In this document: piece after piece, positions 1 to 64,000 of the stretch
Position numbering within the stretch: the first letter of the stretch is position 1
Layout: every line of letters begins with the position of its first letter
NCBI GenBank assembly: GCA_956465555.1
Contig: OY101121.1
Coordinates: 1,946,722 to 2,010,721, forward strand
DNA: 64,000 bases
Source of the DNA: Nitzschia sp. pyKryTriq1
Lineage: Eukaryota > Bacillariophyta > Bacillariophyceae > Bacillariales > Bacillariaceae
Reading direction: 5' to 3'
The notes under the pieces: model-generated
What the model was told of the DNA's origin: nothing
The model's input: the letters and a program-made list of their open reading frames with translations, nothing else
Database searches by the model: none
Translations under genes and position numbers: made by a program

Positions 1-1219
1 TACCATCGTCTTCTTCTGATGGTTGTTTATACTACTGTTGAATCCTGTCTCTCTCTCTCTCTACTCAATGACGACATACAAAACTACTATTTTTGCTGGA
101 GAAATAAAGAGAAAAGTCGCCAATAAAATCAAAAGACAACAGGGAATCGGATTTCTGCGAACGCATGGAATCCATCGAACGCGCAGACAACGCGTTGACA
201 ATTCCAGAAAGTGTGGATTTCCTGCCCTTCGCTGCTGTCTTGTTTTTGATGATACGGGCATGCATGCATCCACCACCAAAGAGGAATCGCGGCATTATCT
301 GCATGTCGATCGATCAAAGGCAGGGAAGAAGAAGAAATCCATCAGCCACTAAAAACGAGTGACGTTGGTTTTGTGGCTGCTTCCACGCGTTCTTGTTGTT
401 TCTTCTCTTTTGTGGAGGGAAGACCGTCCGGCGCGCGCTCGGTGGTGAGGAGAGGCAGGGAACCCCTTTTCACTGCTCTCCCCCCAATAATTTTCTTATG
501 TCGTGCTTCTTTGATGATACTCCGACAAGTTTCAATACAGGAGTATCGGTTGTTTCTCTCTTATCTTGGTAGTCTACTAGTAGTAGAGAGAGCTAGAGTA
601 GAGCTATCAAACTCGTACAGTAGCTCTACTCTCTAGTAGAGAGTACATACCGTAGGCCACTACCGGTACTCCTCTCTACTCTCCTACTCTCCTACTTCAG
701 AGTAGAGAGTACATAGAGTTACAGTACCAGCAGTAGTCAATAGTAGAGAATGAGTCCGACATGAGCAGGAGATACTACTAGCGTACCGGGGATGCATATG
801 TAGTTAGCTCTCGTCTCGTCTCGTCTCTAGCTAGTACTCTACTAGTAGATGATTTGGAAAGCGAGAGAGGAGTAGTCGTCGACTATTATTTTTGCTAAGT
901 TCGTCTTACAATTTGCCCCCGATGTCGTAGTACAAGTAGTCTTCTAGCTTTTGTACAAGAAGAAAAAGCAGCTAGTCTACCTAGAATATCCTCCTCGCTC
1001 GCTTGGGCCATTTCAACTGTTTTGGACATACAGTACTCGTTCGGACAGTACGTTGGAGAGACTATCAACGAAGAATGAAACATGAGAATAAGGTACGTGT
1101 CTCTATAATAATAAATAATGAATGTAGATGAAAGAAATAGACGGTAGTATCATACGCCATGCATGAATGAATGAGGGAATGAAATGATAAAGAATGCGGT
1201 AGCCCCACACCCCTTTTAA
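1..1219. other. Intergenic, no supported gene
   Basis: I see no open frame with recognisable protein character on either strand. The stretch has a CT-rich run near 45-62, a GCATGCATGC palindrome near 257, and from about 545 a dense TAG/AGAG repeat cluster listed separately. Short ORFs here (for example 23-352) have no domain or biased composition that would support them. Confidence 0.6.
545..860. repeat. TAG/AGAG-rich simple-sequence cluster
   Basis: Irregular repeats of CTAGTAGTAGAGAG-like words and their complements, such as TAGTAGAGAGTAC, fill this interval. The same style recurs near 7020-7215, 12680-12960, 21030-21065, 51000-51045 and 63120-63150, always between genes. Confidence 0.6.
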
Positions 1220-2157
1220 TTAAAGCATCATTCCGTGCCCGTTGCCACTGCCGTTGCTGCGCCTTCCATTCAATTGTGATGGAGGTGATGGAGCAAACAT
1301 ATTAGTGGAGGTGTTTGGTTTTGCCGCTGGACTCCCCATTTCCGAATCCACTTCAATTCCGGAGTCAAAATTAAATGCATGGGTTCCATTCGTTCCCGAC
1401 GACGAAATGACAGCATCACGAAAGCCAGATCCATCCATTTCAATATTGAGGGCTTCTGATTGATCCTTGGGAGCATTTTGACCTGCCTTGCGGAACGATG
1501 CGGTAGTGTCCTTTTCATCTCCCACTTCGGCACCACTGTGTCGTCGACGCATCGTTCGCCGGACCATAAACGCCATCATGAGGCCCACAACGACACTCAC
1601 CACAATAATAGCAGACATGACACCGGCCTCTAGACCATCATCGCCACTGCTACTGGAAGAGCCTTTCTGTGAACCATTGATTCCTGGCCAGTTACTCGGT
1701 TTGGCTCCCGAAATGTATTCGCAGTGCTAACAACAACAACAACAACAACAACAAACGTAGAGAACAATCATGTGTGAGCCACAAGAAGTTCCAAGTGCCA
1801 AAGCTAGACACACAAATACATAGTACCAGGTACAGTGCATTTCAATACAGTTCAATGCAGTTCAATCCACAAGCAAATTGCACTCACAGGCCCGTCGTAT
1901 TCAGATGGACAATCACAAGACCACTTCGAAGAGGACCGCACGCAAGTTCCTTGGTTGGTGCAGAACCAACTCGAGGTAGTTTCTTGCGGCGCTTGGCAGT
2001 AGTTATCCGCTTGGAATTCACATGACAAACCTGCCACATTCCCATTGGCGGTTTCACAATCACAATAATAGGAACCTTCCTGTGTGTTGGATTCGACGCA
2101 GAGTGCGTTATTCTCACACCTGTGTCCGTCTTTGCACTGCCGGAACAAATCTGCCAT
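1220..2157 (-). CDS. EGF-repeat single-pass membrane protein
   Basis: Two exons are inferred: 2157-1888 and 1726-1220, joined by a GT-AG intron (donor gtgagtg, acceptor ttag) that reads Y-D-G-P-H-C-E-Y in frame. The product is about 258 residues. The first 95 residues carry two cysteine-rich EGF-like units (C-x5-C-x5-C spacing, then CDC...C, then CxxxGTC...CDCP...C). A Ser/Gly linker follows, then a membrane segment at about 128-149 (SAIIVVSVVVGLMMAFMV) with a basic stop-transfer RRTMRRR and a polar cytoplasmic tail. There is no clear signal peptide after the chosen ATG. Either the protein inserts by its single segment, or an upstream exon with a signal peptide is missing; an acceptor-like CCGGCAG precedes the first Cys. 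Ligand and role are unknown. Confidence 0.65.
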
Positions 2158-3109
2158 TTTGTTTAGTTTAGTTTCGTGGTTGTTGGGTTTGTGAAAGAGA
2201 GAGAGAGAGAGCAAGAGAGTATTCGTTTGGGAAGTCCTAGCAAACGGACGCAGAGGTTACGTATTTCAAAGTATAAATCAATGAATGAATCGATCCGTAA
2301 CAGGGACGGTTGAATCAGTCAGCGTTGTTGTGAGCAAGTCGATACAGGAAGTAGTCTACTGTAACACCTGCTGAATGACAACTCTCTGTCGTGTCCTTCT
2401 TCGTTCAACCCCTCCTCGCTCCTCTCCTGCTTTTGCTCCCCCGCCCGTTCTTTTGCTTGATTGGATCGTTTTCGTTTTTTTCCTTTTGCGGCGCTGCGCA
2501 CACACTCGTTACACGTGCATGCTTCTCTCGTGTGTGCAAGCGCGTGCGGGCATTGGTGGGGTGTCATTCGTGCCAATACCCATCATCAGGTATCCAGATT
2601 TGTAGATAGCATTGAATTGCCACATAGTGTGACATGGCCAAAAAAATCGAACCGTTTGATGCAGTCGGATGAGTCGTCATGGGTAGTAGATGATCGATGG
2701 CTTTTATTGGCTCTGGCACGCAGGAAAGCGCGTCATCCGATCCACCCTTTCTCCCGCCGCACGCTGCGCGGCGAACGGCGGAGACACGGCCGCCAACCGC
2801 CAACCAGATGCATGCAACAAGACCGAACGAACCCAACCTTCATCAACCACTTTGGCGAGAAAATGGCGGACGGATGAGAGGAAAGTCAAAGCAAATCACA
2901 ACTCACAACAACAACACCACCATTACTATTTGTTTATTGTTGAAAGGAGTCAGTCAGTCGACCAACCAACTTTCAGCACAGATAGTATCATCGCTGAGAG
3001 TTGCTTCATTACGAATATCTTCATTCAGTCAGTCAGTCATTGTTATTTACAATTGTATCTTGTACTGTACTGTACGCGGACTCCCTCCGACAGTAATATA
3101 ATATCAGCA
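2158..3109. other. Intergenic between divergent genes
   Basis: No supported gene. The reading frame of the downstream acidic protein is open back to about 2690, but the translation there has no conserved character and the first good start is at 3110. A GA-rich run at about 2198-2218 and a CT-rich stretch near 2390-2480 are the only notable features. Confidence 0.55.
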
Positions 3110-4443
3110 ATGACCATCATGATGTTGTCCGCCATGCGTACTACTACTACTACTACTACTTCCAACGGCGGCAAAAATAATCACCATTACCACCGAGGTA
3201 TTCCCATGCTATTGGCCATGCTGTTATTCGTGGTCGTCATCGTCTCTTCCTCCGAGGAAACGAGTGGTGCTACTGCTGCTACTACTACTGCGAGTGTCGA
3301 GGGGCCTCCAATGACTTTTTTGAGACGGCATCTCTTAACGACCAAAGACGCCAAAACAATCTCTCATGATCACGAAGCGGAGGAAGTTGAAGAGGAGGAG
3401 GTAGAACAAGAAGAAGAAGGCGAGGAAGAGGAGGAGCTCCAGGGAGAACAAGAAGAAGATCGCGAAAGCCAAACGGAAGAGGAGGAGGAGGAGTTAGACG
3501 GCGAGGAAGAAGGCGAGGAAGAGGACGAGATCCAGGGAGAACAAGAAGAAGACCTTGAAACAGAAATGGAAGAGGGTGAGGATCTAGAGGAGGAGGAGGA
3601 GGAACTCGAAGAAAAGGAAGACCTAGAAGAGGAAAAGGAAGAGCTCGAACAAGAGAAGGAGGAGCTAGAAGAGGAGGAGGAGGAGCTAGAAGAGGAGGAA
3701 GAGCTTCTTGGGGAGGAAGAAGAAGAATTTTATGAAACCGAAATGGAAGAGGAGGAGGAGGAGGAGCAAGAAGAAGAGGAAGAATTGGAGATCCTAGACG
3801 AACAAGAGTCTGAGGCCGAAGAAGAAGAAGAGAATCTAGACATCCAGCCTAAGAAGAAAATGTCAGAGGCTGCTGGAAACACGGACGATGGACTGGACAA
3901 AGAAGAATTGAATGACGATGCAGGGGGCGAGCTTGGAGATGACGGAGTTGAGGACAAGAATGAAGGGCAAAATACCGAAGAAGAATATCGACCGGCCGAT
4001 GACGATCCCATTGCCGTCGAAGACGAGGAGATTGTCGAGCAAGTCGAGGAGGAACTTGCCAAACAAGAAAAGGTTGCCCGAACAGCTGGAGGATTCGGAA
4101 TTTTCATTGCTATCGGTGCGATGATTTTTACAGCGCATCAAATGTCGGAAAATCCCGATGGAATCTATGCCAGGTACGTCTTGTAATATGACAGTACGCC
4201 AGAATGCTCGATAATGATTTATCGGGAGCATCTCGCCTAATCTCCTTGGTCTCCTCCTCGTCTTTTTTCGTTGTTAGCGTTTGTCGGTTGGCCATTACGA
4301 TTTGTGGGGTAGTGATCAAAATAATATGCATGCCCTGCCGAAAGGTGATTGGCACTGGAAATCCGCATTATACTGGCCACATGCCCATCAGTACAGTGGA
4401 CTACAGCTACAGAGGGAACGATGCTGGTTTCGAAATGTCATAA
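3110..4443 (+). CDS. Glu-rich acidic membrane protein with conserved Cys tail
   Basis: Inferred exons are 3110-4173 and 4278-4443 (donor caggtacgtc, acceptor ttgttag), giving about 409 residues. The N-terminus has a hydrophobic segment near residues 30-47 (MLLAMLLFVVVIVSSS), a signal peptide or anchor. A central tract of roughly 150 residues is almost all Glu with Leu and Asp, coded by GAR codons at about 3375-3840. The C-terminus has a second hydrophobic segment (GFGIFIAIGAMIFTAHQ). Across the splice junction follows YASVCRLAITICGVVIKII, then CMPCRK and HMPISTVDYSYR. The smooth join at A-S-V-C-R supports the intron. The tail looks like a conserved domain of unknown function. Location is probably an internal membrane. 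Coiled-coil or charge-spacer behaviour of the Glu tract is inference. Confidence 0.65.
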
Positions 4444-4617
4444 GAAGGACGACCGCACTGGTTTTTCCGCTCGTGGCGCCAATGCAAAAAATAAACATCG
4501 GTCGCTGCTGTCTTTGTACTCTACTCGTACATTGCAGTAGGCGCAGTCGATCCGTATATAAACATTTACTTTATACTCAAGATACGAGTAGTGCTATACA
4601 TTCGTATGTAGTGTACT

Positions 4618-5868
4618 TTATTCATTGGAGGACTGCGGGTTTAGACTGTCAAACCGTTGGAAATTTTGATACCCTCGTTGTTTGGGGGGAGAGGAGTTGT
4701 CTCTTCGTGACCATTCGCCCTTGGCTCGCTGGGACTTGGGTTTTGGGGTATTTGGTTTCTTCTTTTGGCGGGACGGTTGGGCAACAATGGGAACTCGAAT
4801 CTTTTCTCCACTAGCTGCCGCAATGGATTGGACGGCTGCTTGCGGAAAGACAAGTACGCGTTTATCGGAAGCACCCGGGCACTGCAAAAGATCATCAATG
4901 TCTTGATCGAGCTCGGCTTGCTGCAACAATTCTTCTTCGATATCTCCACCAATCATGTAAAGTAACTTTCCAGTATCCCGTTTTAGCAATTTATGAATCC
5001 AAAAGCAGTAGGTAGGTATCGCTGCCACACTTCGGCCCACACACAAATCAAACGGCGAAAATCCCTTTTGGGCCGCCAATACTTCGGCTCTCTCATGACG
5101 CGTCTTGACATTGGTCAACCCCAATCGGTCCGCCATATCTTGAACAGCTCCCAACTTCTTGCCCACACTGTCCACCAATAAAAAGTCACATTCCGGATAA
5201 GCAATTGCCAAGGGCAATCCTGGAAATCCACCCCCCGTACCGACATCGATGACTTGAAATCGCGACGACGCCGAACCCGAAGAATCATCATCACCATCAC
5301 CATCATGATTATTATTATTGGAGGATGGAAATACACTGTCGTTTCCAGTGGAACTCATCATTCCCAATGGTGCCAGAGATGGAAGAATGTGTCGTCCAAA
5401 TACCACTTCCTTGGTACAATCCCGACGACTCACTAAATTGATGCGAGTATTCCAATCCACTACCAAGACGGCCAAGGCTGCCAATTTTTGGTGCTGTTCG
5501 AGGCTCAACCCCAAATGATCTCGGAGTACCTTCAAAGCTTCCGGCGACGTTGGGTCCATGGCAAAGTCGACTGAAGTACTAGTAGTAGTACTTGTAGTAG
5601 CACTACTACTACTACCACTACCAGTGGTGCTGCTTCTTGGGTTATCTTCCAGTGATGAATGCAATGGGGTGGTTGTGACTTTTGGGAGGCGATGATGACA
5701 AAGAGAATTCTGCGGGTGCTGGTGCTGGTGCTGATGGGGTTTTTTCGTCGTCGTCGTCGTCGTCGAAAGAAAACCGGTGGAAAGGCCCGGCAGACCTAAC
5801 AACAACAACAACAACAATAACAGACACCACGCCATCAGTATTCTTCTTTTCACGGCAAGCATCATCAT
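4618..5868 (-). CDS. rsmG: Plastid 16S rRNA m7G methyltransferase, RsmG family
   Basis: Single-exon product of 416 residues. RsmG/GidB enzymes transfer a methyl group from S-adenosylmethionine to N7 of G527 (E. coli numbering) of small-subunit rRNA. The family core is clear: HILPSL, the SAM-binding loop VIDVGTGGGFPGLPLAI, the acidic strand end LLVDSVGKK, and the later LCVGRSVAAI segment. The N-terminus has a strong signal peptide (a run of Leu after a Lys/Arg start) ending in GLSTGF, so cleavage before Phe would expose a plastid transit peptide rich in Thr, Lys and His. This suggests action on plastid ribosomes. A basic, Pro-rich C-terminal tail of about 60 residues extends beyond bacterial RsmG. 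The family assignment is strong; plastid location is inferred. Confidence 0.88.
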   Translation of the reverse strand: MMMLAVKRRILMAWCLLLLLLLLLGLPGLSTGFLSTTTTTTKKPHQHQHQHPQNSLCHHRLPKVTTTPLHSSLEDNPRSSTTGSGSSSSATTSTTTSTSVDFAMDPTSPEALKVLRDHLGLSLEQHQKLAALAVLVVDWNTRINLVSRRDCTKEVVFGRHILPSLAPLGMMSSTGNDSVFPSSNNNNHDGDGDDDSSGSASSRFQVIDVGTGGGFPGLPLAIAYPECDFLLVDSVGKKLGAVQDMADRLGLTNVKTRHERAEVLAAQKGFSPFDLCVGRSVAAIPTYCFWIHKLLKRDTGKLLYMIGGDIEEELLQQAELDQDIDDLLQCPGASDKRVLVFPQAAVQSIAAASGEKIRVPIVAQPSRQKKKPNTPKPKSQRAKGEWSRRDNSSPPKQRGYQNFQRFDSLNPQSSNE

Positions 5869-6150
5869 GATGACTGGTTCAAACCCTTTGAGTTCAATAT
5901 ACTAAAGATAGAGGAGTAATAGGTAGATTAGGAGAGGTATGATGAGTTTGATAGACTATTCTTCTATCTGCTCTCTGCGTTGATGGTTGATGGGTGGGAT
6001 GGGTGCGAGCTACGAGTACTGGTACATAACCCTGAAAAATCTACCGAAGTCGTACTTTTCTACCAGATGCGGATTTCCCGTTTGTAGAAATAGGTCTACG
6101 GTGACTGAAGAAAGTAGATTTCGGACGGTAGCTGAAAAATAAATCTACCG

Positions 6151-6352
6151 CCGCGTCGCTCGTTCCGTCGCCTTTTGCGACGTTTTATTCTACCCGACAA
6201 AGAACAGACGCTGCACGATAACAACACGCACGTTCACAACCCCTCAAAACGTTCACGCACTACTGTGTAGTTGAAAAAAATTCTACTGTACCGTACTGTC
6301 TGTGCGCCGCAAATCGACCTCCGCGTCGCTCGTTTTCATCGCATTTTTCGAC
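6151..6352. repeat. Pair of imperfect direct repeats, about 31 bp each
   Basis: The copies at 6151-6181 and 6321-6352 share CCGCGTCGCTCGTT, then a variable part, then a TTTT.CGAC end. They lie 170 bp apart and just upstream of the decayed remnant, so they may belong to the same former unit. Confidence 0.55.
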
Positions 6353-6506
6353 AAAACAATTCACACCAACGCAATAACAATAATGCTCGTCATGATAAAG
6401 GACGACGGTAACAGCAGCAGCAGCAGCAGCAGCAGCACGTGAGAATCTTCATACGGCGGCCCCACGAATTTTATTCCATGCCAAGCTTCTTCTCGAGGAA
6501 CAGCAA

Positions 6507-6990
6507 ATGGCACCCAAAGAAACATAAAAGAAAGCACCGCGCATTCCTGTTGCTGTCAAATCAGCAGAAGCAGCACAACGAGAGAGCAGAGGAAATGACA
6601 CAGCGCAACCACCTCCAGAAGCCGCACTGGTGGTGAAGAATAATGAGGATGATATTGACGACGACAATGATGAGGATGACAACGAAGAAGAAATCATTCT
6701 GCCCGATCCGAGTCCAGGCATTGCAGCTACTCCAGGAGAAGCATTCCTCAAAAGGAAAAATCTCTCATCATCGTCAGAGGAAGAATACTGCTAGCTTTCA
6801 ACAGGGGGAAGAAGAACAATACCAGCAGCAAAACGAAAGAAGCCTCATCCATCATTGAGCAGCTAGTACCGCCGGAGGGAATACCTACCACTGCTGACCG
6901 AATACGAGATCAAGCAAGCAAATGGCAGAGGAAGATGCCTATCAAAAAGAAGAAGCCCGTCGTCTCAAGCAGGATAAACAAGCCACATAG
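6507..6990 (+). pseudogene. Decayed coding remnant of unknown family
   Basis: Two stretches read like protein. One gives KKAPRIPVAVKSAEAAQRES and then a Pro-rich and Asp/Glu-rich segment (EDDIDDDNDEDDNEEEIILP). A later one gives TKEASSIIEQLVPPEGIPTT, a RIRDQASKW motif, and a basic end rich in Lys and Glu. They are not in one continuous frame, and a few interruptions separate them. It may be a degenerate gene or a spliced gene whose introns I could not place. I do not recognise the family. Confidence 0.35.
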
Positions 6991-7820
6991 TAGTAGTACT
7001 GTGTAGTGCCATCAGCGAGCAAGCTAGCGACTCTCTAGAATTATTTTTAGTCAGTACTTGTAATATCGTAAAGCAGCCACAGAGTGTAGTAGTACTAGTA
7101 CTTCGCTCTTTACGATATAGTACTTAGTACTACTAGAGTGACAGTAGTTACTAAATTACCTCAGCTCTCTACTCTACTACTAGCTAGTAGCTCTAGCTAG
7201 TAGAGTAGAGACGAGTACAAGTACAAGTAGTTGTACAAGTACTGCTACGAGATGCATCATAATACTAGCTACTGTTGTGTTTCGCGACTTGTTGACACCG
7301 CGTGCCCACCGTGTGCTTTCGGCTCTCCAACCGACTTGACGCATTTCGCGTCCAAAAGGGGTGAGAGCGCACCGACTTGTACGATTTCGGAGATGAGAAC
7401 CCCGTGTTATTGTTAGTAGATTTTATGGTAGATTATTTTTCGACTACATTCACAGTAGGTGCGATGACGATGATGTCTCCTCATCTTCGTTTCTGATCGA
7501 TGGTTGCTGTGAATGTTCGCCCGAGGTTCGCCCGGTAGAATTCGCGCATCCTGCGTGCGGGTGCGCCCCGATGATGATGATTCACACGACCCAGTCGAAA
7601 TGCGCGGTGGCACGCGCGACGGAAGCCTCTCGCGTCGCACCGTTCTCTACATCAGTATCTCCATGATCCGCCAACAGCAGCCAGCCCAGCAAGCAGCGCA
7701 GCATCTCTCCGCACGAAGAAGATCGATGCGGACAGTAGAATGATGAAACAGGAAACATAAAGCATTTATTCAATTGTGTCAATCGTCATCGTCATCATCA
7801 TTATCATCATCATCATCGTC

Positions 7821-10550
7821 ATGGCGAAATCCAATGCTTCTGATCCCGCGAGTAGTAGCACTCCCAAGCGTCAAAAGGGAAGTAGTGCTACTAGTAGTAA
7901 ATCCACATCTGCGGACCGGCCTTCCAAAAAGTCCAAAACATCCTCCTCCTCGTCGTCCGTCGAAGGAATGGCAGCAGCAGCCGCCGCCATAACAAACACA
8001 AACACAACCCCTACGACGACTCCCCGCAAATCATCATCTGTGGAAAACAACAATACTAATAATAGCAATAATACTGCTACCAATATCAACAATGCGAGCA
8101 CGACGAAAACGCCCAAGAAGACAGACTCGCGAGGAGACAGTTTGGCGACCATTTTGCCCAAGAAAAAAGAGTCGTCGTCGTCGTCCAAAAACAACAACAG
8201 CAGCAACAACAACAACAACAATGCTCGAAACAGCAGCAGTGGTACACCGATCAATAATGCCAAGTCTCCCAAAGTAGGCGGAGAGATCAGTGCGAAACCT
8301 TCCGCCGCCGATCGAAGAAAGGAAACCAAGAGTCCCTTGGCAGTGACAACAACAACAACGACAACTATCACATCTACTACAAATCCAAGTACAAATAATA
8401 ATACGACGCCACCTTCCAAGTCCAAAAATATTGAAAATGAAGAAGAAGAAAGATCATCAGGCAATGAAGAGGACGAGGACAACAACAACAACAAGGATAG
8501 CAATAAAAATCCAAAGACGACAGAACAAGAACAAGAAGATGAATCATCCTCCAGCTCCTCCCGACCACCCACCACGGATAACAACAACAACACGGAAGAT
8601 GCGACTGGTACTGCTGGTGCTGATGATGACGACGAGGAGGAGGAGGAAGAAGAAGGAGAAACCAATCAACCCAAAAAGAAAAAGGGACGCCCACCCAAAA
8701 TTGAAACTGCCACCAACGAAGACAACAACAGCAGCAATCCCACGACAGCAGGAACTGCCACTACGACTCCCAGCGGAAAGTCTCCTGGCACTGGTAGCGC
8801 ACAAGACCAGCATCCCTATGCCCGATCGTCGGTCATTGAAGTCTGGCATGGTGTGGAGGATCCTTCCGAAGATAGTTGGTGGACGGAAGATTCCGATTCG
8901 GACGAAGAAACCATCACGACCACCCACCGATTCAAAACCAAACAGGGCAAGCAGGCATCCGTCAGATTATGTGATGTGATTGATCGAGTACCAGTTGGCT
9001 CCAGTGCGAGCGGCAAATGGCGATACTACGTTCATTATCGAGACTTTAATCGACGCATGGACGAATGGGTCAGTATGGAACGTATTGTGAGCCCGCCTTC
9101 GGTAGGAAATGCCAAGGCACGGGCCATCAAATTAGAAGAAGAAAAGCAAAAGCGAAAGCAAGCTCGCGAAGAAGAAAAGAAGGCAGAAGTCGCAATCGAT
9201 GTCTCTGCACCCCGGGCCAGTCGACGACGAAGTGTGGGCCAAAGCAATAGTACTCCTACAGCAGATGCGACGGCGACAATGGCGACAATGACGACCACGA
9301 CGCCTACTTCCATGGCCTCTGTAGGGGAAACACCTCGTCAGACGAGAAAGCAACGACGCAAATCCATGGACGATGATGCCACTGTGGTCATGGGGAATAA
9401 CCAGGAAAGTGGACGGGGTGGCACGACGCCTGTGGGTGATCATCATGGTCCGCCTGCAATTGTCATGGCTGCCGAAAAGGGCATTGTTGCCTTACCGACT
9501 GAAGCCGTTCATGTAACGTCGGTGGGAGAGCATGTCGTGGAAACAATTGCCGCACAAGAATTAGACGAGCATGAAGGTTTGGATGAGGCTTCCTTGCGAG
9601 AGCACGAGGAGGTTACCAAGGTCAAAAACGTTGCCTTTATTGAGTTGGGTTCCTTTCAAATGGAAACTTGGTACTTTTCTCCTTTGCCCAAGGAGCTATT
9701 GTCGGAACGAGGATTGATCGAAGTTTTGTATGTTTGTGAATTTACTTTGAATATGTTTTCACGAAAAAGTGAGCTGAGGCGGTTTCAATCTCGATTGCCG
9801 ACGCATGCTCGACACCCACCCGGCAATGAGATTTACCGGAATGGAAATATCGCCATGTTTGAAGTGGATGGCTTTGAAGAACGAATCTACTGCCAGAATC
9901 TCTGCTATATTGCCAAACTGTTTCTGGATCACAAAACACTCTACTTCGACGTCGATCCATTCTTGTTTTATGTCTTGTGTGAGGTGGATGAAAGGGGGTT
10001 TCATCCAGTAGGATATTACAGCAAAGAAAAATACAGTGACGTTGGCTACAACTTGGCTTGTATTTTGACGTTTCCGTGCCATCAACGCAAGGGGTACGGT
10101 CGATTCCTCATTGCATTCTCCTATGAATTAAGTAAGAAAGAAGAAAAGGTCGGATCCCCGGAGAAGCCAATGTCTGATCTGGGTCAACAAGCTTACAAGC
10201 CATACTGGGCTTCGACAATTGTCGACTTTTTATTGACTCAAGCACCGGATGCTTCGAGCATGAGCATCATGGATATCTCAAAGATCACATCTATCATGGC
10301 AGAAGATATTGTCTTTACACTGAATCAACTCGGAATTCTCAAAATCATCAGCGGGGTATATTTTGTCGCGGCTGAGAAGGGACTACTCCAAACTCTGGCG
10401 AAAAAATATCCTGTGAAGGAGCCACGTGTGGATGCTTCTAAGCTTCATTGGAGTCCGTTCGTGACAGATGTCAAGCGCGACAAGTTCTCGATTCACAGCA
10501 AAAAGCCAAGTGTAGAGGGCGATGAAATGAGAGGTAGTGGCGGTTTCTAG
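7821..10550 (+). CDS. MYST-family histone acetyltransferase
   Basis: Uninterrupted product of about 909 residues, starting at ATG 7821; an ATC repeat lies just upstream. Residues 1-330 are low-complexity Ser/Asn/Thr. A chromo-barrel/Tudor-knot domain spans about 335-425 (VIEVWHG ... WRYYVHYRDFNRRMDEWV). The MYST catalytic domain spans about 600-880. Visible catalytic features are the autoacetylated Lys in HKTLYFDVDPF (about 704), Cys 747 in ACILTF, the acetyl-CoA loop QRKGYGR, and Glu 781 in GSPEKP. The spacing Cys to Glu is 34 residues, as in Tip60 and Esa1. Such enzymes acetylate histone H4 and partner proteins in NuA4-like complexes. The C2HC zinc finger preceding HPPGNEIYR has lost most metal ligands (CEFTLNMFSRKS...RRFQSRL). 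Architecture is closest to Esa1/Tip60/MOF; which subtype is not certain. Confidence 0.92.
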   Translation: MAKSNASDPASSSTPKRQKGSSATSSKSTSADRPSKKSKTSSSSSSVEGMAAAAAAITNTNTTPTTTPRKSSSVENNNTNNSNNTATNINNASTTKTPKKTDSRGDSLATILPKKKESSSSSKNNNSSNNNNNNARNSSSGTPINNAKSPKVGGEISAKPSAADRRKETKSPLAVTTTTTTTITSTTNPSTNNNTTPPSKSKNIENEEEERSSGNEEDEDNNNNKDSNKNPKTTEQEQEDESSSSSSRPPTTDNNNNTEDATGTAGADDDDEEEEEEEGETNQPKKKKGRPPKIETATNEDNNSSNPTTAGTATTTPSGKSPGTGSAQDQHPYARSSVIEVWHGVEDPSEDSWWTEDSDSDEETITTTHRFKTKQGKQASVRLCDVIDRVPVGSSASGKWRYYVHYRDFNRRMDEWVSMERIVSPPSVGNAKARAIKLEEEKQKRKQAREEEKKAEVAIDVSAPRASRRRSVGQSNSTPTADATATMATMTTTTPTSMASVGETPRQTRKQRRKSMDDDATVVMGNNQESGRGGTTPVGDHHGPPAIVMAAEKGIVALPTEAVHVTSVGEHVVETIAAQELDEHEGLDEASLREHEEVTKVKNVAFIELGSFQMETWYFSPLPKELLSERGLIEVLYVCEFTLNMFSRKSELRRFQSRLPTHARHPPGNEIYRNGNIAMFEVDGFEERIYCQNLCYIAKLFLDHKTLYFDVDPFLFYVLCEVDERGFHPVGYYSKEKYSDVGYNLACILTFPCHQRKGYGRFLIAFSYELSKKEEKVGSPEKPMSDLGQQAYKPYWASTIVDFLLTQAPDASSMSIMDISKITSIMAEDIVFTLNQLGILKIISGVYFVAAEKGLLQTLAKKYPVKEPRVDASKLHWSPFVTDVKRDKFSIHSKKPSVEGDEMRGSGGF

Positions 10551-10645
10551 TTATGATTGGTTCAAAGCAAACTTTCCCGAACTACTTTTAACAGCTAAAC
10601 ATTGACTTCAGGAGCTAGGTTTCACACTGACGCAATCATTCCTGT

Positions 10646-12116
10646 TTACATGATGGAACACGGCGAGCCATTGTACGCCTTGTTCAGTTTCTTTATACTG
10701 ATCCAGGGCTTGATTTTCTTCCGTAGCGGATTCCATTGTGGTTGCTCTTGATTAAGGCGCCCTTGAATATAAGCAAGAAAACCTTTCCAATCTACAACCG
10801 GGTCTGGGACGGCACTGTAGTCCGTCCCAAACAGCAATACACAGAAATCTCGAAGTTCCCCTTTGGTCAGGGGTCGCTCGTCGATCAGGTCGAAAAGGCG
10901 GTCGTGATAGCCCAATTCTCGACATCTGTGCATCGGTAGGGCGTAATTCAACCACGGATTTTGTGTCTGTACTTCTTTTGATTCTCCATAAAAGTCATCA
11001 ATCACTTCCAGACTGAGCTCCAGCATCCCATCAAGTTGATTGTAAAAGTTGGTAACATTTTCTTCGTCCGTGCATAATCGAATGACAAGCCAGATCGGTA
11101 GCCCTTCCAAACTACGTAGCGCCCGAATAAACTCTTGTGTAATCTCCTCCCCTCCATATCCTTGGTCATCTGTCGGCAAACCGTCCGTTGCAAGGATCAC
11201 TGCGACCTGTAGATACAGTAGTACAAACACGGGTGGATAGGTTGAGACCACAAGGTACACGAGAAGCCCTGTTGCCATGCCCAGTGGATTGAAACTTACT
11301 CTTTTCCCCGTCCTTTGAAGCGTAGGCAGCATCTGCCTTATTTCAGCTTGAATATCCCAGATGTGTTCTGTCAAAGGTGTTACGCCATCCGGCCTGGTTC
11401 TCGTCATTATCAACCTTGCTTGACGGATATCGTTCTCTACATTCGTCCCGTCCCTTCCTACAGAAAATTCTTGGCGTCCAACACTGGCTCCAGGATCGTT
11501 GAGCAATCGAAAACGAGTATACGAATTTAGTACGGCCGCCATCTGTGAATGATAAATGACAGTGTCTTGAATTTCTTCCCATCTCGACACTGGCAGCATC
11601 GTAATCTTTCCATCGGCGTTGTTGACTCTATGGCCATCTCCAATTTGCATTGACCCAGAGTTATCTACGACCCAAATCCGTTGATCAAAAGACTGTGCAT
11701 TTTCTGCCAACGCCTTGGCCAAACCCAAACTGAAGCCCTGTTCGATCAAGATCGTCACGTGCTCTGCAAGAATAGGAACAAGGTGAATAGATGAATCATC
11801 ATCATCATCATCACAGACAGAATAATTTGTGGTAAGCGATGAACGGAGTTTGAATTCTTCCCTCTATCTAACTCCATAAATAGAAAAACATACCCTGCGT
11901 GAGTTCTCTTGAGGCAATCTGCAGATTTTGTTCCTGTTGCGGATCATTTGGTCCACTCAAGGTGTATCCCGCAGTGCTGGTAACATCGCTCATCAAACCG
12001 GGAAAACCCGGCTGTTGATAAGGATTGTCAGGGACGCCGGCACCGAGGTTCGTTCCACTTTGTTGACGATAGTCCCCATAATCCTGAGGAGCATAGCTCA
12101 TTCCAATATTGTCCAT
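10646..12116 (-). CDS. von Willebrand factor A domain protein
   Basis: Three exons are inferred: 12116-11894, 11763-11300 and 11206-10646, giving about 415 residues. Residues 1-75 are Gly/Pro/Gln/Tyr-rich (YQQPGFPGLMSDV). The vWA domain follows: the MIDAS motif is RIWVVDNSGSM, and the strand AVILATDGLPTDD comes after the second intron. These domains bind a metal-coordinated ligand and usually mediate protein contacts. The second intron is 93 bp with no stop, so the unspliced transcript also stays open. Canonical gtaagt donor and ctacag acceptor, plus restoration of KRVAVILATDG, favour splicing. It is convergent with the MYST gene, with a 95 bp gap. Partner and function are unknown. Confidence 0.75.
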
Positions 12117-13032
12117 GCTGTTGTTCTAGTCTCCTCGTTGCTCCGGTTCTGTTGTGAATTCAGGCGCTTAAAACGATCCAAAAGACAAAGGAAAATCCGA
12201 CGACGTGCGATTCTCCAATCAATCAATAAATCAATCAATCCCGCTGACAGACTTTACCACCTATTGTGATTTAAAACTTGAATGCAGTTGAGAAGAAATG
12301 AAAACTGCAAGTATAGTCCAAGCTGTGTTGCCTGACTGCAAGCGTATCTTCGCACACAATAAGTTCTTCACAAGAGCAAGAGATACTGCATTGCGTTGAT
12401 GAAGTTCATCCACATAAAGAACTTTCTGTTCTTCCGTTATTATTGACACGCAAAAGCAGCAGTTGAGTTCTGAAAAATTTCAAAACGCGCCGGACAGCTC
12501 GAGACGCACACCCGCGAAAGGATTCTGTGCTGGTCGACTCATACGACTGCTTAGAGACCAGGAGTCAGTCCGTCAGCGGTCAGCGGAGTCAGGAGTCAGG
12601 GGAGTCGTCGTCGTCGTCGTCGTAGTCGGTCGAGATGAGAGATCCGATGACGGGAGACGTGCTGCCCGATGGCAACTTGAGACTCTAGTAGTAGTAGAGA
12701 CGTTTGTTCCATAGCTGTACTACTACTCTCTACTAGCTTGAGTAGCTATCGGTACTACTCTACTAGACGAAGAACGAAAGAAGTAGGATAAGCCGCAATT
12801 GACGCCACCGTATCCTTAGTAGGCGGCGGGAGGTAGCCCCGGCAGTCAGAGTAGAATGGGTGGAGATGCTACCAGATAGCATACTCTACTACTAGCTAGT
12901 CCGCACTTCTCTCTACTACTACTAGTAGTAACTCGTCAAGAGTCTATTCGCATTCCAATAAATATTCTACTTAAAGTAAGCCGCAATGATGATCCACAAT
13001 CTTAAAGTACTGGCTCTCCCTCTATTCTAAAA
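12117..13032. other. Intergenic, no supported gene
   Basis: Contains a GTC run at about 12600-12625 and a TAG/AGAG cluster at about 12680-12960. I found no supported frame or RNA gene. Confidence 0.55.
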
Positions 13033-13815
13033 CTACACCGTTCGTCGATGAATCAGCTCTGGCCGATGTTCCTGTAAAATTCGATCCAACACGTGGGCAT
13101 GCGCCTTGGAATACTCTGGATCGGCTCGCACATAGATTGGCTGGGTGCGATCGTCGACCCAATGTACATGGTGTTCCGCCAAATCAGTGTGCTCTTTGGC
13201 ATGCTCGTCTTCATGATCGTTCAAATGCCACCCTCGTGTCGTCTGCACAAAATCGCGGGCAAAATCTTCTGAAATCGACAAGCAGCCCCGTAACATCACG
13301 TCGACATAAGTCTGAGCAATCGGACAATCTCCCGAAGCTCGCCCTGGTTCTTGTTGAACGTAGACCCAGATGGTGGCACCACTGTTCGCAGTGGCCGCTG
13401 CTGCCGGTGCGGAGAGTAGCTCGGTCGTCTCCTCACCACTGCCATCACCATAGGATAAATATTCTATATCGTCATGGGCAATGGGTACACGATCGTACCC
13501 CAGTTCACGAAGATCAAACTGAGCCAGCTCTTCGTCGTCGACCGGAATCAGAACGCCTACGCACTCGGCTTGGGGGCGCACCCGAATTCCCATGAATGTC
13601 GCCCCGCCTGCCGGAAACGGCAACGACCAAATGCGTTCCAGACCCCGCACCCTAGCGGGAATGGCGGACCTCCCCGCCAAAGTGGGCGCCGTCGCGGCGC
13701 GAGATGCGGAACAAATCAGAGAGCCGTATCCGAAAATGTAATGAGAAAAGGAACTAGACGCTGCTGCTGCTGCTGCTGCTGGAGAAGAGGAGAGCATGGT
13801 TCTGCTTGTGGACAT
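13033..13815 (-). CDS. Gamma-glutamylcyclotransferase-like (AIG2/ChaC fold) protein
   Basis: Single exon, about 260 residues from ATG 13815. The family signature FGYGSLI lies near residues 25-31 after an Ala/Ser-rich leader. A conserved Glu sits in FDLRELGYDRV, at the place of the general acid/base of cyclotransferases, after GVLIPVDDEEL. The rest (WVYVQQEP, AQTYVDVMLRGC, YSKAHAHVLDRIL) fits this superfamily. These enzymes release 5-oxoproline from gamma-glutamyl compounds such as glutathione. The His/Asp/Glu-rich insert near 205-225 is unusual. Specific substrate cannot be read from sequence. There is no obvious targeting signal. Confidence 0.75.
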   Translation of the reverse strand: MSTSRTMLSSSPAAAAAAASSSFSHYIFGYGSLICSASRAATAPTLAGRSAIPARVRGLERIWSLPFPAGGATFMGIRVRPQAECVGVLIPVDDEELAQFDLRELGYDRVPIAHDDIEYLSYGDGSGEETTELLSAPAAAATANSGATIWVYVQQEPGRASGDCPIAQTYVDVMLRGCLSISEDFARDFVQTTRGWHLNDHEDEHAKEHTDLAEHHVHWVDDRTQPIYVRADPEYSKAHAHVLDRILQEHRPELIHRRTV

Positions 13816-14094
13816 AAATATATTATTGTAGAACACAAGTATGAAACTGCCTTTCTGGATCAATGGAAAGGTAATTCCAAATCAATGACCACGCGGTTTC
13901 AACTCTTGGATGCCTCCCACCAGTCAATCGTATTCTCTATCTCTCGTGAGGGAACAAGAGAAACAAAACAGAAGAGCAGCGAAGTACAGTGCCGGTAGGG
14001 GTAGTGACAACAGAGTGTCCGCAATGAAAGAAACGAGAGAATGGAGGATGCGACATGCGACATGCGACGAGAAGCGAGAAAACAGAGAGCATCG

Positions 14095-14292
14095 TCACGC
14101 TTTCATAATACCGTATGTAATGGTCGGTGAGGTCGGTGGAGGCAATTCAATCGTGCCACGATCAGTCCCTCGAAACATCCGTTCCAATTTCCAATGTCCG
14201 TTAAACAGACGTTCGTGGACCCGGCGCGCCAAATTGAAAGTCGTCGCCAATGCCTGATAATAACTGATGAAAAAATGGGGCACGACGACCAT
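14095..14292 (-). CDS. Small hypothetical protein, 65 residues
   Basis: An ATG-initiated frame on the minus strand codes VVVPHFFISYYQALATTFNL followed by a basic, amphipathic HERLFNGHWKLERMF segment and a Pro/Thr end. Composition looks protein-like rather than repeat-derived, with a purine-independent start just after a GTACCGGTACC cluster. No family is recognised. It lies alone between two divergent genes. It could equally be a chance frame in a promoter region. Confidence 0.3.
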   Translation of the reverse strand: MVVVPHFFISYYQALATTFNLARRVHERLFNGHWKLERMFRGTDRGTIELPPPTSPTITYGIMKA

Positions 14293-14427
14293 GATACCGG
14301 TACCGGTACCTGTATGATGAATGATGACACAAACCAGAAGCAACAATAATCGGGTGCATCACTCGATTGTTATTGTTATAGTCGTATCAACGCCGTAGTT
14401 GACCTTCACTACGAGGCAACAACAAGT

Positions 14428-16184
14428 ATGGAGCCTTCGCCGGAACCCGAAAATCTGCAGTCTTCTCCTTGGTTGCTGGGGAATTTGCGTTCTCTGTCGC
14501 CGACAATCGCTTTCATTATTGTATCCTTTAGTTTGGGAGAGTTGGTACGTGGAAGGCTTCCTTTTTTATTAATGTAACATGGGTAATACAGTACGAGTAT
14601 CCACATATTCTTGCTATTTCGAACGATACTGACTGGCTCACTCTTGTATGTTGTTGGGGATCTACTATCTTTTCGCTCTCTTGCTCTCTTCCACCAGGGC
14701 GATGGTTTGAATATTTTTCAAGGGATCTATTTGGTCGGAATCGGTTGGAATGAGGGAAGCGTTGGAACGGCATTGTCCCTCATGGGATTCACAGCCTTGG
14801 TGATGCAGACATTTGCTGGAGATATTATTGATAAGACGACAGTAGATCGAAGATACTTTTTGACCACGGCCAGTATCCTCACAGCGTTGTCGGCTTCGAC
14901 GATTTTCTTTGTAAGAGAAGGCAACCAAGACCATCAACTGATTTTCATCTCCAAAATCATCGAAGGGATATCATCTTCTTTTATAGGTCCATGTCTGGCA
15001 GCGTTGACACTGGCGACATTTGGACCTCACCACTTTGATTCTTGCATGGCCTCGAACATTTTGTGGGGACATATTGGCTCCATTGCAGCTGCTGGGATTG
15101 CTGGCATTGTTGCGTACGTCATGTATCCTGATATCAAGCTTTGCTTTTTGGTCATCAGTGCGGCCGCTTTGGGCGCAGTTTTGTTCGTACAATATCTGCC
15201 GGAAGGAGATCGTCAAATGGGCCGTGGGTTTAAAGGACGTGTGGCTATGGACGAGTACGGACACATGGAGAAACTCATTGACGACAACACGATTCATCAC
15301 AATCAACATCATGCAGCAGCAGTACAAACGAATGATGATGTGGAGCAAAGCAATATTGGGACGGTAGATGACGAAAGCTCCGTTCCACCCACCGCATCGA
15401 CATACTGGGAGGTTATTTCCAACCGCAGATCCTTTGTATTGTGTTTGACTGGATTATTTTTCCATTTTGCGAATGCCAATGTTTTGTTGGTCTTGGGGGA
15501 ACTAATGGGTGATAACGAGGATGGCGATGGACCCAGCCGTGCGGCCATTCCTTTAATCGCTGGTGCCATTGTCTTGGCCCAATTGACAATGGCGATTGCC
15601 ACGTGGTTGGGAAAGCGATTTACTCATGTTGGTGTGGGGCGCAAGCCCTTGTTCATGGCTGGACTCGTGACACTTCCGGTCCGATGCGCCTTGATTATAT
15701 ACTGGAAGGATGCTGGTTCGTCTTATCTCTTGTCGACCCAAATCTTGGACGGCTTGGGTGGAGGATTCTTTGGACTACTCCATCCTTACCTTGTGGCTGA
15801 TATTACTTTCGGGACGGGGCGATTCAATCTATTGAGCAAGTAAAAATGAATGGTTCACTCATAATCTTGTATTTCTTTCTTTCTCACACGTTTGTTTTTG
15901 TAACAGTGGGACTCACGGCGTCCATGTTTGGAATGGGAGCAACGCTGTCCAACTTTTTGGGTCAACATGTGGTGGAGAAGTATGGTCACGTGGCGAGTTT
16001 ATCGGGATCGTTGGTGTTGTCTGTTATTCCTATTCTGATTTTTGGGCTGTTCATGCCCGAAACTTTGGGGGATCGAGATGCGAAGAAAGGTGGAGAATCT
16101 TCCTCCTCATCGTCGTCTGTAGCGACCGAGGACAGTGAGAAAGCCAACGTTACTACCGGAACTGCCTACGTGGAAATGGACTAG
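14428..16184 (+). CDS. Major facilitator superfamily transporter
   Basis: Three exons are inferred: 14428-14544, 14698-15835 and 15907-16184, giving about 510 residues. The spliced protein has roughly twelve hydrophobic segments. Segments include PTIAFIIVSFSLGE, ALSLMGFTALVMQTFAGDII, SIAAAGIAGIVAYVM and VLSVIPILIFGLFMPETLG. A central hydrophilic loop carries HHNQHHAAAV. The first exon ends in LGEL and joins to GDGLNIFQGIYLVG. The second intron uses a GC donor (gcaagt) with acceptor gtaacag. This joins GTGRFNLL to MGLTASMFGMGATLSN, a typical motif of this MFS group; any GT donor nearby gives the wrong frame. Substrate is not known. It probably acts at the plasma membrane or an internal membrane. 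Confidence 0.8.
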
Positions 16185-16417
16185 AATCAGTGGGGGCTAT
16201 GGTATGCGAGAAGACACGAAACATGAAAGACGAAACACGAAACGGAGCAAGAAGAACAACAATGACGATGAGGGGAACAACGTCACGTTCCCTTTCATTT
16301 TACTTTTGTACCAGGACGATATAGTGTGTAATGGGTTGTGAATCATGACTGACTGTTGTAATAATATGGACTATTGTAGCAACTTCTTCTTGTTTATTCG
16401 TATCTGAAATAATCCTA

Positions 16418-17638
16418 TCATTGCGGTGTTGCCAAGCCATTGATCGACAGTAACGTCACGTCATATTGCAGCGTCGCATCAGGTGGAATTCCTCGTCGCG
16501 GCAGCCCCGTCGATCCATAGGCAAGGACTGGCGGCACCAAGAGCCGTCGACGCTCACCAACACACATATTCAGCAATCCTACATCCCATCCGGGTGGAAA
16601 TTGCCCAAACGGCTGTTTGCCCAGAACGAAAAAGAGTGATACATCGTTGGCGCGTCCCGGAATGCCCTCCCCGTTAATTTTGACGGCAGATCCATCAAAG
16701 ACGGCACCCGTATCCACAACGGTACCAAGATAGCTGATTTCTAACAAGTCATCTGTTTGGGCTCCTCGGTTGCAGATTTTGGGGGGAATCAGTTGGGAGA
16801 CCGTGAGACGTTGATCATCTTGTCCCGTCACACTCTTACCCCGTCGAACAGATCCATCCGTTTTACGTTGGGTGGTATCCCCAGCTGGTGCGACTTGGGT
16901 CGTGACTTCTCCTCCTTCAGTAGATAGATTACTAAGTTTGTTTCGAAAAATGGCTGGATCTCGAAATCGCAATTCCAGATCCTCTCCCGCTCGTACCGCA
17001 CGGGATACCAAAATGGCAACCCCGGCAGCATCAGTTCGCTCTGCCGTTTGACCATTGACCGCAACAACTACCCAATCTTTTTGAATTCCCAGACGTTCCG
17101 CCACTGATCCCGGGGCTACCGATTTGACATAGACGCGCCGGTTGGTACGAAATTCTACCTCAGCCAACTCCAAGCCCAAACCTTTCGAAACTTGATCTTT
17201 GGAAATGGAAATGACAAGTTCATCCGATGGTGTGGCTGTTTTTTGCACATCGGTAAAGGTCGATGTGGACGGCTTGTCTCCTGACCACCAGTTGTCACCA
17301 AAATTATCAGATTCATCCGTGACGATCGCTTGAGCCGAAGCCAAGGGAAGCGCCACCATCATGGAGGCTCCTCCTCCACCCAGAAGCAGCAAATTGCGCA
17401 ACGCCGATCGTCGATTTTCAAATTTGGGTAGTGATGCACCGCTACCATCATCATCATCATCATCTGTGTTGAATGCATCGTAGAGTCTACTACAGCTGTG
17501 TGCCAAAGAGCAGACCTCTTGTGCTCTTGTCGAACAATGGTGCCGTGGTAAATGAAGTGTTTGAAAGGACCGCGCAGTGGGTGGAGCCAGAACACCTAAC
17601 ATCAATAAAGGCTGCACGCTCCGAGCGAACGACTTCAT
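16418..17638 (-). CDS. PDZ-FKBP peptidyl-prolyl isomerase, likely thylakoid lumen
   Basis: Single exon, about 406 residues from ATG 17638. Order of parts: a signal peptide (MKSFARSVQPLLMLGVLAPP) ending in TARSF, a transit-like stretch, then a second hydrophobic leader. That second leader begins NRRSALRNLLLLGGGG and ends ASAQA, as a twin-arginine lumenal signal would. A PDZ domain spans about 145-235 (GLGLELAEVEF ... VKSVAPGSVAERLGI ... VVVAVNGQTAE). An FKBP domain forms the C-terminus (LLEISYLGTVVDTGAVFD ... FPPGWDVGLLNMCVGERRRL ... YGSTGLPRRGIPPDATL). It should catalyse cis-trans prolyl isomerisation of lumenal proteins, with the PDZ binding substrate C-termini. Localisation is inferred from the leader. 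Confidence 0.82.
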   Translation of the reverse strand: MKSFARSVQPLLMLGVLAPPTARSFQTLHLPRHHCSTRAQEVCSLAHSCSRLYDAFNTDDDDDDGSGASLPKFENRRSALRNLLLLGGGGASMMVALPLASAQAIVTDESDNFGDNWWSGDKPSTSTFTDVQKTATPSDELVISISKDQVSKGLGLELAEVEFRTNRRVYVKSVAPGSVAERLGIQKDWVVVAVNGQTAERTDAAGVAILVSRAVRAGEDLELRFRDPAIFRNKLSNLSTEGGEVTTQVAPAGDTTQRKTDGSVRRGKSVTGQDDQRLTVSQLIPPKICNRGAQTDDLLEISYLGTVVDTGAVFDGSAVKINGEGIPGRANDVSLFFVLGKQPFGQFPPGWDVGLLNMCVGERRRLLVPPVLAYGSTGLPRRGIPPDATLQYDVTLLSINGLATPQ

Positions 17639-18352
17639 GATCGTTACAGTGTGTACTTCGCGCAACAAGCTGAACTAGTAGAAACAACAACGATGACGAC
17701 GACGAAGAGGATTATTGCAGCAACAATGAGAAAGATGCGTAGAGCTATCTGTCGGATTGTGGATTGGATCCTCTCATCATCTGTCGTCTTGTTGTCACGT
17801 CATCGCGACGAGATGCGAGATGCGAGATGCGAGATCCATACCGGTACCGCGGTACGCAGTAGAAGATCCGCATTTTTTGTTGGATCCACGATCGATGGAT
17901 GCGGGATTTGAGGATGGGACGGATGGGCGGGCTATTGTAGGGACGGCGGGAGGGAGGCGCGTCAGCCGTGACGTCATCGTTCACCGGAATTCATTCGTTA
18001 TTCGACGATTTGTATCTCGTACGTCCCTGGTACGTACCGTACCTGGTACCGTACGTACTCGTGTTCCCTTCAACTAACTAACGGCTGGATGGACTCCTCC
18101 GACTTCAATGACAGGCAGAATTTGCGTTTTTGAATTTGGGCGGAAGAAGAGTTCCGAAACACGCGCAACGTGATGATCGTCATCGCTTTTCTTTGCTGGA
18201 GATTGATAGCAAACGAATTGATACCGTACTGGTACTGTAGCTGCTCTGCCTCTCTTGCCAGACTATTTACTGTGCAAGTACTTTCCAAATTGGTCGACTG
18301 ACTCTACTAATCAGTAGTAGTAGCGAAGAGGTAACTTGACGACTCAACAACA
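17639..18352. other. Divergent promoter region
   Basis: Lies between the FKBP and SppA genes. It holds a short GAGATGC tandem run near 17815-17835 and GTAC-rich palindromes near 17838-17856 and 18018-18060 (for example GGTACGTACCGTACC). No gene is supported. Confidence 0.5.
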
Positions 18353-20891
18353 ATGAGCGAAGTACCGCCGCCCACCCCCAAGCCTACCCCCATCGCCACG
18401 CCAGTTCCAGCAGCGACGCCCTCCTCCTCGCCGGCATGGACGATGAAGACTCCAGGTCGATGGCTTCTCGAGGCCGTCCAGCGGCGTCCAATTCGTAGTG
18501 TCTTTCTCCTGGGCGCCGTGGCCGGAATGACAGTTTCGAGTTACCAAGAACGTAAGCAACGAAAGCAAGAGGAAGCTGAAGATGCCAAGGCAAAGAAAGT
18601 ATTGGTGTTGCCTTTCTACAAGATGAAACTGGTGGAAGAAACCAAATCGAACCCTCTCAGTTCCTTGTTGTCAAACCCTCCAAGCAGTAGTGGAGACAAG
18701 ACGGTCGAAATGAGTATTGATCAAGTGGTCGGTTTGATTCACAAGGCCTCAGAAGATCCTCAGATTGTTGCCTTGTACGGAGTTTTGGGGCACGGCAGTG
18801 GATTCTCAACTGGAGGCTGGGCGCACATGGAAGAGTTGCGAAATGCCTTGTTGGTCTTTCAACAATCGCATCGTCGGCACAAGGAACCGAATCGGTATTA
18901 CTCCAACACAAACGAAGCAGCCCCCCAGCCGAAACCCATGTACTTGTACACCAATACCTTTTCCAATCCGACTCCAAATGGTGGGGCCGATATGAAAGAT
19001 TACTACTTGGCATCGGCGTTCACGCATTTGCATTTGCAGCCCCAAGGCGATTTGAACTTGTTTGGACTGCATGCGACCAATACCTTTTATAGGGATTTCC
19101 TCGCCAAGTATGGCATTACAGTGCATGTGTGGAAGCACGGCAAGTATAAGAATTTTGCCAATCAGTTCACGCACTCCTCCTATGATGCAGCGCACGCCGA
19201 AAATGTCTCCAAGGTATTGGTGGGAATTCATCAACATATCTGCAGTGGCATGTACAAGGCGCGATATGAAAAACTCAAAGACTACGAATACTCCACCTTT
19301 TGGAAGATGGTGCATCAAGCTGGAAGTTTGCCCGCGAGAATGGCACAACGAATTGGATTTATTGATTTCGTACCGCCCTTGAATCCTCTGGACGATTTGC
19401 TCTCCTACCGACGAGAGGTGAATGACGACGACGTCGACGGAAAGAAGAAAAAGAATCCCAACGAGAAGGAAGTCTTGGAGGCCAAGTGGACTCCCTTGGA
19501 CGGTAGTGGCAGTGGTCCGATGACCGACTTGCATCATTTTCCGGCCACCAAACCAATTTCTATTATGGAATACGCCCGTAGAACGAAAGAAAAGGAAAGT
19601 CAAAAGGAACAAGAGTGGAACGTATATGAACGAATCCAAAAACTTCCTGCTGGAATGCGATCCATGTTGGGACTCGTGGGATTGGCCGCGCCCTTTTACA
19701 ATATGGACAAGGTACGTAAGAAGGTTGCTTCGACGATGAGCAATTTTGCCAGTCGTGTGCTAGCATGAATATCATTTCACCGGTTGTCTGATGTTTGCTG
19801 TCATTATTATTTGGTAGTCCGAGTTTGACGAGGCGGAAGCGAAGGGACGGACGGAACAAATTGCAGTGTTGAAGATTGGGGGTCCTATCACTGATGCTAC
19901 GGCTCGCAAACTGGAACGACCCCTACGACAACTCAAAAAGGCGAAGGACAAAGTCAAGGCTGTGATTATTCGCGTCGACTCTCCAGGTGGCTCCATCACG
20001 GCCTGCGAGACGATTCATCAGCAGCTGCAAGATCTGCCCCAAAAAGTGGTAGTGAGCTTTGGCAATGTCAGTGCGAGCGGTGGATACTACATTAGCGCCA
20101 ATAGCGAACGTATCTTTGCCTCGCCCACTACTATTACGGGGTCGATTGGGGTCGTCATGTTGCGAGCGGATTTACGAGGACTCGCCGATCAATGGGGCAT
20201 CAATTTCGATTCCATCCCCACTAGCGAACTATCTGGAAGTTTTGATCCGTTTTATCCCATGAATGGACGCATGAAGGAAAACTTTGCAAATTTCGCGGAT
20301 CGAGCCTATTTGCATTTCAAAAGTCTAGTGAGTAAGGGTCGTGGAATGGGCATGGAACAAGTTGAAACGGTAGCACAAGGTCGGGTCTGGACGGGAGAAC
20401 AAGCCATGAAAATCGGCTTGGTTGATGAACTTGGTGGCTTGGATCGAGCCATTGCTTACTGTCAACGGAATTTCACAGAAAGTGGTCGAGCTAAAGTCGT
20501 AGCTTGGCCACCTAAGAAGAGCCTCTTTCAAGCTTGGGTGGATGCTCGTCGACAACGATTTGGAGACGAAGACGAGGATGAGGATTCGTTGGACAACTTG
20601 GATGTTCCAAGTATGCTCGAAGTAGCTTTGGCAAGCCTAGGCGGTGATTCCTTGGGGCTTCGACGATTACTTTCGGTAGACGAGTCGTCAACAGGGGTGG
20701 CAGACCGACCTGCTGGCAAGGATAGTGCCATTTCGTCGCTGGAAAGCTTGGTGCGAGAAGGCCGGTTGCCTATGGCCATGTCTGGGTTAATGTTAAGTGT
20801 GGATGAGAATGCGGCCATTCGGTGTCTGCTGGAAGAGCACGACGTTCCGGATGTACTCACCAGTTTGCCACCGGGATTTTGGGAAGGCTAA
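18353..20891 (+). CDS. sppA: Signal peptide peptidase SppA, family S49
   Basis: Exons 18353-19711 and 19818-20891 (donor ggtacgtaag, acceptor ttggtag) give about 810 residues. A membrane segment lies near 58-75 (IRSVFLLGAVAGMTVSSY). The protein has the tandem two-domain S49 layout of long SppA. The N-terminal domain holds the general base Lys in HGKYKNFAN. The C-terminal domain holds IRVDSPGGSITACE and the nucleophile Ser in VSASGGYYIS, followed by TGSIGVV. These proteases form membrane-bound tetramers that degrade cleaved signal peptides; plant SppA is a thylakoid membrane enzyme. No clear plastid leader is visible here, so location is open. The C-terminal tail of about 150 residues is acidic and variable. 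Confidence 0.9.
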
Positions 20892-21154
20892 GAGAGATTA
20901 CCGTTGTATACTTTGCATTATGGGATGAATCATCCTTGCTCTGAAATAACATGAAAGATACTCTAGACTTTCACTATGGCCAGTTACAAGTATTATTATG
21001 CGAAGTATAGTTAGTGTCAAAGATAAAAGACGCTCTACTCTCTGTCTAGTAGAGTAGAGACTACGGCCAGTAACATGAAGTATTTATTACCAAGGATTAT
21101 ACTAATTGGATACAAATATTATTCATTGTAGATTTACTGTCGAGGTACAGCTTT
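20892..21154. other. Short intergenic, AT-rich
   Basis: Contains a small TAG/AGAG run near 21030-21065. Nothing else is seen. Confidence 0.5.
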
Positions 21155-21247
21155 GGGAACGACCATACCAGCATGACAGCACCACATCCCGTCCGCTCTG
21201 TGAAGTTAAGCATGCTCGGGCTCGGTCAGTACTACGGGTAGTAGACC
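21155..21247 (+). rRNA. 5S rRNA-like, 5' portion only
   Basis: Ninety-three bases match a eukaryotic 5S rRNA from the first base of helix I: GGGAACGACCATACC, then CACATCCCGTCCG, then GTGAAGTTAAGC, then GGTCAGTACTACGGG. The internal Pol III elements (A box near AGTTAAGC, C-box region to GACC) are present. After GACC the sequence departs from 5S, and no typical helix I 3' strand or T-run follows. The missing 26 bases resemble those at 22940-22965. This is a truncated or split 5S gene rather than a normal copy. Confidence 0.75.
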
Positions 21248-21637
21248 TTTATGTATGTAGAATCAGTACCAGGAGGGTCATGCACCGCTGTTGCAGGGCT
21301 CACTTATGAGATGCACCCCGTTGCACCCCCTGCACATCAACCAAAATTTACTCCCACGACTGCCTGTGTCTCCTTTACAAGATTCATTGGACTAAACATA
21401 GTTGTATCGTGAGCACCATACAATGCCTACATACGCACTGTATGGTATCCACCATACAACGTATCGCAGTTGGCTGTATGGTTGGCACCATACATGATTA
21501 GGACCAGTGCCAAATGCACACGAGTCCTACCAGTCCAATTTACAAGCACCAGTCCTTTTCTTACTGTATCAGTAGGACCGGTGCCAGACCACTCTTTTTC
21601 ACGAAACCACCTACGTACGTAGAATAAGCGTGGATGT
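21248..21637. other. Palindrome-rich stretch after the 5S portion
   Basis: Contains repeated ACCATACA / TGTATGGT inverted pairs at about 21413-21505. Repeated ACCAGT.CC / GGACCGGTGCC words occupy about 21505-21590. The palindromes could form stems. No coding or known RNA family is recognised. Confidence 0.45.
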
Positions 21638-21817
21638 AGTTTCGGGTTTCCGCGCGCAGATCACCGAAACGCCCAGCAGACTAGTTTCGGGTTTCCGCGC
21701 GCAGATCACCGAAACGCCCAGCAGACTAGTTTCGGGTTTCCGCGCGCAGATCACCGAAACGCCCAGCAGACTAGTTTCGGGTTTCCGCGCGCAGATCACC
21801 GAAACGCCCAGAAGACT
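21638..21817. repeat. Four tandem copies of a 45 bp unit
   Basis: Units at 21638-21682, 21683-21727, 21728-21772 and 21773-21817 are almost identical; the last differs by a single base near its end (CAGAAGACT). Each begins AGTTTCGGGTTTCC, contains the palindrome GCGCGC, and has an internal TTTCGG/CCGAAA inverted pair. Because 45 is a multiple of three, both strands stay open across it, giving VSGFRAQITETPSRL on plus and SLLGVSVICARKPET on minus. I see no proof that either is translated. Confidence 0.9.
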
Positions 21818-21959
21818 ACTACCGTTATAGACGACGACGACAGACAGACTAAGAGACGACGACGACGACGACAGACAGACTACTAGACGTCTCACCTCTC
21901 AAAATACAGTACTCGAATACATCTCCATTATTCCTCTGCTGGCACCAACTCCATTCTTC

Positions 21960-22616
21960 TTAACAACACAACACAACACAACACAACGCAACGCAACGCA
22001 ACACAACACAACACAACCCAACCCAACGCAACCCACCCCAACCCAACCCAACCCAACCCAACGCAACGCAACGCAACGCAACGCAACAAAACCACACAAC
22101 AGAACACAACACAACACAACACAACACAACCCAAAATAAAACAAAACTTCTCGCAACGCAACGCAACAAAACCATGGAATCGGAAGACCTCGCTGGGGTA
22201 GAATTGTAGGTCTTGGTTCCAGGCTTGACATAGAACTCGAACCTACCCTGGTGCTCCAGGAGCCACGTGATGTTCTCATCTCCAAGGGTGATGTGGAGAT
22301 TGGCTGCCTTCTCTTGGAGTTTTGCAGGGACTAAAGCTAAGTAAGTTGCAAGGTGGGGACTCCGGGGATCAAGAGACCATTTACTCTTGTACATTTTGTC
22401 ACGATCAGGATTGGTTTGATAGTTGCGCCGACGGTGGTGGGAGAGGAGGAGGGAAGCAGGATGGACAGGTGCTGCTGGATTGGCTGCAGCTTCCTGAGGA
22501 GGATCAACTGGTGGAATTTGATCAGCAAGGTGTGGGAGTGGAATATTGTCGATGTGTTCAACATAGTCTTCGTCATCTTCTTCCTCCTCCAATGGTAGAA
22601 TGCCGACGGATGACAT
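21960..22616 (-). CDS. Orphan ORF running into a pentanucleotide satellite
   Basis: From ATG 22616 about 150 residues look protein-like. The N-terminus is acidic and Pro-rich (MSSVGILPLEEEEDDEDYVE). A Pro/Ala segment follows, then LDPRSPHLATYLALVPAKLQ, GDENITWLLEHQGRFEFYVK and PGTKTYNSTPARSSDSM. Beyond about 22170 the frame continues only because the satellite has no stop, giving a Val/Leu/Cys-rich tail. No family is recognised. Likely a truncated gene fragment joined to the repeat, or a gene whose 3' end was overrun by repeat expansion. Unspliced as read; a splice exit before the repeat is possible. Confidence 0.35.
   Translation of the reverse strand: MSSVGILPLEEEEDDEDYVEHIDNIPLPHLADQIPPVDPPQEAAANPAAPVHPASLLLSHHRRRNYQTNPDRDKMYKSKWSLDPRSPHLATYLALVPAKLQEKAANLHITLGDENITWLLEHQGRFEFYVKPGTKTYNSTPARSSDSMVLLRCVARSFVLFWVVLCCVVLCSVVWFCCVALRCVALGWVGLGWGGLRWVGLCCVVLRCVALCCVVLCC
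21962..22170. repeat. Pentanucleotide satellite (ACAAC and variants)
   Basis: Blocks of CACAA, CGCAA and CCCAA five-base units run in sub-arrays of a single variant each, interrupted by AAAACCA words and an AAAATAAAACAAAAC stretch. It has no stop codon in several frames of the minus strand, so ORFs read through it. Confidence 0.9.
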
Positions 22617-22918
22617 TGCACGAGATGTTGTATGGTAACAACGTTTCAAATACAAATAAAGATAGATGTATGGTTGATACGATGCAAATTGTATTTTTGT
22701 GAGAGTAGGGTCGGTGCGGATGGTGGAAGATGGACGCGACTGGGCGATTGCTACTGGGCAACAGGGATGTCGTAGGGGAATCGTGTGCTGATTGAGTCAT
22801 GTTGCAGCTTTTGCACCCATAGATGCAGCAGTCCTGGCACGTGCAAAATATTATGCAGGCATATGTAAATTATTTATCCTGCAACAGTGCTGGTCGGGTA
22901 GGAGTCCGGGGGGGGGGA
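22617..22918. other. Intergenic upstream of the second 5S portion
   Basis: No supported gene. A run of ten G bases is at about 22908-22917, directly before the 5S-like 3' portion. Confidence 0.5.
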
Positions 22919-22965
22919 CAGATACTACGGTGGGGGACCACGTTGGAATCCCGAGTGTTGTTCTC
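22919..22965 (+). rRNA. 5S rRNA-like, 3' portion, with Pol III terminator
   Basis: The stretch CAGATACTACGG...GGGGACC and ACGTTGGAATCCCGAGTG, ending GTTGTTCTC, matches the last third of a 5S rRNA, and a five-T run at 22966-22970 follows as a Pol III terminator. Its last nine bases, GTTGTTCTC, pair fully (with G-U pairs) with GGGAACGAC at 21155-21163, as helix I requires. The 5' part (93 bases) plus bases 22940-22965 (26) give 119, the usual 5S length. The 5' two thirds are missing here. Confidence 0.65.
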
Positions 22966-23156
22966 TTTTTGTCTTCCTCGTTTTTCATGGATCCGCGCCA
23001 GGGGTCGGGTACCGGGTACGTGGATTCCACGTTGATGCAGTACCGGGGGCATTTTTTGTTGGCAGCAGAAAAACGCAACCGCACACGATAGATAGGGCCG
23101 CGGTCGCAGGTTGTCACACAACACACAACCAAGTCGCATCAACCCAAACAGAAACA

Positions 23157-24494
23157 ATGACGGTAGCTGTAGCTTCCCAACCGGCAGACACTCGGGCCAA
23201 ACGAGCCTTTTGCAGTCATCAACCAAAGTGGCAACGTTTCCAGCCTACCCTATTGAATGTAGAAACGAAAAAAGCGGGGGAAACGGAGAAGGAAACCTAC
23301 CAATATCAACGTCAATACTCTCATGTGTATTCTCAACGGTTGACGGCCCTCCGCGATCGTTGCTGGCAGCAATTTGAGACCATTACCACCACCAGCAACT
23401 ACACTCGTATCAATCGTGTGCTGGAACTGCGGGAAGATGTGCCCAGTCGTATTGTTGGTACATTGGTGAAAGAAGCTGGTGACAAGGACGAAGCACCGAT
23501 TCACCCCGAAACAGAGTGCCGCCCGTCCGATGAACTCTTTTTGGAAGATGAAAGTGGCCGCGTCGCCTTGCAACTGGATCATGTGCACGATTGCTGTACC
23601 GGTCTTGTCGTCGGAATCCAAGGCAAAGTGGACAAGGTGGGAACCTTCCACGTCGAAGAGCTCGTCTTTCCCGCAGCACCTCCGCAACCGAATCTCGAGA
23701 GCCATTCTACCTTGCTTCCAGCGACTGTAGGCTCCGGTGAAAAGGCGCCTCATTTGCTCGTGGTGTCCTCTCTGTTGTGCGGTGACCCCAATGTGCCCTC
23801 ACTCCCCCGTGACATGCTGCTGGCCTACCTTCAAGGACAATTTACGCCCGACGCCGCCAAAGTGTGCCGGGTCCTCCTGGTCGGCGGAGGTCCTTCCGCC
23901 AACACTCAAGACCCACTGTTTGGCGTCAAGGAGTTCGACGCCTTTTGCCTTTCATTGACCAAGACGGGAATTCCGATCGATGTCATGCCGAGCAAGAACG
24001 ACCCCACCACTGCCAACTGGCCGCAGAGGCCTCTTCATTCCAGTTTGATGCCCCACGCAACTGCGATTGTACACCGAACGCCCAATCCGTATGCGGCCGC
24101 CTTGGGTTCCCAACTGGTCTTGGCCACTGACGGAGCCAATATTGAAGATTTGCAACGGCATACTCTTTTTCGGCAAGAGGATGGAAGCACCACGACTGCT
24201 GGTGAGATGGATGCCTTGAAGCGCACGCTCGAGTGGTCTCATATTTGCCCCACTGGACCTGATTCCGTCCCTACCGTTCCCCATATGGATCAAGATCCTA
24301 TGGTCTTGCAGCAACTTCCTCATCTATACGTGTGTGGAAATGCCACCAAGTTTGCGACGACTACTACCGACAAGACCACCTTGTTGTGTGTCCCCAAGTT
24401 TTCCGCCACCGGCGAGGCCGTCTTGGTAAATCTGGAAACCATGGGGGTCGGATTGTTGCGTTTCGAAGAAGACGAATCATCATCGTCGGCGTAA
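23157..24494 (+). CDS. POLD2: DNA polymerase delta small (B) subunit
   Basis: Single exon of 445 residues. This is the OB-fold plus inactive calcineurin-like phosphoesterase subunit that bridges the catalytic polymerase and the other subunits of Pol delta. Visible family marks are the N-terminal FQPTLLN and YSHVYSQRL region, then LFLEDESGRV and GLVVGIQGK of the OB fold. The phosphoesterase part has LLVVSSLLCGD, LLVGGGPSAN, IDVMPSKNDP, LHSSLMPHA, TPNPYAA and ATDGANIEDL. The end reads LEWSHICPTGPDSVP and PHLYVCGNATKF. Length agrees with the family (about 430-470). Metal-binding His residues of active phosphoesterases are absent, as is usual. The protein acts in the nucleus at replication forks. 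Confidence 0.93.
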   Translation: MTVAVASQPADTRAKRAFCSHQPKWQRFQPTLLNVETKKAGETEKETYQYQRQYSHVYSQRLTALRDRCWQQFETITTTSNYTRINRVLELREDVPSRIVGTLVKEAGDKDEAPIHPETECRPSDELFLEDESGRVALQLDHVHDCCTGLVVGIQGKVDKVGTFHVEELVFPAAPPQPNLESHSTLLPATVGSGEKAPHLLVVSSLLCGDPNVPSLPRDMLLAYLQGQFTPDAAKVCRVLLVGGGPSANTQDPLFGVKEFDAFCLSLTKTGIPIDVMPSKNDPTTANWPQRPLHSSLMPHATAIVHRTPNPYAAALGSQLVLATDGANIEDLQRHTLFRQEDGSTTTAGEMDALKRTLEWSHICPTGPDSVPTVPHMDQDPMVLQQLPHLYVCGNATKFATTTTDKTTLLCVPKFSATGEAVLVNLETMGVGLLRFEEDESSSSA

Positions 24495-24811
24495 GGATTG
24501 GTAAGTGTGGGTATCCTCTTATACTACAAGCACCCGTATTCTCCACCCCAGGGAACGCAAAAGGTGACACGGGTAAATATATTATATTAGATGAATTCTA
24601 ACTTAAAACAACGCAACGGGTTCTGGTTCTAGATTGTTGCGGTGCACCGTAGATCGAGAAAAGGGTTTATGTGAAAATTGTACAAGCAATATACGTTCTT
24701 TAAAAAATACCATTCATGCATTCTTGATCCATCACTCGCCGTGTCTTGCTTGTTTATCGACTGAAATCCTGACTGCTGTCAAAGCCCGAGAAAGTGCACT
24801 TGGTGGAAGAG
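24495..24811. other. Convergent intergenic region
   Basis: Lies between the 3' ends of POLD2 and the ankyrin exon. AT-rich near 24570-24610; nothing else supported. Confidence 0.5.
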
Positions 24812-25216
24812 TCATCGTTCTGAACAACGATTGCTTTGGGCCAACTTGGCTGCCTGAATTAGATTTTGAGTGATGGAATGGATGACCGACAAAGACGATG
24901 GGGATGATGATTCCATTGTGGCGTAATAGTCCAAGGGCGTCTGGTCGTCGTGATCACGGGCCAAGGAAACTTTGGGGTCAATGGAGAGGAGGGTGGTTGT
25001 GATTTCGGTCATGATACGATGGGCAGCATCATCGTCCTCTGGTAGCCCTAGTATACCTGGCGAAGCAGCAACATCTGTCATTGTGTTGCCCTTGAGGCCT
25101 TTCTCTGTCATTTTTGTATCTTCTTTTGCCTTTTTGGCGGCACACCACAACACGGCATGTCGGCGCATGGCGACGTGCAATGGGGAACATCCTTCATTAT
25201 CAGTGGCATAGACGGT
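24812..25216 (-). CDS. Ankyrin-repeat 3' exon without a visible 5' part
   Basis: A 135-codon frame follows an acceptor-like ACAATAG at 25217. It encodes ankyrin-type segments DNEGCSPLHVAMRRHA and DHDDQTPLDYYA, a Lys/Glu/Asp-rich middle, and a helical C-terminus. The upstream frame is closed by the TAG of the acceptor, so an earlier exon is needed. The stop of the LRR gene lies only 25 bases upstream on the same strand. Either this exon is an alternative 3' end of the LRR gene, or a former ankyrin gene has lost its 5' part. I found no strong donor that joins it in phase. Confidence 0.5.
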   Translation of the reverse strand, partial: TVYATDNEGCSPLHVAMRRHAVLWCAAKKAKEDTKMTEKGLKGNTMTDVAASPGILGLPEDDDAAHRIMTEITTTLLSIDPKVSLARDHDDQTPLDYYATMESSSPSSLSVIHSITQNLIQAAKLAQSNRCSER

Positions 25217-25241
25217 CTATTGTAAACCTGTCGTCAACACA

Positions 25242-27864
25242 TTAGTCATGATCGGAGTAATACGACGAACCGCTGCTGTTGCTGCTACTACTGTTGCTGC
25301 GGCGCTGTTGATCTCCCTCGTCGCTAGAGTCGTCGGCGTCTTCCATTTCACTATCTTCCTCGTTGTCATTATTTTGGAACGGTGCAACAAAATTTTCGTC
25401 GTCGCTTTCTTCATCAGTATCGTCACCTAGGCGTCGAATCATTCCATCCTCATCCGACCCCTTGGCGTTAATCCTGACGCATTTCAGCCCTGGTAGTCCA
25501 TTCTGTAGTTGGTCGAGCCCCCGGCTATCCTCAATACCCCGGCAACCATACAGTGCAATTGATTGCAACTTCACCAAATCGCTGAAGTGAACTAGAGCGG
25601 ATGACGTTACTCGAGTGTTGCTTAGGTTCAACGTCTTGAGGTTGGAAAGTGCGGCCAGGGCTGCCGCGCCGCGATTAGTGATTCGCTCATTCTGGGACAA
25701 GTTTAGGCTTGTCAGATTCTCCAACGTGGCCAAAAAAGCACATCCCATATCTCCAACACCACCACCACATAGTTCCAGAGATTCCAAAGACTTGATTCGT
25801 GCAACGTGCGAGCAGCCGGAATCTGTGATTCTTCCCGAAAAGATGTCCAACGACTTAAGATTGGTCAATCCTCGTAAATGCCACAGGCCATCATCCCCGA
25901 TTTCTCGACTATCCAGATTGAGCACCTCGAGCGATGTGAGCTTCGCCAAGTTTCGCAGGCCTCCATTTGAAATATTGCAGTAGAACAATGAAAGACGCTT
26001 CAATTTCTTGAATTTCGCCAAATGCACCATTCCGAGATCGGAGAGCTCCGTATCAGCCAAATCCAGAGAGACCAAGTTAGGGACAATAGTGTTATCCGCC
26101 AAATGACTAAAGAACAAGGATGGCTTGAGTGAGATTGCTGGACTTGACATGATCCGGGCTTTATTTCTTCATTATACTTACGCGATTGACCAGTCACCCA
26201 CGAGGCAGGAATCCAAGTTGAGTTCTTCAAGACTCGGCAATTCCGTCAGCTTAGCCAAATGAGAGTCCCTCACCACGGAGTAGCAAAGATCCAAACGCTT
26301 CAACGACTGGATATTCCCCTGCCATGATGTTCGTCTAAAAATCCAAACGAGTGAGTGAGTTCATGATCGCATCAGAGCTTTTCCTGAACAAGCCACTCGA
26401 AATGGTACTTACAAAATTCCAGGGCAATAGGAGACGTCTAGGCTTTTGAGGTTGTTCATTTGTGCTAATGCTTTCCCAAGAGCAGAACTTCCCACCTCGG
26501 AACATCCATTCAAGTCAAGCTCTTCGAGTCCTCGGAGCCTTGACAAGTATTCGGCTCCCGTGTCGGTGATGGAGCAGCGAGCCAGGCTTAAGATCCGAAG
26601 AACTGTCGACCGTCCGGCCTGTCTTGTCAAGGTATCCACTCCGTTATCGCTGATGAGACGGCACCATCCCAACGATAGCTCCTCGATTTCCTCGAGATTC
26701 TCTAACGCCTCTAAACCACTATCAGTGATCAGATCACACTGTGACAAGTCCAACTTCTTGAGTCGGAATAGACCAGAAAGGCCAGCAAGGGCGCGATCCG
26801 TAACACAGCGACATCCATCCAAGGATAGCGCCTCCAATGAGTTCAGGTGGGAAATGTTGATGATTGCCTCGTCTGTGAGTCTTCGACAATTAGCCAACGA
26901 TAGAGTGTGCAACCGGTGGGATATGGAGAACGCCAATAGTCCACGCCCAACAATAGAATAACAGTTGTCAAGCCGTGCCACCTCAAGCCTGCTGAGATCT
27001 GCAAGTTTGATCAATCCTCTGTCAGTGAGGCGTTGGGATCCTCGTAGATCGAGTAATGTCATGTTACTTGTGATCGAAGATGGATGTTGAGTAGCTTCGT
27101 AGTGCATGATATGTTCTTGCTGCGGTGAGTAAATGTGCCCAGCATGCGGTGCGTCACGCATGGTGTGATCAGGCGCACCTGTAGGCGACACATACGGCGT
27201 CGAGGAGGCAGAGACGAACGAACCAGTCGAACAAGATGATTCTTCTGCGGGGCAGTGGCTTTCATGCGATGCATTGTAGAAAACTTCAGAAGACCTCTCG
27301 ACGTGGGAACTGTCCAAATCCATGCTTTCAACAAGTCGGTCTGCTGGGTGCTGGGCCGATAGTTGTGGCGAAGAAGCGGCAGAAGAAAAGCTCTGGGAGC
27401 TCAAGGGCTCAAACCATTCGTCAGTCACTCCACGGCAACCCGACAGCATGAGCGACCCCAGTTCACAATTTTTCAGCACTCTTAGGGTTGTAGCGTTGAT
27501 AGCATTGTGCTTGACAAGCGAGGTGACGACATTGTCCACTACATCTTGTGGAAGTCCAGGTGGCAATTCCCCGTCTAAATACGCCAGGGATCGGCAAAGA
27601 GAGTCCGTACAGAGTTCTGCGAGAGTCTTGGGCGAGCGCAATCCATTGTCTTCTTTGACGTAATTATCTGCGAGGGGGTAAAGATGAAAGATTGACTCGT
27701 CGGGGAGCTGGAGTTGAAGGAGGCTTCATCGTGAGGAGAAAATTGCTGACTTACATCGACAGAACATGGGACGAGATACGATTTCTTACCTGTCCAGGGA
27801 CTGAGTGGCGTGAGAATTTACGGCCTTCTAGCGAGGCTGATCTGCCATTATCCCGCTCCTTCAT
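25242..27864 (-). CDS. Leucine-rich repeat (RNI-like) protein
   Basis: Four exons are inferred: 27864-27790, 27707-26413, 26334-26182 and 26106-25242, giving about 795 residues. All joins are in phase with gtaag donors: GQ|LPDES, I-L-R-T-S-W and S-I-A-H-L. The protein starts with a short basic leader and then LPDESIFHLYPLADNYV. A Ser-rich insert lies near 110-200. From about 210 on there are some twenty LRRs of the cysteine-containing RNI type (LRGSQRLTDRGLIKLADLS, LDGCRCVTDRALAGLSGLF). The C-terminus is acidic and Ser-rich. Such proteins are usually protein-binding scaffolds; no F-box is evident. No membrane segment or signal peptide is seen. Confidence 0.82.
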
Positions 27865-28443
27865 TTTCAAATAGCACGCAAAGGTACAGAGGTGAGAGCT
27901 TTTCAACTCCATTCATCGAAATTCTGAGCGACACGAGAAACCTACGCTTCTTTGGTTCGGGGAACCTGGCCTGGATGTGTTCTGTTGTCTATGCATCGAA
28001 CAAGCCCCTCCCATCCTTGTTGACATGTGATACTTTTAATGTTATCTTCCAGCAGATCTGGATAGATAGTTTTCTTTCTCGACAGAAAAAGAAGAAGAAA
28101 GGTCGATGCGAACAACTAACGACTAACAATGAGAGATGTTCTGTTTGTGTACTGGAATGATGAATGATCTGTTCCGTGCGTGCATGCATCCCAAAAGCAT
28201 GCATGATGCTGGCGGCAAAAAACAGAACGATGATGACACGCGCATTCTCGATGATTTCGTTTGTTCTGCTTCTGATGATGATGGCTGTTGGCGGGGCGCG
28301 CCTCATAACTTTAGGTTTTCCGGTTACCATACAATAAGTAAATCCATCAGTGTGACATGCCATTTAAGGAAATGATAGATATAGCCATGAATAGTGTATA
28401 CTGAATTCACATAATGTAAGAATTAATGTTCCTATTGTTGGAA
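27865..28443. other. Intergenic, no supported gene
   Basis: Has an AAAGAAGAAAGG run near 28090 and GCATGCATG words near 28180-28205. No supported coding or RNA gene. Confidence 0.5.
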
Positions 28444-29156
28444 TCAGGCAGACTCCAAAATAGCGTTATGCAAACGTTTGTCGAACTCCCATATTATGCG
28501 TGTCTGAAAATTGATGACGATGTCACCGACCGCCAGCTTTTGCTTGAATAAAATCTTCGCTAACAACCGGCGGGTGACGGACGCACGGTGTGACGGAGAT
28601 ACATATGGAATCATCGATATCGTCGGTCCATTCTCTGCTGGTAGAGTGGAGAGTGTAGAGCTACTGCAGATCAACTCCAAGTCTGGCTTCGTCGACAAAG
28701 AATCCCCCAGAAGCACCAAAGCAGTCTAGCTGAAATATAGGATGAAAAGAAGGGAAAGCTTACATTGTGTAGCACATCCATTCCATGCGTCGGAGATGGC
28801 GAAGAGGCGCAGGTTTAGGTCGTTGGGACTAGTTGTGCGTGTAATTGTGGTACGGTACTAAAGACGCTTCTAACACAACTTTCCTGCTAAAGATCTTGAT
28901 CAGCTTTCCAAGAAGCAAATGTTGCAAATGATAGGCTGTGCCCACTGGATCGAGAAGGCAGGAACCAAGAGCCTCTACCTTACCTACTCGCTCCGGGGTA
29001 ACAGATTTTCTCGATAGCTGGACATCGGAAAATCTCTAGTATATACTTGCCTTGGCACATAGAGTACCGATACGAAAGGGCCAGCTATTGGTCTGGGTCC
29101 AGTAAGGAGCAGAGGATCGCTTACCTTCGCCCCCGCAATCCTAAGAGTTCCAACAT
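28444..29156 (-). CDS. Cryptic small multi-exon gene, function unknown
   Basis: Reading splice signals gives a possible four-exon gene of about 139 residues: 29156-29125, 29033-28979, 28857-28764 and 28682-28444. It would read MLELLGLRGR, then RFSDVQLSRKSVTPERVGK, then YRTTITRTTSPNDLNLRLFA and ISDAWNGCATQ, then a C-terminal part ending in IVINFQTRIIWEFDKRLHNA. The first three joins use clear GT donors (gtaagc, gtagag) and AG acceptors. The last join is uncertain, because the best acceptor (TATATTTCAG) leads quickly to a stop and another acceptor must be used to reach the long C-terminal frame. No family recognised. Confidence 0.38.
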
Positions 29157-29381
29157 GGTATATTTTTTGTCATCCGTGTGCGAGGCTGTTTATACCTACC
29201 ATTACCTACCAAGCGTTCGTAGCATCCCACTTTTCTTTCACAGGACAGGCTATCCATGATGATTGCCGTGCATCATTAGGGGTTTCACTAGGGACAAAGG
29301 CGATGGGTACACTGAGTCCTGTAACGGCAGTTTCGCAGAAGAGGGAAGACTAGTCTTGACCAGTCCAACGACGAAAATGTC

Positions 29382-30135
29382 TCATCGCGGACCGTACTGC
29401 CCCGGAGCACCAAAGGGTCCGCCTCGACCCCCGCCTCCACCGCCACCGGGACCACCACGGCCTCCCATACCGCCGCGGCCGCCACCAGCACCACCACGGC
29501 CAAACCCACCTCTTCCGCCGCCGCCGCCGGTGCCACCACCGCGACCACCGAAACGGCCTCCGAATCCGCCTATTCGTCGCTCGTTTGCCTTTCGCAGGAT
29601 AGCCGCTGCTTGACCTACCGCTTGTCCTACTCCTTCCGGAGGAGCACCACCGTGCTTTCGCCAGTGCTTGATTCTAAGTGCACAGCATTTCATGAAACGG
29701 AGCCACGAGACCGACATATAGGCAAGAGTGGATGAGTATTAGATGCTGGTCTGGTAGAAATCATCATCCCAAAATATCGAAGGTATCACAACTGCCCGCC
29801 TACAAGGCTTAGTATTGCCCCTTCATGCTGTTATCATTTCAAATAATAAAATAATACACTTACCTATTGAACATGGGAGCATGCTTGAGCATGTCGGGTA
29901 AGACAATAAAGACAATCTCGGGTCCGCGGACATATACTTGGTTGATTTTCCGTTTCATTCCGCTGGGGTCACGGATGATCGCATTCTTGATGTACAAGTT
30001 CATTTGATCTTCGGCCTCAAACAAGAGGCCGCGAATCAGCTCACCCTTCTTGGTCTCTATCTCAATTACCGCACCTTCAGCGTCGTGTAGTACAACGATC
30101 GGAATACCGACCCGATTGTTTCCAACGACAGACAT
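29382..30135 (-). CDS. SNRPD3: Small nuclear ribonucleoprotein SmD3
   Basis: Exons 30135-29864 and 29673-29382 give about 187 residues. The Sm fold is complete: Sm1 in IPIVVLHDAEGAVIEIETKK, GELIRGLLFEAEDQMNLYIK, and Sm2 in INQVYVRGPEIVFIVLPDML followed by KHAPMF. This order matches SmD3, a member of the heptameric ring on U1, U2, U4 and U5 snRNAs. The intron falls right after the Sm fold (N-R-I-K-H-W). The C-terminal tail of about 70 residues is Gly/Arg-rich (FGGRFGGRGGG), corresponding to the RG tail of other SmD3 proteins that is a target of arginine methylation, but it is longer and very Gly-rich. Confidence 0.92.
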
Positions 30136-31580
30136 GGCGCTACTAACGTTGGCTGCCGCGAGACTTGCTCAGATCCTAATACAACAAAGGGGGCCAACGA
30201 TACGTGGATGTTGGGATTCACAACTAGCAAAGGGATGCTACAACACTAGAAGGCGTTGGGTACCAGTACAAGGGATGTGTAATTTGTACAGTACCTTGTA
30301 GTCCGCCCTCGACAAACAACAAAACCCCGCAGCCCGCCATCGTCCATCGTCGTCTCATGGGCGAAAAGGCACGGCCATCGGCAGCCGCAAAAATAAAATT
30401 CTCGCTGGCCTGACATCCGGACAGACAGCAATGTTCAATAAAAATGGTCGACCAATTCGAGTGAGCGGAAGGCCCTGCGTGCCCTGTGAACTGTGAACAG
30501 CTTCACTGTTGAAATCCGTAAGTTCAAAGCAGTGCGGTGAGCGGCTTACGACAACACACAACAATCACGTCGGTGGTTTTGCGTGCTGGTCCTCTGCCTT
30601 GCTTGGCCGCCATTTCCTGTGCAAAATGCTGAGGACTGAAAAGTCAGTCTTTTTACCAGTGTGTGTACGCAAAAGTACTGGGGTAATTGGGACCGGTGCC
30701 GGGCGCCGAGTGGTAGCGAAGAGGAGGGCATCCTTCATACATGGACAGTCACTAAGCAAAAGCGGTAATACATAGAGTAAAGGTGCACCCAGCAAAGAGG
30801 AAGGTGTCCTTGAGAGATGGACAGCCCCTAAGCAAAAGGGGTAATACATAGAGTAAAGGTGCACCTGACAGAAGAAAGTAGACGTTGGTTTGATACTGTA
30901 CGAGTCGCATGCGCACCTGTCAAGCTTTCATTTTCGTCGATGCTACAGCGTTTGGACACTGCCATCTCCAGCCTTCCACCAAACTCCACTATTTTTGGTC
31001 CTGTGATCATGGGATAGTACGCGTATAAATCCATCTTCACATAACGCTCTACGGACCTGTCTACATTCTCGAACAGGTCTTCCAGGGACAGACAGCGGGC
31101 CGCTTGGCGGAGTCGTTGGTTCTTGAACAAGTACACAATTCGACGGAATCGATGGACAAGGAGTGGAATTCAGCTCGGGAACATTCAGATATGGTTAGTA
31201 GCATAAGAGACAAGACAATGTTAGCTCTTTCAATAGATAGCGAATCTTTGATCGTTAGACAAACGAACAGTTCGAGATGCGCGCGGGCAGCGCCAACAGA
31301 CATTCTCGACTGGTAGGCGAAGCTTGGGCGAAGGATACCTGGTACAGTACAGTACCTGGTACCGGTATGAGGATTACTGTTGTGTAGGATAGTGTTACAA
31401 ACTGTAGGATATCATCTTCTTTCGTTTTGTTGTGTTCTGTTTCTCGAAGCGAGCGACGAGCAACGAGCACCATGGCCGCATGGCACAACCCAACGACCAC
31501 AACGGCAGCGCTTTGAATCCATCACAACAGCGAGTCGTCGTCCGCATCCTTCCTCGCACACGTACGTTTCGTGCAACAAC
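30136..31580. other. Intergenic with tandem duplication and a possible lone exon
   Basis: Upstream of two divergent genes. It contains the 76 bp duplication at 30721-30872 and a GTAC-rich palindrome cluster at about 31338-31368. On the minus strand at about 30918-31165 an open stretch reads RIVYLFKNQRLRQAARCLSL, EDLFENVDRSVERYVKMDLY and AYYPMITGPKIVEFGGRLEM, ending at a possible donor (ACAGgtgcgc). It looks coding but has no start, no clear acceptor, and no known family. I do not call a gene. Confidence 0.4.
30721..30872. repeat. Imperfect tandem duplication of a 76 bp unit
   Basis: Copies at 30721-30796 and 30797-30872 share GAGGA.GG, ATGGACAG, CTAAGCAAAAG, then GGTAATACATAGAGTAAAGG and TGCACC. 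The second half of each copy is nearly identical; the first half has drifted. Confidence 0.8.
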
Positions 31581-33326
31581 ATGGCTTCGTCGGCTTCGTC
31601 GTCGTTGGCTCGACTACGCATCGTCGCCATCAACGACGTCTATGATCTTGCCAATTTGCCGCGGCTTCAAACCTTTTTGACACAACTCGATCCGAAACCC
31701 TCGGCGGTTGTCTTGGCGGGAGACTTTTTGTCACCCTCCACACTGGCGTCGATTGATGGAGGCCGTGGTATGGTGGCCACACTTCGAGCGACCGGAGTGT
31801 CTCACGTATCCTTGGGCAATCATGAACAAGATATTCGATTGGAGGCTCTGCATCAGCGATTGGCAGACTTGTCCAAGTCGACTGTAGTATTGAATACCAA
31901 TATGCGACAAGAATTGCAACCTGCAGCGCAGTGGATGTCGACAGTCACGCATCCGTATTCGATCATTCAGTCGCCGTGTGAACGAGTTCAAGTGGCATTG
32001 ATGGGGCTCATGAGTGATGAGCCAGGGATATTTCGGGACAATACCTTCAAGGGAGTTCCTATAGGCAATGTGGTCGATACTTATTTAGAGACAGTCAAGC
32101 AAATCATGGGATCGAGAGTAGCCGATTTGTGCCTGCCCCTGACACATGCCTCGATGCAACGAGACAGAGAGTTGGCGCAGACCATGTTGCAACACTCCTC
32201 GGATATTCTTCAGCAAAACAAGGGAGTTATCATTGGGGGTCATGAACACGAGCCGTATGATGAACTAGTGACATCATCGTCGTTATCTGAAGCAGGAGAG
32301 CAGGAGGGTGCGATGGTCAGGATATTGAAGAGTGGTATGGATGCAAATGCCGCGTCGTTGATTGATCTTTCCTTTGACTACAATCCAGAAGAAAAATCAT
32401 CACCGTCGAAATTGGTCGAGGTGGACTATGATTTGGTCGAAATGAAACCGTATGAGCCATCTGTAGTCGTTCAGAAGATTGTAGACAAGCACGAATCAGT
32501 TGTCAAGGCGTTGGAGAATGAAACGATTATTGATGCAGAAAGTACGACAATGTTGCCCCCGGGAGTCTTTCTGAGTTCCGAGCGAACCCGATTCCAGCAA
32601 ACGACTGTTGGCAGTATTTTTTGTCAAATGATCAAGGAAGAGAGAGAAATCGATGCAGCCATTGTCAATGGGGCATCCATCAAAGGAGGTATGACGTATC
32701 CCGACGGTAAAATGAGTTACGCGCAACTAAAAAAGGAACTGCCCTTTCCCACGAAACTGGTGGTTGTCCCCATGGAACGATACCAGCTGGATGAAGCGAT
32801 TTTTTTCTCACGAACCGCTATAGAGGATGGGACGGATCCAACGCTACCAGAAATTCCGCGAAGAGGGTATTTGCAAGTCGATTGGGACTACGAACAGCAA
32901 AGTCGATTGGGTTTTCCGGACGATATTGTGCAAGTGGCCGTCCCACGCAACTTATTGAACGGATTTTGCCAAATCAAACCGCTCATGGATTTAGGCAAGA
33001 AACTCAAAAAGGAAGGCCTGTTCCCAAGCTCGGATGACTACATTCCTGCCTTGGATGTGATAGTTCGACACGCCTGCAAAAACCGATGGACTCGGATAAT
33101 CGGGTCAGTTGACGCTTTTCATGAATATGATCTGAACGGAGATGGCGTGCTGGATAGAGATGAAGTAAAAGAAATGATGACACGATATTTGGGACATGAA
33201 CCGCCTGATTTTGTGGTGGATGACATGCTGGCGGCTATTGATGACGACGACAATGGCGTCATTGATCAAGGAGAATTCAGCTTTTTGTTGGCGGAAATGG
33301 AACGAGAACGAGGCCGTTTTGGATAG
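31581..33326 (+). CDS. 5'-nucleotidase-like metallophosphoesterase with EF-hands
   Basis: Single exon of about 581 residues, starting at ATG 31581 (the frame is open upstream but with no conserved content). The calcineurin-like phosphoesterase core shows VAINDVYDL, VLAGDFLSPS, SLGNHEQD, LTHAS and IIGGHEHEPYDE. The 5'-nucleotidase C-terminal domain follows (TTVGSIFCQMI, AAIVNGASIKGG, FPTKLVVVPM). The C-terminus has two EF-hands: DLNGDGVLDRDE and DDDDNGVIDQGE, both with canonical calcium ligands. It probably hydrolyses phosphate esters such as nucleotides under calcium control. The first metal motif is Asp-x-Tyr rather than the usual Asp-x-His. No signal peptide is seen, so it may be cytosolic. 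Substrate is not readable from sequence. Confidence 0.85.
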   Translation: MASSASSSLARLRIVAINDVYDLANLPRLQTFLTQLDPKPSAVVLAGDFLSPSTLASIDGGRGMVATLRATGVSHVSLGNHEQDIRLEALHQRLADLSKSTVVLNTNMRQELQPAAQWMSTVTHPYSIIQSPCERVQVALMGLMSDEPGIFRDNTFKGVPIGNVVDTYLETVKQIMGSRVADLCLPLTHASMQRDRELAQTMLQHSSDILQQNKGVIIGGHEHEPYDELVTSSSLSEAGEQEGAMVRILKSGMDANAASLIDLSFDYNPEEKSSPSKLVEVDYDLVEMKPYEPSVVVQKIVDKHESVVKALENETIIDAESTTMLPPGVFLSSERTRFQQTTVGSIFCQMIKEEREIDAAIVNGASIKGGMTYPDGKMSYAQLKKELPFPTKLVVVPMERYQLDEAIFFSRTAIEDGTDPTLPEIPRRGYLQVDWDYEQQSRLGFPDDIVQVAVPRNLLNGFCQIKPLMDLGKKLKKEGLFPSSDDYIPALDVIVRHACKNRWTRIIGSVDAFHEYDLNGDGVLDRDEVKEMMTRYLGHEPPDFVVDDMLAAIDDDDNGVIDQGEFSFLLAEMERERGRFG

Positions 33327-33515
33327 GTAATGATGCTAGGATGCGAAGTGTACAATTTTGGAGTAAGCGCTTTTAAAAAAAGCTCGATTCAGCAGCCATG
33401 AAATTTTCTGTTGGTTGACAGTAAGAGAGGGATGCAAAGCGGGGATGAAAGACGAATCGATGGAGAGTATGCAAATATTCTTTTAACTAGCTTGGCTGTG
33501 CGTGCCTTGATTTAT

Positions 33516-34682
33516 TTAGACCTCAATATTGATGCATTCCGCAGTCTTGGAGAATCGCTTCAAAATTCCGGCAGTAACCTTTCCGGGTCCTAGCTCGTAG
33601 GCCTTCTCGAAATCTTTGGAAAGAATTAAGTCCATGGTGTTCTCCCAGAGGACTGGAGATGTAACCTGGGTGGCCAAAAGCTTCTTCATGGTTTCGGGGT
33701 CAGAGTGGGGCTTGGCATCGACATTGCTGATGACAGGAATACGGGGTTTCTTGAGCTCCACACCGGCCAAGACTTCTTCCAACGAAGCAACGGCAGGAGA
33801 CATGAATTCTGGTTTGGCAGGAGTGAAAACGACGAATAACGTGAGACTGCTGAAGAGAATCGATTCCATGTCGTCTTCGTGCATCTCGATAATTTATCTA
33901 TGATACTTATGATACTCACCAGTGTGGAAGGCTCCAGCGACGGCAAGCTTCACAGTCATGCGGGCCTTGAAGTCGGGCTTGGCAATCTCGGCGACCGCGT
34001 CACAGGCAGCAGATGCGCCACTGACGGCGTAGTTTCCCTTGCACAAATAATTGGCAATCTGGATCTTCTCTCCACTCTTCTCGGTGGCAGCAGCACAGAG
34101 TTCCTTGACAACATCACTGTCAAGCCCAATGACAGAGACCATGCCAGTGTCTACTGCATCGGAGGCGGCTTGCATGGCTTCTCCACGCGCCTTGGTGATC
34201 TTGACACCGTCGGCGAACGAAAGAGCCCCAGCGAAGCACAAGGCCGAGTATTCTCCCAAACTGAGCCCCATGGCGCAAGTGGCAGCGTCAAGCGCTTCTT
34301 GACCTTCTTCTTGCTTTAGCTTTTCAACAGCTGCCATACTGGCAACGAAAATAGCAGGTTGAGAAATGACAGTCGAGTCCAATTTCTCCTTGGGTCCCTC
34401 AGTGCACACCTGCAAAAGGTCGTATCCTAGAATTTCGCTTGCTTCGTCGAACAAAGCCTTGGCGGCGGGCACATCCTTTACAACATCCGCACACATGCCG
34501 ACGAACTGGGCTCCTTGCCCAGGAAACATAAAGGCCGTCTTGGCGCTGAAGTCATCAAAATCATTGTCACTGGCGGCTACCGATGACGCCACGCGAGTGA
34601 AAGATCTGACAGCGGGGACAAAGGCACTGGATAGCCGAGTGGCAGCCAAGAGAAGCATCGAAGAGCAGACAAATCGAACCAT
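33516..34682 (-). CDS. fabD: Plastid malonyl-CoA:ACP transacylase
   Basis: Exons 34682-33920 and 33808-33516 (donor ctggtgagt, acceptor aaccag) give about 351 residues. The enzyme moves malonyl from CoA to acyl carrier protein and starts type II fatty acid synthesis in the plastid. Motifs are FMFPGQGAQFVGM, the nucleophile Ser in GLSLGEYSAL, and the catalytic His in AGAFHTEFM, which the splice restores (HT|EFMSPAV). The N-terminus has a signal peptide (SSMLLLAATRLSSA) followed by FVPAVRSF, the classic Phe at the transit-peptide start of secondary plastids. Family length about 300 plus leader. It is convergent with the phosphoesterase gene. Confidence 0.93.
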
Positions 34683-35384
34683 GTTTCTTGCTGGACTAGT
34701 ATTGCAAACAGGAAATCTTTGGAAATAATGAGAACGAGTCCAGGTATTGGCGTGATGGCAAACAACCGTCGACGACAGAGATATCCAACGACGAGGTGTT
34801 GTCGTTGTTGTCGTCCGATTTTCGCATCTTTTGTGTTGCTTTCCCTCGTAGCCGGTGGTAACTGACGTCACTAATTGTTGGCCATGTCGCTTTTCTGAGC
34901 GCGCGCGCCGCTCCTCGCAAATGTATTATAATATATATGCTACATATCTATGTACTTACATGAACTAGAAGCAAAGTCGAATCGTTCGACTCTCTCGCGC
35001 TCATCTGTAGAGCGGGCGCAGGGCGGGAAACTACTTGTACCGGTAGATGAGTCAGTTACGAAAGTACAGTACTCATACTGTACCGGTCGTACTGGTACCA
35101 GGTACCAGGTACTGTACGAGTATCATACCGTACATCGCGGCCGGTGTGTGTAATGCGCCCCCCGCCCCCGCCCGCCGCGAAGAGAGGCGGCGAGCAAACA
35201 GCGAGACAGACACAATACGATCATTAATCATTACATGATCTTTTTCCTATGGTATCCCTTTTTGGACAAACCACACTGAAAGTGTAGCCTTTGTAATAAA
35301 CACCCATCTGCCCAGCAGCTATTCAGTCTTTTACGAGCTAGACAATCCTATCACCCTTGCGATTCGGTACCCCAAGGCATCAAG
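34683..35384. other. Divergent promoter region of fabD and TOR
   Basis: Contains a GTAC/GGTACC palindrome cluster at about 35035-35130 and GC-rich runs near 34900 and 35155-35190. No gene supported. Confidence 0.5.
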
Positions 35385-38300
35385 ATGGCAACCAGAACGG
35401 GCGGATACTTCCCCGAAATCATCGACGAACAATCCTCCTATCTCAATTTGTCGCCCCTGACAGAAATCATTCAAGATCTTCGAAGGAAAAATGTAGTCAC
35501 CGCAGCTGCAGCATCGGGACCGCAGATGTCTCTGTTAGATTCCAGCGACCCTTGGGGATCTTCCGAAACACTTGGAATGGCCGAAGAGCCAGGTGGTCAG
35601 TCAAGCCCGCTAAGTTACGGGGCTCCTTGTGCCTGTCAATCTCGAGTCAGCCCCAGACGAAGAGCAAGTTGGTTCGGACTTGGATACTCAAGTCCAAGTC
35701 CTGTGAGACCATCGGCAAATATTCGACAACAAAGATATCGAGAATCAACCGAATCAGAATTGTCTGGCAGGGAGGACAGTACATGCGCTGACTGTGGAAG
35801 AATACGAGGCGGCGCTCAAGAAAACGTTGACGGCTTGGGTGGAGTGCCCGCCCGAAGTCCTCGACTGATGAGATTGTCTTCATGGCTGGACGGTACACGA
35901 ACTGAACGAGTAGAATCCCCGCAACACGCAGAAGCGCTTTTACTGGATACACCGCAACTCCGCATCATTTCCCAGGCCTCAATAGATATGCAGGGATCCG
36001 GCGGCGGCTCATCCAAAGGATTCCTCGGCCTCATTATCCAAGGGGCATCGACCAACGGGAGCGGAAAAGCTGATGGAGGGGTTGGATCACGGATGAGTAC
36101 TTTGGATTACAGGGCCAGCTTGGTGAGAGATAGGGCCAATCAACAAGCAGCAACTGAGCTTTCCTCTCTCCTGTGGATACTAGCCCATGAAATGTCACTG
36201 GAAGATTATGGGAGTGTGGAAAGTGAAGTATTCACAGCAGTATTTGCTTTGGTTCACTCGCAAGAAACGGAACGCCGCATGGCTGGTTTGAGTGCGCTGG
36301 ATGCCCTTATTGATGCGCCGAGTGCGGACGAGGAAAAGAAAGCCATCAAGTTCGCCAATACTCTGAGCAACGGGTTGCGCTCGGCCCACGGAGACTATGA
36401 ATTCTTGTCCGCTGTCAGTAAGGCGTTGGGTCACATGGCAACACGAACAGCAAATGTGGATTTTGTAGAAGCAGAAGTTATTCGAGCCCTTGAATGGCTC
36501 CGAACCGATCGATCAGATCGACGGTACGTCCTTAGACATTCACGTTGACGGTTTCCATGCGGAACCGACTTTGCTCACATGTTCCTTCCCCTTCATTTTC
36601 TTCCTTTTGTCAGCTTGGCCGCATGTCTTTCGTTAAAGGAATTTTCAATTCACGCACCTACCACATTCTACTCCAAGACAAGTCAAGCAACATTGGGTCA
36701 AGGAGGATCCAACGAGTTTCTAAACCACATTTTTGAAGCTGTGAGGGATCCTCAGCCAATTGTTCGAGCGTGCGCGGCAGACGCCTTGTCTCAGTGCCTC
36801 AAAATTCTAATGGACCGCCAACACAAGTCTCTCACCGGCCTGCTCTGTCAGGTTCATTTTGCTGTCATGGAGGGTCTGGAAGTGGAGACGACAAAGAAAA
36901 GCTGGAGCGCCATCACCAAAGTTGAGGCCACTCAACATGGATCATTACTAGTTATTAGCACTATGCTCGCGCGAACACGCGATTTTATGTTGCCGCGCTT
37001 TGTCGAAGTTTGCAATAAAGTTTTGGAATTCACGCGCCACCCAAAGGCACTGATGCGCTTGGAAGTAATACGTCTGTTACCACGACTTGCTCGGCGTCAG
37101 CCTCGTGTATTTGCAAGGCGATATTTGGAACAAAGCTTGGACTTTTTGTTGGAGAGTGCATCCACCCCGGCAACTCCTCGAGTGCGCGTGGATCTTCGGC
37201 CGTCTGCATTCAGTTCCATCGGGCTTCTGGTGTTGGCCATGTCCGACACAGAAACAGGCGAGGTTTTGGGCGGAGATTCGTTACCAACAGTTAAGATTCT
37301 GGACGATCCTGAGAATCCTGGAAAGAGACACGTCGTGCAACTCTCCGATACTGGCATTATCTACAGCAGATTGGATAAGATCTTTCGGCTGGTGAGCGAT
37401 GGATTAAAATCGAGTTCCCAATCATCGAAAAAGGTCACTCCCGAAATTCATATTGCTGCCTTCCATTGTGCAGCTGACCTGGTCGAAGCGCTGAATGATA
37501 TGGCCGTTCCTTACATGTCTGCTCTTATTGACGATATGTTCCGAGCAGGATTGAGTAATGACTTGATCCAATGTCTTCACGCAATTGCTGAATGCATTCC
37601 CGAGCAACAAAGTATAATCGAAGATCGCTTGCTCCAAGCAGTTTCCATGTGCCTTGCAGGAATGAAGTCCGCTCGAGATGCATGCGAATCAACAGCGCCT
37701 TCTCTGATAAGCCCCATGACACGAATGGGTCGTGGGCTGACGCTCAGCGAAGACGAACTGATGGCGAGTGGAGCTGCACGTGACGTGTCGTCGGATGCCA
37801 CAAGAGTGAAGATCAATACTTCAAATAATCCTCGGGCTGTGAATGACCTGGTACTGAGTCTACAGACACTAGGATCGTTTGGAGATTCTATTGGCAGAGT
37901 GACTACTTCCGAAGGGGTAGTACCGCTTCTTCCCTTTGTCCAGAAAGTCGCTTCTCAGTACCTTTCCCACCCTTCCAGTGAAGTACGAAGGGCAGCAGCA
38001 TTGACTTGTTGTATGCTGTTGGTGCCGCCTGGAATCGTTTATAAGAAGAGGGTCGGAAGCTTTTCAGCCCGAATAATTGAAGATGTTCTTGATACTCTTC
38101 TCCGAGTTGCTGTTTCGGATCCATCTCCGGTAGTCCGCCTATGCGTCGTTCGGGCTCTTGATTCAAGATATGACCCATTTCTATGCCAAGCACATCATCT
38201 TAAGCCATTGTTCCTATTGCTCCAGGATGAAGTGCTCGCAACGAAGGCTACTGCTGTGCAGCTAATGGGAAGGCTGGCAGCTCTAAATCCGGCTCCAATT

Positions 38301-41300
38301 CTTCCGTATATGAGAAAATTTCTGCTTGATCTGATTGTAGAGCTTGAGTGTGGTGTGGACACGGGTAGGGGGCGTGAAGAAGCCACTAGACTTTTGGTGG
38401 TATTCTTGAAATCAAGATCGATGAAAAGGCTCGTCAATCCTATTCTCCCTGCTGTTGTTGAGTCTCTTCCATTGAATGGGGGTACGCCGAGATTGGCTTC
38501 GGCTGCCTTGGAGGCACTTGGGGAACTTGCAAAAGCAGCTGGTGCCTCTCTTCAACCCTGGGTCAAAAAGCTCGTTCCAAATATTCTGGCTACATTACAA
38601 GATCAAAGCAGCGCGAGCAAGCAACGAACGAGCCTTCGGACCCTATCGCTCATCGCGGGCTCAACTGGCTATGTCATCCAGCCCTACATTGACTACCCCA
38701 ATCTTTTGTCTCAAGCATCAGATATCCTCCCGGGAACTAAACGAGCGCCATGGGCCTTACGGCGCGAAGTGATTAGGACATTGGGTGTCCTTGGAGCCTT
38801 GGACCCCGATCGCTACCACGTAGTAGCACCAAAAACGAGGAAGGGCGGCGCCGTCGGTGGAGCCTATTTTGTTGTCCAGGATGATGTTGAAAGTACCAAG
38901 GCCCTTCCTGATCAAGGGGAGGCTACATGGGAAATGGTGGGGAGATCCCCGCTGGTGAACTCCGCCCTTCCTGCGAATATCCAGGCCCTTGCTGCGAAAA
39001 CGTCTTCTTCCTTTATAACGTCAAAAGCCGCGACGGCGATTGTGAGCTCTGGTCACAAGGCGCTTGGAGCCGCTGACACGCAAGGCATTATTTCGGTAGA
39101 GAATGACGACGACCTACCTGCCCATCTATCAATGTATGAGCAATACGCCATGGTGGCTCAACCTGTTTCTAGTCTGCCTCCAGCGAGACGGATGACACCT
39201 AGCGACGAAGAATTTTATCCTACTGTAGCCATCCAGGCTCTTATGCGGATTTTCAAGGATCCATCTTTGGCCAATCATCATGGCATGGTCATGCAAGCAA
39301 TCATGTTCATTTTTAAGTCGCTTGGCCTTCGCTGTGTTCCTTTCCTCAGCAAGGTTGTTCCACATATCTTGTTGACTATCCGCACTTGTGGCCCGTCGAA
39401 CCTTCGAGAGTCTCTGCTGAAACAAGTTGCAACTCTCAGTGGTATCGTGAGAGAGCATCTACGACCTTATGTCGCTGATATATTTGACATTGTGGAACAA
39501 TTCTGGCCCTCTCGTCACCTCGGGACAATTTTCAGCCTTATTCTACACATTGCCGTCGGTGTTCCGGATGAATTCAGGAAATTCGTACCTCGGCTCATCC
39601 GTAGGATTTTGACTAATCTGGACGAAATGCAGGTGGCTGACTGGGCATCGGCAGGTTCAGGGATGAACAATCGTGTGAGAGGACTGCGAGAGACAGAAAG
39701 GCTGCGATTGATGCTCTCGAGTATCAGGAATCTCAGGGGTGTCCTTGGAGATTACTTACACGTTCTCGTCCCGGCGCTCTTGAAGCTTTCTGACTCTCTG
39801 GTACCGCAAACTGGTGACGGCGATTGGGTCATTGACAATGATATGAGCAGTTTGACCGTCCTCGCTTTGCAAACCACATCAGCGTTGTTGGAGTGCGAAG
39901 GAAGCGGCGTGGGTGTCAGGCCGGTAACCCCATATTGGGGAGACAAAAGTGGGGCCTGCATCAGATCGGGGAGCTTATCAGCTCGTGTTGTGCAGCCGCT
40001 CATCAGAATGCTTGGAGAGAAATGCAAAGGAAATAGAACAATTGGCATGGCTATTGTTGAGACCCTATGCGTTTGTGCGAAACAATTGGGCCAAACTAAC
40101 TGGATGCCTTTGTACCACCAAGTTGCTCGATCTGCGATAGAGTCGTGGCAGGAAAGTGTCTTGGACGATGACAGTGGGGTAAATCATCCCGGCGTAGATA
40201 CATACAACACAAACAACACGGGGCTGAAAATTTATGATGGTGTAATCAGAAATCTTCAGGCGTCGCCTCTGCGAAGGAGCTACAACAACCCTCTTTTGCA
40301 TGATGGTCCTCGAATGAATAGAAGGCAGGATTCGCTTTTACTATTCGGGGGAGAGCCTCTACAACCGATGTTCAGTGAAAGCCACGGGGTGTCTATGGGT
40401 TACGACTCAACGGTTGACGTGTTCGACAACTCAATCTCACCGCATTTTCACCAATCCAGCAAGCAGAAAGTCAACCAGGCATATTTGCAAAGAGCTTGGG
40501 ATGTTGCACAGTGCGCTTCCCGAGATGACTGGGACGAGTGGATGCGACGTCTTGCAATCCAGTTGCTACGAGAAGCCCCCTCCCCTGCCCTTCGTGCGGC
40601 TGCGAATCTTGCCCATGCATACCAGCCCCTGGCTAGAGAACTATTTAGCGCCGCCTTCGTATGTTGTTGGAAGGATTTGAGCGAGCCATATCGTGTCAAC
40701 TTGGTACATGCACTAGAAACAGCATTCGTCGCGGATGTTTCTCCTGAGATTCTTCAAACATTGTTGAACCTCGCGGAATTCATGGAGCACGACGAAGATG
40801 GCGGGTTGCCTATTGACATCCCAATCCTAGCTGATCTAGCATTGAAGTGCAGAGCATACGCGAAAGCTCTCCACTACAAGGAGCGGGAGCATTCGATGGG
40901 AGGCTCGAGTTCGTGCGTAGAGGCCTTGATCAGTGTGAACAGAAAACTTGACCTTCCGGAGGCGGCTTTGGGTGTGCTCAAATCTGCGACTTTGCGACTC
41001 GAAGAAGACAGGCGCCTAGACGTCTCCGACCGCACGGATGGTCAAAACTTTTCTGCGGATTTGAGGCAACACCAGACGACAGAAATGTTCTACAGTGTCG
41101 TCTGGGCTACGCAGGATATGAATGCTAGCAAAATGGACGTCTTGGATCTTGCCGAAAACAAAGAACTTTGGCTTGCAAAGTTAGGATCATGGACAGAAGC
41201 CTTGGAAGTGTACGAGGAAAAACTCATTCGCAATCCCCATGATTTTGATGCAATTCTGGGTTGCATGAGATGTCTGAGTGCAAGCGGTGAATGGCGAAGA

Positions 41301-44300
41301 GTTCTAGAACTTGCGGAAGATAACTGGCCAAAGTTGGTCGAAAGCGACTTTGCAGGATCAACTCACGAGTCAGGAGGAAGTAATTTCTATTCTACGCAAA
41401 CAACAAAGAAGGATAAAAAGAAAGCCTTGCGGATGTGCGCCGATGCCGCGTGGCGATTGGGTCGCTGGGATGATCTTGAAAAGTTTTCCTCGGAGCTTGT
41501 ACATGGCCAGGGATCCTCTCAAGGAGCAGCAACAACGGCGATCCCGGGTATTCCTCTTGATTTAAATTTTGCTCAAGCTGACTTCGACGGGGCTTTCTTT
41601 TCTGCGGTTGTCCATATTCATCGTAACGAATGGGCAATGGCTGAAGCGGCTATTGATGCGGCTCGCAAGGCCATGGACAGTCGCTTCACAGCTTTGATGA
41701 CAGAATCGTACAATCGGGCTTATCCAAGTATGGTTACAGCGCAAACTCTGGCAGAAATGGAGGAAATCATCGAATTTAAGAAAGTCGAGACCGGGTCACA
41801 GGGAACCCTCCACAAACATCCGGCAAACCGAATCAACTCGGCCGAGGCGCGAGAGCGCTTACTTTCTGTCTGGCGAGATCGTTTGGCTGGATGTCGCGTT
41901 GACGCTGATGTGCACTCGTCGATTCTTGCTGTCCGTTCACTGGTACTTGGGCCCACAGATGAGGTGGATGCTACATTGACCCTGAGTGAATTGTCCAGAC
42001 AGGCTCAACGTTTGAAACTCGCCGAGCGCGTCCTTCTCGATCCTTTGGTCGCTCTAGGAGCTGATATCGATGGCCCAGTTTTTGGTTTTGGTCTTGCCGA
42101 GTCACTTGATCTTCGATTTGAACTTGAAAACACTCTTGCCAGAAAGTCTGTTGGGAACATCATCGACGAGCTAGTTACGACTGAAGCCAGTACTTTTCTG
42201 CCTCACTATGATCAAAGACACGAGCACTGGAGCAAGCAACTGATCGTTGAGGCTGGTGGTTTGGATAGATTAATGATACAGCATCGGCTGTATTTTGCTT
42301 TTCTGAAGCAAATGTGGTTCACGGATAAAAGAGACGAGGCGATGGACAGGATGAGTTGCCTGTGCGACGTCGTCGACATGGTTTCTCACTGCGAATCCAT
42401 CGACGATAAGTCGATGCGAGCTTCGTGCTGGCTTGAACTCGGCGAATGGAAAATTGAAGAAAGAACATCACCCACTGGAGAGCCTCTCCCGGAACAACTT
42501 CAAATCGAGGTTCTTTGCGAGTTTAAGCGGGCGATCACAATGGATGAATCAGGGTACAGGGCTTGGCACGCGTGGGCTTTGCTAAATTTCCGGCTCGCCC
42601 TTCAGATGAACGAGCGGGAGGATAACCAAGCCGCTTCGTCGACCCGCAAACGTGGTACCCAGGTTTCGGCCACCCAGAAAAATCATGTTATCACAGCAAT
42701 CAGAGGTTTTGTGAAAGCAATTAGCTTGGGCACAAAGAGATGGAGTGCTTCGGTTCAGCAAGATATGCTGAATTTACTAACATGTCTATTCCGATATGGC
42801 GAGCAGTCGTCGATTGCCACAATCATCAATGAATGCGTTGAAACGGTCGCAATCGACACTTGGCTTGGAGTTCTGCCGCAACTCTTGGCGCGCATTCACA
42901 TCAAGAGTCCCTCAATAAGATCAGTTCTGCATCCTCTCCTCGTGAGGCTGGGAGAGAAACACCCACAAGCCTTGATTTATCCGCTTTCTGTCCTCTTGAA
43001 GAGCCCCGTTGCAGAACGGAAAACGGCAGCTGAGGCTTTGATGAACTCATTGCGATCCCATTCCAGTGCTTTGGTAGAAGAAGCACTCATGGTCTCTTCA
43101 GAATTGATCCGCGTCGCGATTCTTTGGCTCGAGACATGGCACGAGGGATTGGAGGAAGCGTCTCGCCTTTATTTTGGAGAAGGCAATGTCGCGGGTATGT
43201 TGGAATTGCTGGTTCCCTTGCACGAGAAAATCGAAAAGGGTGCAGAAACTCGCCTTGAGAGCGATTTCATCGCGAGTTTCGGGCAGGACCTCGCCCAGGC
43301 CCACCAGCATATCAAGGATTATGTCCGTCTCGTCACGGAAGGCGGCGCAAGTATTCCCACCGGGCCAGCAGCGTCGGCAGCGCATGACCCTACAGGTCGT
43401 CTACGCCAGAATGAAGAAGCCGAAACTGCCATGAACAAGGCCTGGGACATCTACTACACGGTATTCCGAAGAATTAACAAACAGCTACCAGCTCTGACAA
43501 AGCTTGAGTTGAATCAGTGCTCACCTGCTCTGAGCCGTGCCCAAAGTCTTGAACTTGGAGTCCCCGGGTCCTACCGAGTGGATGGAAGTTACGTCAAAAT
43601 CGAGAAGTTTATTCCGAACGTTCAAGTGATCACAAGTAAACAACGGCCCCGAAAAATTACCATCCGCGGAAGCGATGGTAAAGATTACGTCTTTCTGCTC
43701 AAAGGTCACGAAGACTTGCGTCAGGACGAGCGGGTGATGCAGCTCTTCGGATTGGTCAATGCGCTTTTGGAACGCGATCGGCAGACAAAGAAGCACGATT
43801 TGAGGATCCAACGTTATGCCATCTCGCCTTTGTCGCATAATTGCGGCCTTGTTGGTTGGGTCCCACACACAGATACTCTGCACAGTCTCATTCGTGACTA
43901 CCGCAACTCCAAGAAGACGCCGTTGAATTTGGAGCACCGCGAAATGCTTAAACTCGCCCCCGACTATGACATGTTGACTGTCATGCAAAAGGTGGAAGTC
44001 TTCACAGATGCCCTTAGACGCACGACCGGCAAGGGCAACGATCTGTACGAGATTTTGTGGCTGAAGAGTACCAACAGTGAGGAATGGCTTGAGCGCAGAA
44101 CCAAGTATACCCGAAGTCTGGCCGTCATGTCTATGGTAGGCTACATTCTAGGGCTTGGAGATCGTCACCCGTCAAATCTTATGCTTGACAAATTGAGTGG
44201 ACGTGTCCTGCACATTGATTTTGGTGACTGCTTCGAAGTGGCCATGATGCGTGAAAAATATCCAGAAAAGGTGCCGTTTCGGTTAACGCGTATGCTTATC

Positions 44301-45176
44301 AAAGCTATGGAGGTATCAGGAATCGAAGGAAGCTACCGCAGCACTTGTGAACGCACCATGACTGTCCTGAGAGAGAGCAGGGATTCTTTGGTGGCCATGT
44401 TGGAAGCCTTTGTCCACGATCCACTCATCAGTTGGCGTTTAATTGGCGACACCGAGAAGAACGAGAATGAGGAACGGATCTCGAGAGCTGTTGATGAGTT
44501 GCGTGGATCTACATCGAATACCAATGGAACTAACAATCCTCTGGCGGAAAGCAACGAGAATGGTATTGGAGTGGTATCAGGAGTTCCCATCGACCTGAAT
44601 GGAGGACGCCCAAGCGTGATGAACGAGCCCATTACCGAAGGACTTGACGAGGATGCGGATGAAGAAGGAGGAGGTGGTGGTGGTGGTGGTGCTGACAACA
44701 TTTTGTTTCCCGAAAGTGTTAACGATCTTCGATCTCTCGCGAGGCGGCCAACTGAAACCACTGCGATGAGTGCCACCCGTGCCAGGTCTCTCCAAATGTA
44801 TTCAAATATTCAAACATGGGCAGCCAATCTCAGTACTGATTCTCGCATTGCTAGCATTGCTGGCGACGAGCGAGCCGAACAAGTGGCCGCGTCAGGTTCC
44901 GTTGCAAGGTCTCGGATCGAGCGAAGCATGCGACAGCGTGAGCTCTTGAGTTTGCTAGACGAAGAAGGCGGACTAGCCCATGAAGAAGCTTTGAATGAAA
45001 AAGCTCTCAAAGTTATCCGTCGCGTCCAAGATAAGCTTGCAGGGACGGACTTTCCGGATCGTGATGGAAATGGCGATCCTCTCGACGTGGTCGACCAAGT
45101 CCAAAGATTGATTGTTCAGGCCACTTCCGTTGAAAACCTTTGTCAACTTTTCATCGGGTGGTGTGCCTTCTGGTAG
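35385..45176 (+). CDS. TOR: Target of rapamycin (TOR) kinase
   Basis: Two exons, 35385-36523 and 36614-45176 (donor acggtacgtc, acceptor ttttgtcag; join R-R-L-A-A-C-L), give about 3233 residues. Order: a Ser/Gly-rich N-terminus, HEAT repeats to about 1650, a FAT domain from about 1670 to 2500, FRB at about 2542-2680, the PI3K-like kinase at about 2700-2990, and FATC at the end (LCQLFIGWCAFW). Kinase marks are GHEDLRQDERV, the catalytic loop GLGDRHPSNLML and HIDFGDCFE of the activation segment. FRB reads ELIRVAILW...WHEGLEEASRLYFGEGNV and AWDIYYTVFRRI. TOR couples nutrients to growth as the core of TORC1 and TORC2. The protein is longer than the usual about 2500 residues, from a longer N-terminus, a FRB-linker insert and a poly-Gly/Ser-rich insert between kinase and FATC. 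Confidence 0.96.
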
Positions 45177-46044
45177 ATCGATGATTCATTCAATAAAGGG
45201 TGCATTAGAGAAAATTATTAGCAAAATAGGACAGAGTGGCAGGAAGAAAGTAGAAAGATTTGTGGTCTTGGATCTTGGATGCGTCACAGAAGAATATCAT
45301 CTATTCGTAGGCTACAGTGCAAGTACGGTAACGATATAGTACCTCGTACTACATGGTACCGGTACGAGTGTACCTGGTAGTCTACGGCGCGTAGTGCGTG
45401 TGCCTAAGCTTTTCGAAGAGCGAACACGTGCGTGGCCAATTTACATAGGGGAATGACTGTCGAGTCATGGGTCATGATACGCCGGCGCGAAAACCAGGAA
45501 CAATATTGCCCGACAAATAATAAAGTAGTTCTCTAAGTTTGATTGCGAGTGGTCATTTCTTCACTATTTTCATTTAGGACACGTGATCGATATTCATCGA
45601 CGATGACAAAATTACTTAACAACAACGTGCCGTATGTACAGTTGAGGTCGTCGTCGGCCGGCAGGATCGCTCCCGCCGCGCCTCGCGGTGAAATTCCTCG
45701 CATTTTCCACCCTCCGCCCCACAACACGCTATTTTTTCACCATCGTCGTCGACCTTCGACGACCCATCATCGAAGATCGACGTGAAAGTGGGGGGAATAA
45801 GAAGAATCATCATCAGCCCGCACCGAGCCTTTACCTTCTTCCGTCCAGACAGCATAGATCAACTGCAGGTAGCTTTCTTCTCACTACCAGGTACCGTACT
45901 GTCTGTTGCCAACCAGTATTCTATTCGGGGGTCCGACCGACCCTTCGTGGACCACCCTGTTCACTGGTGTAAAACAACTACGAAGTAAGCCCACAACAAA
46001 ATAACAAGTCCGAGTCTTACCGGTACCGGTACTGTTAGTACGGT
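45177..46044. other. Intergenic, no supported gene
   Basis: GTAC/ACCGGT palindromes occur near 45325-45385, 45888-45900 and 46020-46040. No supported frame. Confidence 0.5.
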
Positions 46045-49000
46045 ATGGTGGGATCCTCGTTATTCTCGAGGCCACTGGGAGGATTCATGTCGAAAAAGGA
46101 CAGCAGCAGCGGCCACCAATCCTACGAGGAAATCCTCGTCGACGATGATGACGATTATTACGAGGAGGTTATTGTGGACGATGATGGAGAAGAATACATT
46201 GAAGAAATCATCGAAGAAGAAGTTAGTAGTAGTTCTACATCTGCTTCCAAACAACGACGGGCTGCGGACGACCTTCTAGTTACCCAAGAACAGGTGGACA
46301 GTATGTCCTTTGAAAAGGCCAAGAAATTCCTCCTGGCCCTTCCCACCGCCAAGGGTCCCACCCTTGCCCCAACCAAGTATGCGGATGACGACTACGAATA
46401 CGAAGAAATAGAGATGCCCGATGCTATCACTCCAATCCGACGCAGCCGCCGATTCAGTTTGTTTGACGCTCCTGACCTGGATATTGTGGAAGAGGAGAGT
46501 GAACGGAGCGAACGATCGCAGTTGCACTCCCCTTCCGTATCAAAACGGAAAGAACTAAAGCACAGGCTATCGAATATATCAGAGGGATCCTTGGAGAAAA
46601 GCCCTGGTAGCGAGGAACGGCGTCCACCACTGGCGCCTTCCATTGATGACCACGAGGAAAATGGAAGAGACGGTTCTCAGCAGAAGATAAGCACGACGAA
46701 CGAAGAAACACCAGTGAATGAGAAGGATGAAGGCGACAATAGTTATATACCAGAAGGAACGATATTGGTCGGTGGGCTGAACGACACCGAAGAGAAGGAT
46801 ACCATGCAAGTCGAAATGGATCCGTCCGGCAAGCCTGTGAGTTCGACCAGGTCCATTAACAAATCGAGTAAATCAATTCAGTCAGAAGGGACAGACACGA
46901 CAATGTCCGAATCAGGCAGCAATAACAGTTTGGACATTCGACAAGTTTTTGGTTCATTGATGTCGGACACTCCACCCGCCTCTCCAGATCTTTCCGTTGG
47001 TCGGAAGCGCCGACCCGACAGTGCGAGGAGAGCTTCCGAGGACAAAGAACCGGAACCGTCCAATAGGCCATCGAGCGAAAGCTCTCTTGGAGGACTCAAG
47101 AAATTGGGTAACGCCTCGGGCCATTCCAGTAGTAGACGAAGATCAAGCGGAAGCAGGAGGGGAGACGACGACGATGATGATAACCGTTCCACCAGATCTG
47201 GCAAAAGCCGACGCAGCTCCTCTGGGAAATCAGTTGGTGGTAGACGAAGTTCGTCCTCCAAGACGTCTGAAGATCGAGCCCAGACGGTGGAAGCAGAAAT
47301 TATGGAATTATTATCTCCTGAGAAAAAGTCGAAAGGCTCCTTGGATGCCATGCTTTCTTCCGACGCTAAGTCTGGGTCGAGCCGTGTGGATAGCGACAAC
47401 ATGTCACGGTCCTCGAACAAGTCTTCTCGGTCTAGTTCTCGCCGACGTTCATCGAAAGGGACATCAAGTAGTGACAAGTCTCATTCCTCGGACCAGAGTA
47501 GCAGCAGAAGAGGGGGTACTCGAATATCATCAACAACAAAGGAGCCGAAGTCACCCCAGAAAAGACCAACGCTTCAAGAGGGATCCAAAACTTTAGATGA
47601 CCTTTTGGCTCGTCTTCCATCAGGGCCCACTAAACGTAGTGATGCAAGATCAACGGCATCAGGAATCCTTCGGTCATCACGTGGTCGCACACGAGACAGC
47701 GGTCGAGACTCTCAGTCGGTTGTGGGGAGCAGCAGCAGCAGCTCTAGACCGGCTCGTGCCCGATCAGCTCGCAGAACAAAACAGGGGCACGACGATGATG
47801 TCTCTGTGTCATCCATGCCTGCCATGGGCAAAAAAGTACGATCCAGATCTTCGAGTGTTGGCAGAAAGGAACGGCTGAGACGAGGCCGACGAAAAGAGGA
47901 GACCGACCGCGCAAATCGCAAACACCAAGAAGAAATGAGATCATCCGATAAGTCACTCAAAGATGAAAGGCCAAATAATTCTCAACGAAGCACTTCAGGT
48001 TCACACAAGCCATCCTCATCCTCGTCGAGAAGTCGTAGTAGAAGTGGCAGTTTTGAGGATGAACTGATCGAACCCGAATCCCGGTCTCAGCGTGGCAGTA
48101 GTAGCCGGAATCACCATGCGGAAGACGATAGCTTGCGTAGCCCTGGGCATCACAGACAGGGATCCAGCGGGAGACCGCGAAGTAGCGACGGTCGGAGACC
48201 CCGTAGCAGCGACGGTCGAAGGCCTAGATCATCTACAGATCGATCTACGAGCTCGAAAGCCGGCCATGACGAGCCAAGATCCGCGCGAAAAACTGAAGGC
48301 GATGATAATTCATTTGACGAATTGGACGGTAACGCTTCCTTTTCTCGGACTCTCAACCTGGCGCGAAGTTTGCACGATGTCGCAGATGATGAGCACGATA
48401 GTCCACCTAGAACACCGACCCATCGCAAGTCAGTGATGCGATCGTCGAGTGGTGGCAGTAAATCTCCCGGTGATTCCCAAACACGCCGAAGTCCAGGAAA
48501 GACCAAAAGTGCTGATGACCTATTGCTGAATGAGCAAGGGGACGATGGCGATGCCAGGCACCATTCTTCCCGTTTGAGTTCGGCCGCCAGTGCCATGCGG
48601 GATTCGGGCCATAGAACCCCCAAGACCCCTAAAGATCGACGACGTGAACCACTAAAGAAGAAACACAGTTCGGATGATGTATTGTTGGTACCAGAATTGG
48701 CAACCGATATTGTCGACTACGAGGTTGATGGGCCCAGAACACCCGGTGGTAGTAAAACCCGTAATCCGCCGAGTCGGGCCCATTCCAGTCGAAACAGTGC
48801 CAGTAGTGGTGACAAACACGAAACTCGACACTCCTACCATTCCCCACGAAAATCTGCCAAGTCTCCAGCAACAACCTCTCGCCCCCCTCCTCCCCGGTCG
48901 CAGTCGGAAACCAGTCCAAGACCCGATTCACCGACAAAGTTGTCTCAAATGCGACAAGCAAGCCGAACTTCAGATTTTAAATCTCCTGGTCAATCATCAT

Positions 49001-49233
49001 CGTTTTCGTCACCGTCGACGAGGCGTCGGAAGTCAATGGATATATCTCCGACAAAGTCTCCTGGAAGAGGCGATTCAATGGACATGAGTTCTTCCGCTGT
49101 GAGTGGACCACCACTGACACAAGGAGCAGTTCTAACGCCCTTTGAGCGGCTAAGTGAATTGGAAAAGATCAAGACATTCCTTACGAATGATGAATACGAA
49201 CGAAAGAAGAAAGAGATTTTAGCTTGCATATAA
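46045..49233 (+). CDS. Ser/Arg-rich disordered protein with repeated DDLL motifs
   Basis: Single exon, about 1062 residues. It starts with an acidic tract (EEILVDDDDDYYEEVIVDDD) and is otherwise dominated by Ser, Arg, Pro and Lys with no folded domain apparent. A short motif recurs: AADDLLVTQ, SLDAMLSS, TLDDLLARLP, SADDLLLNE and SSDDVLLVPE. The C-terminal 30 residues (PFERLSELEKIKTFLTNDEY, then ERKKKEIL) resemble a SHOCT-like short helical domain. SPT/SP phosphorylation-type sites (RTPK, SPGK, KSPGR) are common. No membrane segment. It may be a scaffold or RNA-binding-like regulator; this is inference. Confidence 0.8.
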   Translation: MVGSSLFSRPLGGFMSKKDSSSGHQSYEEILVDDDDDYYEEVIVDDDGEEYIEEIIEEEVSSSSTSASKQRRAADDLLVTQEQVDSMSFEKAKKFLLALPTAKGPTLAPTKYADDDYEYEEIEMPDAITPIRRSRRFSLFDAPDLDIVEEESERSERSQLHSPSVSKRKELKHRLSNISEGSLEKSPGSEERRPPLAPSIDDHEENGRDGSQQKISTTNEETPVNEKDEGDNSYIPEGTILVGGLNDTEEKDTMQVEMDPSGKPVSSTRSINKSSKSIQSEGTDTTMSESGSNNSLDIRQVFGSLMSDTPPASPDLSVGRKRRPDSARRASEDKEPEPSNRPSSESSLGGLKKLGNASGHSSSRRRSSGSRRGDDDDDDNRSTRSGKSRRSSSGKSVGGRRSSSSKTSEDRAQTVEAEIMELLSPEKKSKGSLDAMLSSDAKSGSSRVDSDNMSRSSNKSSRSSSRRRSSKGTSSSDKSHSSDQSSSRRGGTRISSTTKEPKSPQKRPTLQEGSKTLDDLLARLPSGPTKRSDARSTASGILRSSRGRTRDSGRDSQSVVGSSSSSSRPARARSARRTKQGHDDDVSVSSMPAMGKKVRSRSSSVGRKERLRRGRRKEETDRANRKHQEEMRSSDKSLKDERPNNSQRSTSGSHKPSSSSSRSRSRSGSFEDELIEPESRSQRGSSSRNHHAEDDSLRSPGHHRQGSSGRPRSSDGRRPRSSDGRRPRSSTDRSTSSKAGHDEPRSARKTEGDDNSFDELDGNASFSRTLNLARSLHDVADDEHDSPPRTPTHRKSVMRSSSGGSKSPGDSQTRRSPGKTKSADDLLLNEQGDDGDARHHSSRLSSAASAMRDSGHRTPKTPKDRRREPLKKKHSSDDVLLVPELATDIVDYEVDGPRTPGGSKTRNPPSRAHSSRNSASSGDKHETRHSYHSPRKSAKSPATTSRPPPPRSQSETSPRPDSPTKLSQMRQASRTSDFKSPGQSSSFSSPSTRRRKSMDISPTKSPGRGDSMDMSSSAVSGPPLTQGAVLTPFERLSELEKIKTFLTNDEYERKKKEILACI

Positions 49234-51455
49234 AGCATCAAATCTACTTGACCAATGCTGCACTGTCTGCAGAACATTCTACTAGTCTGCTGCTTGAGAG
49301 CTAAGATCAGTCCCATTGACGTAAGACATCGATACCAGCTTCACGTTCAAGACTCCAAGACTGTATTTCTCGGCTACATCAGGAGTATGATGAACCCATC
49401 GGTTCAAGCACTGTTCGCAACCAAGCACTTTGAAGTTGTTTGGCTGTCTACTGCAAAAACGACTGAGTTCAGTGAGTCCGCTAGAAGGGAGTGATATGCA
49501 CTTTAACTTGCGAGCCTTTTCATTTTAGTCGGGCAACTGGCTTTCAGGATCGTATGTGTGCAGTTGGTTCGGAGTCACGTGCATCGCATCCAAGAGCAGC
49601 GGGACTATTACTATTGCGACAAAGACCAGCAAAACTAATACTTGTAATTGTGCTGTACTGTGCTGTACTGTACTGTACTGTACTGTACGAATACTTGACC
49701 AAGGTGGATATGATAGCAACCGCACCGCCGACGACGAACAAAAACGAAGAACGAGGATACGATAGTAACAAGCGACCACATCGTTCATGGAAGACAGTGA
49801 AACATCATACTCCGGTAGCAATCAAATACTACTATTAGAATAGAGCTATATTTCTATCATTGTTCCAGCGTCAAACACTTCCGACACCCCCGTCAGTATA
49901 GAAAGTGGCACACCGCCAAACCAACTTACCCGCGTGATGATCAAGTCCATGGTCGAGCCCCTCTTCCATCGCATGTGTTTGTCAGTAGTTTTTTTAATTG
50001 TGGCTGCACGAACCGCACCATTTCTGATGCGGGTCCATGGGGGGACGTAAATTAGCGGTAAACGAGCTGTTCGGACGGGGCTGTGGGCAACCCAAAACTG
50101 TCCGGCTCTCATCGCGCCTTCTCCGGAACCCCAAACCGGCTCCTCCCACATCAAACGACGTGACAAAGTCGCTCGATGCTAAAACGGGAATCTTTCAACT
50201 TTACCACAATTTCTACTATACACAGCACGGAAGGGAGGCTCACACTCAGAGACGCGATCAACACGCGGGTGGGCTGGTCCAGCGGCGCGGCAACCTCAAT
50301 TCCAACAGGGGTGACGAAATCGACCGAAGTCAAAATAATGACCGCAAAATGAGCGGAAAAGTGAGGATGATGCGACGGCTTTCTGTCGAGTTCGGATCGA
50401 TCCAAGATCAACTGTAACGGTATTTTGTCTACTGCGGAGCGTAGGATTGAACGAAGGTGGTGATCGTTTCTCGTCAAAATTGCAAACGACCGCGGCAACG
50501 GTGTTCGGGCGGCCAAGTGTACGGGCGGACGTAGCAAGTGAACGGTGTCGCCGGTCGTTTTTCTTCAAATTCGGACATCTCGCACATGGTTCAATGCAAC
50601 GGTGAGAGGGTGGAGTATGTAGCACTTTTACTGCTACTGCATCATGTGTGCCAAGGAAGAAACCGATGCTTTGAGATGCTTTTGAGTTCGAAACGGATCA
50701 CAGTTCGGCCATTTTGAAATTTCGGTCGAAGAATGAATCATCACAACATTCTGTTTTGTGTATCGGCGCTTGTGCTCCACTCGAACATCGCACGCGCCTG
50801 TCTGGTGCGTACAGCACCAGGTCAGTACGTGTACGCCGGTACGTGTACTGAGTGTACTGGTACGTACCGGTACCAGTGCTGGTGGACTGCTGGACTGCGG
50901 TGAGTTGCTGCCTGCTCGTCCTGCAGCTCATTCCATTCAAATAGTATCCATACTGGTAAGTAGTGAGAAAGTAAATAACATGCATGTTGATATCATACTC
51001 TCTACGAGTCCTCTCTCTCTAGTAGAGTAGAGTAGAGAGTAGTGGCAGCAATAGTAGTCGAAAGACTTTTCCTTGGATTTTACCTGCAGTAGTACAGTCA
51101 AGGTACAGTACCAGTTGACCAGTACGTAGTAGTAGTAGCAGTAGGCATCACGAGTCTGTCATTCGTTCCGACCAAAAGCTCCGCGACCGCGACGATTTAT
51201 TTAGAAGTTCGATCGAAGAGCGACGAGCGACAATAAGCGACGATGATGATGCAATGCGAGAGAGAGAGAGAGAGAGAGAGAGTGGGAGAGATGAGATTGA
51301 TGATGACCATGGCGGCACCACTCGGCTCGGCTCATCTCACCAGTACAAGTACCGGTACTGTGTAATGTAAAATTGAGGTGTAGAACTCAAGCTACAGACA
51401 TACCGTACACGTAGAAAGCAAGGAAGCAAGGAAGGAAGCAAGGAAGGAAGTACCA
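49234..51455. other. 2.2 kb gap, no supported gene
   Basis: Contains a GTACT microsatellite near 49652-49690, a GTAC palindrome cluster near 50815-50880, a (GA) run at about 51259-51281 and a TAG/AGAG patch near 51000-51045. On the minus strand, 49525-49650 could code a short hydrophobic end (LVLLVFVAIVIVPLLLDAMH) after an acceptor-like GTACAG; I saw no start for it. Other short ORFs look like chance frames. Confidence 0.45.
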
Positions 51456-52892
51456 ATGGAAGAAGAAGCACCCTCCTCCGCGTCGGCGACGTTGACAGCA
51501 GAGAAGGCAAGCCTGTCCTCCGAGCAAGCAAAAACTCCACCAGCAACCTCCTCGGATCAGTTCAGTGGTGGAGGAGATGAAGACTCCAAGGACACCACCA
51601 CCACCAACAACAACAACACCAACAACAAACGAGAAGAAGACGCACCATCGTCGTCGAAAGAAGACTGGGAAGTCCAACGCGATCATGAAAAGCAACAAGG
51701 CGACCAGTCCTTTCGTTTGGGAGGCTTCAAGACAGCCATCGGACACTACACGCAAGCCATTTCCTTGGACCCCGAGTTTGCAGTAGCCTATTCGAATCGA
51801 TCAGCCGCCTACTTGAAAAACGGTGAAAAAAGCAAGGCGCTCCGGGACGCGGAACAGGTGACGCTGTTGGATCCTGCCTACGCCAAGGGGTATTCGCGGC
51901 TGGCAGCGGCGTTGCATTCCTTGAAGCGGTGGGAGCAGGCGAAAGAAGCCTATCAAAAGGTATTGGAATTGGATGATGGTAATGCAGTGGCGACAAAGGG
52001 AGTCGCAGACTGTCAAGTAGAACTGGATCGAATTGAGGAGCAACAAAAACAGTTTGAAGACGAGGAAGGCAGGCAGGTGGAAGAAGCAAAGAAACGAGAA
52101 GAGCAGGAGGAGGAGGCGGAAAAGCAAGCTCAATCCTCCAACGACCAGGCCAAGCCCGAGGACGAGAACGAGGACGCCGAAGAGGAGGATGACGATGACG
52201 ATGACTCATTGAACGACTTCTTTGAAGATGTGGAGCAAGTCGCTAAAAAGGAAGAAGCCAAACCTGAAGCAGCTCCGGCTCCTACCAACAACGTCAAGAA
52301 GGAAAAGGTCATCTTGGGAACTGGCAAGGAACAAATGGACCGTCTGTTGCAAACCAACTACGAGTGGCGGAATCTTAATCCATACTATGTATTACAGTTG
52401 CCATCTACAGCAACTGAAGACGATATTGCTCGAAGATATAAGGCTCTGAGTTTGATGTTACATCCGGACAAAAATGGAGGCGATCCAAATGCACAGCTAG
52501 CCTTTGATGAAGTCAAAAAGGCCAAAACTCTCTTGCTGGGTGATGCTGGTAGAGCTCGGCATGCGAAATTGCTCGTTGAAGAAGGGATGAAACAAGGTGA
52601 AGCTAAATTTAGGAAACAGGGGAGAGGAAATGGCAAGACCTTGGAGGAACTTCAAGAAATTGAAGTCATGAGGATTTTTGCACAAGTCGAACAAAAGCGA
52701 AGAGAAGTAGAGGATCGTGAACGGAAATTTGAACAGCGGACACAGCAACAAGAGGATGCGCAAGACGCCAAGGAACGGCACGCGCGGCAATTTGATAAGT
52801 CATGGCGGAAAGAGGAACGTGTCGATAAACGTGTGGGGAACTGGAGAGATTTTGCGTCATCTGGAGGGACGAAGAAAAAACAGAAACACTAG
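51456..52892 (+). CDS. DNAJC8: TPR-J-domain protein, DNAJC8 (SPF31) type with TPR fusion
   Basis: Single exon, 478 residues. After a Thr/Asn-rich leader, three TPRs occupy about 75-176 (KQQGDQSFRLGGFKTAIGHY, AVAYSNRSAAYLKNGEKSKA, GYSRLAAALHSLKRWEQAKE), as in Hop/SGT-type clamps. An acidic coil follows. The J domain (about 308-372) reads NPYYVLQLPSTATEDDIARR, with the HPD tripeptide in MLHPDKNGGDP. The C-terminus (RIFAQVEQKRREVEDRERK, ending RVGNWRDF) matches DNAJC8, a U4/U6.U5-associated nuclear J protein. In animals DNAJC8 has no TPRs. The role is probably Hsp70 recruitment in splicing or snRNP handling. It is convergent with the next gene, with a 64 bp gap. Confidence 0.85.
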   Translation: MEEEAPSSASATLTAEKASLSSEQAKTPPATSSDQFSGGGDEDSKDTTTTNNNNTNNKREEDAPSSSKEDWEVQRDHEKQQGDQSFRLGGFKTAIGHYTQAISLDPEFAVAYSNRSAAYLKNGEKSKALRDAEQVTLLDPAYAKGYSRLAAALHSLKRWEQAKEAYQKVLELDDGNAVATKGVADCQVELDRIEEQQKQFEDEEGRQVEEAKKREEQEEEAEKQAQSSNDQAKPEDENEDAEEEDDDDDDSLNDFFEDVEQVAKKEEAKPEAAPAPTNNVKKEKVILGTGKEQMDRLLQTNYEWRNLNPYYVLQLPSTATEDDIARRYKALSLMLHPDKNGGDPNAQLAFDEVKKAKTLLLGDAGRARHAKLLVEEGMKQGEAKFRKQGRGNGKTLEELQEIEVMRIFAQVEQKRREVEDRERKFEQRTQQQEDAQDAKERHARQFDKSWRKEERVDKRVGNWRDFASSGGTKKKQKH

Positions 52893-52956
52893 AGTAGGAG
52901 GCTAACAGTTTCCCTGTTGAAAACTTGACTTGGCACTACCCAGTTATATCTGCGAC

Positions 52957-55509
52957 TTAAAGATACACAGCACGCGTTTTACTCCTCATCCATGGTTCGC
53001 AAATCAGAAAGCCTGATAATCTTTTAGTTTCCAGCAACTCGTGCGCCCTCGCTACCTTGTTCAATGGAATCCGGTCTAGAATCTTGGGCTTGATGGCTCC
53101 TTGGCTAAGGAGTTCAAGCAAATGTTCGAGATCTTGCTTGCACAAGTCTAGACGCCTGTCCCACTGTTCATAGACATCATATAAATGAGACTGATTCATC
53201 ATTTTTGTGGATTCTTTCTGTTTTGAACAAACCAAGGTTGTCGGAGTTTTATCCCAATCCCCTATGGGCACGTCGTTTCCCACCACTCGATGACCGCACA
53301 CAATCAGTCGTCCTGTTTTGGGACGGAGAGCTTGGTAGTGAATAGGAGTAATGTCTTCACGAAGCCCACCATTCGACGCAAGAACCAAATCAATAGTCTC
53401 TTCCACCCGGGTGATCCAGTCAGTAGGTTCTTGGCTCAGAGGCATGATGCCATACGAAATCAATGTTTTCCAGTGCTTTTTCTTCGCGGTAGCATAGATA
53501 TTTGCAACCCCGGCGTTCAAAGCAAGCTCAATAATGGCTTTGCCCAGATTGTTGGCCATAGATCCAACAATAAGGATCGACTTCCCTCGTAATGACGACT
53601 TTTCGTACCTGCTCTGGCCGAATTGACCGAAATGAAGCACCTGGAACGCCGTCAAGTATGTTTCTGGTAGACAGGCAGCCTCGGCAGGATCGATTCCATC
53701 TGGTATTTTGACAAGCTTTGCAGGGTCTATGGCCATGTATCGGCTATTTCCGCCCCACTTGGTAAGAGACAGGACAGCCTCAGATGGTTTGAGGCCAAAT
53801 TGGACTCCTACCCGTGGTTTAACTTGAAATACCTTGCCAACTACATCAACTCCAGGAGTATTGGCAAGCGGCGCCATATCAGGACCCCACCAATACCCTT
53901 GCCGAATAAGACAGTCCGTATCAGAGACGGTGGAAGCCTGTTTAAGAACAAAAAAGAGCAAGAGCCGTATGTGAGCGAATTTTGAATAAAAGCATGCGGC
54001 TTGACCGTCCGACCGATAACAACTCACCTCTACTTGAATGATAACTTCATTTCGCATCGACGATGGTATCAAAGGTGGTGGTCCTCCGAGCTTTCTCACA
54101 ACGATCGAACCCCGGGGATTCGCACCCATCGCGGTATAGAATACATCCAAGTGCTGCTGGTCCTGATAATCATATGCGTACACAGACTGGGGACCTTTCG
54201 TGTGTTGAAGCTCATCCGACGGAACACCCAAGTCATTTTCTTCGCTCCTTCTTGCCTCGTTCATCACTTTCGGATTGTCGGAAGCATTGTCAGAGATCAT
54301 GCGGGTGGACGGAAACGTACTTTGTACAATCTCCGTGGGAAAGGATTCAAGTTCCTCGCTTTCCTCTTTATTCTTGATCGAACAGCAGACAAGACGCTTC
54401 AAAACAAATCCAAATGGCCTCGCACCGCGACTTTTTTCTGCGTCCAGATTAGCTGTGTTGCTCTCATCCCGACATTCTGACGACTTTTCAACATCGGAAA
54501 CAACTGGTTCGAAAGCGACGAAATCTCGAAAAGAAGTAACGCCGCGTACATCATCGTCTGTAATCTTGTCAAGTGATGAAACGGCACCAGTTTCATCAAT
54601 TCGTGCCCGAGGTGCCGGTGCCACCGCAGATTTCCCCCTCGCAATAGCCGAGATCAACTCTTCGTCGTCGTCTGCAATACTGTTGCGCTTTTCTATGAAC
54701 CCGTCTTTGCCTGACTTGTAGCGTATGGGTGTGAAATTGAGACGAATTTCGTTGACAACGTTTGCTTTCTGCGCCAGGTCGTCTATTTCTGCTAGTGATT
54801 CAGTTCCTTCGGTGTAATCCTCGCGAGTTGCAGTATTAGAATCATCTGAATCAGATTCATCCGATCCAAATGGGTCCAGCTTGCTAGCCACTTCCATGAA
54901 CATCTGGAAAGGATCCATACTTTCCTCTTTTCGAATAGGCTGCTTCGTTTTAGAAGAAACCGAAGTTGGGGCAGCAGGCTTAGTCGCTGCCACTCGAACT
55001 TGGCGTTTCTTGGCACTTGCATTTCCGGAGGCTTTGTCATCTCGACGGAACCGTCGGAAAAGGCCGCTCTTTTTGTTCGCTTTCTCAGGGACCGGGTCTC
55101 TCTGGACAGACTGTCGAGTTTGGCGACGAGGAGCCTTATCAGAACTAGTGCCACTCTCGTCCACGCCACCGAAGAAATCCCAGAGTGAATTGTCTACGCC
55201 TGAATCTTCTGTGAGTTGACTTCGGCGCTTGGAAGCCGCATTTTTTGTCTTCCGTCCACGATTATCATTCATTTCATCACGGCTATCATATCGAGGCTCT
55301 TCATAGTCGGAATCTGCGCTGCTATCCTTCTCAAAGAAAACTTCCAAAAGGCTTGGCTCTCGCTCCAGTTTGTATTGTCTCTGCAAACGAGATCGAGATT
55401 TTCGCGTGAGGGCTCGCTCTCGTTCGTCCACCGACTCATCATGATCGTCTAGGATATATTCCCACAGAGGATCCCAAAGCGCCCCGTTCCCATTGTCTCT
55501 TTCTCTCAT
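52957..55509 (-). CDS. MDR (quinone reductase-like) oxidoreductase with long disordered N-terminus
   Basis: Exons 55509-54028 and 53937-52957 give about 820 residues. The 90 bp intron is in frame without stops (donor GAGgtgagtt, acceptor aaacag), joining VIIQVE to ASTVSDTDCLIRQGYW. The C-terminal half is a medium-chain dehydrogenase/reductase: GVDVVGKVFQV, IDPAEAACLPETYLTAFQVL, SLRGKSILIVGSMANNLGKA, and HELLETKRLSGFLICEP. It should bind NAD(P)H; substrate is unknown. The first about 430 residues are charged and disordered, with four short aromatic clusters (DPLWEYILDD, SLLEVFFEKD, NSLWDFFGGVD, DPFQMFMEVA) and a Lys/Arg-rich patch. Such a fusion is unusual. No targeting signal is evident. Confidence 0.78.
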   Translation of the reverse strand: MRERDNGNGALWDPLWEYILDDHDESVDERERALTRKSRSRLQRQYKLEREPSLLEVFFEKDSSADSDYEEPRYDSRDEMNDNRGRKTKNAASKRRSQLTEDSGVDNSLWDFFGGVDESGTSSDKAPRRQTRQSVQRDPVPEKANKKSGLFRRFRRDDKASGNASAKKRQVRVAATKPAAPTSVSSKTKQPIRKEESMDPFQMFMEVASKLDPFGSDESDSDDSNTATREDYTEGTESLAEIDDLAQKANVVNEIRLNFTPIRYKSGKDGFIEKRNSIADDDEELISAIARGKSAVAPAPRARIDETGAVSSLDKITDDDVRGVTSFRDFVAFEPVVSDVEKSSECRDESNTANLDAEKSRGARPFGFVLKRLVCCSIKNKEESEELESFPTEIVQSTFPSTRMISDNASDNPKVMNEARRSEENDLGVPSDELQHTKGPQSVYAYDYQDQQHLDVFYTAMGANPRGSIVVRKLGGPPPLIPSSMRNEVIIQVEVSCYRSDGQAACFYSKFAHIRLLLFFVLKQASTVSDTDCLIRQGYWWGPDMAPLANTPGVDVVGKVFQVKPRVGVQFGLKPSEAVLSLTKWGGNSRYMAIDPAKLVKIPDGIDPAEAACLPETYLTAFQVLHFGQFGQSRYEKSSLRGKSILIVGSMANNLGKAIIELALNAGVANIYATAKKKHWKTLISYGIMPLSQEPTDWITRVEETIDLVLASNGGLREDITPIHYQALRPKTGRLIVCGHRVVGNDVPIGDWDKTPTTLVCSKQKESTKMMNQSHLYDVYEQWDRRLDLCKQDLEHLLELLSQGAIKPKILDRIPLNKVARAHELLETKRLSGFLICEPWMRSKTRAVYL

Positions 55510-56430
55510 GGTTGATCCTGTTTTTTAAGAAAACCCTCAACGCATGAACCGACGAGATGGCAAGTCCAACGTGATGGTGAGGCCTTGTTCCGAATATAAA
55601 CAAGTTTTGGGAAATCGAAATGCGACGGCGGCATCTTCCAAACTCCGGCCTGCGTGCGTTGATTTTTACGGTAATTAAGAAATTAAATATGCATATTTGT
55701 ATATTGCATTTGGCGTTGGGCGGCCATCTAAAATCGCTAAGCATCCTAATCATTTACATATGCCATAGTCTATTGGTGCGTGCGGCGCACTAAAGATGCA
55801 GCCGTTGAAAAAAATCTAGTGCACGATACACCATAATAATAATATCCTCATCGTAGCGGGCACAGGTACGAACGAGTATTGTTAGACTACGAGTGCGAGC
55901 ATAAGCGTTGAGATGATGGTGTCCTCTCCGTCGCCGCCGGACGAGACGCCAGAAGACGATCATCGGACGTCGGGAGCATTGCATCCGAGCCGGTCGCCAC
56001 ATGATCTCTACAAGTACCTCTCGGGGGATGGTGCGGTATTGAGATTAGTAGGGATACGCAAGACTACATATGCCCTACTCATACTACTGTATGATACCCA
56101 TCTATTCATTCTATTGTACAGTATTCTAAAGGTGATACTACTAGCCAGAATAACGAGGAGTTGAGCAACGTTTTAAAGTAATTAACATCCTTTTTCAAAT
56201 CTAAGTACCCTAGTACCGGTACTAGGTCTACCCTCTCCTCAGCTGAAGTTATAAAATAGCGTCCATGAGCTGTTGCACGAACAAAAAGTGATCGCCATAA
56301 AAGCAAAGTTGACAGAAAATATGTAGTCTCTGCCCTGTCAGATTTCTCACACGAATTGAAAAATTGGGAATAGACTCGAGTCGAAGCACTACCCTTCGTG
56401 CCACCCATATTAGATGATTGCCCACTTATT
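55510..56430. other. Intergenic, no supported gene
   Basis: AT-rich, with a TACCGGTACTAGG element near 56210. A short plus-strand frame at about 55916-56164 has a hydrophobic end (TTYALLILLYDTHLFILLYS) but no family or other support. Confidence 0.45.
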
Positions 56431-57918
56431 TTACTCTTTGCAGAACTCTTCCGGCGATGCGTATGGGTCACGAAGCCATCCCTCGGTCGACTTGGAAGTC
56501 TTTTCTCCAATCATTACTTGGCGAAGAATAGTGAGCAGCGCAGAAGTGATGGGTCCCCCTGGTAACGTCTGGCCATGCGGAAACACTTTCTCAAAGGGCT
56601 CTTCGTCGATTCCTGTGGCAAGTCGAGCGATCGGTACAAGCTCTGCTGCTGTTCCGGTGCAAAAGGCTTCAATTGGCAAAAGACATGTCAGATCCGGTCC
56701 ATAGAAGTACGCTCACTAAAGATAATGATGTCAGTTCCGTGTACTCGAGCTTACCTTCCGTTGCATCTTTGAGTTCACCAACCGTCACATCTCGGGATGA
56801 CACAGAAATATTTTCTTGGCCAGTACTCTCCATCATGGCAACCTTGAGCTCGTCCTTGAAATCCTCGACAAGGGCGATCACAGATTCTCTCGTAACTCCA
56901 GGCAGAATAGTCGCACGATCTAGCGAGGGAGTCACAATTTCTCCTGATTTCATAACAAAGAAGACGTTGGCGGCAGACATTTCCTGGACAATGGCCTTAC
57001 CCAAGCTTCCATTGGCGGCGTACGTCTCCAATTCTAGGAAGAGATTGTCCATGAACCCTTGCTTTTTGGCATCCATCAAGGGTTTCAAGGCTACTGCATA
57101 GTTTCCACTGCACTTCACGTTTCCGACACCACCACGAGCAGCCCTTGAGCGCTTCGTTTCCAAATGAAGATTTAACCCCCCAGTAGCGTTCTTGAAATAG
57201 TTGCCCTTTTTTGCAGCAGCCGAAAACATGAGTTAGAATGTAAATACGAACTGTACTGGTACCCACTTTGAGATCGATGTCCTTATTTCCAACAATACAT
57301 TCTTACCGTAGGCGAAACATAAAACAGGAGACTGAACTGTGGGCTGGGGTAGAGGCCAAGCTGTTGTCCGCTGCCGAGCAACATTGGGCGGACATAGAGT
57401 TTCATTCCCTCACCGTAAGGAGGGATCATGTGAGAGTTCTCTTGCAGAGCTAGTTGAACTCCCCGCATAAACAGTTCTCGACTTGGTTTCGGCAGGCACA
57501 TCTGCTCCGCACCACGCACGAACCGAGCAAAATTACGGTCCGGTCGAAATACCACCGGCGTTCCATCCTTCTTGCGGAAGCACTTGAGACCCTCCCAAAT
57601 AGTAGTTCCATAATTCAAAGAGGTCGTCGACGGATAAATGGGAAGACTCGTGTCCGAATACTTGTACACCGAGTCGAAAAGACTCCCAGTGTCCGAAGAG
57701 GGGTCATAGTGCTCTGCTGTCCACTCGCCGGTGGTTGTGAGATGCACATAGTTGACCTCGTCGGGCAAGTTCATGTTCCATGGGAGCGAGGCGAAGTCGA
57801 CGCCTTCTTTCGGCGGCAAAGGAATAGAAGGAGGAGCCATTGCATCAACTAGATAGGAAAATCGAACAATAAAAGTACAGATGAGGATCTGCAAAAGTCT
57901 TATGGCAGGATGGATCAT
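56431..57918 (-). CDS. ilvE: Branched-chain amino acid aminotransferase
   Basis: Exons 57918-57307, 57205-56755 and 56666-56431 give about 432 residues. All joins keep the family alignment: LLFYVSPT|GNYFKNATGG and LKDATE|AFCTGTAAELVP. The enzyme transfers the amino group between branched-chain amino acids and 2-oxoglutarate using PLP. The PLP Lys is in NVKCSGNYAVAL. Other marks are SLNYGTTIWEGLKCFR, FRPDRNFARF, YVRPMLLGSG, SLDRATILPGVTRESV and GTAAELVPIARL. The N-terminus has a hydrophobic segment (LLQILICTFIVRFSYLV) that may be a signal or anchor; a second Met (MAPPSIPL) could be used instead, giving a cytosolic form. Location is therefore open. Confidence 0.9.
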
Positions 57919-58650
57919 CAGCCTGCTTGTTCGCTGCACTGCTCTACGCTTTTGAGGCTTGAGAAGGTTTTTCGTCGCTCGGTCGTTTCGATTTTCAAAA
58001 AAGGCGGTGATCTTGAGTGATCGAATGAGGTGCGATGACGACAGACGAGGACGAAGATGTCCCAAACCTCGGAATGTGCGTCACGTTGGAACGTGCCGCA
58101 CTATTTTGGATTTGTACGAAGAAATCGCGTAGGAAAGCAAAAATTGGATCTTTCGCCTTTCGGTTTCGCTCCGGTCTGTCGCTGTACGTGGTACCAGGTA
58201 GCCGTACCGGTATGTACATCTACTCGTCCTGTACCAGTACGTACCACCGATATCTTCGAAGAACGGAAGAATCATCTGATGATCGAAAAAAATGAAGGGA
58301 AAGATTCGGGGTGTCTGTCCATCTACTCTAGACTGCACGAGGCCGGCGGGCATGAACATGTTTGTCACCTAATACTTTAACCCGCGCATGCGTTGAGCTC
58401 TTTGTTATGTTTTTATTCAGATATGGGTACCAATGTACACTCGGCTTGCACAGTGCATCCGTTAGAACGGACAAGCGCTCCTACCGCCCGGTACAGTACG
58501 TACCGTATGTACTACCGGTACCGGTACGTATGATATTGTAATATGTTGTAGAACCGCTGTCACTTTTTGGTTTGTCTTTGACGAGAACAAAATAATGGTT
58601 CCAAAAAGCAAGCGACTGTAAGAACGAAGGAAGAAAAGCCTCCCTGGACC
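57919..58650. other. Divergent promoter region
   Basis: GTAC-rich palindromes occur near 58185-58250 and 58490-58535 (for example CCGGTACCGGTACG). No gene is supported. Confidence 0.5.
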
Positions 58651-59904
58651 ATGACCTCCTGTGGCACCAGCCGCACCACTGCTACCCCCCCTTTCGAGAA
58701 AGAGGGATTGATGGACAAGTTTTTTGGTTGCGTTGTACCAGAGGAAGACGAGTTTTCTGAGTTCGATGACACGGAAGGGGCACGAGAACACGCGTCCGAC
58801 GACGACGACTCGAAAACGGAACTCGACAAGCCTCTCAAGGCTAAAAAAAATACCTCACCCAGTGAGGAAGACATTAAGAGAGAACGACATGCTCGAAAGC
58901 GGGCATATCGAAGGGCGAAAAAGAAGAGCAAAAAGCCCATAGAAGAGGCTGAAGTAACTGCTGGTGATGACGATGCAAGTGAGATCACAACACCCTCGAT
59001 TCTGCAACAAACACCATGGCAAATCACTCTTTTTGGGTACACGGAAGTGACTCAACCGGAGCTCGAGAAAATTATTCTAGCAACTGAGGCGATTTCAACG
59101 GTCGCAAACCCAATCGTTCCTACCGGTATTAGGGAAGTCCAGATGGCGGTCGAGGTGCCTGGAGCTACTGCTTCAGAAAACATGAATGAGCACTTAGAAG
59201 ATACCCATGGCGACGAGAAACCTAGGAACCAGCCTATTGGGTGGTCCTTTTTCTGGAATAGTAAGAGTAGTCACAAGGATATTTCTGAAGCCCGTGAGCC
59301 TGGAACATCTACTGGAGCCAAGGACAAGAATTTGACGAGACAAGCCCCCCAAGAAGACGATTCTTCCATACCATCGCATCATCAAGACGACTACGACCGA
59401 TACGCCGAAATGAGAACCTCGGTGAAAGATCTTTCAAGGAGAGAGCTGGAACTTCTCTACCTGCGCCAAACTGATGCTTTGAGACTGAAGACAACACCTC
59501 GAACGCACAGACAAGATGGAGAAACTTCTCCTCCGATAAAGTCTCCACCGGGGTCAAAAAGACGAGAGGCAGATGGCCGCAGGAAGAAACACAATTTTCG
59601 TGAATATCACATGGCTCCTGAAATGGAAAGGGATCTGATCAGTTCTACTAAAGCGGGAGCAATTCTTGTATCGAGGCTGTCCCTTGACGGTGTTGAACCA
59701 TCGCAGCATCAAAATCACCCCCTGCGTCACCAAGCTGCCCGAGTTCAGAAGAGCGCCCGGGTAGCTCGTGAGGGCACCACCGAGAAGAGGCTCGGAAACG
59801 AAAACCGTGCGATTTCCACAAGGTCCCCGTTAAATTCGGATTCCCCAGCCTTGTCGAGGAATCCCCCCGCACAAATAATCCAAAATGGTTCGCTTTGTTT
59901 ATAG
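58651..59904 (+). CDS. Unassigned basic, disordered protein
   Basis: Single exon, 417 residues from ATG 58651. The N-terminal half alternates acidic (PEEDEFSEFDDTEG) and basic (ERHARKRAYRRAKKKSKKPI) blocks. One more ordered patch lies near 120-165 (PWQITLFGYTEVTQPELEKI). A second, near 265-280, reads DLSRRELELLYLRQTDALRL and could form a helix. The C-terminus is basic and Ser/Pro-rich. I see no known domain, membrane segment or targeting signal. Codon use and frame length support a real gene. Confidence 0.7.
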   Translation: MTSCGTSRTTATPPFEKEGLMDKFFGCVVPEEDEFSEFDDTEGAREHASDDDDSKTELDKPLKAKKNTSPSEEDIKRERHARKRAYRRAKKKSKKPIEEAEVTAGDDDASEITTPSILQQTPWQITLFGYTEVTQPELEKIILATEAISTVANPIVPTGIREVQMAVEVPGATASENMNEHLEDTHGDEKPRNQPIGWSFFWNSKSSHKDISEAREPGTSTGAKDKNLTRQAPQEDDSSIPSHHQDDYDRYAEMRTSVKDLSRRELELLYLRQTDALRLKTTPRTHRQDGETSPPIKSPPGSKRREADGRRKKHNFREYHMAPEMERDLISSTKAGAILVSRLSLDGVEPSQHQNHPLRHQAARVQKSARVAREGTTEKRLGNENRAISTRSPLNSDSPALSRNPPAQIIQNGSLCL

Positions 59905-60810
59905 TTTATAAGTGGTAGTTGTAACTGTTCAAAATACTCTAGAAATGATGGTATCTAAAACAACATACCTGATGGAGCTATGACTCGTCATAGTAGGAAC
60001 AAAGGAGTGATATCTGGACTACTGCATCACAAAGATAGTACTGAAAGTAGTCCTATACCGGCACCGTGCGAAGTAGTTACAAAGCAATCCAACATTCTCA
60101 AAATAGCTCAGAGATTCTTGTCGAGACTAGGGTAGTACCTGATGTCTGTCGCGAGGAGATAACAGCAGCACGTCAAGGGAAATTGGCGTTGTCGTACGAG
60201 CAGTACTCTTAGAGAGAGAGGATTAGTAATAAGAGGAGAGGGCGTACGATACATGTATTGAAGATAATGTTATCTCAAATCGTACGAGCAAAACGTATCA
60301 TAGTAGTTTTACTACCTCTACTCGTACCCAGCACGGCGCATAGCGACTGGGGAGGGGGGGGGGGGGGGGTACCAGGTACCGGGATGATACCGGTACATAT
60401 GGATAGACCAGTAGTAGATCATGCCAGGTACTCGTGCCCATCAACGTACCGGTAGATCAGTGGGGGTTTCTTCGCGCCATTATTTTGGATCTTTGGAAGC
60501 TACATACTCGTAGCAAGAGGAGGAGGAGGAGGAGTCAGTCGTCGGGTTGTTGCGTCGTAGAAAACTTACTGCAGTCCTTCGTAGGTCCAGCGCATTGTGG
60601 CGCGCCAGCCATCAAAGTGGCACCGCCGGCGCGCCTGCATCTCGTCGCCTGCTCCTTCCACACAAAGACAAAAAACGCAACAACACACAACACAACTAAA
60701 GCCATAAACAGTTTTCACTTGAGGAGGAGTCCTTCATCCTCCTGGGTACATGTACATCTACTTGTACTTCTTTATTCAATTCAACGTTCCTGCCCTCTTG
60801 CTTATTAACC
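59905..60810. other. Intergenic, no supported gene
   Basis: Contains a run of 16 G bases at 60354-60369 directly followed by GGTACCAGGTACC and other GTAC palindromes to about 60455, and a GGA run near 60515-60530. No supported gene. Confidence 0.5.
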
Positions 60811-63057
60811 ATGCCAGCTGCCATGAGTATAGACGCAAGTACATTTAGTGCGGGACGTGAGACTTACGACGCCCCCGCCTTCGACCACAGTACCCGTGGA
60901 AATGGTGCAACTACTCGTACTTGGATCTCTCAAATCCTTCCCTCCCAATTGGCGCAAGGTGCCGAATTGACCAAGGAAGATTTGCAAGGATTGCAAGCCT
61001 TGTTGCATTCTGATTGTAACAATACCAGCAACCTTCTGACACCCTTGACTCGCACTTTGTTGGATCAGCATTCGTCGTCGTCGTCGTCGTCGCCCCTTCG
61101 ACTCGTAAGACATTTCGGCATGGTGCAAGACATGATGGATCCCGAATACTATGTGTCGGAAGTGCAAGGACAGTCGATGCATTTTCGGGATCCACCTATA
61201 GCAGCAGCAGGAGGAGGAGCACCTTTCGAAGATGATCCAGAAGGAGAACTCTTCTCCGCGCAGCAGCATTTGGCGGAACGGCAGCCTCTACTGGTGGTAC
61301 CAGTGCCGTATTCCTCGGAGTGGTTTGTGACTCAAAATAGAATGAAGCCGCAGGAGAGTAGCGGCGGTGGTGGCGACGACGACATGGCAGCATCGTCGAT
61401 TGTCATTCCCGAGAGTCCGCCTGCGCAGCAGCAGCAGCCCGATGGTTCTCGCAAGCGTGATCGGGACGAAGAAGCTTCGATGCTAGCACTAGGCTCCAAT
61501 GTCAAAGCAAAGGTGACGGGCACTAGCAAGAATGAAAGCTCGACGACTACTCCTCCTCGTCACAACATGGAATGCGAAGATCCCACCTCGACCACGTCCC
61601 CTGCTTCGGAAGCGGGTGGTGGAGTTCACGGTCAAGAATCGGATTGGTGGCCTGCAGGGTCCCTCGAAAGCCCTGTCAATGAGTGCCCTGTCCTTGCCAA
61701 GTTTTACTATGATCAGTATCCGCCAACCAGCAGCCGCTACGGCAAGGACAATAAACTTCAGTTGAACGATCTCGTCGAAACCATCGGCATTTTGTCCATG
61801 GATCCCTGGGAAGCCGACTTTTCTTCTTCTACTACTCCCATTGACGACTTTGGCACGATCTCGCCGCCGCCTCCTAGCCGTTTGCCACGGCTACACGTCT
61901 TGTCCTTCCGACGCATTGATTTGGATGGCATCGTTGCGGCTCGTCAACAAAACGAATCGTCATCATCATTGTCGATGGTTTCCAATGAACTGCACTATCA
62001 CGACGAACAGCCGAGTTTGACACAAGAAGAATTGCCGCCGTCCTTGGGCGGCAGCAACGGTGGTTTGTGCCGAAATCCTCTGGAAGCCTGGGCGCACCAC
62101 TGTTTGTCATTGGATTCGACGGCCTTGGCGGAAACTCTCTTTTTGACGCTGGTGGCCAAGGCGGAACGAAAACAAGGAGAAATTCAACGCGGACCAGAAC
62201 ATGCCTTGGGATGTGCGTCGTTGCAGCTAGTATGCCCCAGCGATCGTGCCGCTGATCGTCTCTACCAACAATTGCACCAGTTTTTGCATCAAGTGTGTCC
62301 TGTCATGGCCGGGATGGACCTCACACATACTACGTACAGCAGTAGTACCACTACTACTGCGGATCGCCTACCTCTGGGAATCGTATCATTGCCGAGTAAG
62401 GAGTCCGGCCGCCTTTGGGCCAATCCCTGGCAGCTTCCTCCTGGTGCGACCCTCTTGATCCGCGCTCCGAATGCTTGGAATCAGCACCCTACCGTCCGTC
62501 CAATTTTGGAAGAGTTGTGTGCGCAACATCATCTCGCCTACAAGTTTGAAGGCGGGATGAAGGTTCCTTTTGATGCCGACTATCGAATCATTGTGGTTTC
62601 GTCGTCCTCGTCATATTTGCAAAATACAATCCCCTGTACACTTCAATTGAAGATGAATGACATGGTTGCTGCCGAAGATGCCGAGACCACTACAATGTTT
62701 CCTACCAGTACTGAAATCTTGCAAGAACTCCGACGGGCGTTGGCTCAAGGTCGATCCCACACTGGCGGTACAAGTAACGGCACTACTACTGATTCCAACG
62801 TGGGATTGCCTCCGTCTGTCTTGGAACAGGCGCAGCAAGACTTTTTGCATCGGCGGGGGCACGCAAGGCGAAGTCAAGAGTCATCATCATCATTGACGAC
62901 GCCTACTACTACCGCCATGCCTGAAGAGGCGGACTTTCATCGCTGGTTGACCTTGACGAGACTCTATGCCCGGGCGCGGGGGGCGTCCACAGCAACTACT
63001 GCGGATTGGGAATCCGCCTTGGGATTGGATGATACCATTCGAGTCTCTTATTCGTAA
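60811..63057 (+). CDS. MCMBP: MCM-binding protein homologue (MCMBP/ETG1)
   Basis: Single exon, 748 residues. MCMBP binds the MCM helicase and aids its assembly and unloading in S phase; the plant homologue is ETG1. Family marks in order: LVRHFGMVQDMMDPEYYVSE near 97-118, then QPLLVVPVPYSSEWF, then CPVLAKFYYDQY with LNDLVETIGILSMDPWEADF and LPRLHVLSFRRIDLD. Later come WANPWQLPPGATLLIRAPNA, IVVSSSSSYLQ and the end segment FHRWLTLTRLYARARGAST. The C-terminal WESALGLDD fits the animal end. There are Ser, Gly and Gln inserts between blocks, so it is longer than human MCMBP (about 640). A nuclear role is expected. It is the second replication factor in this window after POLD2, but the two are not adjacent. 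Confidence 0.85.
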   Translation: MPAAMSIDASTFSAGRETYDAPAFDHSTRGNGATTRTWISQILPSQLAQGAELTKEDLQGLQALLHSDCNNTSNLLTPLTRTLLDQHSSSSSSSPLRLVRHFGMVQDMMDPEYYVSEVQGQSMHFRDPPIAAAGGGAPFEDDPEGELFSAQQHLAERQPLLVVPVPYSSEWFVTQNRMKPQESSGGGGDDDMAASSIVIPESPPAQQQQPDGSRKRDRDEEASMLALGSNVKAKVTGTSKNESSTTTPPRHNMECEDPTSTTSPASEAGGGVHGQESDWWPAGSLESPVNECPVLAKFYYDQYPPTSSRYGKDNKLQLNDLVETIGILSMDPWEADFSSSTTPIDDFGTISPPPPSRLPRLHVLSFRRIDLDGIVAARQQNESSSSLSMVSNELHYHDEQPSLTQEELPPSLGGSNGGLCRNPLEAWAHHCLSLDSTALAETLFLTLVAKAERKQGEIQRGPEHALGCASLQLVCPSDRAADRLYQQLHQFLHQVCPVMAGMDLTHTTYSSSTTTTADRLPLGIVSLPSKESGRLWANPWQLPPGATLLIRAPNAWNQHPTVRPILEELCAQHHLAYKFEGGMKVPFDADYRIIVVSSSSSYLQNTIPCTLQLKMNDMVAAEDAETTTMFPTSTEILQELRRALAQGRSHTGGTSNGTTTDSNVGLPPSVLEQAQQDFLHRRGHARRSQESSSSLTTPTTTAMPEEADFHRWLTLTRLYARARGASTATTADWESALGLDDTIRVSYS

Positions 63058-63378
63058 GAAGAAGGCATAGCCTAGCTAGGCTGGGGCAAAGGGGGCGCAG
63101 TGCTACATAATATTATTCAGGAGTAGACTTAGTAGACTAGTAGTAGAGAGCAATTATTTGCATTTCAAAACACTGTGTGTAGAATGCATGAGAATAATAA
63201 TCTCGGATCGGGAACGTACGTACCATTGTACTGGTACTACTCCCACCAATGAGATCATGTACTCGTACTGTATTAACGGATCATACTGGTGCTGTACCGG
63301 TAGTCGGGGGTACCCGTCCTTGTACTGTACAAGTACCGGTACAGTACCGGTACAAACGGTTCGTACTTGTACCGCGGT

Positions 63379-63409
63379 AGAGAGAATAGAGAATAGAGAA
63401 TAGAGAATA
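63379..63409. repeat. GAGAATA tandem run, about four copies
   Basis: AGAGAATAGAGAATAGAGAA and onward, a 7 bp unit repeated about four times. Confidence 0.85.
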
Positions 63410-63475
63410 GATGTCTGGGCACCACGCGATCCCTCGCGTCCAGAGACAACAGATATACCACATACAAGTACTTGT

Positions 63476-63545
63476 ACAGTACGTACTGTACTTGTACTGT
63501 ACTTGTACTTGTACTTGTACTTGTACTTGTACTTGTACTGTACTC
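63476..63545. repeat. TGTACT/ACTTGT microsatellite
   Basis: Six-base ACTTGT units with some ACTGT variants, flanked on both sides by GTAC palindromes (GTACGTACTG and GTACCGGTAGTAC). Confidence 0.85.
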
Positions 63546-63783
63546 GTACCGGTAGTACGGTAGACCCGGTGCGGCGCGCCGGTCTCTTGTCTGTTCTTCC
63601 CGCCAAATTTCGAGGAAACTCGGAATTAGGCGACGCGAATGATGAGATGTCACTCTCATGTTCGGCGATGATCATTCGAAGAAAAAATCGGAAGTCTTCC
63701 GCACTGTTTGTTTTTGCTGCTACAGGAGCTAGAGCTGCGTTGTTGGCAATCGAGAATTACCCTTGTTTTTCAAAAACAATAAA

Positions 63784-63868
63784 ATGACCGCGAACGAAAT
63801 GAAATGGAAAACGAGATTTACCAAGGCCTTTCCATGTAGACTCCCCATAATGGGTGCCCCGATGGCAG
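63784..63868 (+). CDS. First exon of a possible nitronate monooxygenase-like gene
   Basis: ATG 63784 opens a frame reading MTANEMKWKTRFTKAFPCRL then PIMGAPMA and a split Gly at a donor CAGgtaagt (63868/63869). The P-I-x-G-A-P-M-A-G start is typical of nitronate monooxygenase / 2-nitropropane dioxygenase TIM barrels, which use FMN. The rest lies past the window end or in exons I cannot place. The call is partial, based on a short motif. Confidence 0.4.
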
Positions 63869-64000
63869 GTAAGTAAAACAATCTTTCACTCGCCCCTCTC
63901 ATGGCCTCTGGCGGTGCGGCGGATATTAACACACAGGAAGACGTCATGTTCTCATTTTTCCTTTGTTCGTGATCGTGGAATGGCGATGGTTGATTATTGA

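Follow-up and report, generated by a model that had tools for sequence, protein, structure and literature searches.

Insertion of mobile elements into 5S rRNA genes is already known, with Mutsu and Dada-5S as examples. As outlined in PMC3706591, Dada elements encode a DDE transposase that has zinc fingers of the CCCC and CCHC types and duplicate 6-7 bp of target sequence (apparently 8 bp in Dada-U1), and Dada-U6 and Dada-U1 are elements without terminal inverted repeats that have short sub-terminal inverted repeats in common with the target gene. The Dada-5S lineage, according to PMC8869645, targets 5S genes in ray-finned fish. Mutsu, a zebrafish non-LTR retrotransposon of ~5.5 kb with two ORFs, is also described from 5S genes (PMC11202950, PMC3706591). 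Cassandra, the Ajax TRIM elements, and SINE3 bring 5S sequence and repeat elements together in another way, in that a 5S-derived promoter segment sits within the element itself, in both LTRs or at the head, as presented in PMC10886601. Jockey-like elements which interrupt 5S-associated satellite arrays in Tribolium freemani, as mentioned in PMC11202950, are a different thing. Narrow-phrase literature searches for split, fragmented, or interrupted 5S genes or for transposons inserted into 5S genes found nothing, and a search combining diatoms and 5S gave no on-point paper as judged by titles or the beginnings of abstracts.

In this study, we found that a 64-kb window (the whole stretch of DNA analysed, 64,000 nucleotides, eukaryotic by gene content) contains a 5S rRNA gene in two parts. 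It is probably a single, formerly intact gene into which 1,685 bp, likely a DNA transposon, were inserted at position 83, with an 8-bp duplication. Like Dada-5S, the insert lies inside a 5S gene together with a short target duplication, and, like Dada-U6 and Dada-U1, it lacks clear terminal inverted repeats. Unlike Dada-5S as outlined in PMC8869645, it occupies another position of the 5S gene, is represented by one insertion only, and carries no recognised transposase; furthermore, the host of Dada-5S is a fish, whereas the host here appears, from its gene content and gene density, to be a photosynthetic protist, probably a diatom or another photosynthetic stramenopile. The likeness to Mutsu lies in the presence of a mobile element in a 5S gene, but the insert is only 1.7 kb long and shows neither a recognised retrotransposon domain nor an obvious A-rich tail at either end. 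As in Cassandra, Ajax, and SINE3, 5S sequence adjoins a repeat element, but here the insert stands between complementary parts of one gene, which overlap by only 8 bp and are not repeats of each other, and structures of the SINE3 and Cassandra types were therefore rejected.

Reference 5S genes were obtained by scanning genome contigs for a 21-base pattern taken from the 5S join, which found two contigs, L001 in a Janthinobacterium MAG and L002 in a Spirochaetaceae MAG. Since their 5S genes share the 5S type of the window, both contigs are presumably eukaryotic contamination in bacterial MAGs. Full-length 5S genes were reported by Rfam in L002 (102.9 and 96.7 bits) and in L001 (100.9 bits). Against the intact L002 gene, 82 of the 83 bases of the left piece and 43 of the 43 bases of the right piece are identical, and BLAST, which included flanking bases, gave 98.8% over 84 bases and 100% over 46 bases, respectively. 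The L001 variant is less similar to both pieces (~87% for the left and ~93% for the right by BLAST, with rows assigned to L001 or L002 by Rfam coordinates, both contigs being searched together).

The boundaries of the two pieces differ from those proposed in the earlier note, which had the first 93 bases of a 5S gene at 21155-21247, the last 26 bases at 22940-22965, a total of 119 bases, and a 21-base segment duplicated imperfectly at the break. There is indeed a 5S piece on the left, matching RF00001 on the plus strand from 21155 with 55.7 bits (E 6.2e-09 in a search of the window; the gathering score is 38). This alignment is good over approximately the first 83 bases and then passes through a long insertion into a tail reaching as far as 21286, whose non-standard helix I pairs are read as forced alignment. 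Because the 50 bases past 21237 show no excess of 5S similarity (1527 of 2000 shuffles score at least as high as the real sequence), the left piece ends at 21237 rather than at 21247. The right piece does lie downstream on the same strand, ~1.7 kb away, but alignment with L002 moves its start from 22940 to 22923; upstream of its 8-mer, 5S similarity is again at the level of shuffles (1253 of 2000 score as high). The exact repeat is thus 8 bp, TACTACGG, and a 21-bp duplication was rejected, since the flanks beyond the 8-mer are no more 5S-like than shuffled sequence. Judged from the sequence, the duplication may alternatively be an 11-bp one with one extra A, CAG[A]TACTACGG. In the window, with both strands searched, TACTACGG occurs only twice; shuffled windows contain it 0.68 times on average and at least twice in 14 of 100 shuffles. 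Of the Rfam searches suggested earlier for each part, only that of the left part gave a match. The right piece alone was not reported even at E<=1 over 21000-23200 and was recognised through its identity to the intact gene. At the gathering score, Rfam found no family besides 5S in the window.

When the pieces are joined once at TACTACGG, the result is a sequence of 118 nt, which replaces the total of 119, and 117 of the 118 positions are identical to intact L002 5S. The sole difference is GGTC for GGTT, within the GGTTAGTAC stretch which is common to both contaminant variants. The predicted fold of the join with two following T (-39.8 kcal/mol) has helix I paired at 9 of 9 positions, as had been noticed before from the letters, and further helices in 5S arrangement. 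By its fold and by its identity to the intact L002 gene that scores 102.9 bits, the join corresponds to what is expected of a 5S gene (about 118-120 nt, five helices, and conserved loops). The T run seen earlier behind the right part is also there (TTTTT at 22966-22970), and the L002 5S copy at 2869-2986 likewise ends in a T5 run.

Features of the interrupted 5S locus, with positions in the 64-kb window
Feature	Position	Strand	Basis
5S rRNA gene 5' part, positions 1-83 of 118	21155..21237	+	Rfam RF00001; identity to L002 5S
Left copy of 8-bp duplication TACTACGG	21230..21237	+	8-mer search
Inserted DNA, 1,685 bp	21238..22922	.	between 8-mer copies; junction interiors without excess 5S similarity
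Insert left end GTAGTAGACC, stem TACTAC-GG-GTAGTA with adjacent 5S	21238..21247	+	sequence
Imperfect palindrome TGTATGGTnnnnACCATACA, three copies, first diverged, 36-bp spacing	21403..21495	+	repeat search
45-bp tandem repeat, 4 copies	21637..21818	+	Tandem Repeats Finder
ACAAC-type 5-bp tandem repeat, about 35 copies	21963..22134	+	Tandem Repeats Finder
Coding-like open frame, 149 aa as cut	22170..22616	-	codon score; without family match
TGTATGGT, two further copies, 38-bp spacing	22629..22687	+	repeat search
5S rRNA gene 3' part, positions 76-118	22923..22965	+	43/43 identity to intact L002 5S
Right copy of 8-bp duplication TACTACGG	22923..22930	+	8-mer search
T5 run, presumed original terminator for RNA polymerase III	22966..22970	+	sequence; L002 likeness

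The insert contains a short motif that recurs near its two ends. The TGTATGGTnnnnACCATACA palindromes lie ~165-257 bp from the left end, and the two further TGTATGGT copies lie ~235-293 bp from the right end, so that the distances to the two ends are similar. Of the nine copies of TGTATGGT/ACCATACA in the window, seven are inside the insert, where an even spread of the nine would place 0.24. No clear terminal inverted repeats were found: the 100-bp ends share an inverted match of at most 10 bp, which was equalled in 54 of 1000 shuffles, and the corresponding counts are 93/1000 for 150-bp ends, 7/1000 for 300-bp ends, and 18/1000 for 450-bp ends, the palindromes accounting for the better score of the 300-bp ends. 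A run of ten G is found at 22908-22917, just inside the right junction. A second copy of the insert was not found in the rest of the window, which gave only chance-level matches of 15-25 bp (E 0.06-0.8), or in the two contaminated MAGs, which gave only three chance-level matches (E 0.14-0.69). Viral contigs scanned for 5S, a relative of the open reading frame, and the junction contained none of these, with one unconfirmed stretch matching a peptide pattern.

On the minus strand, a reading frame is open from 22655 down to 21960, through the tandem repeat, and its part from 22616 to 22170 looks like coding sequence. The codon score of this part is 0.146. Gene windows (98, themselves part of the training set) average 0.216; the 490 wrong-frame windows have a mean of -0.010, a 95th percentile of 0.108, and a 99th percentile of 0.172, and the frame thus scores above the 95th but below the 99th. 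Open stretches within 22150-22922 extend to 215 codons at most, a length reached by none of 500 shuffles. The 149-aa product has no match in Pfam, NCBIfam, or PDB sequences and no relative in viral contigs, plasmids, or phages (the last two searched by tblastn), and its AlphaFold model, made from the single sequence, has a mean pLDDT of 40.2, a value uninformative on the fold. None of the 11 frames of at least 50 aa wholly inside the insert reached the Pfam cut-off; the 10 frames other than the long one gave seven sub-cut-off rows from four frames, the best (E 0.00046) in a tandem-repeat frame.

The earlier note had left it undecided whether one gene was split or two independent truncated copies lie here. 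Since the join reproduces 117 of 118 positions of L002 5S and the similarity to 5S ends at the 8-mer in both pieces, the pieces are best taken as one interrupted gene, and at the level of sequence comparison this split is well supported. That two independently truncated copies should stand 1.7 kb apart by chance is very improbable: the pieces are complementary, in order, and on one strand, and overlap by exactly 8 bp, whereas two random fragments would show an overlap of 4-12 bp in the right order and strand with a chance of ~0.02 under a uniform-break model. Neither of the findings named beforehand as speaking against a split was encountered; both pieces fit the L002 variant best, and no other 5S piece was found in the 64-kb window by Rfam or BLAST. 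Fragments may occur in such genomes, for L001 apparently contains a diverged 5S-like 3' end next to its intact 5S, but a self-BLAST of L001 at E<=0.01 gave no such match. If one gene was split, it could in principle still work, with the insert as a large intron or with the split RNA joined in trans. The pieces are nearly unmutated, with 1 difference from L002 in 118 positions, and the joined RNA is predicted to fold. We nevertheless regard this as extremely improbable, because the T4-T5 runs in the insert, the first at 21556, should stop RNA polymerase III, and the single mismatch hits the GGTTAGTAC stretch.

As for the insert, the likeliest reading is a DNA transposon that is non-autonomous or has decayed. 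No DDE transposase was found at the Pfam cut-off in the 11 frames or, for the long frame, in NCBIfam and PDB, and a non-autonomous copy would lack one. Features of a LINE were not seen either, neither a reverse transcriptase (Pfam cut-off, 11 frames) nor, by eye, an A-rich tail; a truncated copy could lack both. The hAT superfamily is characterized by 8-bp duplications of the type nTnnnnAn and short CAGGG-like inverted ends, and was rejected: the duplication is 8 bp long, yet TACTACGG misfits the type and the insert ends do not match. An 8-bp duplication could, however, also stem from other kinds of break repair. In particular, end joining at a double-strand break in the 5S gene may have captured 1.7 kb of unrelated DNA as filler, the staggered ends being filled in to give the 8-bp duplication and GTAGTAGACC arising at the left junction as a snap-back copy (inverted GGTC..TACTAC). 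In agreement with this, the left junction is a near palindrome, TACTAC-GG-GTAGTA, followed by GACC opposite GGTC, terminal inverted repeats are not clear, and the insert is a patchwork of tandem repeats and a fragment of an open reading frame. Capture of filler seems unlikely, as a clean 8-bp direct duplication and a motif near both ends are better expected of a transposon. For the left-junction stem itself there are three readings, namely chance, a snap-back copy from break repair, and an element end mimicking the target; comparable 6-bp stems occur at 276 of 63,800 positions of the window (0.43%). The last of these readings would make the insert a Dada-like transposon aimed specifically at 5S genes, with ends that mimic the target (GTAGTA at the left; TACTAC at the right together with the target). 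GTAGTA/TACTAC does stand in a Dada-type arrangement, although it agrees only loosely with the Dada rule of sub-terminal repeats shared with the target at the same distance and overlaps the duplication, Dada-U6 and Dada-U1 also lack terminal inverted repeats, and a fish lineage targeting 5S exists, as far as PMC3706591 and PMC8869645 describe them. Opposed to this are the single insertion, the lack of any Dada-type protein recognised through comparison with Pfam and NCBIfam families, and the different target of fish Dada-5S within the gene, ATTCCCAGGCGGTC as given in PMC8869645. The exact 8-bp duplication compares with 6-7 bp in Dada and an apparent 8 bp in Dada-U1, and counting TACTAC as element end would leave only GG as the duplication. 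Overall, a target-specific Dada-like element is quite unlikely, and with one insertion and no recognised transposase we did not file the insert as Dada. We would give even a little less credence to the more specific proposal of an undescribed DNA transposon family in a photosynthetic protist, aimed at one 5S site with ends GTAGTA...TACTAC mimicking the target.

Under the preferred reading, insertion of a DNA transposon, the 5S gene would have been cut with a stagger of ~8 bp by the transposase of the insert or of a relative, and gap repair after insertion would have produced the duplication of TACTACGG. The split would remove most of the C box of the internal promoter and leave the 3' helix strands apart from the strands they pair with. 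Any RNA polymerase III that is still recruited should terminate at the T4 run at 21556, and no 5S rRNA would result. From the box positions, we take the left piece to retain, besides box A and the intermediate element, just a few initial bases of box C. On the same strand, the T4 run is the first in the insert and is followed by T5 at 21595. Unlike a functional 5S gene, which is uninterrupted and has a complete internal promoter, the gene is broken after position 83, and because most of the C box and the 3' strands are lost, the locus is very probably a pseudogene, as far as sequence can tell. The insertion is probably young, because only 1 of 118 positions differs from the intact 5S gene of another organism.

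The locus is thus very probably an ordinary insertional pseudogene of a usually multicopy RNA gene, carrying an unclassified insert. Taken alone, it would be one dead copy of such a gene. The insertion in this Pol III gene is clean, and its target and duplication are directly legible, which gives exact ends for hunting the family of the insert in the genome of the host. If copies occupy the same place in other 5S genes, the site-specific targeting of small-RNA genes by DNA transposons would extend to another eukaryotic group.

The two reference contigs also have repeats and open frames around their 5S genes. In L002, near-identical 144-bp copies (99.3%), each with a whole 5S, lie at 1-144 and 2867-3009 in direct orientation, 2.87 kb apart, and one of them lacks one G. 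The sequence between the two 5S copies includes what we take, by resemblance, to be a Copia-like fragment, which has no Pfam match above cut-off. In L001, a 574-aa frame is present on the minus strand at 1-2460, beside the intact 5S at 3064-3182. A second frame there resembles, judged by eye from its motif, the endonuclease start of a non-LTR retrotransposon, and gave no Pfam match above cut-off; this may be a case of a LINE lying near a 5S gene in a different organism. The putative diverged 5S-like 3' end of L001, recognised by eye, is at 2949-2986 on the minus strand, ~77 bp downstream of the intact 5S.

In the window, the 5S locus is located between the frame of an S49 peptidase, which ends at 20891, and the gene for the small subunit of DNA polymerase delta, which starts at 23157. 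The left 5S piece is preceded by an imperfect direct repeat, ACTAtGGCCAGTtACA / ACTAcGGCCAGTaACA, at 20973-20988 and 21060-21075, and an inverted repeat, CTCTACTCT..AGAGTAGAG, lies between its copies at 21033-21059. Farther away, at 4618-5868, this eukaryotic window contains a gene of the GidB (16S rRNA methyltransferase G) family, the product of which is perhaps targeted to an organelle.
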